Shown here one piece after another: positions 1 to 64,000 of a DNA stretch of 64,000 nt. The position numbers were made by a program, and so were the translations under genes. Each line of letters opens with the position of its first letter. The first letter of the stretch is position 1. Below the pieces are notes generated by a model. The model was not told where the DNA came from. It saw only the letters and a list, made by a program, of their open reading frames with translations, and ran no database searches. This DNA is from Halorubrum sp. CBA1229 (GTDB lineage Archaea; Halobacteriota; Halobacteria; Halobacteriales; Haloferacaceae): assembly GCF_003721435.2 (NCBI RefSeq), contig NZ_CP054585.1:930001-994000 (forward strand), given 5' to 3'.

Positions 1-486
1 GAGCTGGTCCCTGAGCGCGCGCGGCAGTTCGAGGACGGCCGCTTCGAGGAGGATCCGGTCGTAGGGCGCGTACTCCGGCAGCCCGTTGGCGCCGTCGCGA
101 CGGTCCACGAGGACGGCGTCGTAGCCCGCCGCGGAGAGGTTCGAGCGGGCGAGCGAGACCGCCTCCCGGTCGATGTCGATCGCGTGGACGTGTCTCGCGC
201 CGGCGATCTCGGCGAGCATCGCCACCGAGTAGCCGACGCCGGCGCCGACCACGAGGACGTCATCGCCCTCGTCGGCGTCCAGCGCGGTGATCAGCCGGAC
301 CGCCGTCGCCGGGGCGAGGACCCGCGTACCGGCCTCGTCGCTCGCGGAGTTCGCGTACGGCGAGTCGTCCACGAACGTCTCGCGCGGGACCCGCTGGAGG
401 GCGGTCAGCACGGCGGCGCCGAGCGGCTCGCCGAGCTCGTGTTCGAGCCCCTCGATCATGTCGGCCCGCAGCGATGCCTCGTCCAT
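1..486 (-). CDS. Protein-L-isoaspartate methyltransferase-like protein (partial, C-terminus beyond window)
   Basis: The reading frame begins with ATG at 484-486 and runs off the left edge, so about 162 N-terminal residues are visible. They contain the Pcm-type SAM-binding motif I, VLVVGAGVGYSVAMLAEI, preceded by a 'RVPRETFVDD' region typical of protein-L-isoaspartate O-methyltransferases, which repair isoaspartyl residues using S-adenosylmethionine. The motif reads GAGVGY instead of the common GTGCGY seen in the next gene, so this copy has diverged. It lies 79 bases downstream of a second Pcm gene on the same strand, probably in one transcription unit, as a duplicated pair. The family call is good; whether this copy keeps repair activity cannot be told because the C-terminal part is missing. 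Confidence 0.8.
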   Translation of the reverse strand, partial: MDEASLRADMIEGLEHELGEPLGAAVLTALQRVPRETFVDDSPYANSASDEAGTRVLAPATAVRLITALDADEGDDVLVVGAGVGYSVAMLAEIAGARHVHAIDIDREAVSLARSNLSAAGYDAVLVDRRDGANGLPEYAPYDRILLEAAVLELPRALRDQL

Positions 487-565
487 GGTCGGGCTCGGTG
501 CTCGGTCGCCTAAAACCGCTCGTTCGCCGCGGCCTCGAGAGCGCGCTCGGCGCGGCCGCCGGCCG

Positions 566-1276
566 TCACTGCATCGGCACGAAGCGGACGCCCCCGTGGT
601 CCTCGCGGTCGACGCCGTCCTCGCGGACCGTCAGGCGCACGAGCCGCTGGCCGCCGCGATCGAGGATCCCTCCGCCGCCGACCGGCGCGACGACGCGACC
701 GCCGGTCCGGACCTGGTCGACGATCGGATCCGGGACCTCACCGGTCGGCGCGCACGTCAGGGACGCCGCGTCGAACGGCGCCTCGTCGCGGAACACCTCG
801 CGGCCGTCACCGGCTCTGACTGTCACGTCGTACCCGAGCCGGTCGAGCCGCTCGCGGGCCTCCGCGGCGAGTTCGGGGACGTACTCGGCGCTGTACACGT
901 TGCCCGGCCCGACGACCTCGGCGAGGACGGCGGCGTGGTAGCCGCAGCCCGTGCCGACTTCGAGGACGCGGTCGCCGCGGTCCAGATCGAGGAGGTCCGT
1001 CATCACCGCGACCATGTGCGGCGCGCTGATCGTCTGGTCGTGGCCGATCGGAAGCGGTCGGTCGGCGTAGGCGCGCGATCGGTCACCCCCGGGGACGAAC
1101 TCGTGCCGCGGGACGGCCTCGATCGCCGACAGCGTACGCTCGCTCGCGTCGAGCCGCTCTCGGAGCCCATTCACGAGCTCGCGGCGGGCGGCGGCGAGGT
1201 CCGGACCGTCCCCGCGGTTCGGATCGGTCTCGCGTCCCGGATCGTCGTCGGATTCCGGTCCGTTCGCGTCCACCAT
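566..1276 (-). CDS. pcm: Protein-L-isoaspartate O-methyltransferase
   Basis: This 236-residue protein fits the usual Pcm length. It methylates the alpha-carboxyl of isoaspartyl residues in damaged proteins with S-adenosylmethionine, in the cytoplasm. Visible hallmarks are the family entry motif 'PRHEFVPG', the 'LPIGHDQTISAPHMVA' active-site loop and the SAM motif VLEVGTGCGYHAAVLAEV. The ATG at 1276 is preferred; a GTG five codons upstream (1291) is possible. It is followed by the divergent second Pcm copy on the same strand. An acidic N-terminal stretch (about 30 residues, DANGPESDDDPG...) is a haloarchaeal extension. Confidence 0.92.
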   Translation of the reverse strand: MVDANGPESDDDPGRETDPNRGDGPDLAAARRELVNGLRERLDASERTLSAIEAVPRHEFVPGGDRSRAYADRPLPIGHDQTISAPHMVAVMTDLLDLDRGDRVLEVGTGCGYHAAVLAEVVGPGNVYSAEYVPELAAEARERLDRLGYDVTVRAGDGREVFRDEAPFDAASLTCAPTGEVPDPIVDQVRTGGRVVAPVGGGGILDRGGQRLVRLTVREDGVDREDHGGVRFVPMQ

Positions 1277-1318
1277 GCGGGCCACTAGCACGACGAAGGT
1301 GGAGAAACTATCGGCGCC

Positions 1319-1792
1319 TCAGCTCACGTCGATGCTGTGACCGCCGCCACCCCCCGACCGCTTCGGCAGCGTGACGGTGAGGACCCCGTTTTCGTACGAG
1401 GCGGTCGCGCCGTCGGCCTCGACGGGCTCGGCGAGCGGGATCCGACGCGAGACGGACCGAGATCGGCGCTCGCGACGGTGATACCGGACGTCAGAATCGG
1501 TCGCCTCGCCCTCCTCGCCCGCGACCTCGACGTCGCGCTCCTCCTCGCGGGTCGCCGCGATCGACAGCGACTCCTCGCGCAGTTCGACGTCGATGTCGTC
1601 GTCTTCGAAGCCCGGGAGGTCGGCGAGGACCGTGATCGACTCGTCGTCCTCGATCACGTCGACGGCGACGTCGCGCGCGCCGGGGAGTTCGGGACCGCCG
1701 GGCGTGTCGAGCGTGCCGCCGAGCTCCTCGAACTCCCGGCCCATCCGTTCGAGCAGTTCCTCAATCTCGCCGAAGGGATCGCGTCGCGTCAT
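1319..1792 (-). CDS. Hsp20/alpha-crystallin family small heat shock protein
   Basis: The 157-residue protein has an N-terminal helical part (DPFGEIEELLERMGREFEEL), then an alpha-crystallin domain with the expected start 'VAVDVIEDDESITVLADLPG' and the closing strand 'YENGVLTVTLPKR', where the family expects a G-V-L motif. Small heat shock proteins form oligomers that hold unfolding proteins in the cytoplasm without ATP. The start is set at the ATG of 'MTRRDPFGE' (1792); the frame stays open 57 bases further upstream but that extension has no family resemblance. It lies alone between pcm and the SpoIIM-like gene on the same strand. Confidence 0.92.
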   Translation of the reverse strand: MTRRDPFGEIEELLERMGREFEELGGTLDTPGGPELPGARDVAVDVIEDDESITVLADLPGFEDDDIDVELREESLSIAATREEERDVEVAGEEGEATDSDVRYHRRERRSRSVSRRIPLAEPVEADGATASYENGVLTVTLPKRSGGGGGHSIDVS

Positions 1793-1894
1793 ACAGGTCA
1801 GGATTCGTGGCGGAGCGACTTGAACGTACGGCCGGGAACGGACAGTCAATCAACGGACGGACGAGAGCGAGTTCCGAGCGGCCGGCGCCGGGAC

Positions 1895-3403
1895 CTAGAG
1901 GAACGGGCGCCAGTAGTACGGGCTCACGAACCCCTCGATGAACGCGGCGACGGCGATCAACACCCCGACGCCGACCAGCACCCAGAACGCGTCCTCCAGC
2001 GCGTCGGCGAACTCCGCGCGGGAGCGCCGCCCGCGGAGCGTTCGCCACGAGACGATCCCGAGGTGGACCCCAAGCGCGCCGGAGACGAACAGCGCCGGGA
2101 TCTCGAGGACGCCGTGGGGGACGACGAACGCCGCGAGCGCGACAAGATTCTCCTCTAACGCGGCCGTGGCGCCGAGCGCGAGGCCGTTGAACGCGATCGA
2201 CGACAGCGCCGGGACCACGAGCGCGACGCCCGCGAGCGAGGTCGCGATCGCGACCGACCAGTTGTTGCCGAAGAAGTTGAGGGCGGCGACGGGCGGGAGG
2301 TGGCCGACGAGCCGCGACTCGATCGACGTCGTGATCGCGCCGACGAACGGGTCGACGGCGAGCCAGCCGAGCGCGCCGAACCCGACCCCGACGAGGACGA
2401 CGACCGCGTGCAGTCCCGGCGTCCGGCGCACGAACGCGGTCAGCTCGCGCCAGCCGCGGCGGACGCCCCCGGAGAGCTGCGCGCGGAGGGTCGCCTCGGG
2501 CGGATCGAGCGGATCGACGGCGCCCCGGTGGTCGCCGTAGAGGACGGTCTTCAGCAGGTCGAGGGCAGGCGCGGCGGCGACCGCGCTGACGAGCGCGACG
2601 ACGGCCCCGCCGCCGAGGAACGCCAGCGCCGAGGCGGCCGACGAGATCCCGACGAGGACCCCGACGGCGACGACCAGGTACGCGGCGGCGTCGGCCGGGT
2701 TCGACCGGACGAAGCCCCCGGCGCCCTCCACGGCGCCGACCGCGCCCGCGTCGTCGACGACGACGGCGGCCGGGGCGAACGCGAAGACGATCCGAACGAG
2801 CAGGAGGGCGACGAGCCCGACGAGCAGAACGACCAGCGCGGCCGCGGCGCCGAGGAACGGATTGACGACGAACGCGGCGCCGATCGCGAGCCCCCCGAGA
2901 AGGAGGACGCCGAGCCAGCAGCAGAGCTCGGCGACGTAGAGTCCGAGGAACGTGAGCCAGCGGTCCCGGACGCCCGCGATGCCCGCGGTGAGCCCGCGGT
3001 CGCTCCGGAGCCGGGCGACGACAGCGGACATTTGGCCGGCCGAGACCGCGGCGTAGGTCAGGACCGCGATCGCCACCGTCGCGATGGTTCCGGCCGCGAG
3101 GAGCGCGACCGCGGTCGGCGACACGAGCGGTTCGAGCGCGGGCGCGAGCGACTCGCTCCACGCCTGCAGCGCCTCGGGGTCCTGCGTGTCGGGCGGCGTC
3201 AGATCGAGCCCCGCGAGCGCCTCGCGGGCGGTCGCGAGTCGACCGGTGAGTTCGAAGTGGAGGTAAACGCCGGCGAGCGCGGTGAACAGCCCGATCCGAG
3301 CGATGACGGGGACCGCCGTTCCGAGGAGGTAGAACGGGATCAGGTCAGCGGGGCGCCGCCGGAGGGTGGAGACCGCGGCGGTGACGGCGGATGACAGATC
3401 CAT
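1895..3403 (-). CDS. SpoIIM (stage II sporulation protein M)/DUF95-like membrane protein
   Basis: This 502-residue integral membrane protein has roughly ten hydrophobic segments. The C-terminal 170 residues carry the SpoIIM/DUF95 signature: 'FFGNNWSVAIATSLAG', then 'FNGLALGA' and 'VVPHGVLEIPALFVSGALG'. Archaea do not sporulate, and the function of this family in haloarchaea is unknown; neighbours of homologues suggest an envelope role. The N-terminal half is a separate multi-helix domain, alanine- and valine-rich, that I do not recognise. The start is the ATG at 3403 (MDLSSAVTAAV), which begins just before the first membrane region. It lies downstream of the MATE transporter on the same strand, with 83 bases between. 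Confidence 0.85.
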   Translation of the reverse strand: MDLSSAVTAAVSTLRRRPADLIPFYLLGTAVPVIARIGLFTALAGVYLHFELTGRLATAREALAGLDLTPPDTQDPEALQAWSESLAPALEPLVSPTAVALLAAGTIATVAIAVLTYAAVSAGQMSAVVARLRSDRGLTAGIAGVRDRWLTFLGLYVAELCCWLGVLLLGGLAIGAAFVVNPFLGAAAALVVLLVGLVALLLVRIVFAFAPAAVVVDDAGAVGAVEGAGGFVRSNPADAAAYLVVAVGVLVGISSAASALAFLGGGAVVALVSAVAAAPALDLLKTVLYGDHRGAVDPLDPPEATLRAQLSGGVRRGWRELTAFVRRTPGLHAVVVLVGVGFGALGWLAVDPFVGAITTSIESRLVGHLPPVAALNFFGNNWSVAIATSLAGVALVVPALSSIAFNGLALGATAALEENLVALAAFVVPHGVLEIPALFVSGALGVHLGIVSWRTLRGRRSRAEFADALEDAFWVLVGVGVLIAVAAFIEGFVSPYYWRPFL

Positions 3404-3486
3404 GCGAAGCGGTTCGGCCGTCCGACACTTAACGAGTCCGCGTGTCGCCGGACGGTCCACCGCCGAATCGGTTGGCGCGTCCGCAG

Positions 3487-4911
3487 TCAGTCCGTCGCCG
3501 GCTCCTCTGTCTCGTCGACGTCCGGATCGTCGAGCCCGGTGCCGCGCTCCGCCATCAGCGCCGCGGCCCGATCGGCCCAGCCGGAGTACCGGAACCCGGC
3601 GGCGACCACGAGCGCCATCCAGACGTACGCAAGCGAGACGCCGACGTACGCGCCCGTCGGCCCGAATCCGGCCGTCCGGCCGAGCAGCCACGAGGCGCCG
3701 AGGAACAGCCCGAACATCCCCGACACCCGCGCGACGAACGGGATCCGGGTCTCGCTCGCGCCCTGTAGCGCCCCGGAGAGCGCGGAGAAGCAGGCGAGCG
3801 CGGCGCCGGCGACCCCGTAGACGCGGGCGAAGTCGACCGCGTACCGGACCGTCGGCGCGTCGTCGGTGAACAGCGGGACGAGCCGCGGCGCGACGACGAC
3901 GAGCCCGACGCCGATCGACCCGACCGTGAGCACGCCGAGCCCGGCGACCGCCCACCCGTCGAACCGCGCACCGTCCGGGTCGCCGGCGCCGAGCGCCTGG
4001 CCGACGAGCACCGAGGCCGCCACGTTGTACCCGCGCGAGAGCGGTCCGGTCACCTGTTGGTACACTCGCCGCCCGATCTGGAAGCCGGCGTTGACCGCCT
4101 CGCCGAAGCCCAAGAGGAGGGCGTTGAACGGGAACTCGGCGAGCTCCGAGCCGAACCCCTCGGCCACGCGCGGCGCGCTCACCCGGAGGAGCTGGCCGGC
4201 GATGGCGGGGTCCCGGGGGCGCGCGAAGCTCGCTTCGGTCCGCGGTCCCCAGATCGCGAGACAGAGGAGCCCGGCGGTGAGCGCGTTCGCGGTCGCCGTC
4301 GCCAGCCCGACGCCGAGCACCTCCAGCCGGGGGAATCCGAACAGCCCCAGCCCGAACACGACGGAGCCGGCGATGTTGACCGAGTTGGCGGCGACGTTGA
4401 CGTACATCGGCGTGCGGGTGTCCCCCGTCCCCTGCAGCGCGCGGGCGGCGACGAGCGCGACGTGGCGCGCGGGGGCGGTCGCGAACACGACCGCGAGGTA
4501 CGTCGATCCGAGGGCGACGACCTCCGGCGCGGTCCCCTCGCCGACCAGTCGGCCGAACACGTCGATCGCGAGCTCGCCGAAGCGGAGACCGACGAGCACG
4601 AACGGGACTCCCGCGAGCGCGCCGATCAGGATCGCCTGCGTCACCGCCTCGTCGCGGTTCCCCGTCGCGTCCGCCCCGGTGTCCTGCGAGGAGAGCGCGA
4701 TGGCGCCGCCGCCGAGCCCGAGCCCGACCCGGAGCGGGAACCGGGCGTAGAGGTCGGCGAGGCCGATGGCGACGACCGCGGCCGGCGAGAACAGCGCGGT
4801 GACGAGCACGTCGGTCGTCCGCATCGCGGTGCGGAACGTCTGCTCGGCCATGACGGGCCACGCCAGCGCGAACACGCGCCGCCAGACGTTTCGCAGCCGC
4901 GGGACGTCCAT
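3487..4911 (-). CDS. MATE family multidrug efflux transporter
   Basis: This 474-residue protein has twelve hydrophobic segments in two similar halves. The N-terminal segment 'ALAWPVMAEQTFRTAM' is the usual MATE beginning (a proline after a hydrophobic run), and 'GLGGGAIALSSQDTGADATG' corresponds to the conserved loop after helix 2. MATE carriers export cationic organic compounds across the membrane using Na+ or H+ gradients. The C-terminal tail is acidic (DDPDVDETEEPATD). The gene starts at the ATG (4911) and heads a likely unit with the SpoIIM-like gene. Substrate cannot be deduced. Confidence 0.9.
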   Translation of the reverse strand: MDVPRLRNVWRRVFALAWPVMAEQTFRTAMRTTDVLVTALFSPAAVVAIGLADLYARFPLRVGLGLGGGAIALSSQDTGADATGNRDEAVTQAILIGALAGVPFVLVGLRFGELAIDVFGRLVGEGTAPEVVALGSTYLAVVFATAPARHVALVAARALQGTGDTRTPMYVNVAANSVNIAGSVVFGLGLFGFPRLEVLGVGLATATANALTAGLLCLAIWGPRTEASFARPRDPAIAGQLLRVSAPRVAEGFGSELAEFPFNALLLGFGEAVNAGFQIGRRVYQQVTGPLSRGYNVAASVLVGQALGAGDPDGARFDGWAVAGLGVLTVGSIGVGLVVVAPRLVPLFTDDAPTVRYAVDFARVYGVAGAALACFSALSGALQGASETRIPFVARVSGMFGLFLGASWLLGRTAGFGPTGAYVGVSLAYVWMALVVAAGFRYSGWADRAAALMAERGTGLDDPDVDETEEPATD

Positions 4912-5044
4912 GTAAGACGTAGAACGATCGGATCCGTTTTTAAGTATCGGAGGCGGTCGGTGCCGCCGAGGGCGACGAGAGCGGCGGCTCCCCGCTCCCG
5001 GTCCCCGTCCGAAGCTTCAAGCGTGCGAACGACCCACACGACCT

Positions 5045-5467
5045 ATGGACGTCTTCGTGTACGGGATCCTGACCGAGCCCGAGCGGGTCGCCGAGGTGCT
5101 TGACTCGTTCGTCTTCGTCGGCCCGGCGACTCTGACCGGTCTCCGCCTCGTCGAGGGGCGGTATCCGACGCTCGCGCCGGGCGGACAGACGGCCGGTCGG
5201 CTCCTCCGGACCGACGAGGTGGCCGCGCTCGACGAGTACGAGGGCGTCGAGGACGGGCTGTACCTCCGGGAGAACGTTCCCCTCGACGCCCCCGAGGGGC
5301 ACCCGGATCGGGCCGCCGTCTACGTCGGGGACCCCGACCGCCTCGACGCCGACGCGACGTGGCCGGACGACTCCGCGAACCGCGACCAGGGATTCGCCGA
5401 GGGGGTCGAGGCGTACCTCGAGCGGGCCGACGTCCGGGTGCGGCTGACCCCCGAAAACACCGTCTGA
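5045..5467 (+). CDS. Gamma-glutamylcyclotransferase (AIG2/GGCT-like) family protein
   Basis: This 140-residue protein shows the GGCT fold hallmarks: the N-terminal 'DVFVYGILTEPERV' loop that binds the substrate (usually YGxL), and 'LDEYEGVEDGLYLRENVPL', where the glutamate in DxYEG is the usual catalytic acid. Family members cyclise gamma-glutamyl amines or gamma-glutamylcysteine, releasing 5-oxoproline. Haloarchaea use gamma-glutamylcysteine as a thiol, so turnover of that compound is a reasonable guess but is inference. The gene is divergent from the MATE transporter, with 133 bases between. Confidence 0.85.
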   Translation: MDVFVYGILTEPERVAEVLDSFVFVGPATLTGLRLVEGRYPTLAPGGQTAGRLLRTDEVAALDEYEGVEDGLYLRENVPLDAPEGHPDRAAVYVGDPDRLDADATWPDDSANRDQGFAEGVEAYLERADVRVRLTPENTV

Positions 5468-5654
5468 CGGAGGAATGACGGCGCCGCAGTCGTGCGGTTT
5501 CACTTTCACTCCGCTAGCCCCACCTTTTTGTATTCACCCCGTATAATCACACTTGCACGTCACACGCGTGCATTCCCCCCTTCACAGACGGCGAGCCGGT
5601 GGCTCGCCCGTCAGATTTCCCCTCGTCACAGAGCGTGCGGTCCGTCGTCCCGCA
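5468..5654. other. Intergenic region without a recognised gene
   Basis: No coding region is supported here. It contains an AT-rich patch (TTTTTGTATTC ... GTATAATCACACTT, about 5525-5555) and an imperfect hairpin around 5586-5612 (GACGGCGAGCC, three-base loop, GGCTCGCCCGTC). The hairpin may act in 3'-end formation of the upstream gene; there is no clear T-tract after it. The remainder, up to the ilvA start, holds the 22-bp repeats described separately. Confidence 0.5.
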
Positions 5655-5742
5655 GGGACGCCGCGCGGGATGAACCGACACGCCGCGCGAGATGACCCGA
5701 CACGCCGCGCGAGACGACCCGGCAGGCCGTGCCGGACGATCC
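5655..5742. repeat. Four-unit 22-bp tandem array upstream of ilvA
   Basis: Four consecutive 22-base units occupy 5655-5676, 5677-5698, 5699-5720 and 5721-5742. Units 2 and 3 differ at one base; unit 1 shares the core CGCCGCGCG with them, and unit 4 is degenerate (GGCAGGCCGTGCCGGACG). The array ends 41 bases before the ilvA ATG. The 22-base period is close to two DNA helical turns, so each unit would face the same side of the DNA, as in an operator array. It may also be simple slippage. Confidence 0.65.
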
Positions 5743-5783
5743 GGACCGGAACCGATTAGCGGCCAGCCCGGCGACGGAGACGC

Positions 5784-6995
5784 ATGCTAACCCTCTCCGA
5801 CGTCCACGAGGCGCGCGAGCGCGTCGACGGCGTGGCCCGTCACACGCCCTTGGAACGGTCGCGGACCTTCTCCGAGATGAGCGGCGCGGACGTCCGGCTC
5901 AAGCTGGAGAACTTCCAGCGCACCGGCGCGTTCAAGATCCGCGGCGCGATGAACCGGATCGCGACCCTCTCCGAGGCCGAGCGCGAGGCGGGCGTCGTCA
6001 CCGCGAGCGCGGGGAACCACGCGCAGGGGGTCGCCCTCGCGGCCCAGCGCGCCGGCGTCGACGCCACCGTCGTGATGCCGAAGTTCGCGCCCGTCTCGAA
6101 GGTGAAGGCGACGCGCGGGTACGGCGCCAGCGTCCGGCTGGAGGGCGTCGACTACAACGAGGCGCAGGCGTACGCCCACGAGCTGGAGCGCGATGAGGGT
6201 CGGACCTACGTCCACGCGTTCAACGACCCGGTCGTGATGGCCGGACAGGGGACGCTCGGCTTAGAGATCGTCGACGACTGTCCGGAACTCGATACGGTCG
6301 TCGTCCCGATCGGCGGTGGGGGCCTCATCTCGGGCGTCGCCGTGGCGATCAAAGAGCAGCTCTCCGACGTGCGGGTCGTCGGCGTGCAGGCCGAGGGCGC
6401 GGCCTCGGCGGCCAAATCCCTAGAAGCCGGCGAGGTCCGAGAAATCGACAACGTCGACACGATCGCCGACGGGATCGCCACGCGGTCGGTCGGCGAGGAG
6501 ACCCTCGAGGTCATGGCGGAGTACGTCGACGAGGTCGTCACCGTCGATGACCGCGAGATCGCTCTCGCGCTCACGCTCCTCTTAGAACGCTCGAAGACGC
6601 TCGTGGAGGGCGCCGGCGCGGTCGCGCTCGCGGCCGTCCTCTCGGAGGCGTTCGAGTACGACGACGGCGAAACGGTCGTCGCCGCGCTCTGCGGCGGCAA
6701 CATCGACCTCAATCGGCTCGGCACCGTGATCCGGCGCGGGCTGGTCCAGATGGGCCGGTACCTCAAGATCACGGTCGACCTGAAGGACCGCCCGGGCGAA
6801 CTGGAGCGCGTCTCCAGCATCGTCGCCCGCACCGGCGCGAACGTGTACGCGGTCCACCACGACCGCACCTCGCGGGACGTCGCCGTCAACGCCGCCGAGC
6901 TCGAACTCGAATTAGAGACCGACGACGCCGAGCACGCCGCCGACATCGTCGACGCGCTCGAGGCCGACGGGTACGACGTGGAGATTCTGTCGTAA
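5784..6995 (+). CDS. ilvA: Threonine ammonia-lyase (threonine dehydratase) with ACT domain
   Basis: This 403-residue enzyme deaminates L-threonine to 2-oxobutanoate, the entry step to isoleucine, in the cytoplasm with pyridoxal phosphate. The PLP lysine is K51 in 'NFQRTGAFKIRGA'; the phosphate loop is 'VPIGGGGLISGVA' and the substrate loop 'SAGNHAQG'. Residues about 330-403 form a single ACT domain ('LKITVDLKDRPGELERVSSIV'-like start), giving the layout of the TdcB/YkoV-type archaeal enzymes. It starts at the ATG at 5784, and a 22-bp repeat array lies just upstream. Serine is also a common substrate. Confidence 0.93.
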   Translation: MLTLSDVHEARERVDGVARHTPLERSRTFSEMSGADVRLKLENFQRTGAFKIRGAMNRIATLSEAEREAGVVTASAGNHAQGVALAAQRAGVDATVVMPKFAPVSKVKATRGYGASVRLEGVDYNEAQAYAHELERDEGRTYVHAFNDPVVMAGQGTLGLEIVDDCPELDTVVVPIGGGGLISGVAVAIKEQLSDVRVVGVQAEGAASAAKSLEAGEVREIDNVDTIADGIATRSVGEETLEVMAEYVDEVVTVDDREIALALTLLLERSKTLVEGAGAVALAAVLSEAFEYDDGETVVAALCGGNIDLNRLGTVIRRGLVQMGRYLKITVDLKDRPGELERVSSIVARTGANVYAVHHDRTSRDVAVNAAELELELETDDAEHAADIVDALEADGYDVEILS

Positions 6996-7021
6996 TCGGT
7001 CAGCGACGGCGACGCTATTTA

Positions 7022-7412
7022 TAAACGAGCGCGGCGGTGCGGTGGCGCGTGCCGACGAGCGCCCGAAGGGTGCGAGTCGCACGCGCGAGGGAGTCAGTCG
7101 CCGGAGCGAAGCGGAGGCGACTGACGAGGCTGGGGAGGCGTGAGGTGCGGTCGCGGTGCGGGGCGGGACTCAAAGGGGCAGTCGGGAGGGCGGCGCAGGC
7201 GACGTAAGCACCACAGGAACGAGCAAAGCGAGTGACGAGGAGCGCAGCGAGCGTGCGCCGCCCTCCCGGCTGGGGCTTTGGCGGTGTCCTCCCCAGCAGC
7301 AGCCACGTATCACCGAGCGGCTGGGGTTTTGGAGGCATTCACCGTCGATCTACTGCCAGCCATTTATAAGCGAACGGCTGAGGCCTTGGCGGTGTTGGCC
7401 GCCGGTTCCACG
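7022..7412 (+). repeat. Structured dispersed repeat, copy A (three hairpins plus GGCTGGGGCTTTGG tail)
   Basis: This gap between convergent genes holds a long non-coding element that recurs at 46320-46720 (same strand) and, shortened, at 27996-28216 (opposite strand). Hairpin I spans about 7044-7086 with outer arms GCGCGTGC and GCACGCGC. Hairpin II pairs 7093-7102 (GTCAGTCGCC) with 7116-7125 (GGCGACTGAC). Hairpin III pairs 7180-7197 with 7254-7271 over 18 positions. Between II and III is the conserved stretch GGCGTGAGGTGCGGT and GGGACTCAAAGGGGCAG. The tail repeats GGCTGGGGCTTTGG at about 7269 and again as GGCTGGGGTTTTGG at 7319 and GGCTGAGGCCTTGG at 7376. Compared with copy B, hairpins II and III show compensatory base changes, so pairing is being maintained. 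It may be an RNA or a mobile element remnant. Confidence 0.75.
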
Positions 7413-7976
7413 TCAGCTTCCTGAGGAGTTTGTGGCGTTACTCGACCGGTCGGAGGCCGAAACGCTCCCGCTCACGCTCGTCGACCCGCCGAGGAGCGAG
7501 GAGTCCGAGTCGCCGCGCAGCGTCGTGACCGTCTCGCCGTCGTGCTTGACGATCAGTTTCCAAGGGTCGTCACCCGCGGGAATCCGCATCGTGCCGTTGT
7601 AGCGGACGACGCCCGAACACGACCGCGACGCGTTCCCCGCCTCCTCGATCGGGACGTCGAGGACGTAGGCGGACTCGTTCAGGCGTTCGAACGTCGGGCC
7701 GCCGACCGCGTGCGAGGAACTCGGCAGAGAGACGTTTCGAGCGTACGTTATCTCCGTGTTCCCCGGTCCGGCAGACACCGAGGTCGAACTGTTGGCCGCG
7801 AACTCGTCGGGACAGCGGACCTCGTCGGAATCGAAGCCAAGCAGCGCCGGCGGATCGCTCGCTCCGCCGAGGAGGCCGCCGGGCCCTCCCGACACGGGGC
7901 CGGCGAGGGCGACGGCGCTACCGGTCACGAACAACGCGAGCGCAGCGACGACGACGACCAGACCGCGTCTGTTCAT
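7413..7976 (-). CDS. Secreted or surface protein of unknown function
   Basis: I do not recognise the family. The 187-residue protein starts with a signal peptide: 'MNRRGLVVVVAALALFVTG' followed by SAVALAG, a plausible Sec signal-peptidase site. The mature part is rich in serine, asparagine and glycine, has two cysteines (in 'VRCPDEF' and 'RSCSGVVRYNG', possibly a disulfide), several N-glycosylation sequons (NSST, NVSL, NESA, NASR, NGTM, NATNSS), and ends in a low-complexity Ser/Gly/Asn tail. This suits an exported, glycosylated cell-surface protein. The ATG at 7976 is chosen because it starts the signal peptide; the frame is open 78 bases further. Its 3' end abuts repeat copy A. Confidence 0.7.
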   Translation of the reverse strand: MNRRGLVVVVAALALFVTGSAVALAGPVSGGPGGLLGGASDPPALLGFDSDEVRCPDEFAANSSTSVSAGPGNTEITYARNVSLPSSSHAVGGPTFERLNESAYVLDVPIEEAGNASRSCSGVVRYNGTMRIPAGDDPWKLIVKHDGETVTTLRGDSDSSLLGGSTSVSGSVSASDRSSNATNSSGS

Positions 7977-8115
7977 TCCGTTTCGAACGACGGGAGAGGC
8001 GCGGATAGTACCACGTATAACGCAAAGAAGGGTTTGAGTCACCGATCCCCTCACGGGTGCGAACGGGGGGCGTCGGAGCGGTGACCCGGACGCACCCGAA
8101 ACGACGAACCGCCGC

Positions 8116-9186
8116 TCAGTCGTCCGCGGCCGCGGCGTCGACCTCGGCCTCGTACAGCTCGCCGGCGCGCTCGCGCTCGGAGAGGTACTCGTCGGCGTCG
8201 AGCGCCGCCTTCACGCCCATCCCGCTGGCCGTGGCCGCCTGCTGGTAGTGGAAGTCCACCACGTCGCCGGCGCCGAACAGCCCCGCGACGCCGGTGCGTG
8301 TCTGCCCGCCGCCGCGGCCGCCCTCGGTGATCAGGTAGCCGTCGTCGTCGGTCTCGATCCCCGTCCCCTCCAGGAAGTCGGTGTTCGGGGTGTGGCCGAT
8401 GGCGAAGAAGACGGCGCCCACGTCGAAGTCGTACTCGTCGACCTCGTCGGCGGTCGCCGGGTCGTCGAGCTTCTCCTTGGGGTGGCCGTCAGGGTGCTCG
8501 ACGAGCGTCACGCGGTCGATCCCGTCCTCGGGGGTGCCGTGGATCTCGGTGAGCTCGGTGTTGAGGAGGAGCTCGATCTCCCCGTCGTCGACCTTGTCCA
8601 TCGTGCGGTCGATCCAGACGTCCTCCGCGCGGAACTCCTCGCGCCGGTGAGCGATGTACACCGTGTCCGCGAACTTCGTCAGGAAGTTCGCCTCCTCCAT
8701 GGCCGCGTCGCCGCCGCCGACGACGAGCATGTCCTCGCCGCGGAAGAACGCGCCGTCGCAGGTCGCGCACGTCGAGAGCCCGTACCCCATCAGCTCGTCC
8801 TCGCCGGGGACGCCGAGCGTCCGGGCGCTCGCGCCGGAGGCGGCGATCACGGCGTCGGCGGTGTAGACGTCGCCGTTCGTGAGCTCGACGCGGAAGTGGC
8901 CCGCGGGCTCCTTCGAGACGTCGGCGATGATCCCGTTGCGGGTCTCGGCGCCGAACTTCTCGGCCTGCGCTTTCATGTCGTTGATCAGCTCCGGCCCGGA
9001 GATCCCCTCGGGGAAGCCGGGGTAGTTCTCCACGTCGGTGGTGAGCGTGAGCTGGCCGCCCGGCTCGTCGCCCTCGATGAGCAGGGGGTCGTTGTTCGAC
9101 CGCGCGGCGTAGATCGCGGCGGAGAGTCCCGCGATGCCGGTGCCGGCGATGATCAGTCGACGGTGATCGACAATATCGTCATTCAT
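8116..9186 (-). CDS. trxB: NAD(P)/FAD-dependent oxidoreductase, thioredoxin reductase
   Basis: This 356-residue flavoprotein matches low-molecular-weight thioredoxin reductases. It has an N-terminal FAD-binding Rossmann motif (IIAGTGIAGLSAAIYAAR, about 12-29), the redox disulfide 'CATCDG' (C140, C143), the NAD(P)H-binding motif 'VVGGGDAAMEEANFL' and a C-terminal FAD motif 'GVAGLFGAGDVVDF'. It passes electrons from NAD(P)H to thioredoxin-like proteins in the cytoplasm; a thioredoxin gene lies elsewhere in the window (47049-47318). A C-terminal extension of about 25 acidic and alanine-rich residues is unremarkable for haloarchaea. The preceding gene on this strand is 101 bases away. Confidence 0.93.
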   Translation of the reverse strand: MNDDIVDHRRLIIAGTGIAGLSAAIYAARSNNDPLLIEGDEPGGQLTLTTDVENYPGFPEGISGPELINDMKAQAEKFGAETRNGIIADVSKEPAGHFRVELTNGDVYTADAVIAASGASARTLGVPGEDELMGYGLSTCATCDGAFFRGEDMLVVGGGDAAMEEANFLTKFADTVYIAHRREEFRAEDVWIDRTMDKVDDGEIELLLNTELTEIHGTPEDGIDRVTLVEHPDGHPKEKLDDPATADEVDEYDFDVGAVFFAIGHTPNTDFLEGTGIETDDDGYLITEGGRGGGQTRTGVAGLFGAGDVVDFHYQQAATASGMGVKAALDADEYLSERERAGELYEAEVDAAAADD

Positions 9187-9286
9187 GCAATACTGTTCGC
9201 CGTCGGGAGGTATGTAGGTTGCGCCATCGGGCGCGGCGAGCGGTCAACTCCTCGGTCCGCCGTGAAACGGGCCTTCCGCCGGCCGC

Positions 9287-10723
9287 TTAGTCGTTCGGAA
9301 ACTCCGGCAGCGAGCCGGCCGGCTGAGTCGGCGCGTCGTCGAGCGCCTCGAAGAAGCGTCCGGAGACGAACGTCTCGACGACTTCCGGCAGCGACTCCGA
9401 CTCCGAGACCTCCTCTAAGATGCCGAGGGGGACCTGCGCGCCGGCCATCGTGGCGTGTCCGCCGGCGGAGCCGACCGGATCGAGCGCGTCCCGGAGCAGC
9501 TCGCCCACGTCGAGGTCGGCGCCGCGCGACCGCGCGGAGGCGTATATCACCCCGTCCATGTAGCCGTAGACGAAGGTGACGGTGACCCCGTCGAGGTCGA
9601 GGAGCCGCTCGGCCGCCTGCGCGAGGGTGTCGCGGTCGCTGATCTCGCCGACGCAGGAGGCGACCGTAGACCCCCGCACGTCCCGGCCCTCGATGGCGTT
9701 CGCGAGCACCCGGAGCGTCTCCTGGCTCACGCTCGGGCTCTCGACGCGTTCGAGCGTCGACTCGTCGGCGAACGGCGACAGCGACGCCGCTGCCTCAAAA
9801 TCGGGGATCGACGTCGACCGGGTGAAGTCCTTCGTGTCGATCCGGATCCCGTACAGCAGCGCCGTGGCGAGCTCCCGCCCCGGCTCGACGCCGAACCGCG
9901 AGAGGTACTCCTCGATGAGCGTGCTCGTCGCGCCGGCGTCAGGCCGGATGTCGACGAACTCCCCGGCGACCGGGCCGCGGGGCGGGTGGTGGTCGACGAC
10001 GATATCGACGGGGTGCTCCTCGGGGAGGCTGTCGTTGATCCCCGCCCGCGAGTGATCGACGAGGGCGATCCCGTCGTAGTCGTCGAGGTCGATCTCCCCG
10101 AACGTCGACAGCGAGAGGTCGAGCAGGTTCACCAGCGCGCGGTTCTCCTGGTGGGCGATCTCGCCGCCGTAACAGGGGTCGGCCGGGACGCCGACGACGT
10201 CGGCGACCCGCGCCAGTCCGATCGCGCTCGCGATGGCGTCCGGGTCGGGGTTGTCGTGGGCGACGACGAGGAGGGGACCGGAGAGCTCGCGGAGCGTCGC
10301 GAGCAGGCGGACCGGCAGCTCGTCGCCGTCGGCGCCGGTCGCCTCGCTGACGCGCGCGACCAGCGCCTCGACCGGGTCGACGACGCGGTCGGCGACCGCC
10401 TCCAGCGCCGACTGCTGGTCCGCGGTCGGGTTCGCCCCGACGTGGGCGACGATCATCGCGTCCGGGTAGCGGCCCCGGGCGGCCTCCGCGGCGGCGACGT
10501 TGCGCGCGGGGTCGTCGCTCGCGACCAGTACGACCGCGGCGCGGTCGGGGTACGAAGACGGGTCTGTCGGGTCGGCCTCGACGGTGGCGACGTTGCGGTC
10601 GCGGAGCGTCGACGCCCACCCGGTGTCGTCGGTGATCGCGACGAGCTCGCCGCGCTCCTCGCGGGTGCGCTCGACGAGCGTGTTCCCGACCGCGCTACAG
10701 CCGAGCAGCAGACGCCGGGCCAT
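9287..10723 (-). CDS. DHH-family phosphoesterase with N-terminal TrkA-N-like Rossmann domain
   Basis: The 478-residue protein has two parts. Residues 1 to about 130 resemble a TrkA-N/RCK nucleotide-binding domain, though the glycine motif is unusual (RRLLLGCSAVGNTLV). From about 150 comes a DHH phosphoesterase domain with metal-binding motifs 'VVAHDNPDPDAIAS', 'ALVDHS' and 'VVDHHPPRG', and a C-terminal DHHA1 domain with 'GSAGGHATMAGA'. Such proteins may hydrolyse cyclic di-nucleotides or short oligonucleotides; the Rossmann part suggests ligand control. This arrangement is common in haloarchaea but its substrate is not known to me. It lies 36 bases downstream of folCP on the same strand, so co-transcription is likely. 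Confidence 0.85.
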   Translation of the reverse strand: MARRLLLGCSAVGNTLVERTREERGELVAITDDTGWASTLRDRNVATVEADPTDPSSYPDRAAVVLVASDDPARNVAAAEAARGRYPDAMIVAHVGANPTADQQSALEAVADRVVDPVEALVARVSEATGADGDELPVRLLATLRELSGPLLVVAHDNPDPDAIASAIGLARVADVVGVPADPCYGGEIAHQENRALVNLLDLSLSTFGEIDLDDYDGIALVDHSRAGINDSLPEEHPVDIVVDHHPPRGPVAGEFVDIRPDAGATSTLIEEYLSRFGVEPGRELATALLYGIRIDTKDFTRSTSIPDFEAAASLSPFADESTLERVESPSVSQETLRVLANAIEGRDVRGSTVASCVGEISDRDTLAQAAERLLDLDGVTVTFVYGYMDGVIYASARSRGADLDVGELLRDALDPVGSAGGHATMAGAQVPLGILEEVSESESLPEVVETFVSGRFFEALDDAPTQPAGSLPEFPND

Positions 10724-10759
10724 ACCGGTGCGAGGGGATCGGAGAGGAAAACGCTGCCG

Positions 10760-13459
10760 TCATTCGTCCGCGGCGTCCGCCCGGGCGGCGTCGCCCGGGT
10801 CGCCGCCCTCGTCGTCTCCGTGTTCGCCGTCTCCGCGCTCCGCGTCGCCGCCCTCGCGGAGGGCACCGTTCACCGCGGCGGCGACGTCGACCGCGGCGCG
10901 GTTCTCCGCCACGTCGTGGACGCGCACGAGGTCCGCCCCCCGGTCGGCGGCGAGCGCGGTCGCGGCGACGGTGGCGTGTTCCCGGTCGTCCGGATCGCGG
11001 TCGACCGCCCCGAACATCGACTTGTGCGAGTGGCCGATGAGCACGGGGCAGTCGAGCGCGGCGAACTCCCCGACGCGGTCGAGCAGCTCGAACGCCTCGG
11101 CCGCCGACTTCCCGAACCCGAGCCCGGGGTCGACGATCACCCTGTCGCGGTCGATCCCGGCCGTGTCGGCGAGCGCCAGCCGCTCGCGGAGCGACGCGAT
11201 CACGTCGCTCACGGCGTCGTCGTACTCGGGGTCGTTCGTCGGGTCGACCGGCGCGTCGAGGCTGTGCATCACGACGACCGGGCAGTCCGCGTCGGCGACG
11301 ACCTCGCGCATCGCGGGGTCCTCCAGCCCGGTCACGTCGTTGATGACGTCGGCGCCCGCCTCCAGCGCGGCCTCGGCGACCGGCGCCTTCCGCGTGTCGA
11401 CCGAGACCAGCACGTCGCCGTCGGCGACCGCCGGTACCGACTGCGCCGCCTCGATCGTCGGGACGACGCGGTCGATCTCCTCGTCGACGGGGACCGGATC
11501 CGCGCCCGGGCGGGTGGACTCGCCGCCGACGTCGACGACGTCGACCCCGGCCTCGACCATGCGCTCGACGCCCGCGACCGCGTCCGCCAGCGCCTCGTGG
11601 CGCCCGCCGTCGTGGAAGGAGTCGGGCGTGACGTTGAGCACACCCATCACGGCGGTGCCGTCGGTCCAAGGGTAGTCGGGGGCGGTCGCGTCGGCGTTGG
11701 TATTCGACTCCCTCTCGTCGAGTCCGAGTCGGTCGGCGATATCGTCTGCGACGCCCGCGAACCCCCCGCTCTCACGGTCGCGCAGGCGGTCGAGTAGTAC
11801 GCGATACTCCGCGACCGTCGCGCCGAGCGTGATCGGCACGTGCTCACCGCCGGGGACCCGTCCCTCGCCCGCCCCGAGCCCCCCTATCGCGGCGTCGCCG
11901 CCGACCGCCCGGATCGCCGCCGCGAGGCGCTCGGCGCGGTCGCCGCGCAGCCGGAGCGTGAGGACGCGGTGGTCGATCCCCTCGGCGCGGGCCGCGGCCG
12001 CCTCGGGCGGGACGCCGGCCGCGTCGAGCGCGCGGACGGCGGCGCTTCGGTCGGCCCCGTCGCGTCCGCCCGCCCCGCCGCGCCGACCCGCCCCGTCGAC
12101 CGACCGCGGCGTCACGGTCCGGAGCCGGGCCGCGCGCGCCTCGGCGACCGCGAACAGCGAGCCGACGAGCAGCACGCAGTCGCCCGGGTCGGCGCGGTCG
12201 ACCGCGGCGTCGAGGGCGGCGGCCACGTCGTCGCCGACGGTCACCTCGCCGACACCGGCCGTCCGGAGTGCGGCCGCGAGCACCTCCGGATCCTCCGCGC
12301 GGTCGAGCGCCGGACGGCAGGTGACCGCGGAGGCCGCGTCGGGGAGCGCGCTCGCGGCGCCCGCGTGGTCCTTGTCGTGCATCGCCGCGTACACGAGGTG
12401 GAGGTCGTCGTAGTCGTACTCGGCGAGCGTCCCCGCGAGCGTCCGGCAGGCGGCCGGGTTGTGCGCGCCGTCGAGCACCGTGAGCGGGGCCGTGTCGACC
12501 ACCTCGAACCGGCCGGGCCACGTCGCCCGCGCGAGCCCGTCGCGGACCGCGGCCTCGGGGAGCGGATCCGTCTCCTCGCCCTCCTCCCCCTCGGCCACCG
12601 CCGCCGCGGTCCGCCGGGCCAGCGCGACCGCGACGCCCGCGTTCGTCGCCTGGTGGTCGCCGACGACCGGGATCCGGTAGGTGCCCGCCGCCTCGCCCGC
12701 GAGCGTCACCTCGGCGTCGGTCGGGCTCACGCGCCCGTCGTAGGCGACGGAGAGGGCGGGGGCGTCGTGGCCGTCGGACTCCGGATCGGAATTCGCCCCC
12801 GCCACCGTCGCGACCGGCGCGTCAGCCTCGTCTGCGACCTCGCGGACGACGTCGAGCGCCTCGCCCTCGCAGGCCGTCACGAGGGAGGCGCCCGGCTCGG
12901 CGATCCGGGCCTTGGTGCGGGCGATCTCGGCTATCGTGTCGCCGAGGACGGCGGTGTGTTCGAGCGAGACGTTCGTCACGGCGGTCGCGACCGGATCGAC
13001 CGCGCTGGTCGCGTCGTACTCGCCGCCGAGGCCGACCTCCAGCACCGCGACGTCGACGTCGCGGCGCGCGAAGTCGCGGATCGCCATCGCCGTGACGACC
13101 TCGAAGAAGGTGAGGGGTTCGCCGGCGGCCGCGCGCTCGACGAGCCACGGCTTCGCCTCCGCGACGAAGGCGGCGATCGCGTCCTCGGTCATCGGCAGCC
13201 CGTCGACGCGGGCCCGCTCGGCGAGCGCGGAGAGGTGCGGCGAGGTGTAGAGGCCGACCGAGAGCCCGGCCTCGCGCAGGATCGACTCCGTCATGCGCGC
13301 CGTGCTCCCCTTCCCGTTCGAGCCGGCCACCTGCACGAACGGCACGTCGTCCTCGGGGTTACCGAGCCGGTCGAGCAGCGCGGCGACGCGCTTGGTCCCC
13401 GGCTTGACCGAGAAGCGGCGGAGGTCGAAGAGGAACGCCGCCGCCTCGTGGTAGTCCAT
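10760..13459 (-). CDS. folCP: Bifunctional folylpolyglutamate synthase/dihydropteroate synthase (FolC-FolP fusion)
   Basis: This 899-residue fusion combines two folate enzymes. Residues 1 to about 430 are a Mur-ligase-type FolC: ATP loop 'VAGSNGKGSTARMTE', 'YTSPHLSALAERARVDG' and 'LDGAHNPAA'. A linker of about 190 residues follows. From about 610 lies FolP, a TIM barrel joining 6-hydroxymethyl-dihydropterin pyrophosphate with p-aminobenzoate: 'MGVLNVTPDSFHDGG', 'VDVGGESTRPGA', 'INDVTGLED' and 'VDPGLGFGK'. FolC-FolP fusions are known from haloarchaea, which use folate rather than methanopterin. The C-terminal tail is a Gly/Asp/Glu-rich low-complexity stretch. The ATG at 13459 precedes the FolC start motif MDYHEAAAFL. 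Confidence 0.93.
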   Translation of the reverse strand: MDYHEAAAFLFDLRRFSVKPGTKRVAALLDRLGNPEDDVPFVQVAGSNGKGSTARMTESILREAGLSVGLYTSPHLSALAERARVDGLPMTEDAIAAFVAEAKPWLVERAAAGEPLTFFEVVTAMAIRDFARRDVDVAVLEVGLGGEYDATSAVDPVATAVTNVSLEHTAVLGDTIAEIARTKARIAEPGASLVTACEGEALDVVREVADEADAPVATVAGANSDPESDGHDAPALSVAYDGRVSPTDAEVTLAGEAAGTYRIPVVGDHQATNAGVAVALARRTAAAVAEGEEGEETDPLPEAAVRDGLARATWPGRFEVVDTAPLTVLDGAHNPAACRTLAGTLAEYDYDDLHLVYAAMHDKDHAGAASALPDAASAVTCRPALDRAEDPEVLAAALRTAGVGEVTVGDDVAAALDAAVDRADPGDCVLLVGSLFAVAEARAARLRTVTPRSVDGAGRRGGAGGRDGADRSAAVRALDAAGVPPEAAAARAEGIDHRVLTLRLRGDRAERLAAAIRAVGGDAAIGGLGAGEGRVPGGEHVPITLGATVAEYRVLLDRLRDRESGGFAGVADDIADRLGLDERESNTNADATAPDYPWTDGTAVMGVLNVTPDSFHDGGRHEALADAVAGVERMVEAGVDVVDVGGESTRPGADPVPVDEEIDRVVPTIEAAQSVPAVADGDVLVSVDTRKAPVAEAALEAGADVINDVTGLEDPAMREVVADADCPVVVMHSLDAPVDPTNDPEYDDAVSDVIASLRERLALADTAGIDRDRVIVDPGLGFGKSAAEAFELLDRVGEFAALDCPVLIGHSHKSMFGAVDRDPDDREHATVAATALAADRGADLVRVHDVAENRAAVDVAAAVNGALREGGDAERGDGEHGDDEGGDPGDAARADAADE

Positions 13460-13569
13460 GTCCGTGGGTCGGCGCCGCGTCGCTTAGGAGTAACGGACCG
13501 GTGCGGACCGGGTCGGTCTCCCGGCCGCGAAGAGCAACCCTTAGGCGCGCGGCACCCCGACTCTGTCCT

Positions 13570-14604
13570 ATGAACGAGACAGCGGCCGCGTCGGCGTCCG
13601 CGGTCGACGCGGCGGCGGTCGACGGCGCCGCCGACCCGGTGATCGCCGGCGAGGGCGTCCGGCGGACGTACGGCGACGTCGTCGCGCTCGACGGGGTCGA
13701 CCTCCGCGTCGAGGCCGGCGAGGTGTTCGGGCTCATCGGTCCCAACGGCGCCGGGAAGACCACGCTCGTCCGCGCGCTGACGGGGACGACAGACGCCGAG
13801 GGCGACGTCAGCGTGTTCGGCGTCCCGCCCCGCGAGGTCGACCCGCAGCGGGTCGGGCTGCTCCCGCAGTCGTTCGACCCGCCGGAACGACTCACCGCGA
13901 GCGAGCTGGTCGAATACTACGGCGGCCTCTACGACGACGCCCGCGACGTCGAGTCGGTCCTCCGGGACGTTGGGATGGCCGACGACGCGGACGCGTGGTA
14001 CGAGACGCTCTCGGGCGGGCAACAGCGCCGGACGTGCGTCGCGACCGCCATCGTCAACGACCCCGACCTCCTCTTCCTCGACGAGCCGACCACGGGGATC
14101 GACCCGGCCGGCCGACGGTCGATCCACCGCCTGATCGAGCGGCTCGCCGACGGCGGCACGACCGTCTTCCTCACGAGCCACGCGATGGACGAGGTCGAGC
14201 GGCTCGCCGACCGCGTCGCGCTCCTCCGGGACGGCGCGGTCGTCGCCGTCGGCCCGCCCGGCGAGCTGATCGCGGAACACGGCGGGGCACCCCGGCTGGA
14301 CGTGACCCTCGACGACGCCGCGAGCGACGCGGCGGTCGGCGGCGTCGAGGCGGGCCTCGCTGGCGACGCCGCCGTCGAGTCGACCCGCGACGGGCTGCGG
14401 ATCCGCGGCGTTCGACCCGAAGCGATCGGCGACGCGGTCGACGCCCTCGACGCGGCCGGGGTCGCCTTCGAGTCGCTCGCGTGGACCGAGCCCTCGCTGG
14501 AGGACGTCTACCTGCGGCTCACCGGCGAAGAGTACTCGCCCCGCGCCGGCGGCCCGCCGAACGAGGTCCGCGAGTCGGCGGCGGCGGACGGGGGCGACCG
14601 ATGA
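13570..14604 (+). CDS. ABC transporter ATP-binding protein (DrrA/CcmA-like exporter type)
   Basis: This 344-residue protein powers an exporter with the permease that follows. Walker A is 'GLIGPNGAGKTTLV' (about 55-68), the signature is 'LSGGQQRRTCVATAI', Walker B is 'LLFLDEPTTGIDP', and the switch histidine is in 'VFLTSHAMDEVERLAD'. The C-terminal 80 residues form the extra domain common in ABC-2 type exporter ATPases. The start is the ATG at 13570, shortly before the ATPase core. The stop overlaps the start of the permease by four bases (ATGA), so translation is coupled. Drug or lipid export is typical; the substrate is unknown. Confidence 0.92.
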   Translation: MNETAAASASAVDAAAVDGAADPVIAGEGVRRTYGDVVALDGVDLRVEAGEVFGLIGPNGAGKTTLVRALTGTTDAEGDVSVFGVPPREVDPQRVGLLPQSFDPPERLTASELVEYYGGLYDDARDVESVLRDVGMADDADAWYETLSGGQQRRTCVATAIVNDPDLLFLDEPTTGIDPAGRRSIHRLIERLADGGTTVFLTSHAMDEVERLADRVALLRDGAVVAVGPPGELIAEHGGAPRLDVTLDDAASDAAVGGVEAGLAGDAAVESTRDGLRIRGVRPEAIGDAVDALDAAGVAFESLAWTEPSLEDVYLRLTGEEYSPRAGGPPNEVRESAAADGGDR

Positions 14605-15356
14605 CGCGCGTCGGCCGGATCGGCACCGAGGCGACCGCGGCGGCGCGGTCGTTCCTCCGCCGGCGGACGGCGGTGTTCTTCACGTTCTTCTTCCCCGTGA
14701 TCCTCGTGGTGATCTTCGGCGCCTTAGTCCGCACGCAGCCCACCGGCGGGGGGCTGTTCGCGGAGCCCGCCGGCTACTACATCCCCGGCTACCTCGCGGT
14801 CGTCGTGCTCTTCACGCCCCTCTCGCGGGTCGGCTCCGAGATCGCCCGCCACCGCGACGGCGGCCGGTTCGAGAAGCTGGCGACGACGCCGCTCTCGCGG
14901 GCGGAGTGGCTCCTCGCGCACACCCTCGTCAACGTCGCGATCATCGGCGCGGCGAGCCTCCTGATCTTCGGACTCGTCCTCGCGGTGACCGACGCCGAGC
15001 CGGTCGTTTCGCCCGCGCTCGCCGTCCTCCCCGTCTTCGTCGCCGTCGGCGTCGCGCTGTTCTGCGGGGTCGGGGCGGTGCTGGGCGCGCTCACGGACTC
15101 GCAGGACGGCGTGATCGCCGCGAGCAACACGGTCGCGCTCCCCCTCCTCTTCCTCTCCGAGACGTTCGTCTCGCCAGACCTGTTGCCGGCGTGGTTCCGC
15201 CCGGCCGTCGCCGCCTCACCGCTGACGTACTTCGCGCGCGGGACGCGGGCGATCGTCCACGAGCCCGGCGCGTGGGTCGGCGACCTGGCCGTCCTCTCGG
15301 TCCTCGCCGTCGCGTTCCTCGCGGTCGGCGCGTACGCGGTCCCGCGGACGGACTGA
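14601..15356 (+). CDS. ABC-2 type transporter permease
   Basis: The 251-residue membrane protein has six hydrophobic segments, and a first amphipathic/transmembrane part 'FLRRRTAVFFTFFFPVILVVIFG' of the ABC-2 permease form. The conserved loop 'NTVALPLLFLSETFVSPDLLP' followed by 'YFARGTRAIV' is the usual C-terminal ABC-2 signature. It forms the membrane part of the exporter with the upstream ATPase, which it overlaps by four bases. No auxiliary protein is encoded beside it. Confidence 0.9.
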   Translation: MTRVGRIGTEATAAARSFLRRRTAVFFTFFFPVILVVIFGALVRTQPTGGGLFAEPAGYYIPGYLAVVVLFTPLSRVGSEIARHRDGGRFEKLATTPLSRAEWLLAHTLVNVAIIGAASLLIFGLVLAVTDAEPVVSPALAVLPVFVAVGVALFCGVGAVLGALTDSQDGVIAASNTVALPLLFLSETFVSPDLLPAWFRPAVAASPLTYFARGTRAIVHEPGAWVGDLAVLSVLAVAFLAVGAYAVPRTD

Positions 15357-15469
15357 GGCCGGAGAGGGGCGCCGGTCGAGGCGAGGGGGTACCGGCCGGG
15401 AGGGTCGGCGTCGCCGAAGCCGGTCATTTATATCGTCCGGCACCGTCTCGGTGAGACGAGAGAGGGCCA

Positions 15470-15619
15470 GTGTTGACCGTTCAATTCACCTGTTCGGACT
15501 GCGCGCAGACCATCGAGGTCAACGAGGAGATGCGGGAGACGATCCTCGCGGCGGGCTGTCCGGTCTGTACGACCGACGCCGACGAGGACGACTTCTCGGA
15601 CGGCGCAGGGGACGAGTAG
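15470..15619 (+). CDS. Small zinc-ribbon protein (haloarchaeal DUF7560-like)
   Basis: This 49-residue protein consists of one zinc ribbon: 'FTCSDCAQTIEVNEEMRE' then 'TILAAGCPVCTTDADEDD'. The CxxC...CxxC spacing and the 'IEVNEEMRETILAAGCPVC' core match the micro zinc-ribbon gene at 16316-16471, so the two are paralogues. Its role is unknown; similar proteins (I recall the label DUF7560, unverified) are widespread in haloarchaea and might bind partner proteins or nucleic acid. GTG (15470) is taken as start, TTG at 15473 is as plausible. A TATA-like box (CATTTATATCG, about 15425-15435) lies upstream, so it has its own promoter. Confidence 0.75.
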   Translation: MLTVQFTCSDCAQTIEVNEEMRETILAAGCPVCTTDADEDDFSDGAGDE

Positions 15620-15771
15620 CGCACCGGAGGCCGTCGCCCCGCGGCCGGTTCCGGAGTCGGTCCCGTATTTTCAGCACGAGCCGCTGAACCACTGTTTTCC
15701 GGGCGAGACGCTACGCGGTTCGAGCGTATTTCGCGGGCACGAACGCGGGGACCCGCTCGTCCGCGGACGGC

Positions 15772-16227
15772 TCACTCGTCGTCGCGTTCGATGATAATGG
15801 TCCGCCCGGTGAGTCGGTCGGGGACGAACCGGTAGAGGTCGATGTCGAGGTCGGACTTCCCGTCGGCCCAGATCTCGAAGAGGGGACGGCGGGTCTCCCC
15901 GTACTGCGCGATCGTCTCGGGCGTGAGCTCGTCGAGGTCGACGCGGCGGAGCGTCCCGACGCCGACGACGCTGCCGTACTCGTCGCCGTCCTCTTCGTAC
16001 ACCACGATCCGCGCCTGCGGGTCCGAGGCGAGGAACTCGCGCTTCTCGCTGTCGGGCGTCGACACCAACCGGAGGAAGGCGTCGCGCGACTCCTCGTCGA
16101 AGCCGTAGGAGACGGGGATCGCGTACGGGGTCTCGTCGCGTGCGAGCGAGAGCACGCCGGTCTCGTGGCGCGAGAGGAACGCGTCGACCTCCGCGTCGGT
16201 CATCTCGACCTCGCTGTTCGTCGCCAT
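15772..16227 (-). CDS. Pyridoxamine 5'-phosphate oxidase family protein (FMN-binding split barrel)
   Basis: The 151-residue protein begins with 'MTDAEVDAFLSRHETGVLSLA', the standard start of the pyridoxamine oxidase-like split barrel, then 'PYAIPVSYGFD' and 'LVSTPDSEKREFLASDPQARIVVY', which match F420- or flavin-binding members of this superfamily. Such proteins bind FMN, F420 or heme; the real substrate is not vitamin B6 in most cases. Start ATG at 16227 is used; an upstream ATG at 16263 would add 12 residues. The gene lies between two paralogous micro zinc ribbons, converging with the first and downstream of the second. Confidence 0.85.
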   Translation of the reverse strand: MATNSEVEMTDAEVDAFLSRHETGVLSLARDETPYAIPVSYGFDEESRDAFLRLVSTPDSEKREFLASDPQARIVVYEEDGDEYGSVVGVGTLRRVDLDELTPETIAQYGETRRPLFEIWADGKSDLDIDLYRFVPDRLTGRTIIIERDDE

Positions 16228-16315
16228 ACCCAGGGAGTTGGCGTACGCCGGGATAAAGGACACGAGACGGATCGGTCGCTCGGGGGGCCGCGGGAGCGAT
16301 CGACGACGGGGATCC

Positions 16316-16471
16316 CTACGCGGTCTGCGGGTCGGCGATGTCGCTCTCGGAGACGGGCTCCCCGCAGACGACGCAGCCGACGTCGAGCAGCGTCGCCCGC
16401 ATGGCGTCGTCCACCTCGATCGACCGACGGCACTTCGGGCAGACGAACGTGTGGGTCCCAGGACTCGTCAT
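16316..16471 (-). CDS. Small zinc-ribbon protein, paralogue of the one at 15470
   Basis: The 51-residue protein reads 'MTSPGTHTFVCPKCRRSIEV' followed by 'DDAMRATLLDVGCVVCGEPV'. It shares the CxxC-(x18)-CxxC frame, IEV[ND] and the MR-T-L--GC-VC core with the protein encoded at 15470-15619. All four cysteines needed for one zinc ion are present. The start ATG is at 16471; another in-frame ATG lies nine codons upstream. The function is unknown. It is short enough to be missed by automated prediction. Confidence 0.78.
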   Translation of the reverse strand: MTSPGTHTFVCPKCRRSIEVDDAMRATLLDVGCVVCGEPVSESDIADPQTA

Positions 16472-16562
16472 GGCCTCAGGTACGACACAAACACTCATGA
16501 AGGATGGTTCGGATTCTTGAAGTTTTAAAATCCGGTCAACGGGAGCGCCGGGCCGCCCCCGC

Positions 16563-17198
16563 TCAGTCGAGCAGCGTCGAGAGCAGCTTCCGCTGTGCGG
16601 CCGCGATGTGCTCGCTGAACGTCGAGCGGTCGATGCCGAGCGACGCGGCGACCTCGCCGGCGTTGGCCCCCTTCGGGTGATCGAAGTAGCCGGCGTCGTA
16701 GGCGGCCGCGAGCACCTCCCGCTGGCGCTCGGTGAGGTCGCTCCGGTCGACGGTGACCAGGTCCGACTCCTCCGGCGTCGACGACGACTGCAGGAGCCGC
16801 AGCACCTCCATCCCCGGAGAGCACTCTCGGAACGCGTCGAGCACCGACCGGAGCGTCGGGAGGTCGGTCGCGTGGAAGGTGAGGAGGAGGCGTCCGTCGC
16901 GGATGGTCGTCTCCGACACCGGGAGCCCGTAGCGGTCGAGCACCGCGAACGGCGAGTCCTCCTCGCAGTCGGTCTCGAACCGGTAGGCCGCCTTGGCGCC
17001 GTAGTCGAAGACGACGTCGACACCCTCGGGGACGGACAGGTCGGCGTCGGCGATGAACTCGAAGACGACCGTGCCCGCGCTCTCGTCCGGCGAGCTTCGC
17101 GCGACGCTGTAGATCGGCGTCGACCCCTCGGCGACTCCCTCGAACGGCGACGGCGCCCCCGCCGGGAGCGAGACCTCCGCCCTGATGCCGGATCCCAT
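16563..17198 (-). CDS. HTH-10 (bacterioopsin-activator type) transcriptional regulator
   Basis: This 211-residue protein has the two-part build of haloarchaeal bat-type regulators: an N-terminal sensor-like beta domain (about 1-150) and a C-terminal helix-turn-helix. The HTH-10 part is clear: 'LTERQREVLAAAYDAGYFDH' followed by 'GANAGEVAASLGIDRSTFSE' and 'HIAAAQRKLLSTLLD'. These proteins act as DNA-binding activators; the ligand of the N-terminal domain is unknown. The ATG at 17198 is preferred over upstream starts because the upstream sequence is the 22-bp array. It is divergent from the winged-helix gene at 17537, so the array probably belongs to its own control region. Confidence 0.87.
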   Translation of the reverse strand: MGSGIRAEVSLPAGAPSPFEGVAEGSTPIYSVARSSPDESAGTVVFEFIADADLSVPEGVDVVFDYGAKAAYRFETDCEEDSPFAVLDRYGLPVSETTIRDGRLLLTFHATDLPTLRSVLDAFRECSPGMEVLRLLQSSSTPEESDLVTVDRSDLTERQREVLAAAYDAGYFDHPKGANAGEVAASLGIDRSTFSEHIAAAQRKLLSTLLD

Positions 17199-17303
17199 CT
17201 GATCCGTTCGTGGCCGTCCCCGGGCAAAACGTTGACGCCGTGGGCCCGTCGGGAGTCCCGGCCGCCGGCCTCGGAGCCCGCGGCGCACCGGCGGGCGTCC
17301 CGC

Positions 17304-17457
17304 CGCGTGGTGCGGGAAGAGATTACGCTTCGTGTAATGTGAGGCCACGCGTCGTGTAATGAGAGCCCACGCCGCGTGCGGTAAGCATTCACGTCTCGTG
17401 TGGCAAGATATTGCGGCACGTGTGGTAAGAGATAGCGACGCATGAGGGCCCGAGACC
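17304..17457. repeat. Seven-unit 22-bp phased array in a divergent promoter region
   Basis: Seven units of exactly 22 bases fill 17304-17457 (starts at 17304, 17326, 17348, 17370, 17392, 17414, 17436). The best conserved positions are a leading CG, CGTGT at unit positions 6-10 and a purine-rich (G/A)GAG-like half at 14-18; units 5 and 6 read CGTGTGGCAAGA and CGTGTGGTAAGA. Individual units vary a lot while the length never changes. The array lies between the HTH-10 regulator and the divergent winged-helix gene, ending 14 bases before the TATA box CCTTATAAA of the latter. Such fixed spacing of two helical turns suits stacked protein binding sites. Confidence 0.75.
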
Positions 17458-17474
17458 GGCGAATCCGGCACCCC

Positions 17475-17501
17475 TTATAAAACACCCCTCATATGCAGGG
17501 G
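17475..17501 (+). promoter_or_regulatory. TATA box and inverted repeat before the winged-helix gene
   Basis: A TATA box (TTATAAAAC, 17475-17483) lies 54 bases before the ATG at 17537. Directly after it is the inverted repeat CCCCT-N7-AGGGG (17485-17501), which would cover the expected transcription start. A protein bound there could block initiation; autoregulation by the encoded winged-helix protein is a guess. Confidence 0.5.
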
Positions 17502-17536
17502 CGATGTTGGGGTGACTGGAGCCGGTACCTACATCC

Positions 17537-17926
17537 ATGAAGCGACAGGCCTCGTACGCGACCGGACCGACGACGGCGACCGAGGGAGACGAGACGCTCG
17601 ACGCGACCTTCGACGTCCTCTCTGACTCCGACTGCCGGGCGATCCTCGGCGCCGCCGACACGCCGATGACGACGAGAGAGCTGGCCGACGCGTGCGACAT
17701 CGCGCTGTCGACGGCCTACCGGAAAGTCGAGCGCCTGAGCGAGACGCCGCTTCTGGTCGAGGGCGTCCGCTTCGATCCCGAGGGAGACCACGCCGCGGAG
17801 TACAGCCGCGGCGCCACCGACGCGGCGATCGAGCTCGGCGACGACGGCGTCACGCTGACGGTCGAGGACGCGGCGGTCGACTCGCTCACTCCGGCCGCAG
17901 AAACGACCGGAATCTCGGCCGACTAA
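17537..17926 (+). CDS. Winged-helix (ArsR-like) transcriptional regulator
   Basis: The 129-residue protein has an ArsR-type helix-turn-helix: 'TFDVLSDSDCRAILGAADTP' followed by 'MTTRELADACDIALSTAYRK' and 'VERLSETPLLVEGVRFDPEG'. The recognition helix is the IALSTAYRKVERL segment. The C-terminal third is beta-rich and acidic. No metal-binding cysteine cluster of classical ArsR is seen (a cysteine in 'SDSDCRAIL' and one in 'ADACDI' only). It has its own TATA box and lies 72 bases before the histidine kinase, which has a separate promoter. Targets are unknown. Confidence 0.83.
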   Translation: MKRQASYATGPTTATEGDETLDATFDVLSDSDCRAILGAADTPMTTRELADACDIALSTAYRKVERLSETPLLVEGVRFDPEGDHAAEYSRGATDAAIELGDDGVTLTVEDAAVDSLTPAAETTGISAD

Positions 17927-17968
17927 CCGGACGAACGGTTTTTCCCTCGTGATAATCGGGCGATCAGC

Positions 17969-17978
17969 CTTATATACC
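17969..17978 (+). promoter_or_regulatory. Leaderless promoter of the PAS kinase gene
   Basis: The box CTTATATACC is centred about 25 bases before the ATG at 17999, the distance expected when transcription starts at or next to the start codon, as is common in haloarchaea. No ribosome binding site is seen between them, in line with a leaderless message. Confidence 0.6.
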
Positions 17979-17998
17979 GGCTGGCGAACCCGTTCCGT

Positions 17999-19756
17999 AT
18001 GCGCGACGGACCGGACCCTGAAACCCTCTTGGACCTGGCTCAGGACAAGGTCGTGGTCCTCGACGAGGACGGGGTCTACCGTCACCTGAACGCGGCCACG
18101 GCCGACGTCATCGGGTTCGACCCGGACGAACTCGTCGGAAGGAACGCGTTCGATCTCGTCCACCCCGACGACGAGGAACGGCTCCGAGAGGCGTTCGCCG
18201 CGATCGTCGCCGGCGGGACAGCGCCCGACGAGCCGCTCGAATACCGCTACGGCACCGCCGACGGCGGGTGGACGTGGCTCCGAACGCGAGTTCACGCGCC
18301 CGCCTCGACGGGGGTCGACGGCTACGTGTTGACCTCCCGCGACGTGACCGACGAGGTGGAGTCGCGGCGGCGGCTGGAGACGATCGCCTCGGTGTCGCCG
18401 GACGTGTTCTGGATGTTCTCCGCGGACTGGTCGGAGCTGCTGTTCGTCAACGACGCCGTCGAGCGGGTGTTCGGCGTCTCCGAGGAGTACCTGGAACGGA
18501 ACCCGGAGAGCTTCCTCGACGCGGTCCACCCCGACGACCGGCCGTACGTCGAGCGGGCGATGGAGCGGCTCTCCGCCGGCGAGTCGACGGTGATCGACTA
18601 CCGGCTCGGAACGGAAGACGGGGCCACTCGGTGGGTTCGGGTCCCCGGCGACCCGGTCGTAGAGGGCGGCGAGGTGGTCGCAGTCACCGGGTTCGCTCGG
18701 GACGTCACCGACGAGTACCGCCGGGAGCGGCAGCTCGCCGTGATGGACAACCTGCTCCGGCACACGATCCGCAACGACATGAACATCGTCGACGGGACCG
18801 CGGAGCGGATCGCCGACCGCGCGGTCGCCGCCGAAGCGTTCGACCCGGAGGCGTGGGAGATCGACGGGGCGGAGGCAGCGCTCGACGGTCCGGCCGAGCT
18901 GGCGGAGCTCGGCGCGGAGCTCGCGGAGGACGCCGAGACGATCCGGCGGGTCGCCTCCGATCTGTTGACGAGCGCCGAGAAGCAGCGGGAGGTCATCGAC
19001 CTGCTGCGCCAGCGCGGCTCGCCGCAGTCGGTGGAGGTCGCGCCCGTCGTCGAGGAGGCGCTCGACATGGTCGTCGACGACTGCGACGGCCGCGGGGAGA
19101 TCGACATCAGCTACCGCGGACCGGCCGACGACGGATCCGCCGCCGACCCGACCGCCGACGAAGCGCCCGGCGACGATCCGACCGACGACGAGTGGCGAGA
19201 CGACAAATCGGGAGACGACGAATCGCGCGACGACGAATCGCGCGACGACGGCAACCCCACAGCGAGCGTCTCCGTCTCGTACCCGCGGAACGTGGAGGCG
19301 TTCACGCATCCGGAGCTGGACTACGCGATCGCCGAGCTCGTCGAGAACGCCATCGAGCACGCGGAGTCGACACCGCGCGTCCGGGTCGACGCGACCGAGA
19401 CCGACGGAACCGTCGAGATCTCGATCCGCGACAACTGCCCGCCCATCCCGGCGGAGGAGCGGTACGTCATCACCGACCGGTGGGAGATGGACGACCTGCG
19501 CCACACGGGGGGAATGGGTCTGTGGCTCGTGTACTGGGTCGCGAACCGGTCGGGCGGCAACCTCTCCTTCGACACCCATCCGAACGGGAACGTCGTCACG
19601 CTCAGCGTCCCGACCGCCAGCCGGGAGGCGGCCGAGGGTCTCTCGGCGCCGCCGGCCCGACCGCGAACGGCGGTGGGACGCGCGAACGGCGGGATCGACG
19701 CGGGTGAACGTGGCGGAGCGGACCCGGAAGTGGGGGCCGGGACGGAGACGGACTGA
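17999..19756 (+). CDS. PAS-domain sensor histidine kinase
   Basis: The 585-residue cytoplasmic kinase has two PAS domains (about 10-125 and 130-245; 'GVYRHLNAATADVIGFDPDE' and 'LLFVNDAVERVFGVSEEYL' are their cores). The phospho-acceptor is H255 in 'DNLLRHTIRNDMNIVDG'. The ATPase domain shows 'AIAELVENAIEHAES' (N box), 'DNCPPIPAEE' (G1) and 'TGGMGLWLVYW' (G2). Between H box and N box lies a 45-residue acidic insert partly built of DDES-R repeats. There is no membrane segment, so it senses internal signals. No response regulator gene is adjacent; many haloarchaeal kinases are orphans. The 3' end, including the stop codon, is part of a 19-bp tandem repeat. Confidence 0.9.
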   Translation: MRDGPDPETLLDLAQDKVVVLDEDGVYRHLNAATADVIGFDPDELVGRNAFDLVHPDDEERLREAFAAIVAGGTAPDEPLEYRYGTADGGWTWLRTRVHAPASTGVDGYVLTSRDVTDEVESRRRLETIASVSPDVFWMFSADWSELLFVNDAVERVFGVSEEYLERNPESFLDAVHPDDRPYVERAMERLSAGESTVIDYRLGTEDGATRWVRVPGDPVVEGGEVVAVTGFARDVTDEYRRERQLAVMDNLLRHTIRNDMNIVDGTAERIADRAVAAEAFDPEAWEIDGAEAALDGPAELAELGAELAEDAETIRRVASDLLTSAEKQREVIDLLRQRGSPQSVEVAPVVEEALDMVVDDCDGRGEIDISYRGPADDGSAADPTADEAPGDDPTDDEWRDDKSGDDESRDDESRDDGNPTASVSVSYPRNVEAFTHPELDYAIAELVENAIEHAESTPRVRVDATETDGTVEISIRDNCPPIPAEERYVITDRWEMDDLRHTGGMGLWLVYWVANRSGGNLSFDTHPNGNVVTLSVPTASREAAEGLSAPPARPRTAVGRANGGIDAGERGGADPEVGAGTETD

Positions 19757-19809
19757 TAAGGGAGAGACGGACTGATAAGGGAGAGACGGACTGATAAGGG
19801 GGAGACGGA
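19745..19809. repeat. 19-bp tandem repeat spanning the kinase stop codon
   Basis: Three full units of GAGACGGACTGATAAGGGA (19745-19763, 19764-19782, 19783-19801, the last ending in G) are followed by a partial fourth. The first unit contains the last codons and the TGA stop of the kinase gene; further units repeat the stop-codon context outside the gene. It ends 153 bases before the acetyl-CoA synthetase start. Confidence 0.85.
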
Positions 19810-19962
19810 GGGCGCGGATCTGTCGATCCGAGCGGTCGCGAGCCGGCGAGAGGAGATCCACCGATCGAACCGGCCGACTCCCGACCGATCGTTCGTTATT
19901 GACTCGGCTACCGAAAACGCTCCCACGGATCTTAAGCCACCGGTTTACGTAGGACAATAGTG

Positions 19963-22077
19963 ATGGGTACGCTCAACGAGCTGTTCGACCCGGATCGGGT
20001 CGCCGTCGTCGGTGCGACCGCCCGCGAGGGAGCCGTCGGTCGCGCCGTCACGTCGAATCTGCTCGACGACTTCGACGGCGACACCGTTCCCGTCAACCCG
20101 AACTACGACGAGGTGCTCGGGACGCCCTGCGTCGACGAGGTGGCCGACGCCGACGCGGACGTGGCCGTCGTCGTCGTGCCGCCCTCGATCGTGCTTGACG
20201 CGATCGAGGCGTGCGGCGAGGCGGGCGTCCGGAACGTCGTCGTGATCACCGCCGGGTTCGGCGAGACGGGAGAGGACGGGGCGGCGAGGGAGCGGCGCCT
20301 CGCGGAGATAGCCGACGAGTACGACCTCAACCTCGTCGGCCCCAACAGCCTGGGGATCATGTCGACCCCCTCGGGCATGAACGCGACGTTCGGACCGGAG
20401 AACGCCCTTCCCGGCGGGCTCTCCTTTATGAGCCAGTCGGGCGCGTTCGTCACCGCGGTCCTCGACTGGGCCAACGACAACGGGATCGGCTTCAAGGACG
20501 TCGTCTCGCTCGGGAACAAGGCCGTCCTCGACGAGACCGACTTCGTCGACCACTGGGGATCGGACGAGGAGACCGACGTGATCATCGGCTACCTCGAGGG
20601 GATCGAGGACGGCCGCGAGTTCATCGAGGCGGCCCGCGAGACGACGCAGGACACCCCGATCGTCGCCGTGAAGTCGGGGCGAACGAGCGCCGGCGCGCAG
20701 GCCGCCTCCTCGCACACCGGCACCCTCGCCGGCTCCGATAAGGCGTACGAGGCCGGCCTCGACCAGGCGGGGGTCATCCGCGCCGAGTCGGTCGACGAGC
20801 TGTTCGACTCGGCCGGAATCTTAGGCAGCCAGCCGCTCCCCGACACCGACAGCGTCGCCATCGTCACCAACGCCGGCGGCCCCGGCGTGATGGCGACCGA
20901 CGCCGTCGGCGACGCCGACCTCGACATGGCGTCGTTCACCGGCGAGACGACCGACGCCCTCGCCGAGTCGATGCCCGGCGAGGCGAACATCCACAACCCC
21001 GTCGACGTGATCGGCGACGCCGACGTGGAGCGCTTCCGCGAGGCCTTGGAGATCACCGTCGCCGACGACAACGTCGGGGCCGCCCTCGTGCTGGCCGCGC
21101 CGACGGCGACGATCGACTTCGCGGACCTCGCGGACGCCATCGAGGCGGTCAGCGAGGAGATGGACGCGCCCGTCGCCGCCTGCCTGATGGGCGGCGACCG
21201 GACGCGCGAGCCGAAACAGCAGCTGCAGGCGCGGGGGATCCCCTGCTACTTCGACCCCGCCCGCGGGATCGAGAGCGTCGCGACGCTCGCGCGGTACCGC
21301 GACATCAAGGAGCGCGAGTACGCGGCGCCGATGTCGTTCGACGTCGACCGCGAGCGCGCCGCGGAGATCCTCGGGACGGTGCGCGACCGCGACGACAACC
21401 GCCTCGGCGTCGAGGCGATGGAGCTGCTCGACGCGTACGGGATTCCCACGCCCGCCGGCGAGATCGTCGACTCGCCCGAGCGCGCCGCCGAGGTCGCGGC
21501 CGGGATCGACGGCGACGTCGTGATGAAGATCGTCTCGCCGGACATCCTGCACAAGTCCGACATCGGCGGCGTCGCCGTCGGCGTCGAGGACGCCGAGGTG
21601 GCGGACACCTACGAGGACCTGATCACCCGCGCGCGCAACTACCAGCCGGACGCGACCCTGCTCGGCGTGCAGGTGCAGGAGATGGTCGACCTCGACGACG
21701 GGGTCGAGACGATCGTCGGCATGAACCGCGACCCGCAGTTCGGCCCGCTGCTGATGTTCGGGCTCGGCGGCATCTTCGTGGAGGTGATGGAGGACACCAC
21801 CTTCCGCGTCGCGCCCGTCTCGGAGCCGGAGGCCCGCGAGATGACCGAGGAGATCCAGTCGGCGCCGCTGCTGCGCGGCGCCCGCGGCCGCGACCCGGTC
21901 GACGTCGACGCCGTCGTCGAGACGATCGGTCGGCTCTCCCAGCTGGTCACCGACTTCCCGGCCATCTTGGAGCTCGACATCAACCCGCTCGTCGCACTGC
22001 CCGACGCCGACGGCGGCACGAACGCCGCCGCCGTCGACGTGAGACTCACCGTTGACCCGGAGGAACTCGACTCATGA
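19963..22077 (+). CDS. acd: ADP-forming acetate-CoA ligase (acetyl-CoA synthetase, fused alpha-beta)
   Basis: This 704-residue enzyme interconverts acetyl-CoA, ADP and phosphate with acetate, CoA and ATP, giving ATP during sugar or amino acid breakdown. The alpha part has the CoA-binding Rossmann start 'FDPDRVAVVGATAREGAVGR', the ligase domain with 'FMSQSGAFVTAVLDWA', and the phospho-histidine in 'AASSHTGTLAGS'. The beta part, ATP-grasp, starts near 470 with 'AMELLDAYGIPTPAGE' and has the second histidine in 'DILHKSDIGGVAVGV'. A single fused chain is usual in haloarchaea. ATG at 19963 directly follows a GTG at 19960. It overlaps the next gene by four bases. Confidence 0.93.
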   Translation: MGTLNELFDPDRVAVVGATAREGAVGRAVTSNLLDDFDGDTVPVNPNYDEVLGTPCVDEVADADADVAVVVVPPSIVLDAIEACGEAGVRNVVVITAGFGETGEDGAARERRLAEIADEYDLNLVGPNSLGIMSTPSGMNATFGPENALPGGLSFMSQSGAFVTAVLDWANDNGIGFKDVVSLGNKAVLDETDFVDHWGSDEETDVIIGYLEGIEDGREFIEAARETTQDTPIVAVKSGRTSAGAQAASSHTGTLAGSDKAYEAGLDQAGVIRAESVDELFDSAGILGSQPLPDTDSVAIVTNAGGPGVMATDAVGDADLDMASFTGETTDALAESMPGEANIHNPVDVIGDADVERFREALEITVADDNVGAALVLAAPTATIDFADLADAIEAVSEEMDAPVAACLMGGDRTREPKQQLQARGIPCYFDPARGIESVATLARYRDIKEREYAAPMSFDVDRERAAEILGTVRDRDDNRLGVEAMELLDAYGIPTPAGEIVDSPERAAEVAAGIDGDVVMKIVSPDILHKSDIGGVAVGVEDAEVADTYEDLITRARNYQPDATLLGVQVQEMVDLDDGVETIVGMNRDPQFGPLLMFGLGGIFVEVMEDTTFRVAPVSEPEAREMTEEIQSAPLLRGARGRDPVDVDAVVETIGRLSQLVTDFPAILELDINPLVALPDADGGTNAAAVDVRLTVDPEELDS

Positions 22078-23135
22078 CAGACACCACCACGACACTCGTC
22101 ACCGCGACCGGAGAAGGCGCCGGAAAGACAGCGATAACCGTCGCGCTCGCGCGGCTCGCCGCCGACCGCGACCGCAGCGTCGGCTACATGAAGCCGAAGG
22201 GGACCCGGCTGCAGTCGAACGTCGGCAAGACGCTCGACCAGGACCCCATGCTCGCCCGCGACGTGCTCGGCCTCGACTCCGAGATGCACCAGATGGAGCC
22301 CGTCGTCTACTCGCCGACGTTCGTCGAGGGCGCGATCCGCGGCACCGAGGACCCCGACGCCCTCAGCGACCGGATCCGCGAGGAGTACGAGGAGCTCGCG
22401 GCCGACCGTGACCACATGTTCGTCGAGGGCGCCACCAGCTGGACCACCGGCGGCGTCGTCGACCTGACTGACGTCGACATCGCGGAGCTGCTCGACGCGC
22501 GAGTGGTGCTCGTCGCGGGGTACGGCTCGCCGAACGACCTCGACGACGTGCTCGCGGCCGCCGACGCCTTCGGCGACCGGCTCGCCGGCGTCGTCTTCAA
22601 CAAGGTCTCCGACGACGCGTTCGACTCGCTGGACCAGGACGGGATCCCGTTCCTCGAGTCGCGGGGGATCACCGTCTTCGGCGCGATCCCCCACGAGAAG
22701 GAGCTCGCCGGCGTCACCGTCGGCGAACTCGCCGACGAGCTCGGCGCCGAGCTGCTCACCGACGCGCCGACCGACGGCTTCGTCGAGCGCTTCCTCGTCG
22801 GCGCGATGGGCGGCGACGAGGCGCTGCGGTACTTCCGGCGCGCCCGCGACGCCGCCGTCATCACCGGCGGCGACCGGGCCGACGTCCAGACCGCGGCGCT
22901 CGAGGCCTCGGGCGTCGCGTGTCTCGTCCTGACCGGCGGCCACCGCCCCTCCGGCGCGGTGCTCGGGAAGGCGGCCGACGCGGGCAAGCCCGTGCTCGCG
23001 GTGAACACCGACACCGTCACCGCGATCGACCGCGCCGAGGGGATCGTCCGCAGCGGGCGGACCCGGGACGCGCGCACGGTCGACCGGATGGCGGAGCTGC
23101 TCAACGCGAACGTCGACATCGGCGCGCTGGTCTAG
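22074..23135 (+). CDS. Phosphotransacetylase-like P-loop/DRTGG domain protein
   Basis: The 353-residue protein resembles the N-terminal, non-catalytic part of bacterial phosphate acetyltransferase. Residues 1 to about 210 form a BioD/dethiobiotin synthetase-like P-loop domain (TLVTATGEGAGKTAITVALA; 'YMKPKGTRLQSNVG'), and about 215-330 form a DRTGG domain ('RDAAVITGGDRADVQTAAL' and 'CLVLTGGHRPS'). The catalytic phosphotransacetylase domain is absent, so it cannot make acetyl phosphate itself. Its ATGA overlap with acd suggests a partner or regulator of that enzyme; this gene pair recurs in haloarchaea as far as I recall. Role in binding nucleotide or acetyl-CoA is inference. Confidence 0.85.
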   Translation: MTDTTTTLVTATGEGAGKTAITVALARLAADRDRSVGYMKPKGTRLQSNVGKTLDQDPMLARDVLGLDSEMHQMEPVVYSPTFVEGAIRGTEDPDALSDRIREEYEELAADRDHMFVEGATSWTTGGVVDLTDVDIAELLDARVVLVAGYGSPNDLDDVLAAADAFGDRLAGVVFNKVSDDAFDSLDQDGIPFLESRGITVFGAIPHEKELAGVTVGELADELGAELLTDAPTDGFVERFLVGAMGGDEALRYFRRARDAAVITGGDRADVQTAALEASGVACLVLTGGHRPSGAVLGKAADAGKPVLAVNTDTVTAIDRAEGIVRSGRTRDARTVDRMAELLNANVDIGALV

Positions 23136-23258
23136 GCGGGGGTCCCGGTGTCGGTCGCGGCGACGACGCTCCCGACCCGCCTCGTCACCCCCGCTCCGTC
23201 CCCCGCCGCGGGCGAACGTCTGACATACTGTTTTCAGGGAGGACGACGTAGGCCGCGT

Positions 23259-24341
23259 ATGACCAGTCTCTCGGAGGCGTACGGCGGACGGGGGCGCTCC
23301 GAGGTCGACCCGCGTCGGCTGTACCTCGGCGTGGGCTCGTTCGTCGCCGGAACCCTCCTGCTCGTCGTCGGGCTCCTCGTCGCCGCGGAGGTCACTCTCC
23401 CGAGCGGCTACAGCTCCGGCGAAGCGCGGCGGCTCGGCGGCGTGCTCGGCGGCGTGGGCGTCCCGTTGGTGTTACTCGGCGTGATGACCGTGCTCCCCGC
23501 GGACCGCAACACGCGCGTCGCGGCCGTCGTCGGGGCGAGCGTGATGTGCCTCGGCGTCGCGCTGTTCGCGTACGCCTACCCATACCACTGGGTCAGCGGG
23601 CCGCGGCCGGAGCTGACCGACCTCACGCTGCCGACCGCGGGGCTGTACTTCGTCGGCGCCGCGACGACGCTGTGGAGCGTGTTCATCGGCGTCGCCAACT
23701 TCAAGACGCGAAACGACCCCGGCGGCACCGTCACGATGGAGGTGACCCACAAGGGCGAGACGAAGATCATCGAGGTCGGCCGCGACCAAGTCGAGGGGAT
23801 GGGCGGCGTCGGCCTCCTCGGCGGCACGCCCGACGGAGACGTCGAGACGCAGACGAACCGACCGGACCGCGACGATCGGACCGCCGCGCCGACCGGGAGC
23901 GGCCGCTCCGCCGGCAACGGGTCGACACCCGGGAACGGATCGCCGGCTGGCTCGGGAACGGGGACCGGCGTCGGCACGGGCTCGTCCGCGAACGTCTCGG
24001 GCGACCGCGGCGGCCGGAGCGCGCGAGGGAGCGGTGCCGCCGGCGTGAGCGACGGCGGCGAGGCCGGGACCGATATCCGTTCGCCCATCAACGACGCGGG
24101 AAAAGCGGCCGGACCGTCCGGACCCGCGGGGACGGGATCGGAAGGGCAGGCCGGCGGCGAGGGCCCCGACATCTCGCCCGGCGTCGACGCCGCCGCCCGC
24201 GACGGCCCCGGCGACACCTACTGCGGGAACTGCGCCCACTTCGACTACGTCCGGACCGATCAGGGAATGCAGCCGTACTGCGGCCACTACGACGAGCTGA
24301 TGGACGACATGGACGCCTGCGAGGAGTGGACGCCGCGGTAG
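23259..24341 (+). CDS. Membrane protein with four TM segments and C-terminal cysteine ribbon (DUF7139-like)
   Basis: The function is unknown. The 360-residue protein starts with a cytoplasmic tail, then four hydrophobic segments between about 24 and 155 (for example 'FVAGTLLLVVGLLVAAEVTL' and 'VVGASVMCLGVALFAYAYPY'). A conserved-looking module 'TMEVTHKGETKIIEVGRDQV' follows. Residues about 200-310 are a Gly/Ser/Thr/Asp-rich disordered linker. The end is a small ribbon, 'YCGNCAHFDYV' with 'PYCGHYDELMDDMDACEEW', with four cysteines suited to one metal. I recall related haloarchaeal proteins under DUF7139, unverified. The ATG at 23259 precedes the first recognisable part; the frame is open further upstream. 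Confidence 0.75.
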   Translation: MTSLSEAYGGRGRSEVDPRRLYLGVGSFVAGTLLLVVGLLVAAEVTLPSGYSSGEARRLGGVLGGVGVPLVLLGVMTVLPADRNTRVAAVVGASVMCLGVALFAYAYPYHWVSGPRPELTDLTLPTAGLYFVGAATTLWSVFIGVANFKTRNDPGGTVTMEVTHKGETKIIEVGRDQVEGMGGVGLLGGTPDGDVETQTNRPDRDDRTAAPTGSGRSAGNGSTPGNGSPAGSGTGTGVGTGSSANVSGDRGGRSARGSGAAGVSDGGEAGTDIRSPINDAGKAAGPSGPAGTGSEGQAGGEGPDISPGVDAAARDGPGDTYCGNCAHFDYVRTDQGMQPYCGHYDELMDDMDACEEWTPR

Positions 24342-24375
24342 CGCCCCGGACGCCTTTTAAATATCGCCGCGCCGA

Positions 24376-25503
24376 CTAGCCGCTCTTCCGCTCGCCGACG
24401 CCGGCCGTCGACGGGAGCTGCGACTCCGCGACGGCGAACGCGAGCGTGCTCAACACGGCGGTGAGCGTCCCGGCCGCGAGCGCCATCGCGAGGTCGGAGA
24501 GCCCGAGCGACGTGACGCCCTGCGCCTCGGGCAGGAAGAAGCCGGAGACGGCGTACAGCACGACCGCGATGGAGAGCACGTAGAAGGGGGCGTTGAGGTA
24601 CCGCCACCGGAACCGCCCGCCGAGGTACTCGTCGGTGATCTGCCCGAGGCTGGAGGTGACGCCGGCGACCGCGAGCCACTGGACGAAGCCGTGGACGAAC
24701 GCGGCGAGGGTCACGCCGGCCGTGATCGACCCGCCGCGGACCGCGGTGACGGCCTCGATCGTCTCCATTCCCTGGACGCCGCCGACCACGATCAGCGCGA
24801 GCGCGACGACGTAGGTAACGAGGGTCACCCGCCCCGTGTAGAGGACGTTCCGCACCGTCGAGGCCGCCCCGTCGACGGTCTCCTCCAGTCCGAGCCCGCG
24901 GAACAGCGAGTAGAGGCCGACGATGCCGGAGAGGATCCCGAGGACGGCCGCGCCGGCGACGTCGAAGAGGTTCGCGACGACGACCAGCGGGTAGATGAGG
25001 AGGAGGACGCCGAGCGGCACCAGGATCGTCCCGCGGGTCTCGGGGTCCGCGAGCACCTGCTTGATCGTGTAGTAGAGCGATTCGAGGTCCTGCGCCTGTC
25101 GGACGACGACGCGACGCATCCCGTCGATCGGCATCCGCGAGCGGATCACCGGGAGGACGGACTCGTCTTGCGCGCCGTCGGTGATCACGACCGCGGAGAC
25201 CTCCTCGCCGGTCGACAGCTCGGCGAGGACGCGGTCGACCTCCTTGCCGACCGCGCGGTTCGCCTTCACGTCGGAGCCGTCGACGCCGGTGACGGCGGCG
25301 ACCTCGACCGCCTCGCCGCCGGCCGCCAGCTCGTCGTGGACGTTCACTCCCTGGAAGAGGACGTTCACGTCCGAGTCCTCCGGGTCGGCCGTCGCGAGCG
25401 CGACGGCGGCCTCGGTGACGTCGTCGGCGCCGATCACCGGGGTGGGGATCCCCGTCTTCCGGCCGAGGTCGTCGTCGAGGTCGACACAGAGGACCAACAG
25501 CAT
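24376..25503 (-). CDS. DUF373 family membrane protein
   Basis: The 375-residue protein belongs to the archaeal DUF373 family: 'MLLVLCVDLDDDLGRKTGIP' at the N-terminus, followed by 'TPVIGADDVTEAAVALATAD' and 'DSDVNVLFQGVNVHDELAA'. Residues 1-150 look like a soluble alpha/beta domain; about 165-365 contain six hydrophobic segments. No catalytic function is established for this family. It ends 34 bases from the convergent 23259 gene, and is followed upstream on the same strand by the lipoprotein gene at 25613. Confidence 0.88.
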   Translation of the reverse strand: MLLVLCVDLDDDLGRKTGIPTPVIGADDVTEAAVALATADPEDSDVNVLFQGVNVHDELAAGGEAVEVAAVTGVDGSDVKANRAVGKEVDRVLAELSTGEEVSAVVITDGAQDESVLPVIRSRMPIDGMRRVVVRQAQDLESLYYTIKQVLADPETRGTILVPLGVLLLIYPLVVVANLFDVAGAAVLGILSGIVGLYSLFRGLGLEETVDGAASTVRNVLYTGRVTLVTYVVALALIVVGGVQGMETIEAVTAVRGGSITAGVTLAAFVHGFVQWLAVAGVTSSLGQITDEYLGGRFRWRYLNAPFYVLSIAVVLYAVSGFFLPEAQGVTSLGLSDLAMALAAGTLTAVLSTLAFAVAESQLPSTAGVGERKSG

Positions 25504-25612
25504 TACGCGACGCTAGGCGAGGGGCCGTCATATGTTTTCGGCTCGGGGCGGCGGCGCACCGGGCGGGAGTGTCCGGCCCGTGTGCCGGCCGCGTCTCCTC
25601 GACCGGCTCCGC

Positions 25613-26335
25613 TCAGTCGCCGTCCGACGCCGGCTCGTGTTCGATCCCGTTCATCATCTGGCGGACGTTCTCGCCGTCGCTGAAGGTGGTCGGGTACGCC
25701 GCGAGCGGGAGGACGAAGTCGTCGCCGGCCGCGACCGGCTCGCCGATGTGGAGCTCCAGTTCCGTGCTCGCGCCCGTGCCCTCGATCTCGGCGTCGGCCG
25801 TGTACACGACGACGTCGGCCTCGGCGTCGAGGACCGTCGTCGAGTACTCCGAGCCGCGTTCCAGATCGCCGACGTTCTCGTAGCGGCTCAGGATGATCTC
25901 GGCGCGCTCGCGGGTCCCCATCTCGGCGATCGGATTGAGCGCCCGTCCGAGGACCTGTATCTGCGGCGTCGTCACCGCGGCAAAGACGGCGGCCTGGTAG
26001 CGCTGGCCGAACAGCTCGACCGCCTTGTCGTACTCCGCGACGGTGTTCGTCACGCGGACCTCGCGCGTCTGGCCGGCGACCTCGACCTCTCGGGCGAGCG
26101 TCTCGTCGGTCACCTCGTTGAGCTCGTAGCCGCTCTCCGAGAGCGTCGCGTCGGCGACCGTCGCGGTCCCGGCGGCGAACTCCGCGGGCTCGTCGCCGCT
26201 GACCACGTCGTACGCGGTGCAGCCGGCGAGGCCGGCGAGCGCGACCGCGCCGCCGGCGGCGAGGGCGCGACGGCGAGTGAACGACTCCGCGTCGGCTGAC
26301 TCGGCTCTCTCGTCTGCGGTCGGCTCTCTGGTCAT
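25613..26335 (-). CDS. Tat-exported lipoprotein, DUF6517-like
   Basis: The 240-residue protein has a twin-arginine signal with 'FTRRRALAAGGAVALAG' and a lipobox 'LAGC', so it is probably folded before export and lipid-anchored outside the membrane. The mature part resembles the haloarchaeal DUF6517 family ('GTATVADATLSESGYELNEV' and the end 'SDGENVRQMMNGIEHEP'). Function unknown. ATG at 26335 gives a signal of normal length (23 residues before the Tat motif are charged). It is divergent from the radical SAM gene, and the gap contains three 14-bp repeats. Confidence 0.82.
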   Translation of the reverse strand: MTREPTADERAESADAESFTRRRALAAGGAVALAGLAGCTAYDVVSGDEPAEFAAGTATVADATLSESGYELNEVTDETLAREVEVAGQTREVRVTNTVAEYDKAVELFGQRYQAAVFAAVTTPQIQVLGRALNPIAEMGTRERAEIILSRYENVGDLERGSEYSTTVLDAEADVVVYTADAEIEGTGASTELELHIGEPVAAGDDFVLPLAAYPTTFSDGENVRQMMNGIEHEPASDGD

Positions 26336-26416
26336 GCCCGTCCTCGCGCGGGCGGCGGTACATACTTTGTGTTCGTTTCGGGGGCGGAAACGGCGGGGGC
26401 GCCCCCGCGGAGCGCC

Positions 26417-26458
26417 ACTGTGAGAACACCATCGTGAGAACACCACCGTGAGAACGCC
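26417..26458. repeat. Three 14-bp direct repeats upstream of the radical SAM gene
   Basis: Units ACTGTGAGAACACC (26417-26430), ATCGTGAGAACACC (26431-26444) and ACCGTGAGAACGCC (26445-26458) share GTGAGAAC. They lie 60-100 bases before the radical SAM start in a divergent gap. An operator role is possible but untested; the period is not a whole number of helical turns. Confidence 0.7.
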
Positions 26459-26517
26459 TCTCCCGGGAGCGCATGGTTCGGACGCTTTTTCAGGCCGCGG
26501 CCGGTATGGACGGGTAG

Positions 26518-27516
26518 ATGATCTCCAAGGGCTGCGAACAGTGCGCCAAAGGCGGCAAGATGGTGCTGTTCGTCTACGGCTACTGCGACCAACGGGACTG
26601 CTTCTACTGCCCCCTCGGAGAGAACCGGAAGAACGTCACCGACGTGTACGCCAACGAGCGGAAGGTCGAGTCCGACGAGGACGTGATCGCGGAGGCCAAG
26701 CGCATGAGCGCGCTCGGCACCTCGATCACCGGCGGCGAACCGCAGGAGGCGATGGCGAAGACGACGCGCTACCTCGAGCTGCTGAAAGACGAGTTCGGCG
26801 AGGACCACCACACCCACCTGTACACGGGTATCACCGGCGGCCGCGAGAACATGCGCCGGCTCTCGGAGGCGGGGCTCGACGAGATCCGCTTCCACCCGCC
26901 GCTGGAGCTGTGGGGCGACATGCACGGGACCGAGTGGGAGGAGATCCTGTACATCGCCCGCGAGGAGGGGCTCACGCCCGCCTTCGAGATCCCCGGCATC
27001 CGCGCGGAGCCGGAGTTCCTCGACTTTTTGGACGAGGGCGCCGCGGAGTTCTGTAACATTAACGAGTTCGAGATGTCCGACGGCAACTACCGCCGGATGC
27101 AGGAGGAGGGGTTCGAACTCCAGGAGGGGCACATGTCCGCCGTCGAGGGGTCGAAAGACGACGCCATCGTCTCCGAGATGGCGAGCCACGAGAAGGTGTA
27201 CTTCTGTACGTCCGTCTTCAAGGACGCCGCCCAACACCGGAACCGGCTCAAGCGGATGGCGGAGAACATCCGGCGCGAGTTCGACGAGGTGACCGACGAC
27301 GGCACCCTCGTCTACGGGAAGGCGTTCGCCGACCCCGACCGCTTCGAGGCGCTCGGCGTCCCCGAGCAGTTCTACACCGTCAAGTCGGACCACGTCGAGG
27401 TCGCGTGGTGGCTCCTCGAGGAGATGGTCGAGGACGGCGACCTCGCCCGCGGCGAGATCGTCGAGCAGTACCCGACCGCCGACGGCACCGTCGTCGAGCG
27501 GACGCCCGTGGCCTGA
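26518..27516 (+). CDS. Radical SAM protein
   Basis: The 332-residue protein has a radical SAM core. Cysteines for the [4Fe-4S] cluster lie in 'YGYCDQRDCFYCPLG', spaced CX4CX2C rather than the canonical CX3CX2C; 'SITGGEPQEAM' is the SAM-contacting GGE motif. An extra N-terminal pair 'GCEQCAKGGK' may bind a second metal site. A TIM-barrel core follows up to about 240, then a C-terminal helical part. The substrate is unknown; similar archaeal proteins are conserved but unassigned. It has its own divergent promoter region and a 107-base gap to the next gene. Confidence 0.85.
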   Translation: MISKGCEQCAKGGKMVLFVYGYCDQRDCFYCPLGENRKNVTDVYANERKVESDEDVIAEAKRMSALGTSITGGEPQEAMAKTTRYLELLKDEFGEDHHTHLYTGITGGRENMRRLSEAGLDEIRFHPPLELWGDMHGTEWEEILYIAREEGLTPAFEIPGIRAEPEFLDFLDEGAAEFCNINEFEMSDGNYRRMQEEGFELQEGHMSAVEGSKDDAIVSEMASHEKVYFCTSVFKDAAQHRNRLKRMAENIRREFDEVTDDGTLVYGKAFADPDRFEALGVPEQFYTVKSDHVEVAWWLLEEMVEDGDLARGEIVEQYPTADGTVVERTPVA

Positions 27517-27622
27517 GTCGGGCCGTTCTCGTCGGTGTTGCGTCGACACAGGGCGATTCACGGCTGTCGTGTGTCGGGTTCACGTACCACACTTATGAGG
27601 GAGCGGCTCGTACCGCCCGCAC

Positions 27623-27919
27623 ATGGCCTCCGAAGAACCCGTATTCGCCGACGTGAGCATCGGACAGACCGTCTACGACGAGGACGGGGACCAGCTCGGG
27701 ACGGTTCGCGGAGTCGACGACGACGGCTTCTACGTCTCGTCGCCGTCCGGGTCGGAGCCGCTGACGCTCACCGACGCCCGCGACGTGTTCGGCACCGCCT
27801 ACGTGATGTGGCGCTGCTGGGAGTGCGGCGAGATGGGCGAGATCGGCAAGGAGCTCCCCGAAAACTGCCCGAACTGCGACGCGCCGCGCGAGGAGCTGTA
27901 CTACTGGGCGGAGGACTGA
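27623..27919 (+). CDS. PRC-barrel-like protein with rubredoxin-type zinc ribbon (DUF7130-like)
   Basis: The 98-residue protein has a small beta domain at residues 8-60 ('GQTVYDEDGDQLGTVRGVDD', like a PRC-barrel/KOW-like fold), then a rubredoxin-like ribbon: 'WRCWECGEMGEIGKELPENC' and PNCDAPREEL, with CxxC...CxxC ligands. The final 'YYWAED' is typical of such ribbons. It could bind zinc or iron; electron transfer is possible but unproven. I recall the family label DUF7130, unverified. A TATA-like box (CACTTATGAG) lies about 30 bases before the ATG. Confidence 0.8.
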   Translation: MASEEPVFADVSIGQTVYDEDGDQLGTVRGVDDDGFYVSSPSGSEPLTLTDARDVFGTAYVMWRCWECGEMGEIGKELPENCPNCDAPREELYYWAED

Positions 27920-27995
27920 CCGGGAACATCGAAGGGGGGAGCGAGCGGCTCAGAGAGGCGGTGCGGGATTTATGCCGGGGGTGAACCGTTAGCGG

Positions 27996-28216
27996 GTGGT
28001 GTTTATAAGCTGTCGACAACTCTGCGGTGAACACTGCCAAAAGCCCCAGCCGCTCGCTTATAATAGCTGACTACAGATCGGTGGGGACCACCTCCAAAGC
28101 CCCAGCCTCGCGGTTCGCGCTCTCCGAGCGCTCACCGCGTCCCTCGCGCGGCGCTCCTCGCGGCCGCCGAGGGCGGCCGCTCGGAGGCGCGCGCCACCGC
28201 CTCCTTATTTATAAGC
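27996..28216 (-). repeat. Structured dispersed repeat, copy C (inverted, internally deleted)
   Basis: Read on the minus strand, this gap shows the same borders as copy B: TTATAAATAAGG, then GGTGGCGCGCGCCTCCGAG, a perfect hairpin GCGGCCGCC-CTC-GGCGGCCGC, and GAGGAGCGCCGCGCGAGGGA. Hairpins II and III of copies A and B are missing; sequence jumps to the tail GGCTGGGGCTTTGG, followed by CCACCGATCT, ATTATAAGCGA, a second GGCTGGGGCTTTTGG and GTGTTCACCG. It sits between two convergent genes, and its right border (TTTATAAGCG) contains the stop codon of the gene at 28209. Confidence 0.7.
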
Positions 28217-28469
28217 GATCGTCGCCGTCGCGCTCGTCTTTCTGCCTCGGTTCGTCCTCCACCTTCTCGCGGAGTCGTTCGACCTCCGCCTCCAGCTCCG
28301 CGATGCGGTCGGCGTCAGCCTCCTCGCCGTCCGAGCGCAGTTTGAGGAACAGCACCGCTCCAGCGATGACGACGAGGGGAACGCCGAAGAGGAGGACGGC
28401 GATTAGCATGATGATCACGAGCTCTGGGCCGGCGGGGACGCCGCCGAACGCGGGGACCGTTGGAACCAT
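28209..28469 (-). CDS. Short single-span membrane protein with coiled coil, TatA-like N-terminus
   Basis: The 86-residue protein begins 'MVPTVPAFGGVPAGPELVII', like haloarchaeal TatA proteins, with a proline-glycine-proline-glutamate motif before a transmembrane segment (about 16-45). The amphipathic helix of true TatA (FGxxKLP) is missing; the hydrophobic part is longer and is followed by an acidic coiled coil (about 55-75, 'DRIAELEAEVERLREKVED'). It may be annotated as TatA-family but probably is not a working Tat pore component. The stop lies inside repeat copy C. Confidence 0.65.
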   Translation of the reverse strand: MVPTVPAFGGVPAGPELVIIMLIAVLLFGVPLVVIAGAVLFLKLRSDGEEADADRIAELEAEVERLREKVEDEPRQKDERDGDDRL

Positions 28470-28533
28470 GCGCCACCCACTCGGCGCCGCGACTAAAGCG
28501 CTCGGGCGGGGTCGTTCCGCGGTGTTTGCCGTC

Positions 28534-29862
28534 TCACCCGGCGTCGACGAAGTCGCCGAGGTTCGCTTGGAGCCCGGCGGCCATCGTCGATTTTCTGCGG
28601 AGGCGACCGAGCGAGACCGGGAGGTGCTCGGCGACGCCGCGGACAGCCTCGCCGAACGTTTCGGCGGTGCCGCGCTCCCCCTCGAAGGCGTTTCGGACGG
28701 CCTCGCGCACCTGCCAGACGCCGACGGGACCCCAGTAGTCGTCGGAGACGTGGCGCAAGACGAGCGCCTTCGCCTGTCGCCCGCGATCGTCGAGGTGTTC
28801 GAGGACGCCCAGCCGGGCCGCGTAGTAGGCGCCGGCGGTCTCCTCGACGTAGCCGGTCCGCCCCTCGCGGCCCTCGCTGGCGGCCGAGAGGGAGACGCCC
28901 GCCTCGGGGTCCGGGTTCCAGATGGAGCCGGGCGACTTCATCTCGACGAGCTCGTACTCCCACCGCCCCGGCACCAGAACGACCCAGAAGGCGTTGCCGA
29001 GGTACTCGTTCCGGTGGACCTCGACCCGGTCGACCGTCGGACTGTCGCGGATCGACCCGCGGAGGAACTGGCCGACCGTGTCGTCGACCGCCGTGATCGA
29101 CCAGCGCGTCGGGACGAGTCGCCGGTTCTCGCCGCGGCCGAGCGCGCCCGCCGAGAGGATCGTGTTGATCTCGTACACGTCGAAGCCGCGGCGGTAGAGG
29201 TACGTCATCGCCCCCTCCGCGCGCCAGTCGTCGTCTTCGAGGGTCTTCTGTACGGGTCGCGGGACGTGCGGGTTCTCCCCGAGTTCGGCCGTGCGGGCGG
29301 CCGCGCGCGGTCCGGTCGGCGTCTTGATGTCCTGCGTCCCGACGTCGAAGTCGAGGTCCGGCCGCCCGTCGAGCCCGATCTCGACGTCGACCGGGCGGTC
29401 GGCGATCGCGACCTCGCGCTGGACGCCGAGCCAGCCGTCCCACGCGTCGTGGACGCTCGCGGCGGGACCGCTGCTGCCCCCGATCGACTTCACCCCGCCG
29501 GTCGCGCCGGCGTCCCTCACGTCGACTCCCTGCGCCGAGTTGAGCAGACTCGTCCGGCGGTCGAACACGTCCGCGATGGAAACGCCCTCGTCGTACCACG
29601 CCGCGGAGGTCTCGAACGCGTCCGCCCGCTCCTCGCGGCCGACCGGCGAGAGCAGCCCGGTCGAGACGTTCGGGTAGTCCGAGCGACCGACGAAGATGGA
29701 GGGAGAGACGCTACCGACCACGGCGTCGTCGGAGACGTGCTCCTCGAAGCGCCGCTCGAAGGAGTCGAGGTGGTCGAGGATACCGTAGTCCTTCTCGGCG
29801 GCGAGGCGCCGCCGCTCGGCGCGCTCGTTCGCCTCGAACTCGATGAACTCGTCGAGCCGCAT
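28534..29862 (-). CDS. nreA: Nre family (NreA-like) DNA repair protein
   Basis: The 442-residue protein matches archaeal NreA/NreB, implicated in repair of DNA damage together with PCNA. Family segments include 'SPSIFVGRSDYPNVSTGLLS', 'RTSLLNSAQGVDVRD', 'HVPRPVQKTLEDDDWRAEGA' and 'RRLVPTRWSITAVDDTVG'. The extreme C-terminus 'QANLGDFVDAG' fits a PCNA-interacting peptide (Q-x-x-L-x-x-F). The N-terminal zinc finger found in many crenarchaeal members is absent, as in other haloarchaeal proteins. The start is the ATG at 29862. It lies 97 bases downstream of the TFB gene. Confidence 0.88.
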   Translation of the reverse strand: MRLDEFIEFEANERAERRRLAAEKDYGILDHLDSFERRFEEHVSDDAVVGSVSPSIFVGRSDYPNVSTGLLSPVGREERADAFETSAAWYDEGVSIADVFDRRTSLLNSAQGVDVRDAGATGGVKSIGGSSGPAASVHDAWDGWLGVQREVAIADRPVDVEIGLDGRPDLDFDVGTQDIKTPTGPRAAARTAELGENPHVPRPVQKTLEDDDWRAEGAMTYLYRRGFDVYEINTILSAGALGRGENRRLVPTRWSITAVDDTVGQFLRGSIRDSPTVDRVEVHRNEYLGNAFWVVLVPGRWEYELVEMKSPGSIWNPDPEAGVSLSAASEGREGRTGYVEETAGAYYAARLGVLEHLDDRGRQAKALVLRHVSDDYWGPVGVWQVREAVRNAFEGERGTAETFGEAVRGVAEHLPVSLGRLRRKSTMAAGLQANLGDFVDAG

Positions 29863-29959
29863 TCGACCGAACGTTGACGGCGCGGCGGCTTGAACGTTGC
29901 TGGCGAGCGAGCGGATTAAAAAGAGTCCGGAGCGGAGAGAACGACCGAGTCGGCGGCGC

Positions 29960-30952
29960 CTAGCTGTGGATCCCCATCGCTTCGATCTGCTCTTGGTACC
30001 GGTTGCGGATGGTGACCTCGGTCACCTGCGCGACGTCGGCGACCTCGCGCTGGGTCTTCTTCTCGTTACAGAGCAGGGAGGCCGCGTAGATCGCTGCGGC
30101 CGCGTACCCGGTCGGGGACTTCCCGGAGAGGAGCCCCTGCTCGGCGGTCGTCTCGATTATCTCGTTGGCCTTCGACTGGACCTCCTCGCTCAGATCGAGC
30201 TCGGAGGAGAAGCGGGGGACGTACTTCTTCGGGTCGACCGGACGCATCTCTAAGCCGAGCTCCTGAGAGATGTAGCGGTACGTCCGGCCGATCTCCTTGC
30301 GGTCGACCCGGGAGACGTCGGAGATCTCCTCGAGCGACCGGGGGATCCCCTCCTTGCGACAGGCGGCGTAGAGCGCGGCGGTGGAGACGCCCTCGATCGA
30401 GCGGCCGCGGATGAGGTCCTCGTTCAAGGCCCGTCGGTAGATGACCGAGGCGACCTCCCGGACGGAGCGCGGCACCCCGAGCGCGCTCGCCATGCGGTCG
30501 ATCTCCGAGAGCGCGAACTGGAGGTTGCGCTCGCCCGCGTCCTTCGTCCGAATCCGCTCCTGCCACTTCCGCAGCCGGTGCATCTGTGACCGCTTCTTCG
30601 AGGAGATAGAGCGGCCGTACGCGTCTTTGTCCTTCCAGTCGATCGTCGTCGTCAGCCCCTTGTCGTGCATCGTCTTCGTCGTCGGGGCGCCGACGCGCGA
30701 CTTCTCCTGGCGCTCCGAGTGGTTGAACGCGCGCCACTCCGGGCCGGGATCGATCTGCTCCTCCTCGATGATCATCCCCGTCTCCTCGTGTATCAGTTCC
30801 CCGTCGGCCGTCCTCGTGAGCTCCTCCGGATCGAAGTCTTCGGGGTCCAACTCGTCCGCGTCGACCCCCTCGGCGTCGGTTTCGGTCTCGTCGGCGTCCT
30901 CGTCCCGCACACGCTGCCGGTCGTGATCCCGTTGCCGGGTTGGCCGTGTCAT
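29960..30952 (-). CDS. tfb: Transcription initiation factor TFB lacking the zinc-ribbon cysteines
   Basis: The 330-residue protein is an archaeal TFIIB homologue that bridges TBP-DNA and RNA polymerase. The B-finger region is intact ('[20 protein letters not shown]' then [13 protein letters not shown]), as are two cyclin folds (about 130-220 and 225-325; '[20 protein letters not shown]' and '[17 protein letters not shown]') and the final HTH '[20 protein letters not shown]'. The N-terminal ribbon aligns as '[20 protein letters not shown]', with none of the four cysteines usual for zinc. Haloarchaea have many TFBs, some with degenerate ribbons. A promoter with TTTTAAGT lies about 33 bases before the start. 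Confidence 0.9.
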
Positions 30953-30978
30953 CGCATTTATATACTATCCAAATGGTT

Positions 30979-30990
30979 TGACTTAAAAGT
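30979..30990 (-). promoter_or_regulatory. Promoter element of the TFB gene
   Basis: On the minus strand the box ACTTTTAAGTCA is centred about 33 bases before the TFB ATG (30952), with a further AT-rich stretch (AGTATATAAAT) next to the ATG. This fits a promoter with a very short or absent leader. Confidence 0.5.
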
Positions 30991-31105
30991 TCGTGAGTAT
31001 GCGGGTTTGTAGCACGGAGTCGACGACCTCCGTTCCGAGGTCGGAGAGACGCGATGACGGCCCGGACGGACAGCCCTTTGTCCCGCGAGCGCGGAGCCCG
31101 ACCGA

Positions 31106-31702
31106 ATGCCGACGATCGACTGTGATCCGGCGACCGCGCGGGCCCGTCTCGAGGACGCCGGCGTTCGGATCGAGCCGGGGAACACCGCCCACGAGCGGTG
31201 GCGCGCCGAGCGGGAGGGGGCCGTCGCCGTCGCGTACGACGACAAGGTCGTGGTACAGGGAAGCGACCCGACGCGGCTGACGAACGTCATCCGCGAGGGG
31301 GGCGGCCGCGCGCACGTCTACTTCGACGGCGCGTCCCGCGGGAACCCCGGCCCGGGCGCGGTCGGCTGGTGTCTCGTCACGTCCGACGGCGTCGTCGCCG
31401 AGGGCGGCGAGCGGATCGGGCGGGTCACCAACAACCAGGCCGAGTACGCCGCGCTGATCCGGGCGCTCGAAGCCGCCGATGAGTACGGCTTCGACGAGAT
31501 CGACGTCCGCGGTGACTCCGAGCTGATCGTCAAGCAGGTACGCGGGGAGTGGGACGCCAACGACCCCGAGCTGCGAGAGAAGCGGGTCCGCGCCCGGGAG
31601 CTGTTGGAGCGGTTCGACCGCTGGTCGATCGGCCACGTTCCGCGAGAAATAAACGCGCGCGCCGACGATCTGGCGAACGAGGCACTCGATGACGCGAACT
31701 AA
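31106..31702 (+). CDS. rnhA: Ribonuclease HI
   Basis: The 198-residue enzyme cuts RNA in RNA-DNA hybrids. The RNase H fold starts near residue 68. Catalytic residues are D74 in 'HVYFDGASRGNPGPGAVG', E113 in 'NNQAEYAALIRALE', D137 in 'VRGDSELIVKQVRGEW' and D187 in 'INARADDLANEAL'; the His between is replaced as in other archaeal type 1 enzymes. The first 66 residues form an acidic-basic extension ('MPTIDCDPATARARLEDAG') typical of haloarchaea and not the eukaryotic hybrid-binding domain. Its 3' end overlaps the next gene by 14 bases, so translation is probably coupled. Confidence 0.93.
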   Translation: MPTIDCDPATARARLEDAGVRIEPGNTAHERWRAEREGAVAVAYDDKVVVQGSDPTRLTNVIREGGGRAHVYFDGASRGNPGPGAVGWCLVTSDGVVAEGGERIGRVTNNQAEYAALIRALEAADEYGFDEIDVRGDSELIVKQVRGEWDANDPELREKRVRARELLERFDRWSIGHVPREINARADDLANEALDDAN

Positions 31703-32402
31703 CGACGAACCCCCGGAGTGGGCGAAGGAACGGGCGCGGGAGATGATGGCCGCCGAAACGGCCGAGGGCGACGCCGCGGCCGACGATGCCGGGGGCGACG
31801 AGACGGGTGACGGCGACGGCGCCGAGAGCGGCGACGACGACGACCGCGTCCCGGACGTGCCCGTCGACGTCGTCGACGAGGCGGAGCGGCTCACGCGGCT
31901 CGCCCGGCGGACCGAGGACGACGCGGCCGCCGCGTTCTACCGCGAGCGACGCGACGAGCTCGTCTCGGGCCACGACTACGTCCCGCGGCTCCGCGAGGAC
32001 GACGACACCCTCGTGTTGTACCCCGACGAGTGGATGGCCGACGGGACGGTCCAGCTCGACCGGATCGAGACCACCGACCGGGCCGTCGAGGTGTCGCTGT
32101 CGGGGCCGGGCGACGCCGACCGGTACGACGAGATCGCCGCCTACAACGAGGCGGTCGCCGACGCGGTCGCCGAGCGCCACGACGCGGTCCACGCCGACAC
32201 CGCCCGCAGCTTCGCGGCGTTCATGAGCAACCACTACGTCCGCGCGGTCGACGACGCGACCCTCGAAGTGCGCGAGGAGTTCCGCGAGGAGTACCTGCCG
32301 CGCAACGGCTGGCCGACCGACGAGCAGCTCGCCGTCGTCGAGGAGTCGCTGACGGTGATCGAGTCGGTCGCCGCCGACGTCGACGGACCGGAACAGTCGT
32401 AG
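31689..32402 (+). CDS. RnhA-operon protein of unknown function (DUF7108-like)
   Basis: The 237-residue acidic protein begins 'MTRTNDEPPEWAKERAREMM', followed by a disordered Asp/Glu/Gly-rich stretch to about 55 and a mostly helical domain with 'RLTRLARRTEDDAAAAFYRE', 'LVLYPDEWMADGTVQLDRI' and 'FMSNHYVRAVDDATLEVREE'. I recognise it as the protein usually encoded after haloarchaeal rnhA, but no function is known. It overlaps rnhA by 14 bases. The stop codon is inside a 23-bp duplication. Confidence 0.8.
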   Translation: MTRTNDEPPEWAKERAREMMAAETAEGDAAADDAGGDETGDGDGAESGDDDDRVPDVPVDVVDEAERLTRLARRTEDDAAAAFYRERRDELVSGHDYVPRLREDDDTLVLYPDEWMADGTVQLDRIETTDRAVEVSLSGPGDADRYDEIAAYNEAVADAVAERHDAVHADTARSFAAFMSNHYVRAVDDATLEVREEFREEYLPRNGWPTDEQLAVVEESLTVIESVAADVDGPEQS

Positions 32403-32433
32403 TCGACGGACCCGAGCCGTCGTAGTCGACGGA
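32396..32433. repeat. 23-bp duplication spanning a stop codon
   Basis: The stretch GTCGTAGTCGACGGA begins at 32396 and again at 32419, a 23-base period; the first copy holds the TAG stop of the upstream gene (32400-32402). The gap is between convergent genes. Confidence 0.7.
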
Positions 32434-32532
32434 GCGGCGGCTCAGCGGGTCGAAGTGCGCGGTTTTCACCGCGCGTGTGTGCCAAAAATCGCGTCGGTTT
32501 CGCGTCGATGCGTCCCGCGGTGTCCTCGGAAG

Positions 32533-32892
32533 TTACTCGTCGAGGAGCGCCCGGATCTCGTCGGCGCGCGCCTCGTCGGTGACGAACCGGTCGAGGACCC
32601 ACTCCAGCTGGCCGAGGACCGCGTCGTGCCCGGCCTCGGTCAGCTCGTACTGGTTCGTCCGCTTGTCGAGCTCGCTCTTCTCGACTAACCCGTCCGCGAC
32701 CAGGTCGTCGAGGTTCGGGTAGAGCCGGCCGTGGTTGACCTCGGAGCCGTAGTACGATTCGAGCTCGCGCTTGACAGCGAGCCCGTACATGGGTTCCTCC
32801 GAGAGGATTGTGAGGATGTTCTGTTGGAACGCCGTCAGTTCCGCCGCCGACCGCGGTGCCTCCGCATCAGTGACTGTTTGTGCCTCTGACAT
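32533..32892 (-). CDS. PadR family transcriptional regulator
   Basis: The 119-residue protein has a PadR winged helix: 'LTAFQQNILTILSEEPMYGL' followed by 'AVKRELESYYGSEVNHGRLY', 'PNLDDLVADGLVEKSELDKR' and 'TNQYELTEAGHDAV'. PadR proteins are dimeric repressors or activators. Start ATG at 32892 is used. The upstream region has a perfect inverted repeat across its TATA box, so self-repression is likely. It is divergent from ppa by 345 bases. Confidence 0.88.
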   Translation of the reverse strand: MSEAQTVTDAEAPRSAAELTAFQQNILTILSEEPMYGLAVKRELESYYGSEVNHGRLYPNLDDLVADGLVEKSELDKRTNQYELTEAGHDAVLGQLEWVLDRFVTDEARADEIRALLDE

Positions 32893-32911
32893 AGATATCT
32901 GAAGGGTAGCC

Positions 32912-32935
32912 GAACTTATAACCTTTCTCAAGGTT
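32912..32935 (-). promoter_or_regulatory. PadR promoter with operator-like inverted repeat
   Basis: A perfect inverted repeat AACCTT-N4-AAGGTT covers 32920-32935, directly overlapping the minus-strand TATA box GGTTATAAGTTC that lies about 25 bases before the PadR ATG. This position would let a bound dimer block TBP/TFB, so it is a good candidate for the PadR operator. Confidence 0.6.
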
Positions 32936-33237
32936 CATCAGTATTTAAATATCAAACTCTCCCGGAACCCCCGAGCAGTTGCCGATATCGGAGACTACGG
33001 CGACGAGACCGGAGATTCGGGCAAAGGGCCGTATTCGACTGATTACCGATTGAGACGGCAAATACGTGACGATTCGTCGGAAATGCGGTGGTTTTCGAAC
33101 AGGATGTGACACCCGGTCAACCGGTTGATCTCGCCGAAAGCGGTCGACAACGTGGGGGAGACGCTCGGCGCGCCGCCGCTTCGTCGGCGCCGAGAACCCG
33201 AAAGGACTTTGCTACCCATGGACCGAATGTCGGTCAC
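32936..33237. other. Non-coding divergent gap between PadR and ppa
   Basis: No further gene is supported here. The region has an AT-rich patch (GTATTTAAATATCAAACT, about 32941-32958) that could hold the upstream promoter part for the PadR gene. No clear TATA box close to the ppa start was seen; the ppa leader may be longer. A short coding extension in frame with ppa lacks family similarity. Confidence 0.4.
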
Positions 33238-33774
33238 ATGGTCAACCTCTGGGAGGAGCTCGAAACGGGGCCGGACGCGCCCGACGAGATCTACGCGGTC
33301 GTTGAGTGCCTCAAGGGCGAGCGGAACAAGTACGAGTACGACAAGGACATTCCCGGCGTCGTCCTCGACCGCGTGCTCCACTCGAACGTCCACTACCCGT
33401 ACGACTACGGATTCATCCCGCAGTCGTACTACGACGACGGCGATCCGTTCGACGTGATGGTGCTCGTCGAGGACCAGACGTTCCCCGGCTGCGTCGTCGA
33501 GGCCCGCCCCGTCGCGCTCATGAAGATGGACGACGACGGCGAGCAGGACGACAAGGTGATCGCGGTGCCTACCGAGGACCCCCGCTTCGACCACATCGAG
33601 GACCTCGAGGACATCCCCCAGCAGATCCGCGACGAGATAGACGAGTTCTTCTCGACCTACAAGAACCTCGAGCCCGGCAAGGAGGTCGAGACCCTCGGGT
33701 GGGAGGACAAGGCGACCGCCAAAGAGGCGATCGAACACGCGCAGGACCTGTATGCGGACGAGTTCGGCGAATAA
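33238..33774 (+). CDS. ppa: Inorganic pyrophosphatase (family I)
   Basis: The 178-residue enzyme hydrolyses pyrophosphate to phosphate, pulling biosynthetic reactions forward. It matches the family in length and motifs: 'VVECLKGERNKYEYDKDIPG', 'HYPYDYGFIPQSYYDDGDPF' and DVMVLVEDQTFPG, with the signature D-x-D-P-x-D aspartates ('DDGDPFDVM') that bind Mg2+, and 'EDPRFDHIEDLEDIPQQ'. The ATG at 33238 (MVNLWEELETG) is the conserved archaeal start; two other ATGs just upstream are less likely. It is a single gene with the small acidic gene after it. Confidence 0.95.
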   Translation: MVNLWEELETGPDAPDEIYAVVECLKGERNKYEYDKDIPGVVLDRVLHSNVHYPYDYGFIPQSYYDDGDPFDVMVLVEDQTFPGCVVEARPVALMKMDDDGEQDDKVIAVPTEDPRFDHIEDLEDIPQQIRDEIDEFFSTYKNLEPGKEVETLGWEDKATAKEAIEHAQDLYADEFGE

Positions 33775-33860
33775 CTCCGAGACATACCCGTCGGCGGACG
33801 GGATGCGTTATGCCCATGGGTAATTTTTAGTCGGGTCGTCGCCTACGCGTATACAGAGCC

Positions 33861-34010
33861 ATGAGCGCGAGCACCCCCTCCGTCGGCATCGACCACCCGA
33901 CGGTCGTCCCCGCCAACTTCGACCGCGACGCCGAACCGGACGACGCTACCGACCGCGACGCCGGACGAGGTGACACTCCCGACGGCAACGAGGGCCAATC
34001 GGACGCGTAG
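33861..34010 (+). CDS. Small acidic protein of unknown function
   Basis: A 49-codon frame starts 'MSASTPSVGIDHPTVVPANF' and ends in a Asp/Gly-rich stretch. The front half reads like a real conserved peptide and is not low complexity; the tail is disordered. It has no cysteines or membrane segment. A TATA-like AT-rich stretch (GGGTAATTTTTAGT, about 33818-33831) lies 30-40 bases before its ATG. I do not recognise the family. It precedes the 14-bp repeats. Confidence 0.5.
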   Translation: MSASTPSVGIDHPTVVPANFDRDAEPDDATDRDAGRGDTPDGNEGQSDA

Positions 34011-34020
34011 TCGGTCGAGC

Positions 34021-34090
34021 GTGACAAGCGGAGTGTAACAGGCGGAATGTAACAGGCGGAATGTAACAGGCGGAATGTAACAGGCGGAGC
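34021..34090. repeat. Five-unit 14-bp tandem repeat between convergent genes
   Basis: Units of 14 bases start at 34021, 34035, 34049, 34063 and 34077. The three middle units are identical (GTAACAGGCGGAAT); the outer ones differ (GTGACAAGCGGAGT, GTAACAGGCGGAGC). They fill most of the 95-base gap between the small acidic gene and the convergent regulator gene. Confidence 0.9.
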
Positions 34091-34105
34091 GTAGCGGCCG
34101 CCGAA

Positions 34106-34903
34106 TCAGGCGTTCTCGAGGACTGCGGACAGTTTCCGAGCCTCGGCCACGAGCGACTCGAACCGGTCGTCGACCCACTCGACCACCGTCGAGTCGGTGG
34201 ACTCCAGCACGCACCGGGGGTTGTTCCGCCGGTCGTACGCCGTCACGCAGGCGACGTCGTCGCGCCTGAACAGCCCGTACTCGACGGGGTCGGGCGAGAC
34301 GTACACCGTCGCGTCGTCGTCGTCGAGCGCGCGGTCGGTCGCCGGACCGAAATCGGAGATCGACGCCTCGACCACGTCGCGGTCGATGACGAGTTCGACC
34401 TCCGCGCCGGCGTCGAGCGCGGCCGCGGCCGCGCGGTTGAACTGCTGGATGACGATCGGCGAGACCGCGCGGATCTCGGTGCCACAGCCCTCTCGGAGGA
34501 GCTCGGTGATCCGGTCGACCGCGGCGAGCGGATTCTGGTCGCTTGCGACGGTCAACTTGCCGGCGTCGACCGCCTCCGCGGGGAACCCGGCGTCCACGCG
34601 CTCGAGGTCGGCGGCGAACCCCCCGTACCGGTCGGCCAGTTCCACCTCGTCGAGCAGGGCCTCGTACGCGTCGTGAACGCGTTCCCCCGTCGGCGTCACG
34701 TGGTAGGCCGCGTCGCGCTTGACGACCCAGTCGCGCTCGCGGAACCCCCCGAGGATCCGCTGGACCGTCGTCCGGGTCGCGTCGACCGCGTCCGTCAGGT
34801 CCGCCGGACGGCGCGGCTCCCGCCGGAGCGCCCGGAGGACCGCGACCCGGACCGGCGATCCGGCGAGGTACTGTGCGCCGTCGTGTCCGTCGTCGGACGT
34901 CAT
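34106..34903 (-). CDS. Helix-turn-helix transcriptional regulator (haloarchaeal, TrmB-like layout)
   Basis: The 265-residue protein has an N-terminal winged helix, 'AQYLAGSPVRVAVLRALRRE', followed by 'PRRPADLTDAVDATRTTVQR' and 'ILGGFRERDWVVKRDAAYHV'. From about 115 on is a separate domain with 'IRAVSPIVIQQFNRAAAAAL', 'VELVIDRDVVEASISDFGPA' and 'TVYVSPDPVEYGLFRRDDVA', as in TrmB/phospholipase-D-like effector domains of haloarchaeal regulators. The ligand is unknown. The start is the ATG at 34903; no divergent partner, 46 bases to the next gene. Confidence 0.82.
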   Translation of the reverse strand: MTSDDGHDGAQYLAGSPVRVAVLRALRREPRRPADLTDAVDATRTTVQRILGGFRERDWVVKRDAAYHVTPTGERVHDAYEALLDEVELADRYGGFAADLERVDAGFPAEAVDAGKLTVASDQNPLAAVDRITELLREGCGTEIRAVSPIVIQQFNRAAAAALDAGAEVELVIDRDVVEASISDFGPATDRALDDDDATVYVSPDPVEYGLFRRDDVACVTAYDRRNNPRCVLESTDSTVVEWVDDRFESLVAEARKLSAVLENA

Positions 34904-34948
34904 CGTTCGACCGTCAAGTAGGGGTACCGCACGCTTAATCGTACCGCG

Positions 34949-35197
34949 TCACGGGCGGTGCTGGAAGGAGACGACGGTGCCGATGGTGTCCTCGCCGTCG
35001 ATCGTCTCCGTGCTCACGGTGACGCCGACGACGGCGTCCGCGCCGAGCGCCTCCTCGATCACCGCGCGGAGCGCGTCGGGGTCGGCCCCCTCCTGGAGGA
35101 CCGGAACGCGCACCTGCTGCCGGTTGACCGCGACGTCGCCGAGGTCGTAGTCGGTGTGCTCGAACGCGTCCCGTATCGTGGCGGGGATGTCGGTCAT
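34949..35197 (-). CDS. Small conserved haloarchaeal protein of unknown function
   Basis: The 82-residue protein starts 'MTDIPATIRDAFEHTDYDLG' and contains 'DVAVNRQQVRVPVLQEGADP' and 'ALGADAVVGVTVSTETIDGE'. It is a compact alpha/beta sequence without cysteines, membrane segment or catalytic motif. I do not recognise a function. The gene lies between the MFS gene upstream and the regulator downstream on the same strand. Confidence 0.7.
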   Translation of the reverse strand: MTDIPATIRDAFEHTDYDLGDVAVNRQQVRVPVLQEGADPDALRAVIEEALGADAVVGVTVSTETIDGEDTIGTVVSFQHRP

Positions 35198-35286
35198 GGA
35201 ATCAACTCAGTCGCGGGAGGTGAAAAAACGGCGGGGCAGACGAGGCGGTCGAGACGACCGGGGCGATCGCGGCGCGTCGCCGGCGG

Positions 35287-36633
35287 TCAGGCGTACGCGT
35301 CGTACTCCGTCCCGAACAGCGCGAAGTACGCGACGCCGACGAGCCCGATCGCGCTCGCGAGCCCGAACGCGACGACGGGGTCCCCCGCGACGGAGACGTC
35401 GGTCCCCGGCACGGAGAACCCGCCGTAGATCAGTCCGCCGAGCGCCGCGCTCGGGATGACGACCGCGTTGCGGAGGAGGTAGTACGACCCGGAGACGCGG
35501 CCGCCCGTGTCGCGCTCGGCGGGCCCGACGATCAGCGCCTTGTGCGCCGGGAGCCCGGCGAACCGCAGCCCCGAGAACGCGAACAGGACGACGACGAGCG
35601 GCGCGGTCAGCGGCGTATCGGCCGGGACGTTGATGAGCAGCACGGGGAAGACGGCGTACACGAGGAAGCCGAGCGCGACGACCGGCTTGAGCCCCACTCG
35701 CTCGGCGGCCCGCGCCGCGGGCGGCATGGAGACGAGCGCGACCAGCATCTCGATCGCCAGCAGCACGCCGAAGAAGGCCGCCGGCGACAGCGACAGGGGG
35801 CCGACGTCGAGGCCGACCTCGAGGAACTGCGTGATCACGATGACGAAGAAGACGTACACCATCCCGTTCGCGAACCGCACGAGGGTGTCGCCGACGAGCA
35901 GCGGGCGGAGCTCCGGCGGGAGGCTGCGGAGGTCCTCGATCACCTCGCTCACTCCCGCGAACTCCTTGCCGAGCGTGTCCGCCTCGGCGTCGTAGAGGAC
36001 GTGTTGGAGCGCGGTGGCGACGACGCCGAACAGGAGCGCCACCGCGAGCACGTACTGGAAGCTCACTGTGAAGTCGGCCGCGTACTGGATGATCCCCGCC
36101 GCGATCAGCGGGCCGATCAGGAACGCGGTCCGGCGGAACACCTCCGTGCTGGCGAACCCGCGCGCCAGCCGCTCCGGCGGGACCGACTGCTTGACGATCG
36201 CGAACGTCGCGCCGAGGCCGAACGACTTCCACGCCTGCGCTAAGAAGAGCCCGACGAAGATCCAGATCCACGGCTCCAACGCGACGCCGCCGACCGTCAC
36301 GGTCCCGAGGGTCGGCGCGACGAGCCACACGCCGAACCCCAAACTCGAGAGGAGCCCGAACAGCGTGAGCGCGACCCGCGACCCGATCCGGTCCGAGAGC
36401 CGCCCGCCCGGGTACGGGTACACCGCGCCGATGACGTTGCCGACGCTCCCGAACAGCCCGATGACGAACGCGCTCGCCCCCAGCGCCGACATGTACTCCG
36501 GAACGTACCGGTTCGTCATCTGGAACCCGAGGCTGAACGCGAACATGGCGAGCGACAGCACGAGCACGTCCCGCCGCAGCGAGAAGAACTGGCGGAACGG
36601 GTCCAGGATGTCGACGTCCTCCGACTCGCCCAT
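35287..36633 (-). CDS. MFS transporter
   Basis: The 448-residue protein has twelve hydrophobic segments and MFS motif A after helix 2: 'YPYPGGRLSDRIGSRVALTL' (G-x-L-x-D-R-x-G-x-R). The centre has a cytoplasmic loop 'EADTLGKEFAGVSEVIEDLR'. A second motif-A-like stretch, 'SMPPAARAAERVGLKPVVAL', starts the second half. The substrate is unknown. The ATG at 36633 starts a short cytoplasmic tail with 'DILDPFRQFFSLRRDVLVLS'. It is divergent from the 43-residue peptide gene. Confidence 0.88.
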   Translation of the reverse strand: MGESEDVDILDPFRQFFSLRRDVLVLSLAMFAFSLGFQMTNRYVPEYMSALGASAFVIGLFGSVGNVIGAVYPYPGGRLSDRIGSRVALTLFGLLSSLGFGVWLVAPTLGTVTVGGVALEPWIWIFVGLFLAQAWKSFGLGATFAIVKQSVPPERLARGFASTEVFRRTAFLIGPLIAAGIIQYAADFTVSFQYVLAVALLFGVVATALQHVLYDAEADTLGKEFAGVSEVIEDLRSLPPELRPLLVGDTLVRFANGMVYVFFVIVITQFLEVGLDVGPLSLSPAAFFGVLLAIEMLVALVSMPPAARAAERVGLKPVVALGFLVYAVFPVLLINVPADTPLTAPLVVVLFAFSGLRFAGLPAHKALIVGPAERDTGGRVSGSYYLLRNAVVIPSAALGGLIYGGFSVPGTDVSVAGDPVVAFGLASAIGLVGVAYFALFGTEYDAYA

Positions 36634-36767
36634 ATCCGTACGTCCGACGAAATCCCCTTCAACGCACCGGTGCGTACGGGTTAATAGGCGATTTATCCGT
36701 CCGCGGTGAGCTATTAATTCTCAGTTTCAAATGTTCAAATATCCGTAACTAGTTGCCGCAGAACAAC

Positions 36768-36784
36768 GTGTGATTTAATTACAC
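36768..36784 (+). promoter_or_regulatory. Promoter with imperfect inverted repeat before the membrane micropeptide
   Basis: The 17-base stretch GTGTGATTTAATTACAC has arms GTGT and ACAC around the AT-rich TATA-like core TTTAATTA. It is centred about 25 bases before the ATG at 36802, matching a leaderless promoter. A dimeric protein bound to the arms would cover the TATA box. Confidence 0.5.
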
Positions 36785-36801
36785 GCGATATTTGATGTAA
36801 T

Positions 36802-36933
36802 ATGCACGAAAGTGTTGCAGACTACGTGGCAGAGCACCCGAAGATGGCCGGCGTCCTGTTCACCGCGCTCCTCCTGCTGACGCAGGCGGCGCCGGCGTCG
36901 GCAGGCGTACTCTCGTCGACCGCCGGGCCGTAA
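36802..36933 (+). CDS. 43-residue single-span membrane peptide (DUF7503-like)
   Basis: The frame encodes a short polar head, 'MHESVADYVAEHPKMAG', a hydrophobic span 'VLFTALLLLTQAAPASAG' and a short tail VLSSTAGP. The 'EHP-MxGVLFT-LLLLTQA' pattern resembles very short haloarchaeal membrane proteins that I recall as DUF7503 (unverified). The span could be a membrane anchor or an export signal with the cleavage site ASA-G. The promoter 25 bases upstream suggests independent, leaderless expression. Its stop codon TAA (36931-36933) directly abuts the stop codon of the convergent CHAT protease gene, so both messages would overlap as antisense. Confidence 0.65.
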   Translation: MHESVADYVAEHPKMAGVLFTALLLLTQAAPASAGVLSSTAGP

Positions 36934-39069
36934 TCAGTCGAATTCATCGCTCCAGACGAGTCCCGTTTCGGTGAAGACCGGTACTACCTCAAGGTCGAGG
37001 AAATTCTTTAGCTGGGATTCGGTGACATCGCACAGATCGATGTCACCCGGAACGTAATGGTTGGATGAAACCGATGCAATAGTCGGCATCGTCAGCGTTC
37101 CTGAGCCGTAGGGGCCGTTCGGATACGCCTTGACCGAGAGGTCCCACGGCGGACCCTCGTGACGTACCTCGATCACCGCAGCCGCCCCGCTCTGGCTCTG
37201 ACAGATCGTCGCCCCGCCGTCGCCGACGACGATGTACTGGTGCCCGGTGATCAGTTCACGCTTCGCGACGTTTAGCGCGGTGCGGAGATTGAAGCCGCCG
37301 TTCATCAGCCGCGCGATGATCCGACCGAGCTGGGTCGCCGGCGAATTCGCCACGTCGGAGAGGGTGACGATGCCGCCGCGGGAGCCGCGGTGGACCAGCG
37401 CCTCGCCCTGCCGGTACGACTGGCAGGCGTTGAGCAGGAAAGCGCTGATTCCGACGTCGAGCTCCTCGTCGGTCAGGTCGAGGTAGTCGTCGGTACACTG
37501 CATCCCCCGCTCGTCGACGTGGCCGACGTAGTGGAGGAAGTCGACGTCGGACTCGAGGACGTCGCGCATCTCCGCGCGGGTGAGGTCGTGGCGCACCTCG
37601 ATGTCGAACTGGACCATGTCGCGGAGGCCGTACAGGTCCGCCACCTCGCCCTCCTCGCGCATCTGCTCGTCGTTGCAGACGACGAGCACGGAGATCCGCG
37701 ACTGCTCGACCTGACCGGCCTCCAGCCGGCGGTAGTACGCGTCGAGCGTGGCCTTGTTCGCGTCGAGCGGGACGCCCTCGCCCACCCACGCGTGCTCGAC
37801 GGTGTCGACCGATTCCGGCTGCACGAAGTCGGCGTCCGCGGGGACCGCGCTGCGGTCGGTCGAGGCGTCGGCGCCGCGGGAGACGCCGGCGTCCCGAACG
37901 GACTCGGTCCCGGCGCCGCCGCGAACGAACTCGTCGGGACCGAGCGGCGCCGAGCGGGGAGCCGAGTCGGCGCCCGGCGTGCGGAAGAGACCGACTCCGC
38001 CGCCCTCATCCGCGGTCACCGGGGTGACCGTCTCGGGAGACCGGACGACCGACAGCTCCCCGGCGACGAACGGGAGCATCTCGACGTTGCCGGGGTCGGG
38101 TCGCACGTCGGTCGTCAGCGTCCACTGCGGGAGTTCGGGCTCGACGCGGTCGAAGGGCACGTCGAGGTACTCGCCGAGGCGCTCCGCGAGCGGCAAGTCG
38201 TACAGGCGGCCCCAGTCGAGGTCGATATCGGTCGTCTCGCGCTCGTGGAGATCGACCGGATAGAACCCCTCGGTGCGGGCGAGGCAGTCGAAGTGGAACG
38301 ACTGCCGGAGGACCTCGGCGGTCCGGCGCTCGAAGTCGGGCTCCAGCGGGTACGTCCAGCCGTCGCCCTCGATCCGGGGGGCGTCCCCGGGCACGACCTC
38401 GGCCGCGAAGTAGTACGCCAGCGAGACGACCGGGTAGAGGTGCTCGTACGTCGGCGGCACGACGATGCGGACGCCGGAGTCGGGCGACTCGATCCGGTCC
38501 GGCACGCGGAGCTCGTCGCCCGGCTCGATCAGCGGCGGGTGTCCCCGGAGGGTGGGGAACGACCGCTCGGGGCTCGTCGTCTGGAGCGCGGAGCCGAGCA
38601 GCGACACCGCCTCCATCAGCGACTCGGGGTCGGTGGGCGTCTCGATCGTCCCGGCGGGCAACTGGTGGAGCGACCGGAACCCGAGCGCGATTTCGGCGGG
38701 CGCGTCGAGGTCGATCCGGGTGGTCCGGTCCGTCGTCGACACCGAGAACCCGGAGTCGAACGCGAGGTACAGCTTGGTCGGCGCGGGGTCGATACCGACG
38801 TGGTACGTCCCGTCGGGCATCTCGTAGGAGTCCCCGCGGGTGAGGAGGGTCCCGTCGCCGGCGCGCGTCTCGACGATGGTGACTCGGGGGATCTCGACCG
38901 ACGCGGTCTCGATGGTGACACTCGTGTCGACGGGGAAGTAGTGGGCGCCGTCGGGACTCGCGACCGGCTCGACGGCACGGTCGGTGTACACCTCGAACTG
39001 GGTGTTCTCGATGTGGTCCGTGACCGTGAGGCCGGCGTCGTCCGACAGCGGGTCGATGTCGATGCTCAT
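36934..39069 (-). CDS. CHAT domain (caspase-like) protease
   Basis: The 711-residue protein ends with a CHAT/caspase-like domain. The catalytic histidine is H517 in 'VDFLHYVGHVDERGMQ' and the cysteine C549 in 'AFLLNACQSYRQGEALVHRG'; the following 'GSRGGIVTLSDVANSPATQL' and 'IARLMNGGFNLRTALNVAK' are typical of CHAT proteins. Residues 1 to about 440 are beta-rich and unassigned, perhaps a sensor domain; about 370-430 is a disordered Ser/Ala/Gly linker. CHAT proteases in bacteria act in defence or cell death by cutting a nearby partner. No other protease-associated gene is adjacent except the 43-residue membrane peptide, in tail-to-tail contact. ATG at 39069 starts 'MSIDIDPLSDDAG'. Confidence 0.85.
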   Translation of the reverse strand: MSIDIDPLSDDAGLTVTDHIENTQFEVYTDRAVEPVASPDGAHYFPVDTSVTIETASVEIPRVTIVETRAGDGTLLTRGDSYEMPDGTYHVGIDPAPTKLYLAFDSGFSVSTTDRTTRIDLDAPAEIALGFRSLHQLPAGTIETPTDPESLMEAVSLLGSALQTTSPERSFPTLRGHPPLIEPGDELRVPDRIESPDSGVRIVVPPTYEHLYPVVSLAYYFAAEVVPGDAPRIEGDGWTYPLEPDFERRTAEVLRQSFHFDCLARTEGFYPVDLHERETTDIDLDWGRLYDLPLAERLGEYLDVPFDRVEPELPQWTLTTDVRPDPGNVEMLPFVAGELSVVRSPETVTPVTADEGGGVGLFRTPGADSAPRSAPLGPDEFVRGGAGTESVRDAGVSRGADASTDRSAVPADADFVQPESVDTVEHAWVGEGVPLDANKATLDAYYRRLEAGQVEQSRISVLVVCNDEQMREEGEVADLYGLRDMVQFDIEVRHDLTRAEMRDVLESDVDFLHYVGHVDERGMQCTDDYLDLTDEELDVGISAFLLNACQSYRQGEALVHRGSRGGIVTLSDVANSPATQLGRIIARLMNGGFNLRTALNVAKRELITGHQYIVVGDGGATICQSQSGAAAVIEVRHEGPPWDLSVKAYPNGPYGSGTLTMPTIASVSSNHYVPGDIDLCDVTESQLKNFLDLEVVPVFTETGLVWSDEFD

Positions 39070-39271
39070 GTGTGTGGGACCGCACCCGACCGCCGGCCGG
39101 GATGCCGGATCGCCGGGGTCGGGTCCGGCGCGACGGAGCGCGTGCCGGTCCCGAGCGCTCGGCGAACGCGGCGTTCGGTACCGGTTTGTCGACCGAGACG
39201 GCGATAAAGCTTGTGTCGGGTGATCGCCGCGGACCGAACGGATAAAGGGCCGGCCGGCCCACGTTCGCGTA

Positions 39272-40228
39272 ATGATCACCCTTGGAACGGCCCGCGCCCC
39301 GCCGGGCGAGACGGACACGGGCCGTCTCGAAGTGGGCGAGACGCGGGACGGGAGCCCCGTTCGGCTGCCGGTCGCCGTCGTCAACGGCGCGACCGACGGG
39401 CAGACGCTGTACGTGCAGGCGGTCAGCGACGGTGACGAGCTCAACGGGCTTGGGGTCGTCAACCGCGTCGTCCCGCGGATCGACCCGACGGAGCTCTCCG
39501 GCGCGGTCCTCGTCGTCGGCATCGTCAACTACTTCGGATTCCAGGTCGCGGAGCACCGGAACCCGATCGACGATCGGAAGATGAACCGGGGATACCCCGG
39601 CGACGAGGACGGGACGACCAGCGAGCGGATCGCCCACGCGACGTTCCAGGCGGCGAAGCGCGCGGACCTCATCTTAGACCTGCACCAGGGGTCGACCAGC
39701 CGCATGATAAACGAGACGCGGGTTCGGTGCGGGGTCCGGCACCACCTCCACGGCGACTGCCTGGAGCTCGCGAAGGTGTTCGGCTGCGGGCACGTCCTCG
39801 ACATCAAGGGCCCGGACGGCCAGCTCGCCCGGGCCGGACCGGAGCACGGGGTCCCGACCATCGACCCGGAGCTCGGGGGCGCCGTCGGCTGGGACGAGGA
39901 GTCGATCCGGTACGGCGTCGACGGCGTGTTCAACGTGCTCCGCCACTACGGCTTCCTCGACGGCGACGTCGAGACCGAACGGCAGGTCCGCGCGCGCGGA
40001 TTCGACCAGTACGGGTCGCCCGCGGGCGGGCTCGTCCGGTTCGATCGCGACCTCGGCGAGCGCGTCTCGGCCGGTGATCTCCTTTTTAAGGTGACCGACA
40101 CCTTCGGCGAGCTGAAGGGGCGCGTGACCGCCGACGCCGACGGCGTCTTCTGGCGCACCCGGCGGCTCCCGCAGGTCGCCGCCGGCGAGTACGTCTGCTC
40201 GGTCGGCACCAACGTCGACCGCTACTGA
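39272..40228 (+). CDS. Succinylglutamate desuccinylase/aspartoacylase family protein
   Basis: The 318-residue protein is a zinc carboxypeptidase-like deacylase. Family segments are 'LYVQAVSDGDELNGLGVVNR', 'NPIDDRKMNRGYPGDEDGTT' and 'LDLHQGSTSRMINETRV', where the histidine of LDLHQG and the glutamate/aspartate of 'SDGDELNG' are likely ligands. The C-terminal 100 residues form the beta domain ending 'QVAAGEYVCSVGTNVDRY'. Such enzymes free amino acids or other compounds from N-acyl or amide conjugates. The substrate is unknown. The stop overlaps the start of the next gene by one base (TGATG), so the two probably act together or at least are co-translated. Confidence 0.87.
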   Translation: MITLGTARAPPGETDTGRLEVGETRDGSPVRLPVAVVNGATDGQTLYVQAVSDGDELNGLGVVNRVVPRIDPTELSGAVLVVGIVNYFGFQVAEHRNPIDDRKMNRGYPGDEDGTTSERIAHATFQAAKRADLILDLHQGSTSRMINETRVRCGVRHHLHGDCLELAKVFGCGHVLDIKGPDGQLARAGPEHGVPTIDPELGGAVGWDEESIRYGVDGVFNVLRHYGFLDGDVETERQVRARGFDQYGSPAGGLVRFDRDLGERVSAGDLLFKVTDTFGELKGRVTADADGVFWRTRRLPQVAAGEYVCSVGTNVDRY

Positions 40229-41457
40229 TGTCGGACGGCGACGATCCGACGGGAGGGACGGACCCAGCGGGAGCGGACGCGAGGGACGCGGACGCGACTC
40301 CGAGACGACTCGTCTGCTCCGAGTGCGGGACGGTCGTCGCCGACCGGTGGCGCTGCGAGTGCGGCGCGCCCCTGAACTTCGCCGACCCGCCGATCCCGGA
40401 CCGACCGGAGCCAGACCGGTTGTCGACGGATCCGGCGGAGGAGGAGTCACTCGGCGCCCGCGACGGGCTCTGGGCGTTCGCGGAATTCCTCGCCGTCGGC
40501 GATAACCCGACCGACCGCGTGACGCTGGGCGAGGGAATGACGCCGCTCGTCGACGCCGACGGTCCGCGGAGCGGTGCCCGAGCCGACGGAGCGGAGTGGA
40601 ACGCAGAATTCAAGCTGGAGTACGTCTTCCCCACCGGCTCATTTAAGGACCGGGGCGCGACGACGACGCTCACGCGCGCCAGAGAGCTCGGCGTCGACCG
40701 CGTCGTCGAGGACTCCTCCGGCAACGCCGGCGCGGCGATCGCGACGTACGCGGCCCGGGCGGGGATCGACGCCGCGGTGTACGTCCCGGCCGACGTCAAG
40801 GAGTCGAAGCTCCGCGCGATCCGCCGCGCCGGGGCCGAACCGGTCCGGATCGAGGGGAGCCGGAGCGACGTGACGGACGCCTGCGTCGCCGCGCTCGGGG
40901 AGGGCGATTCGTGGTACGCCAGCCACGCCTGGAACCCGGCGTTCTTCGAGGGCACCGCCACGGTCGCCTACGAGATTGCCGCCCAGCGCGGCTGGGAGGC
41001 CCCGGACGCGGTCGTCACCCCGCTCGGCCACGGGACCCTCTTCCTCGGCGCGTACCGGGGGTTCCGACGGCTCGAACGCGCCGGCTGGATCGACGCGGTC
41101 CCCCGGCTGTTCGGCGCGCAGGCGGCCGGCGTCGCCCCGGTCGTCCGGGAGCTCCACGGCCCCGAGGCGGCCGACCCCGGCGGGCGCGTCAACGACGCCG
41201 CAGACGGGATCCAGATCGCGGAGCCGGTTCGCCGGGCGGAGATCCTCGACGCGATCGCCGAGAGCGACGGGGACGCGCTCGCGGTCGCGGAGTCGGCGGC
41301 GGAGCGCGAGCTCGACCGGCTCCACCGGGCGGGCTTCTACACCGAGCCGACCTGCGCCGTCGCGCCGGCCGCGCTCCGGGAGCTCCGCGAGCGCGGGACG
41401 CTCGCGCCCGACGACGACGTCGTCGTCCCCCTGACCGGGAGCGGGCTCAAGGGGTGA
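40228..41457 (+). CDS. Threonine synthase-like PLP-dependent enzyme
   Basis: The 409-residue protein is a fold-type II PLP enzyme like archaeal threonine synthase, which converts O-phosphohomoserine to threonine. An N-terminal zinc ribbon is seen at 28-50 ('RLVCSECGTVVADRWRCECG'). The PLP lysine is K140 in 'YVFPTGSFKDRGATTTL'; the phosphate-binding loop SSGNAGAAIATYAARAG and 'GHGTLFLGAYRGF' complete the site. Several haloarchaeal paralogues exist, so the actual reaction could be different from threonine synthesis. It overlaps the preceding aspartoacylase-like gene by one base. Confidence 0.85.
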   Translation: MSDGDDPTGGTDPAGADARDADATPRRLVCSECGTVVADRWRCECGAPLNFADPPIPDRPEPDRLSTDPAEEESLGARDGLWAFAEFLAVGDNPTDRVTLGEGMTPLVDADGPRSGARADGAEWNAEFKLEYVFPTGSFKDRGATTTLTRARELGVDRVVEDSSGNAGAAIATYAARAGIDAAVYVPADVKESKLRAIRRAGAEPVRIEGSRSDVTDACVAALGEGDSWYASHAWNPAFFEGTATVAYEIAAQRGWEAPDAVVTPLGHGTLFLGAYRGFRRLERAGWIDAVPRLFGAQAAGVAPVVRELHGPEAADPGGRVNDAADGIQIAEPVRRAEILDAIAESDGDALAVAESAAERELDRLHRAGFYTEPTCAVAPAALRELRERGTLAPDDDVVVPLTGSGLKG

Positions 41458-41556
41458 CCGAGGCGGCGCGTCGTCGCCGTCGCGGCCCGGAACCGCCGCT
41501 GCGCGGCGGCCCGCGCCACCGCCACGCCTTTTCAGTCGCGTCCCGTGGGAGCACAC

Positions 41557-42462
41557 ATGGAGGTCCTCGTCTACGGCGCCGGCGCGCTCGGCAGCCTGAT
41601 CGGCGGGCTGTTGTCCCGGGTTCACGACGTCACCCTCGTGGGACGAGACCCGCACATGCGGCGGATCCGCGAGGACGGGCTCCGGATCGACGGGGAAATC
41701 GACGCGCGCGTTCACCCGCGAGCGCTCACGGACGGGACGCACCGCGCCGCCGACCTCGCCGTGGTCACGACGAAGGCCTACGACACGGACGCGGCGGCGC
41801 GGGCGCTCGCGACGGGCGAGTACGACGCGGTCTGCTCGCTCCAGAACGGGCTCACCGAGGAGCGGCTCGTCGCCGCGCTCGACCCGACGGTACTCGCGGG
41901 CACCGCGAGCTACGGCGCTCTCCTCGCCGAACCGGGCCGGGTGACGTGTACCGGGGTCGGCGAGGTCGTCGTCGGCTCGCTCGCCGGCGGCCCGGATCCC
42001 CTCGCCGAGCGCGTGGGCGCCGCGTTCGACGAGGCCGGGATCGAGACGACGGTCGCCGCCGACATGCCCCGGCGCCGGTACGAGAAGCTCGCGGTCAACG
42101 CGGGGATCAACGGCCCGTCGGCGCTCGCCCGCCTCTCGAACGGCGCGACGCTCGACGGGCCGGGCGGCGAGGTGGCGCGCGAGGCGGCCCGGGAGGTGGC
42201 TCGCGTCGCGCGCGCCGACGGCGTCGATCTCGGCGACGACGAGGCGGTCGCGGCTGTCGAGCGCGTCGCCGCCGACACAGCCGACAACCGCTCGTCGATG
42301 CACGAGGACGTCGCCGCCGGGCGGCGGACCGAGGTCGACGCGATCTACGGCGCCGTCGCCGACCGCGCCGACCGCTTCGGGGCCGCGGCGCCGACGTGTC
42401 GGACGATCGCGTCGCTGATCCGGGCGTGGGAAGTCGGAGAAGGGGTCCGCGGACCCGCGTGA
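41557..42462 (+). CDS. panE: Ketopantoate reductase-like protein (2-dehydropantoate 2-reductase)
   Basis: The 301-residue protein matches PanE, which reduces 2-dehydropantoate to pantoate with NADPH in coenzyme A synthesis. The dinucleotide motif is 'VLVYGAGALGSLIGGLLSR', and the catalytic lysine is in 'YEKLAVNAGINGPSAL' with the following 'SSMHEDVAAGRRTEVDAIYG' (a Ser-x-x-x-D segment typical of the C-terminal domain). The start is the ATG at 41557 at the nucleotide-binding motif. Other NAD(P)-dependent reductases of this fold exist, so the substrate is likely but not certain. It lies 99 bases after the threonine synthase-like gene. Confidence 0.87.
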   Translation: MEVLVYGAGALGSLIGGLLSRVHDVTLVGRDPHMRRIREDGLRIDGEIDARVHPRALTDGTHRAADLAVVTTKAYDTDAAARALATGEYDAVCSLQNGLTEERLVAALDPTVLAGTASYGALLAEPGRVTCTGVGEVVVGSLAGGPDPLAERVGAAFDEAGIETTVAADMPRRRYEKLAVNAGINGPSALARLSNGATLDGPGGEVAREAAREVARVARADGVDLGDDEAVAAVERVAADTADNRSSMHEDVAAGRRTEVDAIYGAVADRADRFGAAAPTCRTIASLIRAWEVGEGVRGPA

Positions 42463-42517
42463 CCGCGGCCGGCCGGAGGGCGGGACGGCCGCCGCCGGTC
42501 GTCGAGCGACTACCGAA

Positions 42518-42739
42518 TCAGCACCACTCTTCGAGGACGGTCGCGTCGGTCTCGTCGACCGAGACCCACGCGTTCTCCCGCGAGACGTCCGCGATCACCA
42601 GCTCCGGTCGCGACGCCGACGAGTCGATCGACGCCATCACGTCCGGGGAGTCGTCGGCGTCGAGCGTCGGATCCGTGGGCAGCGCCGTCCGACGGTGATC
42701 GGGGTCCGGGTCGTCCCAAGGAGTGGAACTCCGTGACAT
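42518..42739 (-). CDS. Small haloarchaeal protein of unknown function (DUF7556-like)
   Basis: The 73-residue protein has a disordered front (MSRSSTPWDDPDPDHRRT) and a compact end 'DVMASIDSSASRPELVIADV' followed by 'SRENAWVSVDETDATVLEEW', which looks conserved. I recall similar proteins as DUF7556, unverified. It has no catalytic motif. The promoter lies next to an AT-rich 'GATTGTGAATTGTTCACAGT' with the near-palindrome GTGAATTGTTCAC (about 42743-42755) directly upstream of its ATG, a possible regulator site. It converges with panE and diverges from the CBS gene. Confidence 0.65.
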   Translation of the reverse strand: MSRSSTPWDDPDPDHRRTALPTDPTLDADDSPDVMASIDSSASRPELVIADVSRENAWVSVDETDATVLEEWC

Positions 42740-43021
42740 GATTGTGAATTGTTCACAGTAGGTATAAGGGTTCCGGACCGGAGCCGTCCGCCGTCGGTGG
42801 ATCCCCGCATCGAGCAACGGAATCAACGGTTGAACCGGTCTTACGCCGTCGATCGGACGGGTATCAGCTGCGTTGCGCGTCGATCCGACGGACGGGTTGA
42901 ATCGGTGTCGTGTGCGTCCCGCCTCGGAGGGTCGAACCCCGCCGGCGAGCGCCGAGCTTCCCCCGCGCCGTCGCCGACCACCTTCGCAGTATACAAGAGG
43001 TGCCACGCTGAAAGACGGTGC

Positions 43022-43870
43022 ATGAACGTATCAGACGCCATGACGCCGCGGTCGGATCTCGTCGTCGTCGAGATCCCGGGGAGCCGGAACGACGTGCTGG
43101 AGTACATCCAAGAGTACGGTTTCTCCTCGGTCCCCGTCGTGAAGGACGTCGACGGCGACGAGGTGTACCGCGGGCTCGTCAGCCGGGACGACCTCATCGA
43201 GCAGCCGGACGAAGACCAGCTCGCGCTGCTGATGCGGGAGGTCCCGACGGTCGGCGCTGACGACGACATCGTCGGCGCCGCGGCCACGATGGTCGCCGAG
43301 AGCTCCCGCCGGCTCCCGGTCGTCGACGGCGATCGGATCGTCGGTATCCTCACGGTCACCGACGTGGTGCGGGCGATCGCCCGCGGCAAGATCGACGGTG
43401 ACACCGAGGTCGGCGGGCTCGCGACCACGGCGGTCAACGCGACCCACACCGAGACCCCGCTGCCGGTCGCCGAGCGGGAGATCGGGCTCGCGAACGTCCC
43501 CTACGCGGTCGTACTGGACGACGACGCCGCGATCGCGGGCATGCTCACCGAGGTCGACATCCTCGAAGTCGCCCGCGTCGTCGAGGGCGAGGCGAGCACG
43601 GGCGACTCCATCGCCGAGCAGGACTCCGAGTGGTCGTGGGAGGGCATCAAGGCGACCGGCGCGCGCTACCTCCCGACCCGCAACGTGGAGCTCCCGGCCG
43701 GGGCGACCCGCCACTTCATGACCGCGGACCTGATCACGGTCAGCCCCACCCGGACGGCGAAGGAGGTCGCCCAGGAGCTCATCAGCAACGACATCGAGCA
43801 GGTCCCCCTGGTCAACGGCACCGACCTCGACGGCATCGTGCGCGACGTGGACCTGCTGGAGGGCCTCTAG
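43022..43870 (+). CDS. Protein with four CBS domains
   Basis: The 282-residue protein consists of four CBS repeats, which bind adenosine nucleotides or S-adenosyl compounds. Repeat beginnings are 'MNVSDAMTPRSDLVVVEIPG', 'LMREVPTVGADDDIVGAAAT', 'GLATTAVNATHTETPLPVAE' and 'FMTADLITVSPTRTAKEVAQ', and each ends in a 'GIL/GIV-TVTDV/DVDLL' segment. It has no attached effector domain. Its stop codon directly abuts the ATG of the glycyl-tRNA synthetase gene with no spacer, so coordinated expression is likely. The start is the ATG at 43022. Confidence 0.87.
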   Translation: MNVSDAMTPRSDLVVVEIPGSRNDVLEYIQEYGFSSVPVVKDVDGDEVYRGLVSRDDLIEQPDEDQLALLMREVPTVGADDDIVGAAATMVAESSRRLPVVDGDRIVGILTVTDVVRAIARGKIDGDTEVGGLATTAVNATHTETPLPVAEREIGLANVPYAVVLDDDAAIAGMLTEVDILEVARVVEGEASTGDSIAEQDSEWSWEGIKATGARYLPTRNVELPAGATRHFMTADLITVSPTRTAKEVAQELISNDIEQVPLVNGTDLDGIVRDVDLLEGL

Positions 43871-45655
43871 ATGGCCGCGGGCGACCTCGTCGAGCTGGCG
43901 AAGCGGCGCGGCTTCTTCTTCGGCTCGAACGGCGCGTACGGGGGGACGGCCGGCTTCTACACGTTCGGTCCGCAGGGCGCGGCGCTGAAGCGGAACTTAG
44001 AGGACGCGTGGCGCGACCGGTTCACCATCCGCGAGGGGAACCGCGAGATCGAGGCGCCGACGGTGATGCCCGAGCCCGTCTTCGAGGCCTCAGGTCACCT
44101 GGAGGGGTTCGACGACATGCTCGTCGAGTGCGGCGAGTGCGGCGAGTCCCACCGCGCCGACCACCTCGTCGAGGCGGTCACCGACATCGAGGACGCCGAG
44201 GCGCTCCCCGGCGACGAGGTCGAGGCCCTCATCGCTGACAACGACATCGCCTGCCCCTCCTGCGGCACCCCGCTCGCGGGCGAGCCGGTCGAGGACTTCA
44301 ACCTCATGTTCGCGACCGACATCGGGCCGGGCGACGGCCAGCCCGGCTACCTCCGGCCGGAGACCGCGCAGGGGATCTTCGTCGAGTTCCCGCGGCTGAA
44401 GGAGTACGCCCGCGGGAACCTCCCGTTCGGGATCACCCAGATCGGCCCCGCCTACCGCAACGAGATCTCGCCGCGCGGCGGGCTCCTCCGCCTGCGCGAG
44501 TTCACGCAGGCCGAGCTGGAGCAGTTCATCGACCCGGAGGAGGACGAACCACCGCTGGACCGCGTCCGCGACGTCGGCGTGCGGCTGTACCCGGCGACCG
44601 AACAGGAGGCCGAGGACGGCGAGTACGTCGAGACGACGGTCGGCGAGGCGGTCGACGAGGGCGTCATCGGCTCCCCGTGGGTCGGCTACTACCTCGGCGT
44701 CGCCAAGGAGTGGTACGAGCGCGTCGGCGTCGACACCGACCGGTTCCGGTTCCGCCAGCACCTCGCGGGCGAGCGCGCCCACTACGCGGCCGACTGCTGG
44801 GACGCGGAGAGCGAGGTCGACGGCGACTGGATCGAGATCGCCGGGTTCTCCTACCGCTCCGACTACGACCTCTCGAAGCACGGCGAGTACGGCGACGATT
44901 CCTTTACGGTGTTCAAGCGCTACGACGAGCCGAAGACGGTCGAGCGCGCGACGGTCGACCCCGACATGTCGGTCCTCGGCCCCGAGTTCGGCGGCGACGC
45001 CGGCGCGGTCGCCGACGCGCTTGAGACGCTCGCCGAGCGCGACCCCGACGCCTTCGACGGCGAGACGGTCTCGGTCGACGTGAACGGGGACACGCGTGAG
45101 GTCGACGTCGACGTCGCGAACTTCGCGGTCGAGGAGACCACCGAGAGCGGCGAGCACATCACGCCGCACGTCGTCGAGCCCTCCTTCGGCGTGGGCCGCA
45201 CCGTCCAGACGCTCCTCGCGCACTCGTACCGCGAGGACGAGGTCGACGACGAGGCCCGGACGTACCTCTCCTTAGAGCCCGAGATCGCGCCGCAGGACGC
45301 CGCGGTGTTCCCGCTGGTGACCAACGACGACCGGCTCGTGGAACTCGCGGACCGGGTCGCCGCCGACCTGCGCGCGGCCGGCCTCGCGGTGGCGTACGAC
45401 GACTCCGGCTCGATCGGGCGGCGCTACCGCCGGCAGGACGAGGTCGGCACGCCGTTCTGCGTCACGGTCGACCGCGACGGGATCGAGGGTGACGGCCCCG
45501 ACACCGTCACCGTCCGCGAGCGCGACTCGGCGGCGCAGGTCCGGGTCCCCGCCGACGAGTTGGCCGGCGAGCTGGCCGCGCTCCGCGCGGGCGAGTCGTT
45601 CGACGCGCTGCTGGACCGGTACGAGACGGTCGAGACCGACGTCGAGACCAGCTGA
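43871..45655 (+). CDS. glyS: Glycine-tRNA ligase
   Basis: The 594-residue class II synthetase charges tRNA-Gly. It is of the archaeal/eukaryotic homodimeric type: 'LAKRRGFFFGSNGAYGGTAG' (start), motif 1 region 'EAPTVMPEPVFEASGHLEGF', a zinc-like module 'ECGECGESHRADHLVEAV' and 'CPSCGTPLAGE', motif 2 'IGPAYRNEISPRGGLLRLREF', motif 3 'VVEPSFGVGRTVQTLLAHSY' and a C-terminal anticodon domain (about 475-585, 'FPLVTNDDRLVELADRVAAD'). It begins directly after the CBS protein stop and is followed four bases later by the GTG start of the kinase-like gene. Confidence 0.96.
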   Translation: MAAGDLVELAKRRGFFFGSNGAYGGTAGFYTFGPQGAALKRNLEDAWRDRFTIREGNREIEAPTVMPEPVFEASGHLEGFDDMLVECGECGESHRADHLVEAVTDIEDAEALPGDEVEALIADNDIACPSCGTPLAGEPVEDFNLMFATDIGPGDGQPGYLRPETAQGIFVEFPRLKEYARGNLPFGITQIGPAYRNEISPRGGLLRLREFTQAELEQFIDPEEDEPPLDRVRDVGVRLYPATEQEAEDGEYVETTVGEAVDEGVIGSPWVGYYLGVAKEWYERVGVDTDRFRFRQHLAGERAHYAADCWDAESEVDGDWIEIAGFSYRSDYDLSKHGEYGDDSFTVFKRYDEPKTVERATVDPDMSVLGPEFGGDAGAVADALETLAERDPDAFDGETVSVDVNGDTREVDVDVANFAVEETTESGEHITPHVVEPSFGVGRTVQTLLAHSYREDEVDDEARTYLSLEPEIAPQDAAVFPLVTNDDRLVELADRVAADLRAAGLAVAYDDSGSIGRRYRRQDEVGTPFCVTVDRDGIEGDGPDTVTVRERDSAAQVRVPADELAGELAALRAGESFDALLDRYETVETDVETS

Positions 45656-45659
45656 ACCC

Positions 45660-46277
45660 GTGCCCCTTCCGGCGGCGGAGTGGCGGACCGAGGTGGAGTT
45701 CGAGCGGCGGCTGGTCCACTCCGGGGGGACCCTCTACCCGGTGCCGTACCTGCTCGGCTGGTTCACGTGGACGGAGACGCGCTACTTCCTCGTGGCCGCG
45801 CTCGCCGTCGTCCTCGCGTTGGAGTTCCTCCGGCTCGTGATCGGCCTCAACCACTGGCTCTACCGGAAGCTCACCCGAGAGTACGAGACCGACGCGCTCG
45901 CCGGCTACGCGCTGTACCAAGTGAGCATGACCGGCGCGGTCCTCCTCTTGGAGCCGACGCTCGCGATCCCCGCGATGTGGATGCTCTCCGTGGGCGACCC
46001 CGTCAGCGGCGCGCTCGGGGACAACGACGCCACGGAACCGAAGCGGCCCGCCGCGTGGGTCGCGATGTTCCTCGTCTGCTTCGGACTCGCCGTCCCCTTC
46101 ACCATCCCGACGTTCGGCCCCGACGTGGGCGTCGTCGTCGCGATGGCGGGCGCCGCCCCCGCCGCCGTCGCCGACGGGCTCCCGCCGATGATCCGCGGCG
46201 TCGCCGTCGACGACAACCTCACTATCCCGCCCGCCGCCGCCGGCGGGATGCTCCTCGCGCTCGCGGTGTTGGGATAG
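45660..46277 (+). CDS. Dolichol kinase-like/CTP-dependent membrane kinase family protein
   Basis: The 205-residue membrane protein has five or six hydrophobic segments. 'FERRLVHSGGTLYPVPYLLG' corresponds to the RKLxH motif of polyprenol kinases and phosphatidate cytidylyltransferase relatives; 'MWMLSVGDPVSGALGDND' is the D-P-x-(A/S)-x-x-G nucleotide-binding motif. Dolichol kinase makes dolichyl phosphate for N-glycosylation, which suits haloarchaeal S-layer biology. GTG at 45660 is the start, four bases after the glyS stop. It may be CTP-dependent. Polyprenol versus lipid substrate is not resolved. Confidence 0.75.
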   Translation: MPLPAAEWRTEVEFERRLVHSGGTLYPVPYLLGWFTWTETRYFLVAALAVVLALEFLRLVIGLNHWLYRKLTREYETDALAGYALYQVSMTGAVLLLEPTLAIPAMWMLSVGDPVSGALGDNDATEPKRPAAWVAMFLVCFGLAVPFTIPTFGPDVGVVVAMAGAAPAAVADGLPPMIRGVAVDDNLTIPPAAAGGMLLALAVLG

Positions 46278-46319
46278 GTCGTGGGGCGGGTAGCCGCTCG
46301 ATAACGAGCGAAGGGCGCG

Positions 46320-46720
46320 GTGGTTATTTATAAATCAACAGTTGTGGTGGCGCGCGCCTCCGAGCGCTCGCTTATAAGCGAGCGCGAGGAGCGCCGCGCG
46401 AGGGAGTCGGTCGCCCGGAGCAACGTGGAGGGCGACCGACGAGGTTGGGGAGGCGTGAGGTGCGGTGCTGTGCGGTCAGGGTGGGACTCAAAGGGGCAGC
46501 CGTGAGGCGGGCGCAGGCGACGCAAGCACTGGAAGGAGCGAACGAAGTGAGCGACTGAAGCGCGCAGCGAGCGTGCGTCCGCCTCACGGCTGGGGCTTTG
46601 AAGGCGTTCACCGTCGATCTGTTATCCCGCACGTACAGCCGAGCGGCTAGGGCTTTGGAAGCGTCTGTCAGAGATTACTAGTCAGCCATTTATAAAGAAT
46701 CAGTGGCCATTTATAAAGAA
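46320..46720 (+). repeat. Structured dispersed repeat, copy B (complete)
   Basis: This is the fullest copy of the element also found at 7022-7412 and 27996-28216. It starts GGTTATTTATAAATC and has hairpin I with a perfect 22-base palindrome (46364-46385, arms GCGCTCGCTTA). Hairpin II pairs GTCGGTCGCC (46406-46415) with GGCGACCGAC (46431-46440). Hairpin III pairs 46498-46515 with 46574-46591 over 18 positions. GAGGCGTGAGGTGCGGT and GGGACTCAAAGGGGCAG are shared with copy A. The tail GGCTGGGGCTTTGAAGG-CGTTCACCGTCGATCT is followed by GGCTAGGGCTTTGG and by two copies of GCCATTTATAAAGAATC spaced 21 bases. It lies between the convergent dolichol kinase-like and L40e genes. Confidence 0.78.
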
Positions 46721-46803
46721 TCGACCCAGCGATCGTCGGAGACGACGCACACGTAGCTAACAGACCCAACCGAGCCGCAGAGAACCGATTACGGAACGAT
46801 CGC

Positions 46804-46953
46804 TTACGTCGCGCGGCGTTCCTTCGCCTTGGGGCGGAGGTTCTTGTAGCCGCACTTGCGGCAGCGCTTCGCGTCGGAAGAGTTGCGAGCGTTACAGCGC
46901 ATGCAGATCTGCCGGTCGAGGTTGCGGCGTTCCGCGGCGTCGAAGCTGGCCAT
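46804..46953 (-). CDS. rpl40e: 50S ribosomal protein L40e
   Basis: The 49-residue protein is the archaeal L40e zinc protein: '[20 protein letters not shown]' followed by '[20 protein letters not shown]' and PKAKERRAT. The four cysteines (CxxC...CxxC) bind one zinc and the tail is basic. It is too short for most gene prediction cut-offs. It is the downstream neighbour of a thioredoxin gene on the same strand. Confidence 0.95.
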
Positions 46954-47048
46954 ACGGCTACTGTCGCGGCGACGCTGTAAAAGGTTGCGAGACGCGGCGG
47001 CGGATCGGCGACCCGCTCCGCCGCCGTTTCGGGCGTGCGTGCCGAGCC

Positions 47049-47318
47049 TCAGGCGCCGGCCTCGGACAGCGCGGCCTCGATGTCCTCGCGCTGGGTGACG
47101 CCGACGAATCGGTCCACGACGCCGTCGTCGTTCTCGATGATCAGCGTCGGGAGCGAGCGTACCTGATACTGGTTGGCGACGTCCTGCTCCTCGTCGACGT
47201 TCACCTTCTGGAGCTCGAAGGCGTCGCCGAGGTCCTCCTGGATCTCCTCCAGGATCGGGTCCTGCGTCTTACACGGGCCGCACCAGTCAGCGTGAAAATC
47301 CAGCAGTCGAACAGTCAT
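47049..47318 (-). CDS. trxA: Thioredoxin
   Basis: The 89-residue thioredoxin-fold protein has the classical active site in '[20 protein letters not shown]' (C13, C16) and the cis-proline in '[16 protein letters not shown]'. It reduces disulfides in cytoplasmic proteins and is a likely partner of thioredoxin reductase at 8116-9186. The start is the ATG at 47318; the frame stays open far upstream without similarity. It lies before L40e on the same strand, and is divergent from Sec61 beta. Confidence 0.92.
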
Positions 47319-47465
47319 TATCCGGGCGATTCTACCGTCGGACCGCGCATAAGGGTTTCCCACTCGGCGATACGCGGGGGCTGTCGGTCTCGGGTCGCCG
47401 ACCGCGGCCGCGGCTCGTCGACCGCGAGCGAAACGTTTAGAACGACGCGCGGACCACGCTCGGGT

Positions 47466-47630
47466 ATGAGCAGTGGTTCCAACTCCGGCGGGCTGATGTC
47501 CAGTGCGGGACTGGTCCGCTACTTCGACAACGAGGACCGGAACGCGATCTCGATGAGCCCCAAGACCGTCCTCGCGTTCTGCGTCCTCTTCGGCGTCTTC
47601 GTGCAGGTCCTCTCGCTGACCGTCGCGTAA
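47466..47630 (+). CDS. secG: Preprotein translocase subunit Sec61 beta
   Basis: The 54-residue protein matches archaeal Sec61 beta (SecG in some annotations): a Ser/Gly-rich head '[20 protein letters not shown]', '[20 protein letters not shown]' and one C-terminal transmembrane helix. It is a small subunit of the SecY channel. The start is the ATG at 47466, not the frame opening further upstream. An AT-poor promoter 'CGAAACGTTTAGAACG' lies 25 bases ahead. Confidence 0.93.
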
Positions 47631-47711
47631 CGGTCCGACCCCCGTTCGAACGCTCTCCGCCCACCGACCGGTAGCGCGCCCTTTTTGCCCGTCCCCGACC
47701 GAGTCGATCAC

Positions 47712-48305
47712 ATGAAAGCAGGCGTCATCGCCGTGCAGGGCGACGTGGCCGAGCACGCCGCCGCCGTCCGGAACGCCGCGGCCGCCCACGACGAACCCGC
47801 GGAGGTCGTCGAGGTCCGCGACGCCGGGATCGTGCCCGACTGCGACGTCCTCCTCATGCCGGGCGGGGAGTCGACCACCATCTCGCGGCTGATCCACCGA
47901 GAGGGGATCGCCGCGGAGATCCGCGACCACGTCGCGAGCGGGAAGCCCGTGCTCGCCACCTGCGCCGGGCTCATCGTCTGCTCGCGGGACGCGAAGGACG
48001 ACCGGGTCGACGCGCTCGGGCTCGTCGACGCCTCCGTCGACCGCAACGCCTTCGGCCGACAGAAGGACTCCTTCGAGGCGAAGATCCCGGTGACCGGGCT
48101 CGACGACCCGTTCCACGCCGTGTTCATCCGCGCGCCGCTCATCGACGAGGTCGGCGCGGACGTCGAGGTGCTCGCGACCGTCGACGGCCGCCCGGTCGCG
48201 GTGCGCGACGGGCCCGTCGTCGCCACCGCGTTCCACCCGGAGCTCACCGACGACCCGCGGATCCACGACCTCGCCTTCTTCCCCCAGCGCGAGGTGATCG
48301 CGTGA
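47712..48305 (+). CDS. pdxT: Pyridoxal 5'-phosphate synthase glutaminase subunit
   Basis: The 197-residue class I glutaminase supplies ammonia to PdxS for vitamin B6 synthesis. It starts 'MKAGVIAVQGDVAEHAAAVR', has the oxyanion loop 'LLMPGGESTTISRLI', the nucleophile in 'VLATCAGLIVCSRDAKDD' and the catalytic His-Glu pair in 'VVATAFHPELTDD'. PdxS is not encoded in this window. Its stop codon overlaps the GTG start of hisE by four bases, so the two are cotranslated although they belong to different pathways. Confidence 0.94.
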   Translation: MKAGVIAVQGDVAEHAAAVRNAAAAHDEPAEVVEVRDAGIVPDCDVLLMPGGESTTISRLIHREGIAAEIRDHVASGKPVLATCAGLIVCSRDAKDDRVDALGLVDASVDRNAFGRQKDSFEAKIPVTGLDDPFHAVFIRAPLIDEVGADVEVLATVDGRPVAVRDGPVVATAFHPELTDDPRIHDLAFFPQREVIA

Positions 48306-48646
48306 GCGACCCCGAAGCGGGACGCGACGAGGCGGGCAGAATCGAAGAGACGGGCGGAAGCGGCGAGGCCGTCCTCGACGAGCTGTTCGCCACCATCGAG
48401 TCGCGCAAGGCGGAGCTCCCCGAGGGGTCGTACACCGCCTCGCTGTTCACCCACGAGAAGGGCGAGAACGCCGTCTTAGAGAAGATCGGCGAGGAGTCGA
48501 CCGAGGCCATCCTCGCGGCGAAGGACGACGACCTCGAGGAGCTCACCGCCGAGAGCGCCGACCTTGTCTACCACCTCCTGGTGCTGCTCGCGATGAAGGA
48601 CCTCGACCTCGAGGACCTCCGCGGCGAGCTCCGCGATCGGTTCTGA
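48302..48646 (+). CDS. hisE: Phosphoribosyl-ATP diphosphatase
   Basis: The 114-residue protein performs the second step of histidine synthesis, hydrolysing phosphoribosyl-ATP to phosphoribosyl-AMP. The MazG-like helical core reads 'VLDELFATIESRKAELPEGS', 'YTASLFTHEKGENAVLEKIG' and 'EESTEAILAAKDDDLEELTA', with EExxE metal ligands (EESTE). GTG at 48302 is the start, overlapping pdxT by four bases. The first 25 residues are disordered. Confidence 0.94.
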   Translation: MSDPEAGRDEAGRIEETGGSGEAVLDELFATIESRKAELPEGSYTASLFTHEKGENAVLEKIGEESTEAILAAKDDDLEELTAESADLVYHLLVLLAMKDLDLEDLRGELRDRF

Positions 48647-48773
48647 CTAAAACACTATATAGCTCACGCGGAAACGGACTTACCCGACCGAGAGGTGACT
48701 CAGTATCCTTCGTATTGAATTCCGGACGTCGCTCTCGGGCGTCATCGGCGAGATCGCCGAACGCGTCCCCGAC

Positions 48774-49418
48774 GTGCGGTCGATCAACTTCGAGAACGCC
48801 TTCTACGCGGACGACGGCGACTGGATCGAGTCGCTGCTCGTCGCGTCAGCGTCGCCGTTCGACCCCGAAGCGGCGTTGGCGGACCTCTCTCGCGTCGAAC
48901 TGTTCCACTGCGAGCAGGTGGTGGACGGATCGACGGAGCCGACCTATCGGCTGACCGTCGTCGCACACGAACCCTACCCGTTCCTCCTCGGCGTCGTGCT
49001 GCGTGAGAACGCGATCCCGAACCGGTTGGAGTTCCTGAACGGTCACCTCCGCGGAGTCGTCACGGTCACCGAGTGGGAGTCGTTCCGGACGCTCGCGGAC
49101 AGGATCCAGGAGCAGTTCGGCGAGTTCGAGCTCCTGAGCGTGAACCAGGTCGAGACGACCGGCGAACCGCTCGGAAGCGGACAGCTCGGACGAGCCCTGC
49201 GGAACGAGCTCTCGCCCGAACAGCTGACCGTGCTGCGGACCGCCCATCGGATGGGGTACTTCGACGCGCCGCGGCGAGTGTCGGCGGACGAGATCGCCGC
49301 CGAGCTCGACATCGCGCAGTCGACGCTCAGCGAGCGGCTGCGACTCGCAGAGAAGCGGCTGTTCGATCTCGTCTTCTCCGTCCCCGACGAGTCGTCGACC
49401 GACGCCGCCGACAGATAG
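48774..49418 (+). CDS. HTH-10 (bacterioopsin-activator type) regulator, start uncertain
   Basis: The protein, at least 214 residues, has the C-terminal HTH-10 domain: 'LSPEQLTVLRTAHRMGYFDA' then 'PRRVSADEIAAELDIAQSTL' and 'SERLRLAEKRLFDLVFSV'. The N-terminal domain is beta-rich like other bat-type regulators. The first possible standard start is GTG at 48774. But family-like coding continues upstream in the same frame to an in-frame TGA at 48696, reading ILRIEFRTSLSGVIGEIAER-VPDV, with no ATG, GTG or TTG; the typical beginning of such proteins falls there. A non-standard start (ATC or ATT) or a mutated start is possible. It is upstream of the binding-protein operon and is its likely regulator. 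Confidence 0.78.
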   Translation: MRSINFENAFYADDGDWIESLLVASASPFDPEAALADLSRVELFHCEQVVDGSTEPTYRLTVVAHEPYPFLLGVVLRENAIPNRLEFLNGHLRGVVTVTEWESFRTLADRIQEQFGEFELLSVNQVETTGEPLGSGQLGRALRNELSPEQLTVLRTAHRMGYFDAPRRVSADEIAAELDIAQSTLSERLRLAEKRLFDLVFSVPDESSTDAADR

Positions 49419-49512
49419 CTAGCGACCGGGGACTCGGAATCGAAACTGCGCGACCGCTCTCGATCGGCGGAGACGGTGAACCCGCCGCGATCGGCCTCGG
49501 ATCTCGTATCCC

Positions 49513-49534
49513 TAATAAAGAATGATGAATATTG
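49513..49534 (+). promoter_or_regulatory. 22-base conserved promoter motif of the binding-protein operon
   Basis: The motif TAATAAAG-A-ATGATGAATATTG ends 51 bases before the ATG of the solute-binding protein. A copy differing by one base lies at 57869-57890 on the minus strand before the acyl-CoA synthetase gene with 48 bases to its ATG. The AT-rich part may be the TATA region with an operator overlapping it. Confidence 0.6.
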
Positions 49535-49585
49535 TGCGGTATCGGGGGTAGGTACAACGGAGTTACGGGGATACGTACGGGTGGA

Positions 49586-51547
49586 ATGTCGCAAGACAAG
49601 AGCTTCGAGATCGAGACAGGCACGAAATCACGGCGGCGGTTCATCCAGATCGCCGGCGCGGCCGGGATGGCGGGGATAGCCGGCTGTGGCGGTGACGGCG
49701 GCGACGGCGGCGACGGCGGCGACGGCAGTGACGGGAGCGACGGCAGCGACGGCAGCGACGGCGGAGGCGGCGGCGCGGCGTCGATCGAGACGCAGTTCTG
49801 GGAGGAGTGGCCGGTCGAGTCGAAGGGGTCCGACGTCAACGACGAGGCGATCCAGTTCGAGTACACCGCGGTCGAGGGGGAGACCGTCCCCCAGGTGGAC
49901 ACCCACTTCGCGCAGGCCGAGACCCCGTGGATGCGGGAGTTCGCGCTCCTCGTCCAGCAGTCGATGAACGACATCGGCGTCGGCGTCAACCTGATCAACG
50001 TCCAGCCGAGCACCCGGTACGGGGAGTTCTGGCGGGCCGACATCGGGCATCCGGTGCCGATAACGATGAACCTCCACGGGCCGGACCCACAGCGCGGGCT
50101 CGACCCGAACCCGTTCCTGATGCGGGCGCACCCGGAGACGGGCGGGAACTACTACAACTACAAGAACGACGAGGTCACGGAGCTGTTAGACGAGCAGGCG
50201 TCGACGATCGGCGACACGGAGGCGCGCGCCGAGATCTGCCACGAGATCCAGCGCAAACTCAACGAGGACGCCTACCTCATCGCGGCGAACTTCCCGGAGG
50301 TCATCACGGTGGCCAACACCGCCGACTGGGAGGGGTACGTGCCGACCCCCGGCAACGGGACCACGCGCGACTCGTTCATCTGGACGCAGGTCAACCTCCA
50401 GCCGCAGGGCGACTCGACGACCTGGGTGAAGGGGGTCACCTCGGGGATGCAGGGGACGAACCTCCCGTTCTCCAGCGGCGGTCAGGAGGAGAAACGGCTC
50501 CTGAACGTCTACGACGGGCTCTTCGACGCCTCGCCGCAGCTCGAGATCGTCCCCGCCCTGGCGACGAACGCCGACGTCGTCGACGACACCACCGTCGAGA
50601 TGGACCTCAGAGAGGGCGTCGAGTGGCACGACGGCGAGTCGTTCGGCCCGAGCGACGTGAAGTTCAGCGTCGAGTTCTACAAGGAGCACAACGCGCCCCA
50701 GCAGGCCGCATTCATCCGGACGATCGACTCCGTGGAGGTGCTCTCGGAGACCGGCGGCGGCCGCGTCCGGTTCAACCTCACGGAGCCGGACGCCGCGTTC
50801 CTTACCCAGCGGGTCGTCCGCAGCGCCATCATCCCCGAGCACCGCTGGTCGGACGTCGACAGCCCGAGCGAGTACAACCCCGAGAACCCGGTCGGGACCG
50901 GGCCGTTCTCGTTCGTCAACTGGGAGCAGGGGGCGGAGCTCCGCTTAGAAAAGCACGAGAACAACTGGATGTGGGACGACGACGTCCGCGAGGAGCTGCT
51001 CGGGGAGTACTTCGTCCCCGGCGACGGGATCGACGAGATGGTCCACGCCAACGTCGGGAACGTCTCCACGCTCATCGGCGCGATGCAGTCCGGCGACATC
51101 GACGCCATCGGGACGACGGTCTCGAACGCGCAGGCCGACCGCGCGGCGAACCCGAGCGGCGTCGAGAAGCAGACGTCGCGGAACTACGTCCCCACGGACG
51201 TCCACCTCAGTCACCTCGTCCCGCTGTTCCGGGACAAGACGTTCCGCGTGGCGCTGTCGCACGCCTTCGACAAGGAGGGGTTCGTCGAGAACACGCTCGG
51301 CGGTCGCGGCGAGGCGATCGAGGGGCAGAACCTGATCACGCCGCTTTTGACCCCCTACCACGGCGAGACCGAGCCGTACGAGTACGACGTCGACGCCGCT
51401 CGAACGATGCTCCAAGAGGCCGGGTACACGTTCGACGGCGACGACAACCTCGTCTGGCCGGAGGGCGACGCGTGGGACGCCTTCGCCGAGCGCGTCGAGA
51501 ACGGGCACGCGTCCCGCGCTGACCTCGACCAGCCGGACTTCTCGTAG
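49586..51547 (+). CDS. ABC transporter solute-binding protein, family 5, circularly permuted block order
   Basis: The 653-residue lipoprotein has a Tat signal (SRRRFIQIAGAAGMAGIAG) and lipobox cysteine C34, then a Gly/Asp/Ser linker to about 63. The family-5 (peptide/nickel-type) blocks are all present but out of order. Residues about 113-265 hold what is usually the end of the protein: 'EFALLVQQSMNDIGVGVNLI', 'NYYNYKNDEVTELLDEQAS', 'EICHEIQRKLNEDAYLIAAN'. Residues from about 305 hold the usual beginning, 'LNVYDGLFDASPQLEIVPAL' and 'VEMDLREGVEWHDGESFGP', then 'NPVGTGPFSFVNWEQGAEL', 'FRVALSHAFDKEGFVENTL' and 'YEYDVDAARTMLQEAGYTF' close to the C-terminus. It heads an operon with two permeases and a fused ATPase. 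Confidence 0.88.
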   Translation: MSQDKSFEIETGTKSRRRFIQIAGAAGMAGIAGCGGDGGDGGDGGDGSDGSDGSDGSDGGGGGAASIETQFWEEWPVESKGSDVNDEAIQFEYTAVEGETVPQVDTHFAQAETPWMREFALLVQQSMNDIGVGVNLINVQPSTRYGEFWRADIGHPVPITMNLHGPDPQRGLDPNPFLMRAHPETGGNYYNYKNDEVTELLDEQASTIGDTEARAEICHEIQRKLNEDAYLIAANFPEVITVANTADWEGYVPTPGNGTTRDSFIWTQVNLQPQGDSTTWVKGVTSGMQGTNLPFSSGGQEEKRLLNVYDGLFDASPQLEIVPALATNADVVDDTTVEMDLREGVEWHDGESFGPSDVKFSVEFYKEHNAPQQAAFIRTIDSVEVLSETGGGRVRFNLTEPDAAFLTQRVVRSAIIPEHRWSDVDSPSEYNPENPVGTGPFSFVNWEQGAELRLEKHENNWMWDDDVREELLGEYFVPGDGIDEMVHANVGNVSTLIGAMQSGDIDAIGTTVSNAQADRAANPSGVEKQTSRNYVPTDVHLSHLVPLFRDKTFRVALSHAFDKEGFVENTLGGRGEAIEGQNLITPLLTPYHGETEPYEYDVDAARTMLQEAGYTFDGDDNLVWPEGDAWDAFAERVENGHASRADLDQPDFS

Positions 51548-51564
51548 AGGACCTCCAACTATCC

Positions 51565-52548
51565 ATGAGTTTTCGACGATTTTTAATAAAGCGCACCATC
51601 ATCGCGGCGTTGCTGACCCTGATCGCCGTCAGTATCATCTTCGCCACGCTGCGCCTGCTGCCCGCCGACCCGTTCAGCGCGCTCGTGGCGTCGGGGTCGT
51701 TGACGCCGGAGGAGGTCGAACAGATACGGGCGATGTACGGGCTCGACGACCCGATATACGTCCAGTACCTCAGGTACGTCCAGAACCTGTTCACGTTCGA
51801 GTTCGGGATCTCGCTCACCCAGCAGCGGCCGGTCGGCGAGATCATCATCCCCGCGCTGGTCAACACGCTCGTGCTCCTGCTGCCGGCGCTCGTCGCGACC
51901 GCGATAGTCAGCTCCCTCGCCGGGATGTACGCCGGCTGGAACCGCGGGTCGTGGTTCGAGCAGTCGAGCATCGTCGTGACCACGGTCTTCCGGGCGACGC
52001 CGATCTTCGTGACGGGGATCTTCCTGCTCATCATCTTCTCGTACGGGTTGGGGTGGCTGCCCGCCTTCGGGATGCGGAGCTCGCTGGCCAACCCCGACGG
52101 GTACGTCGAGACGTTCGTCTCGGTTGACTTCCTGCGACACTACATCCTCCCGTTCACCGCGACGGTGCTGTTCTACAGCGGCGACTTCCTGATGCTCGCG
52201 CGCAACTCGGTCGTCGAGCGGAAGGGGTCGGAGTTCCTCATGCTCCACCGCGCGAAGGGGCTCTCTGAGATGGCGCAGCTGGGCCGGGCGGGGCGGAACT
52301 CGCTGCTCCCGCTCGTCACCTACTTCGCGCTCCGGACGGGGATGCTGTTCCAGGGAGTGATCACCTTGGAGGTGGTCTTCGCGTGGCCTGGGATCGGTCG
52401 CGCGCTCGTTCAGGCGATCCTCAACCAAGACTACCCGACCGTCCAGGCGGCGGTGTTCATCATGGCGCTCGCGGTCATCGTGATGAACCTCACCGCCGAC
52501 CTGGCGTACGCGAAACTGGACCCGACGGTCGAGGCAGGTGACGTCTAA
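51565..52548 (+). CDS. ABC transporter permease, DppB-like
   Basis: The 327-residue protein has six hydrophobic segments with the DppB/OppB start 'FRRFLIKRTIIAALLTLIAV' and the EAA loop near 'LMLHRAKGLSEMAQLGRAGR' (the contact to the ATPase), then 'FQGVITLEVVFAWPGIGRAL'. It forms half of the membrane channel for the solute delivered by the upstream binding protein. The stop overlaps the next start (TAATG). Substrate is unknown, peptides or other oligomeric solutes are typical. Confidence 0.92.
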   Translation: MSFRRFLIKRTIIAALLTLIAVSIIFATLRLLPADPFSALVASGSLTPEEVEQIRAMYGLDDPIYVQYLRYVQNLFTFEFGISLTQQRPVGEIIIPALVNTLVLLLPALVATAIVSSLAGMYAGWNRGSWFEQSSIVVTTVFRATPIFVTGIFLLIIFSYGLGWLPAFGMRSSLANPDGYVETFVSVDFLRHYILPFTATVLFYSGDFLMLARNSVVERKGSEFLMLHRAKGLSEMAQLGRAGRNSLLPLVTYFALRTGMLFQGVITLEVVFAWPGIGRALVQAILNQDYPTVQAAVFIMALAVIVMNLTADLAYAKLDPTVEAGDV

Positions 52549-53468
52549 TGTCAGGATACACCATCGACACCGACACGGCGAGGGAACGGATCCGCTCCGA
52601 GCTCGAGCGAGCGGGACGCACGCTGCGCTTCGTGCTGCGCGACAACGCGGCGAAGGCCGGCTTCGCCGTCATCGTGGTCTTCGGGTTCCTCGGCGTCTTC
52701 GGCCCGTACCTCGCCCCGTACCACCCGATCGAGGACACGCTCCAGCAGGGCGGGTCGATGATGCGGCTCCAACCCCCCGGCGGGAAGGCCCTGTTCGGAA
52801 CGACGTCGTTCGGAAAAGACGTGTTGAGCCAGTTCCTCGCCGGCGCGCGGCCGACGCTGATCGTCGGCCTGTTCGGCGGCGTCGGGACGGGCGTCCTCGG
52901 CTTCCTGGTCGGGCTCACGAGCGGCTACTTCGGCGGCCGCGTCGACGAGTTCCTGATGCGGCTGACCGACCTCACCTTCGCGCTCCCGTTCCTGCCGATG
53001 GCGCTGGTGATCCTCTCGTTCGTGACGCCGAGCGTCTGGCTCATCACCGCCGTGCTCGTCGTCTTCCTGTGGAAGATGCCGGCGCGGGTCATCCGCTCGG
53101 AGGTGATGACGGTCAAGGAGCGGACGTTCGTCAAGTCGGCCCGCGCCAGGGGCGCCGGCCACATGCGGACGATGTTCCTCCACGTGGCGCCGAACGTCCT
53201 CGGGATCGGGTTCCTCTACACCGCGTACGCCGTCGGCTGGTCGATCGTCGCCGGGGCCTCGCTCGCGTTCCTCGGCTTCGGCGACCCGACGACGACCTCC
53301 TGGGGGCGGATGCTCCAGCAGGTGTTCCGGTCGGGCGCGATCCGCGTCGCATGGTGGTGGGTGCTGCCGCCGGCCATCGGTATCGGCGCCGTCACGACGG
53401 GCGTCTTCCTGGTCGGACGGGCGTTCGAGGAGATAGTTAACCCCGACCTACAGACGGAGCAAGAATGA
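52548..53468 (+). CDS. ABC transporter permease, DppC-like
   Basis: The 306-residue protein has an N-terminal cytoplasmic helix, then six hydrophobic segments. It resembles DppC: 'FGPYLAPYHPIEDTLQQGGS', 'LFGTTSFGKDVLSQFLAGAR' (the conserved G-T-D/S-x-x-G-K-D region) and the EAA loop 'TFVKSARARGAGHMRTMFLH'. It pairs with the DppB-like permease. It overlaps the neighbouring genes by one base upstream and four bases downstream, which shows tight translational coupling. Confidence 0.92.
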   Translation: MSGYTIDTDTARERIRSELERAGRTLRFVLRDNAAKAGFAVIVVFGFLGVFGPYLAPYHPIEDTLQQGGSMMRLQPPGGKALFGTTSFGKDVLSQFLAGARPTLIVGLFGGVGTGVLGFLVGLTSGYFGGRVDEFLMRLTDLTFALPFLPMALVILSFVTPSVWLITAVLVVFLWKMPARVIRSEVMTVKERTFVKSARARGAGHMRTMFLHVAPNVLGIGFLYTAYAVGWSIVAGASLAFLGFGDPTTTSWGRMLQQVFRSGAIRVAWWWVLPPAIGIGAVTTGVFLVGRAFEEIVNPDLQTEQE

Positions 53469-55570
53469 GTCTACTCGAAATCAACGACGTGAAGATCACG
53501 TATCGGATGCCGGGCAACGACGTCCACGCCGTCAACGACGTCTCGTTCTCGATCGACGAGGGGGACAACTACGGGCTCGTCGGCGAGTCCGGCTGCGGGA
53601 AGTCCACGCTGGCGAAGTCCGTCCTCGGACTGTTAGACGACAACGGCGAGGTCCGCCGAGGGAGCATCCGGTTCGATGGGCGGGAGCTGCTCGACCTCTC
53701 CGAGCGGGACTGGCAGTCGGTCCGCTGGGAGGACATCGCCTACATCCCGCAGAGCGCGATGGACTCGCTGGACCCGGTGATGACGGTCGGCGCGCAGATC
53801 CGACAGGCCATCCGCGAACACCGGGACGTCTCGAAGCGAACGGCGAACGAACGCGTCGCCGAGGTGTTCGAGATGGTCGGTCTTGACCCCGACCGAACCG
53901 GGGACTACCCGCACCAGTTCTCCGGCGGGATGCGCCAGCGCGTCACCATCGCGATGGCGCTCGCACTGGACCCCGACCTCCTCATCGCCGACGAGCCGAC
54001 GACCGGGCTGGACGTCATCGTCCAGGACAAGATCATCGACAAGCTCATGGAGATCCAAGCGGAGATCGGCAGCTCCCTGCTCCTGATCACTCACGACGTG
54101 GGCGTCGTCGCCGAGACCTGCGACGAGATGTCGGTGCTGTACGGCGGGAAAGTGATGGAACAGGGCGACACGGACCGGATCTTCAGGGCGCCGACCAACC
54201 CCTACACGATCGGGCTGAAGAACGCCTTCCCGGAGGTCGACGAGTTCGACGAGCAGGCCATCTCGATCCCCGGATCACTCCCGGATCTCACCCAGGAGCC
54301 GACGGGCTGCGTGTTCCGCAACCGGTGTCCCTTCGCCACCGAGGAGTGCGAGCGGAGCCACCCGCCGCTGGCCGAGGTCGGCGGACAGCTGTCCGCCTGT
54401 CACTACGCCGACCGGGCCGACGAGATGCGGGAGGAGGCCGCCGACCCCGCAACGTGGGGGATCGACGTCCGCGACGAGAGCGACAGGTCGAGCGGCGTCG
54501 GGGATACCATCCTCGAGACGCGGGGGCTCGAGAAGTGGTTCCAACAGCCGCAGGGCATCTTCGACGACCTGCGCGGCGCCGATCCCGACTACGTCAAGGC
54601 CGTCAACGGCGTGGACCTCACCGTCCGCGAGGGCGAGATCGTCGGGGTCGCCGGCGAGTCCGGCTGCGGGAAGTCGACGCTGGCGGAGGTGATCGCCGCG
54701 CTCCAGGACCGGACTGGCGGCGAGATCCTGATCGAGGGGACGCCGGTCGACGAGCTCCTCGGGAGGAACACGAAGGAGTTCCGCTCGCGGGTGCAGTTCA
54801 TTTTCCAGGACCCGTTCGACTCGCTGAACCCCCGCCAGCGGGTTCGCGCCGCGGTGTCGGAACCCCTGAAGATCCAGGGCCACGACCGCGAGACGATCGA
54901 CCGGCGCGTCAGGCAGACCGTCGAGGACGTCGGCCTCGAGCCGGCCGAGAAGTACCTCGACCAGCTCCCGGCCCAGCTGTCGGGCGGGGAGCGCCAGCGC
55001 GTCGCGATCGCGCAGGCGCTCGTGCTCGAACCGACGCTCTTGATCTGCGACGAGCCGGCGTCGATGCTCGACGTCTCGCTGAAGGCCAACATTCTCAACA
55101 TCCTCAGAGAGAAGGCCGACGAGCGCGACATCGGGATCGTCTACATCTCGCACGACCTCGCGAGCCTCACGCAGATCGCCGACCGCCTGGCCGTGATGTA
55201 CCTCGGTCGGATCGCCGAGATCGGGGCGACGAAAGACGTCGTCACGGACCCGAAACACCCCTACACGGCGTCGCTGCTGGCGGCCTCGCCGAAGACCGAC
55301 CCCGACGTCGACAGGCAGCGGGTGCTGTTACCGGGGGAGCCGCCGAATCCGGTGAACCTCCCCGACGGGTGCAACTTCGCGCCCCGGTGTCCGAAGGCCG
55401 ACGAGACGTGTCGCGGCGAGGAGCCGACGCGGTCGACGTTCGCGGACGAGGGGCACGAGGCGGCCTGCTACCACCCGGTAGAGGACGTCGAGTCCGAGCT
55501 GTTGGACCGCTACGCCGAGGCCAGAGAGGAGGAGGTCGGCGAGATCGTCGAGGAGGAGCTGACGCTGTAG
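53465..55570 (+). CDS. Fused double ATPase of an oligopeptide-type ABC transporter (DppD-DppF)
   Basis: The 701-residue protein joins two ATPase subunits. The first half has Walker A '[20 protein letters not shown]', signature 'FSGGMRQRVTIAMALAL', Walker B '[17 protein letters not shown]', and a cysteine-rich C-terminal tail 'CVFRNRCPFATEECERSHPP'. The second half has '[19 protein letters not shown]', 'LSGGERQRVAIAQALVL', '[17 protein letters not shown]' and the tail '[19 protein letters not shown]'. Both sites look complete. The tails are typical of this family. It overlaps the permease gene by four bases and is the last gene of the operon. Confidence 0.93.
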   Translation: MSLLEINDVKITYRMPGNDVHAVNDVSFSIDEGDNYGLVGESGCGKSTLAKSVLGLLDDNGEVRRGSIRFDGRELLDLSERDWQSVRWEDIAYIPQSAMDSLDPVMTVGAQIRQAIREHRDVSKRTANERVAEVFEMVGLDPDRTGDYPHQFSGGMRQRVTIAMALALDPDLLIADEPTTGLDVIVQDKIIDKLMEIQAEIGSSLLLITHDVGVVAETCDEMSVLYGGKVMEQGDTDRIFRAPTNPYTIGLKNAFPEVDEFDEQAISIPGSLPDLTQEPTGCVFRNRCPFATEECERSHPPLAEVGGQLSACHYADRADEMREEAADPATWGIDVRDESDRSSGVGDTILETRGLEKWFQQPQGIFDDLRGADPDYVKAVNGVDLTVREGEIVGVAGESGCGKSTLAEVIAALQDRTGGEILIEGTPVDELLGRNTKEFRSRVQFIFQDPFDSLNPRQRVRAAVSEPLKIQGHDRETIDRRVRQTVEDVGLEPAEKYLDQLPAQLSGGERQRVAIAQALVLEPTLLICDEPASMLDVSLKANILNILREKADERDIGIVYISHDLASLTQIADRLAVMYLGRIAEIGATKDVVTDPKHPYTASLLAASPKTDPDVDRQRVLLPGEPPNPVNLPDGCNFAPRCPKADETCRGEEPTRSTFADEGHEAACYHPVEDVESELLDRYAEAREEEVGEIVEEELTL

Positions 55571-55642
55571 TCCGCCGCGGCGGCGATCGTCTCGCTTCCG
55601 TTTCGGTTTTCACCGCTTCTCCGTTCGAGCCCCGAACCCCGC

Positions 55643-57820
55643 TCACTCGCTCGTCCGGACCAGCGCGTCGACGGCCAGGGGGCCGTCGGGCGTGACGACG
55701 ACCGGGTTGAGGTCGAGCTCGGCGACCGCGTCGACCGAGGCCGCCAAGTTCCCGACGTTCACGAGCAGGTCGACGACCGCGTCGACAGAGAGCGGCGCGT
55801 CCCCGCGCCGGTCGGTCAGCAGGTCCGCGAGCGCCGTGGCCTCGACAGCGCGGCGCGCGTCGGCGCGCGAGAACGGTGGGACGAGCGTCGCGGTCTCGTC
55901 GAGCGCCTCCACGAGGACGCCGCCGGGCCCGACCGTGACCAGCGAGTCGAACACGTCGCCGGAGGCGACGCCGAGGATCGCCTCGACGCCGTCGCCGGCC
56001 ATCGGCTGGACGAGCACGCCGGCCACGTCGGCCGCGTCGACGCGCGCCAGCGCGGCGTCCGTCACGTCGTCGTACGCCTCCCGGACCGCCGCGGCCGAAT
56101 CGAGGCCGAGCTCGACCGCGCCGGCGTCGGTCCGGTGCGGGAGCGCCGGCGAGTCGACCTTACAGACGACCGGAAAACCGATATCGCGGGCGGCCGCGAC
56201 GGCCTCGTCGGCGTCCGTCGCCACCCGGGTCTCGACGACGGGGACGTCGTAGGCGTCGAGGAGCGGCTCGGTCTCCCGCCACGTCAACACGCGTCCCCGG
56301 GGGAGCTCCGAGTCGGGCGCGTCGACGCCGCCCTGCGCTTCGAGGGCGCTCGCGAGGGCGGCCCTGGACGGCCGGTCGGCCAGCCGGTCGCGGTCGGCGG
56401 CGTACTCGGCGGTCGAGGCGACCGCGTCCAGACAGCGTCCCGGGTCCTCGTACACCGGCACGGACTCCCGCAGGCGGGCGTACGGCGGCGTCGCCGTCGG
56501 GTCGTCCGGCTCCTTCCGCCCGGTCCAGAGGACGTACACCGGGTCGTCGGCCTCGGCGGCGATCGCCTCGAGGTCCGCGGCGATCGTCTCCGCGCGCTCG
56601 TCGACGCCGGGCAGCCCGATCGCGAACACGTAGACGTCGAAGGCGTCGTCGGCCAGCACCGCGTCGGCGATCTCGGGGAGCACCTCCGCGCCGTACCCCC
56701 GGATGTCGGCGGGGTTGTTGAACCCGCCGTACGTCAGGAGCTCCTCGATCCCGAGCAGCGTCCGCTCGGTCTCGCCGTCGATGGCCGGCAGCGACAGGCC
56801 GCGCTCGGCGGCCATGTCCGCGAGCAGGCTCGCGAGGCCCCCGCTGGTCGAGGCGACGCACACCCGGTCGCCGTCGGGCGTCCCGTACGCGGCGTGCGCG
56901 CTCGCTCGCGAGAGCAGATCCGGAACGTCCGGGACCCGCTGGACCCCCGTTTGGTCGAAGGCCGCGTCCCACGCGTCGTCGCGCCCGGTGAGCGATCCCG
57001 TGTGCGACAGCGTGGCCGCCTCCGCGAGGTCCGACCGGCCGACCTTCACCGTCAGCACCGGCGTCCCGTTTCGGACCGCGCGCTCGGCGACGCGCATGAA
57101 CCGCTCCGGCTCGTCGATCCCCTCGACGTAGGTGCACACCACGTCGACGGTCTCCCGCTCCGCGAGGTACGCCACGTAGTCCGTCAGCGTCAGGTCGGCC
57201 TCGTTGCCCGTCGAGACGATGTGGCTGAAGTGGAGGTCGCGGTCGGCCGCCCGCTCGAAGAAGGTCGTGAACGCCAGCGCGCCGGACTGGCTAACGAGCC
57301 CGATCCGGCCCGGTTCGGGCTCGCGCGAACACGTCGAGGTGAGCGTCGCGCCGCGCGAGTTCATCACGCCGATGCAGTTCGGCCCGACGACGCGGATCCC
57401 GGCGTCGGCGGCGGTCGCGGCCAGCCGCGCCTCGAGTTCCGCTCCCTCGTCGTCGGCCTCCGAGAACCCGGCGGAGAGCACGAGCGCGACCGGGACCCCC
57501 CGCTCGCCGGCCGCGGCGACGACGTCGACGACGTACTCCCGCGGGACGCTCACGACGGCCAGATCGACGGTTTCGGGCACGTCGGCGACGCGGTCGTAAC
57601 ACCGGCGGCCCCACACCTCCTCTCGGTTCGGGTTGACAGGGTACAGGTCGCCGTCGAACCCGTAGTCGAGGAGGTTGTTCACGAGGTTGCCCGAGTAAAA
57701 CGAGTCGGGGCTGGCTCCCACGACCGCCACCGACTCCGGATCGAAGAGCGGATCCAGGTCCGGCACGGCGGGCGTCGCGTCGGCGCTCGACTTGACGACC
57801 GAGGCGTCGTCTCCTGACAT
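55643..57820 (-). CDS. ADP-forming acyl-CoA synthetase (acetate-CoA ligase family), second copy
   Basis: The 725-residue protein has the same fused plan as the acd gene at 19963-22077. It starts 'LDPLFDPESVAVVGASPDSF'; the phospho-histidine is in 'EAATLSHTGSLTGRDDAWD', and the ATP-grasp half begins about 510 with 'TEPLLDAYDVPVVETRVATD' and has the second histidine in 'SPALPHRTDAGAVELGLDS'. It differs clearly from acd, so its acid substrate probably differs. It makes acyl-CoA from an acid, or ATP from acyl-CoA. The ATG at 57820 is chosen; the frame is open 51 bases further. It shares its divergent promoter region with the enolase-superfamily enzyme and a motif with the binding-protein operon. 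Confidence 0.9.
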   Translation of the reverse strand: MSGDDASVVKSSADATPAVPDLDPLFDPESVAVVGASPDSFYSGNLVNNLLDYGFDGDLYPVNPNREEVWGRRCYDRVADVPETVDLAVVSVPREYVVDVVAAAGERGVPVALVLSAGFSEADDEGAELEARLAATAADAGIRVVGPNCIGVMNSRGATLTSTCSREPEPGRIGLVSQSGALAFTTFFERAADRDLHFSHIVSTGNEADLTLTDYVAYLAERETVDVVCTYVEGIDEPERFMRVAERAVRNGTPVLTVKVGRSDLAEAATLSHTGSLTGRDDAWDAAFDQTGVQRVPDVPDLLSRASAHAAYGTPDGDRVCVASTSGGLASLLADMAAERGLSLPAIDGETERTLLGIEELLTYGGFNNPADIRGYGAEVLPEIADAVLADDAFDVYVFAIGLPGVDERAETIAADLEAIAAEADDPVYVLWTGRKEPDDPTATPPYARLRESVPVYEDPGRCLDAVASTAEYAADRDRLADRPSRAALASALEAQGGVDAPDSELPRGRVLTWRETEPLLDAYDVPVVETRVATDADEAVAAARDIGFPVVCKVDSPALPHRTDAGAVELGLDSAAAVREAYDDVTDAALARVDAADVAGVLVQPMAGDGVEAILGVASGDVFDSLVTVGPGGVLVEALDETATLVPPFSRADARRAVEATALADLLTDRRGDAPLSVDAVVDLLVNVGNLAASVDAVAELDLNPVVVTPDGPLAVDALVRTSE

Positions 57821-57868
57821 GCACGTCGATCCCACGGGAATCCGCCTGAACCTGTTCCCGAACGCCCC

Positions 57869-57890
57869 CAATATTCATCATCCTTTATTA
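57869..57890 (-). promoter_or_regulatory. Second copy of the 22-base promoter motif, in the divergent gap
   Basis: On the minus strand the gap reads TAATAAAG-G-ATGATGAATATTG, one base different from 49513-49534. It has the same orientation and spacing relative to the acyl-CoA synthetase ATG (48 bases) as the other copy has to its gene (51 bases). Read on the plus strand it ends 29 bases before the enolase-superfamily gene start, where it could also serve that gene. Confidence 0.6.
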
Positions 57891-57919
57891 TAGTCGGGAG
57901 TCACGTCGGAGGGAACGAC

Positions 57920-59056
57920 ATGGAGATACGCACCGTCGAGGCGATACCGCTCCGCCGGGAGCTCGACGAGCGGTTCGCGAACGCCCAGAAGTGGATCTCC
58001 TCGCGCGAGTACTGTCTGGTGCGGGTCGAGACCGCGGACGGGGCCGTCGGCTGGGGGGAGTGTTGGGGACCGATCGCCGGCACCCGCGAGGTGATCGACG
58101 AGCGGATCGCCGCGCTGCTTCGCGGGCGCGACGCCGCGGCCGTCGAGTCGATCCACGAGGACCTGGTCTTCGACCTCCGGTCGGCGTACCACTCGACGGT
58201 CCCGGCCGGCGCCGTCAGCGGCGTCGACCTCGCGCTGTGGGACCTCCGCGGGAAGGCGGCGGGCGCGTCCGTCGCGACGCTGCTCGGCGGCGCGCGCCGC
58301 GACGCGGTCCCCGCCTACGCCACCGGGCACTTCTGGCCCCCGGTCGACGAGTTCGACGAGCTCGAGGCGGCGGTCGTCGCGGAGGCCGAGTCGCACGTCG
58401 ACGCCGGGTTCGACGCGCTCAAGCTGAAGATCGGCACGGAGCGCCACTTCGGCTGGGGGCCGGACGCCGACGTGGAGCTGGTCCGAGCCGTGCGGGAGGC
58501 CGTCGGAGACGACGTCGCGCTGATGGCGGACGCGAACCACGCGTACGACCTCCCCGCCGCCCGCCGGGTGGCCAACGGGCTCGCCGAGCTCGACGTGCGG
58601 TTCTTCGAGGAGCCGCTTCCGCCGGAGCGGATCGAGGCGTACGCGCGGCTGAACCGAGACGCCGAGGTTCCGATCGCCGGCGGGGAGTGCTGGGCGTTCG
58701 CGCCCGATTTCAGACGCGCGGTGAACGCCGGCGCGGCCGACGTCCTCCAGCCGGACGTGACCAGCGCGGGCGGGCTGACGTCGGCACGCCGGGCGGCGGA
58801 GATCGCCGACGCCGCCGGCCTCGCGACCTACCCGCACGTGTTCGGGAGCGCGGTCGCGCTCGCCGCGAGCCTCCAGCTGCTCGCGACGCTGCCGGGGTCG
58901 CCCCGACTGGAGTTCGACCGCACGCCGAACCCGATCCGCGAGGCGCTCGCCGTCGGCCCGATCCGGAACGAGGGCACCGAGGTCCCCGTACCGGACGGGC
59001 CGGGGCTCGGGGTCGAGATCGACCCCGAGACGCTGGCCGAGTTCCGGGTCGACTGA
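57920..59056 (+). CDS. Mandelate racemase/muconate lactonizing enzyme family protein
   Basis: The 378-residue enolase-superfamily enzyme abstracts a proton next to a carboxylate. The KxK base is in 'FDALKLKIGTERHFGWGPDA'; metal ligands are D in 'VALMADANHAYDLPAARRVA', E in 'VRFFEEPLPPERIEAYARL' and E in 'PIAGGECWAFAPDF'. D in 'VLQPDVTSAGG' and H in 'ATYPHVFGSAVALAASLQ' suggest a mandelate racemase-type His-Asp pair, so epimerisation or dehydration of an acid is expected; the substrate is unknown. It diverges from the acyl-CoA synthetase, which suggests the acid may be activated to a CoA ester afterwards. Its stop is in a 19-bp duplication. Confidence 0.87.
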   Translation: MEIRTVEAIPLRRELDERFANAQKWISSREYCLVRVETADGAVGWGECWGPIAGTREVIDERIAALLRGRDAAAVESIHEDLVFDLRSAYHSTVPAGAVSGVDLALWDLRGKAAGASVATLLGGARRDAVPAYATGHFWPPVDEFDELEAAVVAEAESHVDAGFDALKLKIGTERHFGWGPDADVELVRAVREAVGDDVALMADANHAYDLPAARRVANGLAELDVRFFEEPLPPERIEAYARLNRDAEVPIAGGECWAFAPDFRRAVNAGAADVLQPDVTSAGGLTSARRAAEIADAAGLATYPHVFGSAVALAASLQLLATLPGSPRLEFDRTPNPIREALAVGPIRNEGTEVPVPDGPGLGVEIDPETLAEFRVD

Positions 59057-59084
59057 GGCGGCGGGGGTCGACTGAGGCGGCGGA
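59048..59084. repeat. 19-bp duplication spanning a stop codon
   Basis: GTCGACTGAGGCGGCGGGG starts at 59048 and again (with a slightly different end) at 59067. The first copy contains the last codons and the TGA stop (59054-59056) of the enolase-superfamily gene. The gap to the convergent MFS gene is only 29 bases long, so the duplication makes up almost all of it. Confidence 0.85.
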
Positions 59085-59085
59085 G

Positions 59086-60300
59086 CTACTCAAACAGCCA
59101 GAGGACGACCGAGATGCCCGCCGCGACGGCCAGCGTCGCGGTGAGGAGCCAGAACGCCGGCTTGAACCCGGCCGTCTCCGAGAGGTAGCCGACGAGGGCC
59201 GGAGAGGAGGCGCCCGCGATCATCAGGAGCGTGCGCACCGCCCCGAGGCCGCCGCCGGCGACCGACGCGGGAAAGACCGACATCAGGTACGCGCTGCGGA
59301 CCGGTCGGTAGCCGTGCGACCCGAGTCCGAGACAGACGATCGCCGCGCCCAACAGGACCGGGTCTCCGAGGTCGGTCAGGAGGATGACCGAGCCGAGGCC
59401 GGTCGCCGCGAGGCCGAGCGTGAACGCGATCATGGGCAGCTCTCCCGTCCGGTCGCTCAGCTCGCCGGTGAGCAGCTGGACCAGACTCACCGCGAACAGC
59501 GCGCTGAACAGCAGGTTCGCCGTGGTCGGCTCGAGTCCGGCCTCGCGCGTGAGGTACAGGGGGAGGAAGGCGAACGCGGCGTTGAACGCGAACGAGAACA
59601 GGACCGTCACCGCGACGAACGCCGAGAACCGCGGGTTCCGAAAGAGTGCCGCGTACTCGCGGACGGGGACGTCCCCGCCGCCGCTCGTCGCCCCGCCGCC
59701 GTCGGTCTCCGAGATCCGTGTGGGGACCCGGACGACGAACGCGGCGGTCACGAGTATCCACGCGACGCCGGACGCGAGGAACGTCGTCCGCCAGCCGGCA
59801 CCGAACACGCCGGGAAGCCCCGCGAACGCGACCACCGCGGCGGGGGCCGCGACGCCGCCGAGGCTGCCGAACGTGTCGAACACGCCCAGCGTCCGTCCGG
59901 TCCGGTCGGGATACGCCCGCGAGAGCAGCCGCACGCCGACCGTCTTGAGCGTGCCCGTGCCGGCCCCGATAATCAGCATCCCGGCGACGAGCACGGCGAA
60001 CGGCGCGTCCACGGCGAGCGCGAGCGCTCCGACGGCCGCGAGCGCCGACCCCGAGGCGAGGACGATCACGGAGCCGAACCGGTCCGCGAGCAGCCCGGAC
60101 GGGAACTGGAGGACGGCGTAGACGAAGAGGAGCCCGCTGAACAGGGTCCCGAGCCCCGCCGCCGAGATCTCGTAGACGCCGGCGATCCGCTCGAAGAGCG
60201 GCGGGAACGCGAAGCGGACGAACTTCCCTAAGAACCACAGCGTCGACGTGAGGACGACCGCGTCGAACCGCCCGAGCCGACCGAGCGCCGATCGGTCCAC
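59086..60300 (-). CDS. MFS transporter
   Basis: The 404-residue protein has twelve hydrophobic segments. 'FPSGLLADRFGSVIVLASGS' is motif A after helix 2 and 'AGTGTLKTVGVRLLSRAYPD' follows helix 4. A charged loop between the halves ('VPTRISETDGGGATSGGGDV') is typical. The likely substrate is a small acid given its place next to catabolic genes, but this is inference. It is divergent from the second fused ATPase by 283 bases; that gap contains a TTCATAATGGTACTGAATGC-like AT-rich patch (about 60456-60475). Confidence 0.88.
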   Translation of the reverse strand: MDRSALGRLGRFDAVVLTSTLWFLGKFVRFAFPPLFERIAGVYEISAAGLGTLFSGLLFVYAVLQFPSGLLADRFGSVIVLASGSALAAVGALALAVDAPFAVLVAGMLIIGAGTGTLKTVGVRLLSRAYPDRTGRTLGVFDTFGSLGGVAAPAAVVAFAGLPGVFGAGWRTTFLASGVAWILVTAAFVVRVPTRISETDGGGATSGGGDVPVREYAALFRNPRFSAFVAVTVLFSFAFNAAFAFLPLYLTREAGLEPTTANLLFSALFAVSLVQLLTGELSDRTGELPMIAFTLGLAATGLGSVILLTDLGDPVLLGAAIVCLGLGSHGYRPVRSAYLMSVFPASVAGGGLGAVRTLLMIAGASSPALVGYLSETAGFKPAFWLLTATLAVAAGISVVLWLFE

Positions 60301-60583
60301 GTCTCGTCACCACCTCCGCTCCCGCGGACCGGCGTCGGTCTCTTCCCCGGCGTCCAGCGGACCGAGGGATCGGCGACGGCCCTTCCGCCTCTCGATCGGA
60401 CGGACGGAGGGCGGTCGCTCGACGGGCATCGTGGCGAGCGGTTCGACCCCAGCGTTCATAATGGTACTGAATGCTATGATCGTCCGTGATGGTTTCGCGC
60501 GAGCGCAGGGGATCGACTCTCGCGACGGGCGAGGTCGGTCGCCCGAGCCGTGACACCGCCAGACCGATCGGGGGAGCGTCCCC

Positions 60584-62740
60584 GTGACGCTCCTCGACGT
60601 CGACGATCTGACGGTGCGATACGAGGCGCAGGACGGGACGCTCCACAGCGTGACCGGCGTGTCGTTCACCATCGACGACGGAGTCAACTACGCGCTGTCC
60701 GGCGAGTCGGCGTCCGGGAAGTCGACCACCGCGAAGGCCATCCTCGGTCTGCTCCCCGACCACGCGGTGATCGAGTCGGGCGAGATCGAGTTCGAGGGGC
60801 GGGACCTGCGGTCGCTGACGCCCTCGGAGCGACAGGACCTCCTCTGGGAGGAGATCGCGTTCATCCCCCAGACGGCGATCGACGCGCTCGATCCGGTGAT
60901 GTCCGTCGGCGCGCAGATCCGACAGGCGATCCAGACCCACCGGGAGATCTCGGAGCGGAACGCCCGCCGCCGCGCGCAGGAACTGTTCGAGACGGTCGGC
61001 CTCGACCCCGACCGAGTCGGCGACTACCCGCACCAGTTCTCGGACGGGATGCGCCAGCGAGTCGTAATCGCGATGGCGCTCGCGCTGGAGCCGAAGCTCG
61101 TCGTCGCGGACGAGCCCACGACCGGGCTGGACGTCATCGTCCAGGACAAGATCATCGACAACATCCTCCAGATCCAAGCGGAGACCGACAGCTCGCTGCT
61201 GTTGATCACCCACGACCTGAGCGTCATCGCGGAGACCTGCGACGAGATGTCGGTGCTGTACGGCGGGACGGTGATGGAGCAGGGTCGCGTCGAGAACCTC
61301 CTCCTCAACCCGTCGAACCCCTACACGATGGGGCTGAAGAACGCGTTCCCCGCGCTGGACGACGACGCCGACGGGCTGGTTTCGGTCCCGGGGAGACCGC
61401 CGCAGCTGGACGCGAAGCCGACGGGCTGCGTCTTCGAGCCGCGCTGTCCGTTCGCGAGCGAGGAGTGTGAGACGACGACGCCCGACCTCCGCGAGCTCCC
61501 CTACCGGAAACAGCGCGTCGCGTGCCACAACGCGGAGCGAGCGGTCCCGATGCGACGGGAGGCCGAGGACGCCGCCACGTGGGGCGGCGCCGCGGAGGGG
61601 TCCCGCCCCGACACCGACGACGCCATCCTCGAGGTCGAGGGGTTACGCAAGTGGTACGAGAGCTCGGAGTCGCTCCTCGGCCGGCTCCCCGTCGACGGCG
61701 TCTCGCCGACGGTGACCGGGTTCACGAACAGCCTCAGCCGGTGGTACGACCAGCGCGGCGAGATCCTCCGAGACGTGCTCGGCGGGGGCTCGCACATCCG
61801 CGCCGTCGACGGGGTCTCCCTGTCGGTCTCGCGCGGCGAGATACTGGGCGTCGTCGGCGAGTCCGGCTGCGGGAAGTCCACGCTCGGACAGACGCTCGCG
61901 CTGCTCGAGGAGCCGACGGACGGCGGGTTCACGTTCGACGGGCGGTCGCACGAACACTACCGGGACGGGAACCTCCAGTCGTTCAGACAGAAGCTCCAGA
62001 TCGTCTTCCAGAACCCCTACGAGTCGCTGAACCCCCGGATGACGGTCGAGACTCTGGTGAAGGAGCCGCTCGCGATCCACGGGTATCGGACCGACGAGCG
62101 CGACGCGGCGGTCCGAGAGACGCTCGAACGGGTCGGGATGGCCCCCGCCGAGCGCTACCTAGACAAGTACCCGAACGAGCTCTCCGGCGGCCAGCGCCAG
62201 CGGGTCGCCATCGCCCGGGCGCTCGTCATCGACCCCGAGTTCCTCATCTGCGACGAGCCGGCGTCGATGCTCGACGTCTCGCTCCAAGCGGAGGTGCTCA
62301 ACCTCCTCCGCTCGCTGGCCAACACCGAGGACATCGGCGTGCTGTACATCTCTCACGACCTCGCGAGCCTCACACAGATCGCCGACCGGCTCTCGATCAT
62401 GTACCTCGGGCGGTTCGCGGAGACGGGGCCGACGGAGCAGATCGTGACCGACCCCAAACACCCGTACACGGAGGCGCTGCTCGCGGCCGTCCCGGAGACG
62501 GATCCGCGAGGGAGCCGCGACCGGGTCACCCTCGAGGGCGAACCGGCCGACCCGGAGGGGTCACCGGAGGGATGTCGGTTCGCTCCCCGCTGTCCGAAGG
62601 CCACCGAGCGCTGCCGGGAACGGGAGCCCGCACTCGGCGCCTGGGTCGGCGACGACCACTTCGCCGCGTGTTTTCACCCGAGCGAGGAGTCGAGGATCGA
62701 CGAGCCCGCCCGGGTCGACGAACCGATCGACGTCGACTGA
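60584..62740 (+). CDS. Fused double ATPase of an oligopeptide-type ABC transporter, unpaired copy
   Basis: The 718-residue protein is a DppD-DppF fusion similar to the one at 53465, but no permease or binding protein gene is beside it. In the first half Walker A is '[20 protein letters not shown]' (Ala-Ser in place of Gly-Cys) and the signature is '[17 protein letters not shown]', with Asp in place of the usual Gly; Walker B '[17 protein letters not shown]' is intact. The second half looks complete: '[19 protein letters not shown]', '[17 protein letters not shown]', '[18 protein letters not shown]'. Between them is an added segment of about 50 residues with '[20 protein letters not shown]'. 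The start is GTG at 60584. Confidence 0.88.
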
Positions 62741-62797
62741 CCACCCGAGCGGCGTCGACTAACCACTCGGTCGGCGTCGACTGGTGGCGTTCGGCGC
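62732..62797. repeat. Three 22-bp units spanning the ATPase stop codon
   Basis: Units begin at 62732, 62754 and 62776, each starting GTCGACT; the first two are alike for most of their 22 bases (GTCGACTGACCACCCGAGC and GTCGACTAACCACTCGGTC), the third only at its start. The first unit holds the TGA stop (62738-62740). The gap is between convergent genes. Confidence 0.8.
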
Positions 62798-62810
62798 CTC
62801 GCCGTGGGGA

Positions 62811-63572
62811 TCACCGGGTCGCCCGGACGAGCAGTTTGAGGTTGGCGAACGACTCGATCGTCCCGTCCTCGCGGGTTATCTCGAAGGTCTCCGCGGCACC
62901 GGGGGGCGCTTCCTCGAAGGCGGCGGCGACCCGCTCGCGGCGTTCGGCCGGCGCGTCGACGTTCGCGATCCACTCGTCGAACTCGAGGCGCTTGGTCACG
63001 ACGCTCGACGTCTCGACGGCGAACCCGGCGTCCTCGAGCCACTCGATCCAGTCTGCGACCGCGTGTGACCGGACGTGCGTCGGGTCCCGGAGCCGCTCGA
63101 CGGCGTTGAGGAAGTCGTCGAGAGCGTCGTCCGCGGGGGCGACGTTGTCCTCGAAGGCGAAGGTCCCGCCCGGTTCGAGGACGCGCGCGACCTCGTCGAC
63201 GAACGCGGTCGGCGACGGGAAGTGGTGGGCGGCGATGCGGCAGGTCACCGCGTCGAAGCTCGCGGCGGCGAACGGCAGCCGTTCGGCGTCGCAGACGACG
63301 CCCTCGAGACCGGGGAACGCGGCCGTCGCCGTGGTCACCATGGCGGGCGCCGCGTCGGCCGCGACGACCCGGTCGACGCCGGCGTCGAGGAGCGCGCCCG
63401 CGGTGTGGCCGGCGCCGGTGGCGACGTCGAGCCCGCGCTCGGCCGACGCGCACCACCCGGCGAGCCGGTCCAGGTCGTCGCCGGCGCGGTGGACGTCGCT
63501 GTCGAGGTACTCGGCGGCGCGGTCCCCGAAGCGCGCCGCCGCGGACCGCTTTCGGTCTCTCGACTCTCGCAT
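62811..63572 (-). CDS. Class I SAM-dependent methyltransferase (UbiE-like)
   Basis: The 253-residue protein has the Rossmann-like methyltransferase fold: motif I 'GLDVATGAGHTAGALLDAGV', motif II 'GLEGVVCDAERLPFAAASFD' and post-motif 'EVARVLEPGGTFAFEDNVAP'. The acceptor is unknown. The family is broad (UbiE/Methyltransf_11), so quinone or small-molecule methylation are both possible. It is divergent from the CoA-ester lyase gene and convergent to the second fused ATPase. Confidence 0.87.
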   Translation of the reverse strand: MRESRDRKRSAAARFGDRAAEYLDSDVHRAGDDLDRLAGWCASAERGLDVATGAGHTAGALLDAGVDRVVAADAAPAMVTTATAAFPGLEGVVCDAERLPFAAASFDAVTCRIAAHHFPSPTAFVDEVARVLEPGGTFAFEDNVAPADDALDDFLNAVERLRDPTHVRSHAVADWIEWLEDAGFAVETSSVVTKRLEFDEWIANVDAPAERRERVAAAFEEAPPGAAETFEITREDGTIESFANLKLLVRATR

Positions 63573-63610
63573 GTTCCGTCCGTCCGGTCGCCCGGCGAAA
63601 GGCGTTCCGG

Positions 63611-63673
63611 TCGGTTCACTCCCGGGATGTGTCGGTTCACCCTCGAGATGTGTCGGTTCGCCCCTGGGATTTT
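63611..63673. repeat. Three-unit 21-bp array upstream of the CoA-ester lyase gene
   Basis: Units start at 63611, 63632 and 63653, each beginning TCGGTTC; the first two read TCGGTTCACTCCCGGGATGT and TCGGTTCACCCTCGAGATGT, the third TCGGTTCGCCCCTGGGATTT. The array ends 25 bases before the ATG at 63699, so it covers the expected promoter position. A 21-base period is close to two helical turns. Confidence 0.75.
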
Positions 63674-63698
63674 CGTGGCGGGCGGGCGTGGGGCCGGC

Positions 63699-64000
63699 AT
63701 GGTCCGTCGATCGCTGCTGTACTGCCCGGGCGACGACCGAGAGATGATGGAGAAGGCTGTCGAGACGGCTGCCGACGCGGTCATCTTCGACCTCGAAGAC
63801 GCCGTCGTCCCCGACGCGAAGGCCGAGGCACGGCGAACCGTCCGATCGATGCTCGACTCGCTCGACGACCCGGCGCCCGACGTCACCGTTCGTATCAACC
63901 CGTACGGCCGGTCCGGGCCGGAGGACGTGGACGCCGTCGTCGGCGAGGCCGATTCGCCGCCCGACGGCGTCGTGCTGCCGAAGGTGAACGGGGCCGAACC
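63699..64000 (+). CDS. HpcH/HpaI aldolase or citrate lyase beta-like CoA-ester lyase (partial)
   Basis: Only the first 100 residues are in the window. 'MVRRSLLYCPGDDREMMEKA' and 'ADAVIFDLEDAVVPDAKAEA' match the CitE/CoA-ester lyase family, where the DLEDA acid segment and the arginine in 'TVRINPYGRSGPEDV' belong to the active site. Members cleave citramalyl-CoA, malyl-CoA or related CoA esters and need Mg2+. This fits a region with an acyl-CoA synthetase. The ATG at 63699 is used. The rest of the gene lies to the right. Confidence 0.85.
   Translation, partial: MVRRSLLYCPGDDREMMEKAVETAADAVIFDLEDAVVPDAKAEARRTVRSMLDSLDDPAPDVTVRINPYGRSGPEDVDAVVGEADSPPDGVVLPKVNGAE

Follow-up and report, generated by a model that had tools for sequence, protein, structure and literature searches.

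The archaeal gene listed first in Table 1 encodes a 653-residue solute-binding protein of family 5 (PF00496) whose two modules are arranged in circularly permuted order, the C-terminal third of the canonical chain preceding its normal start. The gene lies in the window, a 64,000-nucleotide stretch of Halorubrum sp. CBA1229 (NZ_CP054585.1, positions 930,001 to 994,000 of the forward strand). It leads a DppBC-DppDF operon, so its product very probably works as an ordinary Venus-flytrap receptor of an ABC importer, with a lipid anchor inferred to be attached through lobe 2 instead of lobe 1. The same kind of rotation is found in other archaea and in bacteria, and trees and AU tests indicate that it arose at least four, and probably five, separate times. 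Overall, the reading of this protein as a circularly permuted Dpp/Opp-type receptor is held at a probability of about 0.9, although neither an experimental structure nor binding data support it yet.

Module order of the binding protein

The open reading frame starts at an ATG. An in-frame TTG is present at position 49532, but close homologues start at the same Met. The protein scores 178.5 bits against PF00496, for which the curated cut-off is 32.4, and no other Pfam family was matched with E values up to 10. The SBP_bac_5 profile matches residues 320-620 with its positions 1-284 of 368 (E 2.7e-52), whereas the segment of residues 85-285, searched alone, gives a weak match to profile positions 288-328, the C-terminal part. 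A phmmer search against the PDB aligned residues 318-615 to positions 55-337 of the Listeria CtaP structure (5isu) and residues 117-241 to positions 354-472, in reversed order. When a profile of 30 homologues was aligned to Bacillus subtilis AppA (1xoc), profile positions 241-570 corresponded to AppA 18-351 (i-E 2e-65) and positions 73-228 to AppA 360-508 (i-E 7e-15). Module HMMs found each module only once, the C module at residues 106-256 and the N module at residues 274-629 (671-aa numbering minus 18). The C-module model also hits the C-terminus of canonical proteins, down to E 4e-29. Nothing is duplicated and almost nothing is lost: the chain is cut at AppA ~352-359 and the old ends are joined.

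These results support the original prediction, which had proposed a permutation and not a duplication, with the C-lobe end at residues of about 113-265 and the canonical start from about 305. Its residue ranges are right to within about 10-30 residues, and the leading segment is indeed homologous to the family-5 C-lobe. The prediction had also placed the lipid anchor on the other lobe, which follows by mapping but is inferred, not measured. In E. coli YejA, lobe 1 consists of residues 1-286 plus 540-579 and lobe 2 of residues 287-539, and the N- and C-termini of oligopeptide-binding proteins are described as close together (PMC10924461). The cut lies in lobe 2, and only a short bridge was needed in lobe 1. 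The wide distribution of the architecture and its repeated origin go beyond the original prediction.

Table 1. Location of the permuted gene, its parts, its neighbours and related loci. Positions without a prefix are those of the window; L numbers label collected loci, G numbers genomes and C numbers contigs.
Location	Strand	Feature	Basis
49586..51547	+	Permuted family-5 solute-binding lipoprotein, 653 aa	Profile and module searches; co-linear homologues
49586..49687	+	Tat signal with lipobox (SRRRFIQIAGAAGMAGIAGC, Cys34)	Sequence (SRRRF...IAGC); RR and AGC nearly invariant in the homologues
49688..49900	+	Gly/Asp/Ser linker and family-specific lead-in	Sequence; low pLDDT at the very start of the mature model
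49901..50353	+	C module, the C-terminal third of a canonical family-5 protein, here first	E 7e-59 to module HMM; alignment to AppA and 5isu
50354..50404	+	Junction joining the old C-terminus to the old N-terminus	Lies between the module matches; alignment of homologues
50405..51472	+	N module, canonical start to the EAG helix and hairpin (AppA 18-351), here last	Pfam, AppA alignment, module HMM, model comparison
51473..51544	+	Helical C-terminal tail after the new cut (AWDAFAERVENGHASRADLDQPDFS)	Conserved in close homologues; helix 544-555 of the mature model
48774..49418	+	BAT/HTH_10 transcription regulator directly upstream	PF15915, PF04967
51565..52548	+	DppB-type permease	PF00528, PF19300
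52548..53468	+	DppC-type permease	PF00528, PF12911
53465..55570	+	Fused DppD-DppF ATPase, 701 aa, two ABC domains each with an oligo_HPY region	PF00005 x2, PF08352 x2
55643..57871	-	ADP-forming acyl-CoA ligase type gene next to the importer operon	
C1:1246117-1247997 of the same genome (L006 661-2556, L057 9661-11556)		Second permuted family-5 lipoprotein, 631 aa	
L134 5001-6563	-	Permuted DppA-like protein of Archaeoglobus fulgidus	
L133 3983-5554		Permuted DppA-like protein of a relative of A. fulgidus	
L135 3983-5548		Permuted DppA-like protein of a relative of A. fulgidus	
L058 5821-7563 (genome G450)	-	Permuted protein with a plain signal peptide and a PGF-CTERM-like tail (KTPGFGVIAVIAGVMAATYLLRRRR)	
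G164, C5:154975-156589		P3-type permuted gene, apparently split into two neighbouring open frames at the module boundary	Query 1-205 and 219-547

Distribution in archaea and bacteria

In the same genome, two of the six family-5 loci are permuted, namely the gene of the window and a remote paralogue. No ABC permease or ATPase gene was visible beside this paralogue, and the linker between its C and N modules is Asp/Thr/Gly-rich like a lipoprotein linker, as if it were a remnant of a second gene copy. Of 292 Halobacteria genomes, 52 (this one included) hold a full-length co-linear relative at 40% identity or more, and many others hold more distant ones at about 30%. Named relatives include records of Halorubrum (the nearest, 87-95% identical), Halobellus, Haloarcula, Haladaptatus and Halomarina, as well as complete plasmids of Halobaculum and Halobacterium. 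The order is far beyond chance and conserved in many species.

Permuted relatives were also found in bacteria, within the subset of phyla sampled. In 299 genomes of the phylum of Ruminiclostridium (Bacillota), the profile found full-span hits in several. One of them is on a contig of 3,165,557 bases, the length given for Natranaerobius thermophilus NC_010718 (PMC5405348). In contrast, a hit in Ruminiclostridium papyrosolvens that looked permuted is canonical. In alphaproteobacterial plasmids, three proteins were checked by module HMM and are permuted. Automated annotation passes over the rotated order: the permuted plasmid copies whose annotation was read are called only "ABC transporter substrate-binding protein", Pfam covers about half of the window protein, and the NCBIfam models all match only part of it, far under cut-off.

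Predicted fold and genetic context

AlphaFold2, run on the mature protein with 30 homologues, gave a confident full-length model (pLDDT 91.2, pTM 0.90). Residues 190-540 of this model match AppA 18-355 (Z 23.6, rmsd 4.3, 328 residues). As both Foldseek and VIA-align are sequential, and VIA-align covered only model residues ~190-540, these comparisons do not test the packing of the C module, which rests on model confidence and homology. The leading segment predicted alone folds poorly (pLDDT 64, pTM 0.43), as expected if it packs into the rest of its chain. Its structural matches are weak (best Z 7.9), although most of the top-ranked ones are the C-terminal parts of family-5 proteins, and little weight is given to them.

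The gene is followed by two permease genes and a fused ATPase gene (Table 1). The same receptor-permease-permease-ATPase order is found in Halobacterium hubeiense, Nitratireductor and Roseomonas (with two ATPase genes), while in Maritalea an ATPase gene stands between receptor and permeases. An acetate-CoA ligase family gene also lies near the permuted operon of H. hubeiense, which, together with the acyl-CoA ligase type gene of the window, may hint at substrate use. The simplest reading is an ordinary importer receptor. The folded protein is inferred to be the usual two-lobed Venus flytrap, in which substrate closes the lobes and the closed form docks on DppB/DppC.

Repeated origin of the permutation

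Module HMMs applied to the collected loci gave 63 C-first and 16 N-first ORFs, and 92 and 46, respectively, in the enlarged set, in which some loci repeat a gene. On trees of re-rotated sequences, the permuted proteins fall in five separate lineages: P1+P2, the large clan of the window protein with its bacterial members; P3, a haloarchaeal group among canonical proteins; L078, from a non-haloarchaeal genome of the same phylum (G450); L079-L081, from one genus group (the Archaeoglobus group); and P5, in Bacillota. The permuted architecture is an old, widely inherited one in the clan of the window protein (Halobacteria, Bacillota, Alphaproteobacteria). A single clade of all permuted rows of the first careful tree was rejected by the AU test (p 2e-6), as were P3+P1 (6e-4), L078 with L079-L081 (9e-9), P5+P1 (0.002), P5+L078 (0.004) and L078+P1 (1e-5). 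One origin of P3 was not rejected (p 0.107), although canonical proteins nest inside this group (L118, L120, L121, L122 versus L117, L098, L124), which could be a reversion to canonical order or repeated permutation at one site. Since the groups were named after seeing the trees, the p-values are indicative, and the pairs P3 with P5 and the Archaeoglobus group with P5 were not compared. At least four origins are taken as well supported and five as likely.

The closest canonical relatives are 84-86% identical for the Archaeoglobus group, up to 58% (N) and 50% (C) for P5, and 43-48% over the N module for P3. The Archaeoglobus case is the youngest. L080 lies on a contig of 2,178,400 bases, the genome length of Archaeoglobus fulgidus DSM 4304 (PMC4712552). 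L079 (P) and the canonical L087 (K), from the same genus group, are 85.8% identical over P199-514 = K33-348 and 84.7% over P29-191 = K353-515, with similar signal peptides, and at the DNA level the two blocks match at about 77-81% in swapped order. The canonical copies lie in other gene surroundings, and in the permuted genomes the gene stands divergently from dppBCDF-like genes, as read from the protein starts, so more than the gene was rearranged. Tandem duplication of the gene followed by loss of the outer parts, probably the usual route for circular permutation, is the most likely origin and fits the retained signal peptide, but no intermediate was found.

In L087 numbering, the cut falls at about 352, after the EAG helix, in P1, P2, L078, the Archaeoglobus group and P5, while in P3 it falls at 332-340, before the same helix. 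One helix in lobe 2 is thus flanked by all observed cuts. It could be speculated that one surface loop in lobe 2 is a hot spot where permutations are repeatedly fixed by selection, because moving the termini and the anchor to lobe 2 changes how the receptor is tethered, closes or docks on its permease, and that the permuted forms are a functional class ("Cluster Cc") spanning archaea and bacteria and not a neutral oddity. This idea is not excluded but remains rather unlikely. Tethering cannot be the whole story, as several permuted bacterial proteins (L155, L156, L169, L177, L178, L180) show, by eye, a signal peptide without a visible lipobox, and in the G450 protein the likely anchor is at the new C-terminus.

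Alternative explanations

A rearranged contig can be ruled out for practical purposes, given the co-linear homologues in independent genomes and on complete plasmids and the distant permuted paralogue in the same genome; nothing was found in its favour. A domain-swapped dimer, in which the leading C module pairs with the N module of a second molecule, is unlikely but not excluded. An origin by tandem duplication could pass through such forms, and the leading segment does not fold well alone in prediction. However, the single-chain prediction is confident throughout, and in the youngest case the junction is only a few residues (RYYLVYSEEQKDTITIG) between termini that lie next to each other in the fold (PMC10924461).

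It is also very improbable that all permuted proteins descend from one permutation, with the canonical relatives inside the tree being reversions or tree error. Most lineages do share one cut loop, the branch parting the main permuted clan from the rest is weak when bacterial rows are added (79/82), and one origin of P3 is not rejected. Against this stand the AU test of one clade, the high identity of the Archaeoglobus group to a canonical protein of the same genus group and the different cut of P3.

Comparison with known binding proteins

Family 5 is one of the main families of ABC importer receptors. Repeated permutation at one loop, including a case with a close canonical sister, is a rare natural series for studying how circular permutations arise and are kept. 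It also provides ready-made permuted scaffolds and a natural test of whether it matters which lobe of a binding protein is tethered. No permuted protein of this family was found described in the literature searched, which was mainly open-access.

The protein is homologous over both modules to the DppA/OppA/AppA-type proteins (PF00496; cluster C) and shares their lipoprotein receptor role, as inferred from sequence, and their Dpp/Opp operon partners. It differs from them in the rotated order of the two modules, in the fused old termini, and in the new termini and anchor, which map to the lobe-2 loop after the EAG helix. A natural circular permutation is known for TpMglB-2 (Tp0684) of Treponema pallidum, proposed as "Type Ic / Cluster Bc" (PMC4990184), which still binds ligand and changes conformation, and whose authors also raise tethering as a possible reason. 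TpMglB-2, however, belongs to a different family and fold class (sugar-binding cluster B, type I), and the top PDB matches of the window protein are family-5 type proteins. Moreover, one family was described there, whereas several independent lineages are seen here in cluster C, some of them not lipoproteins. Permutation and duplication have also been considered as routes in binding-protein evolution in work on halves of another family, while the present cases are whole natural proteins in operons.
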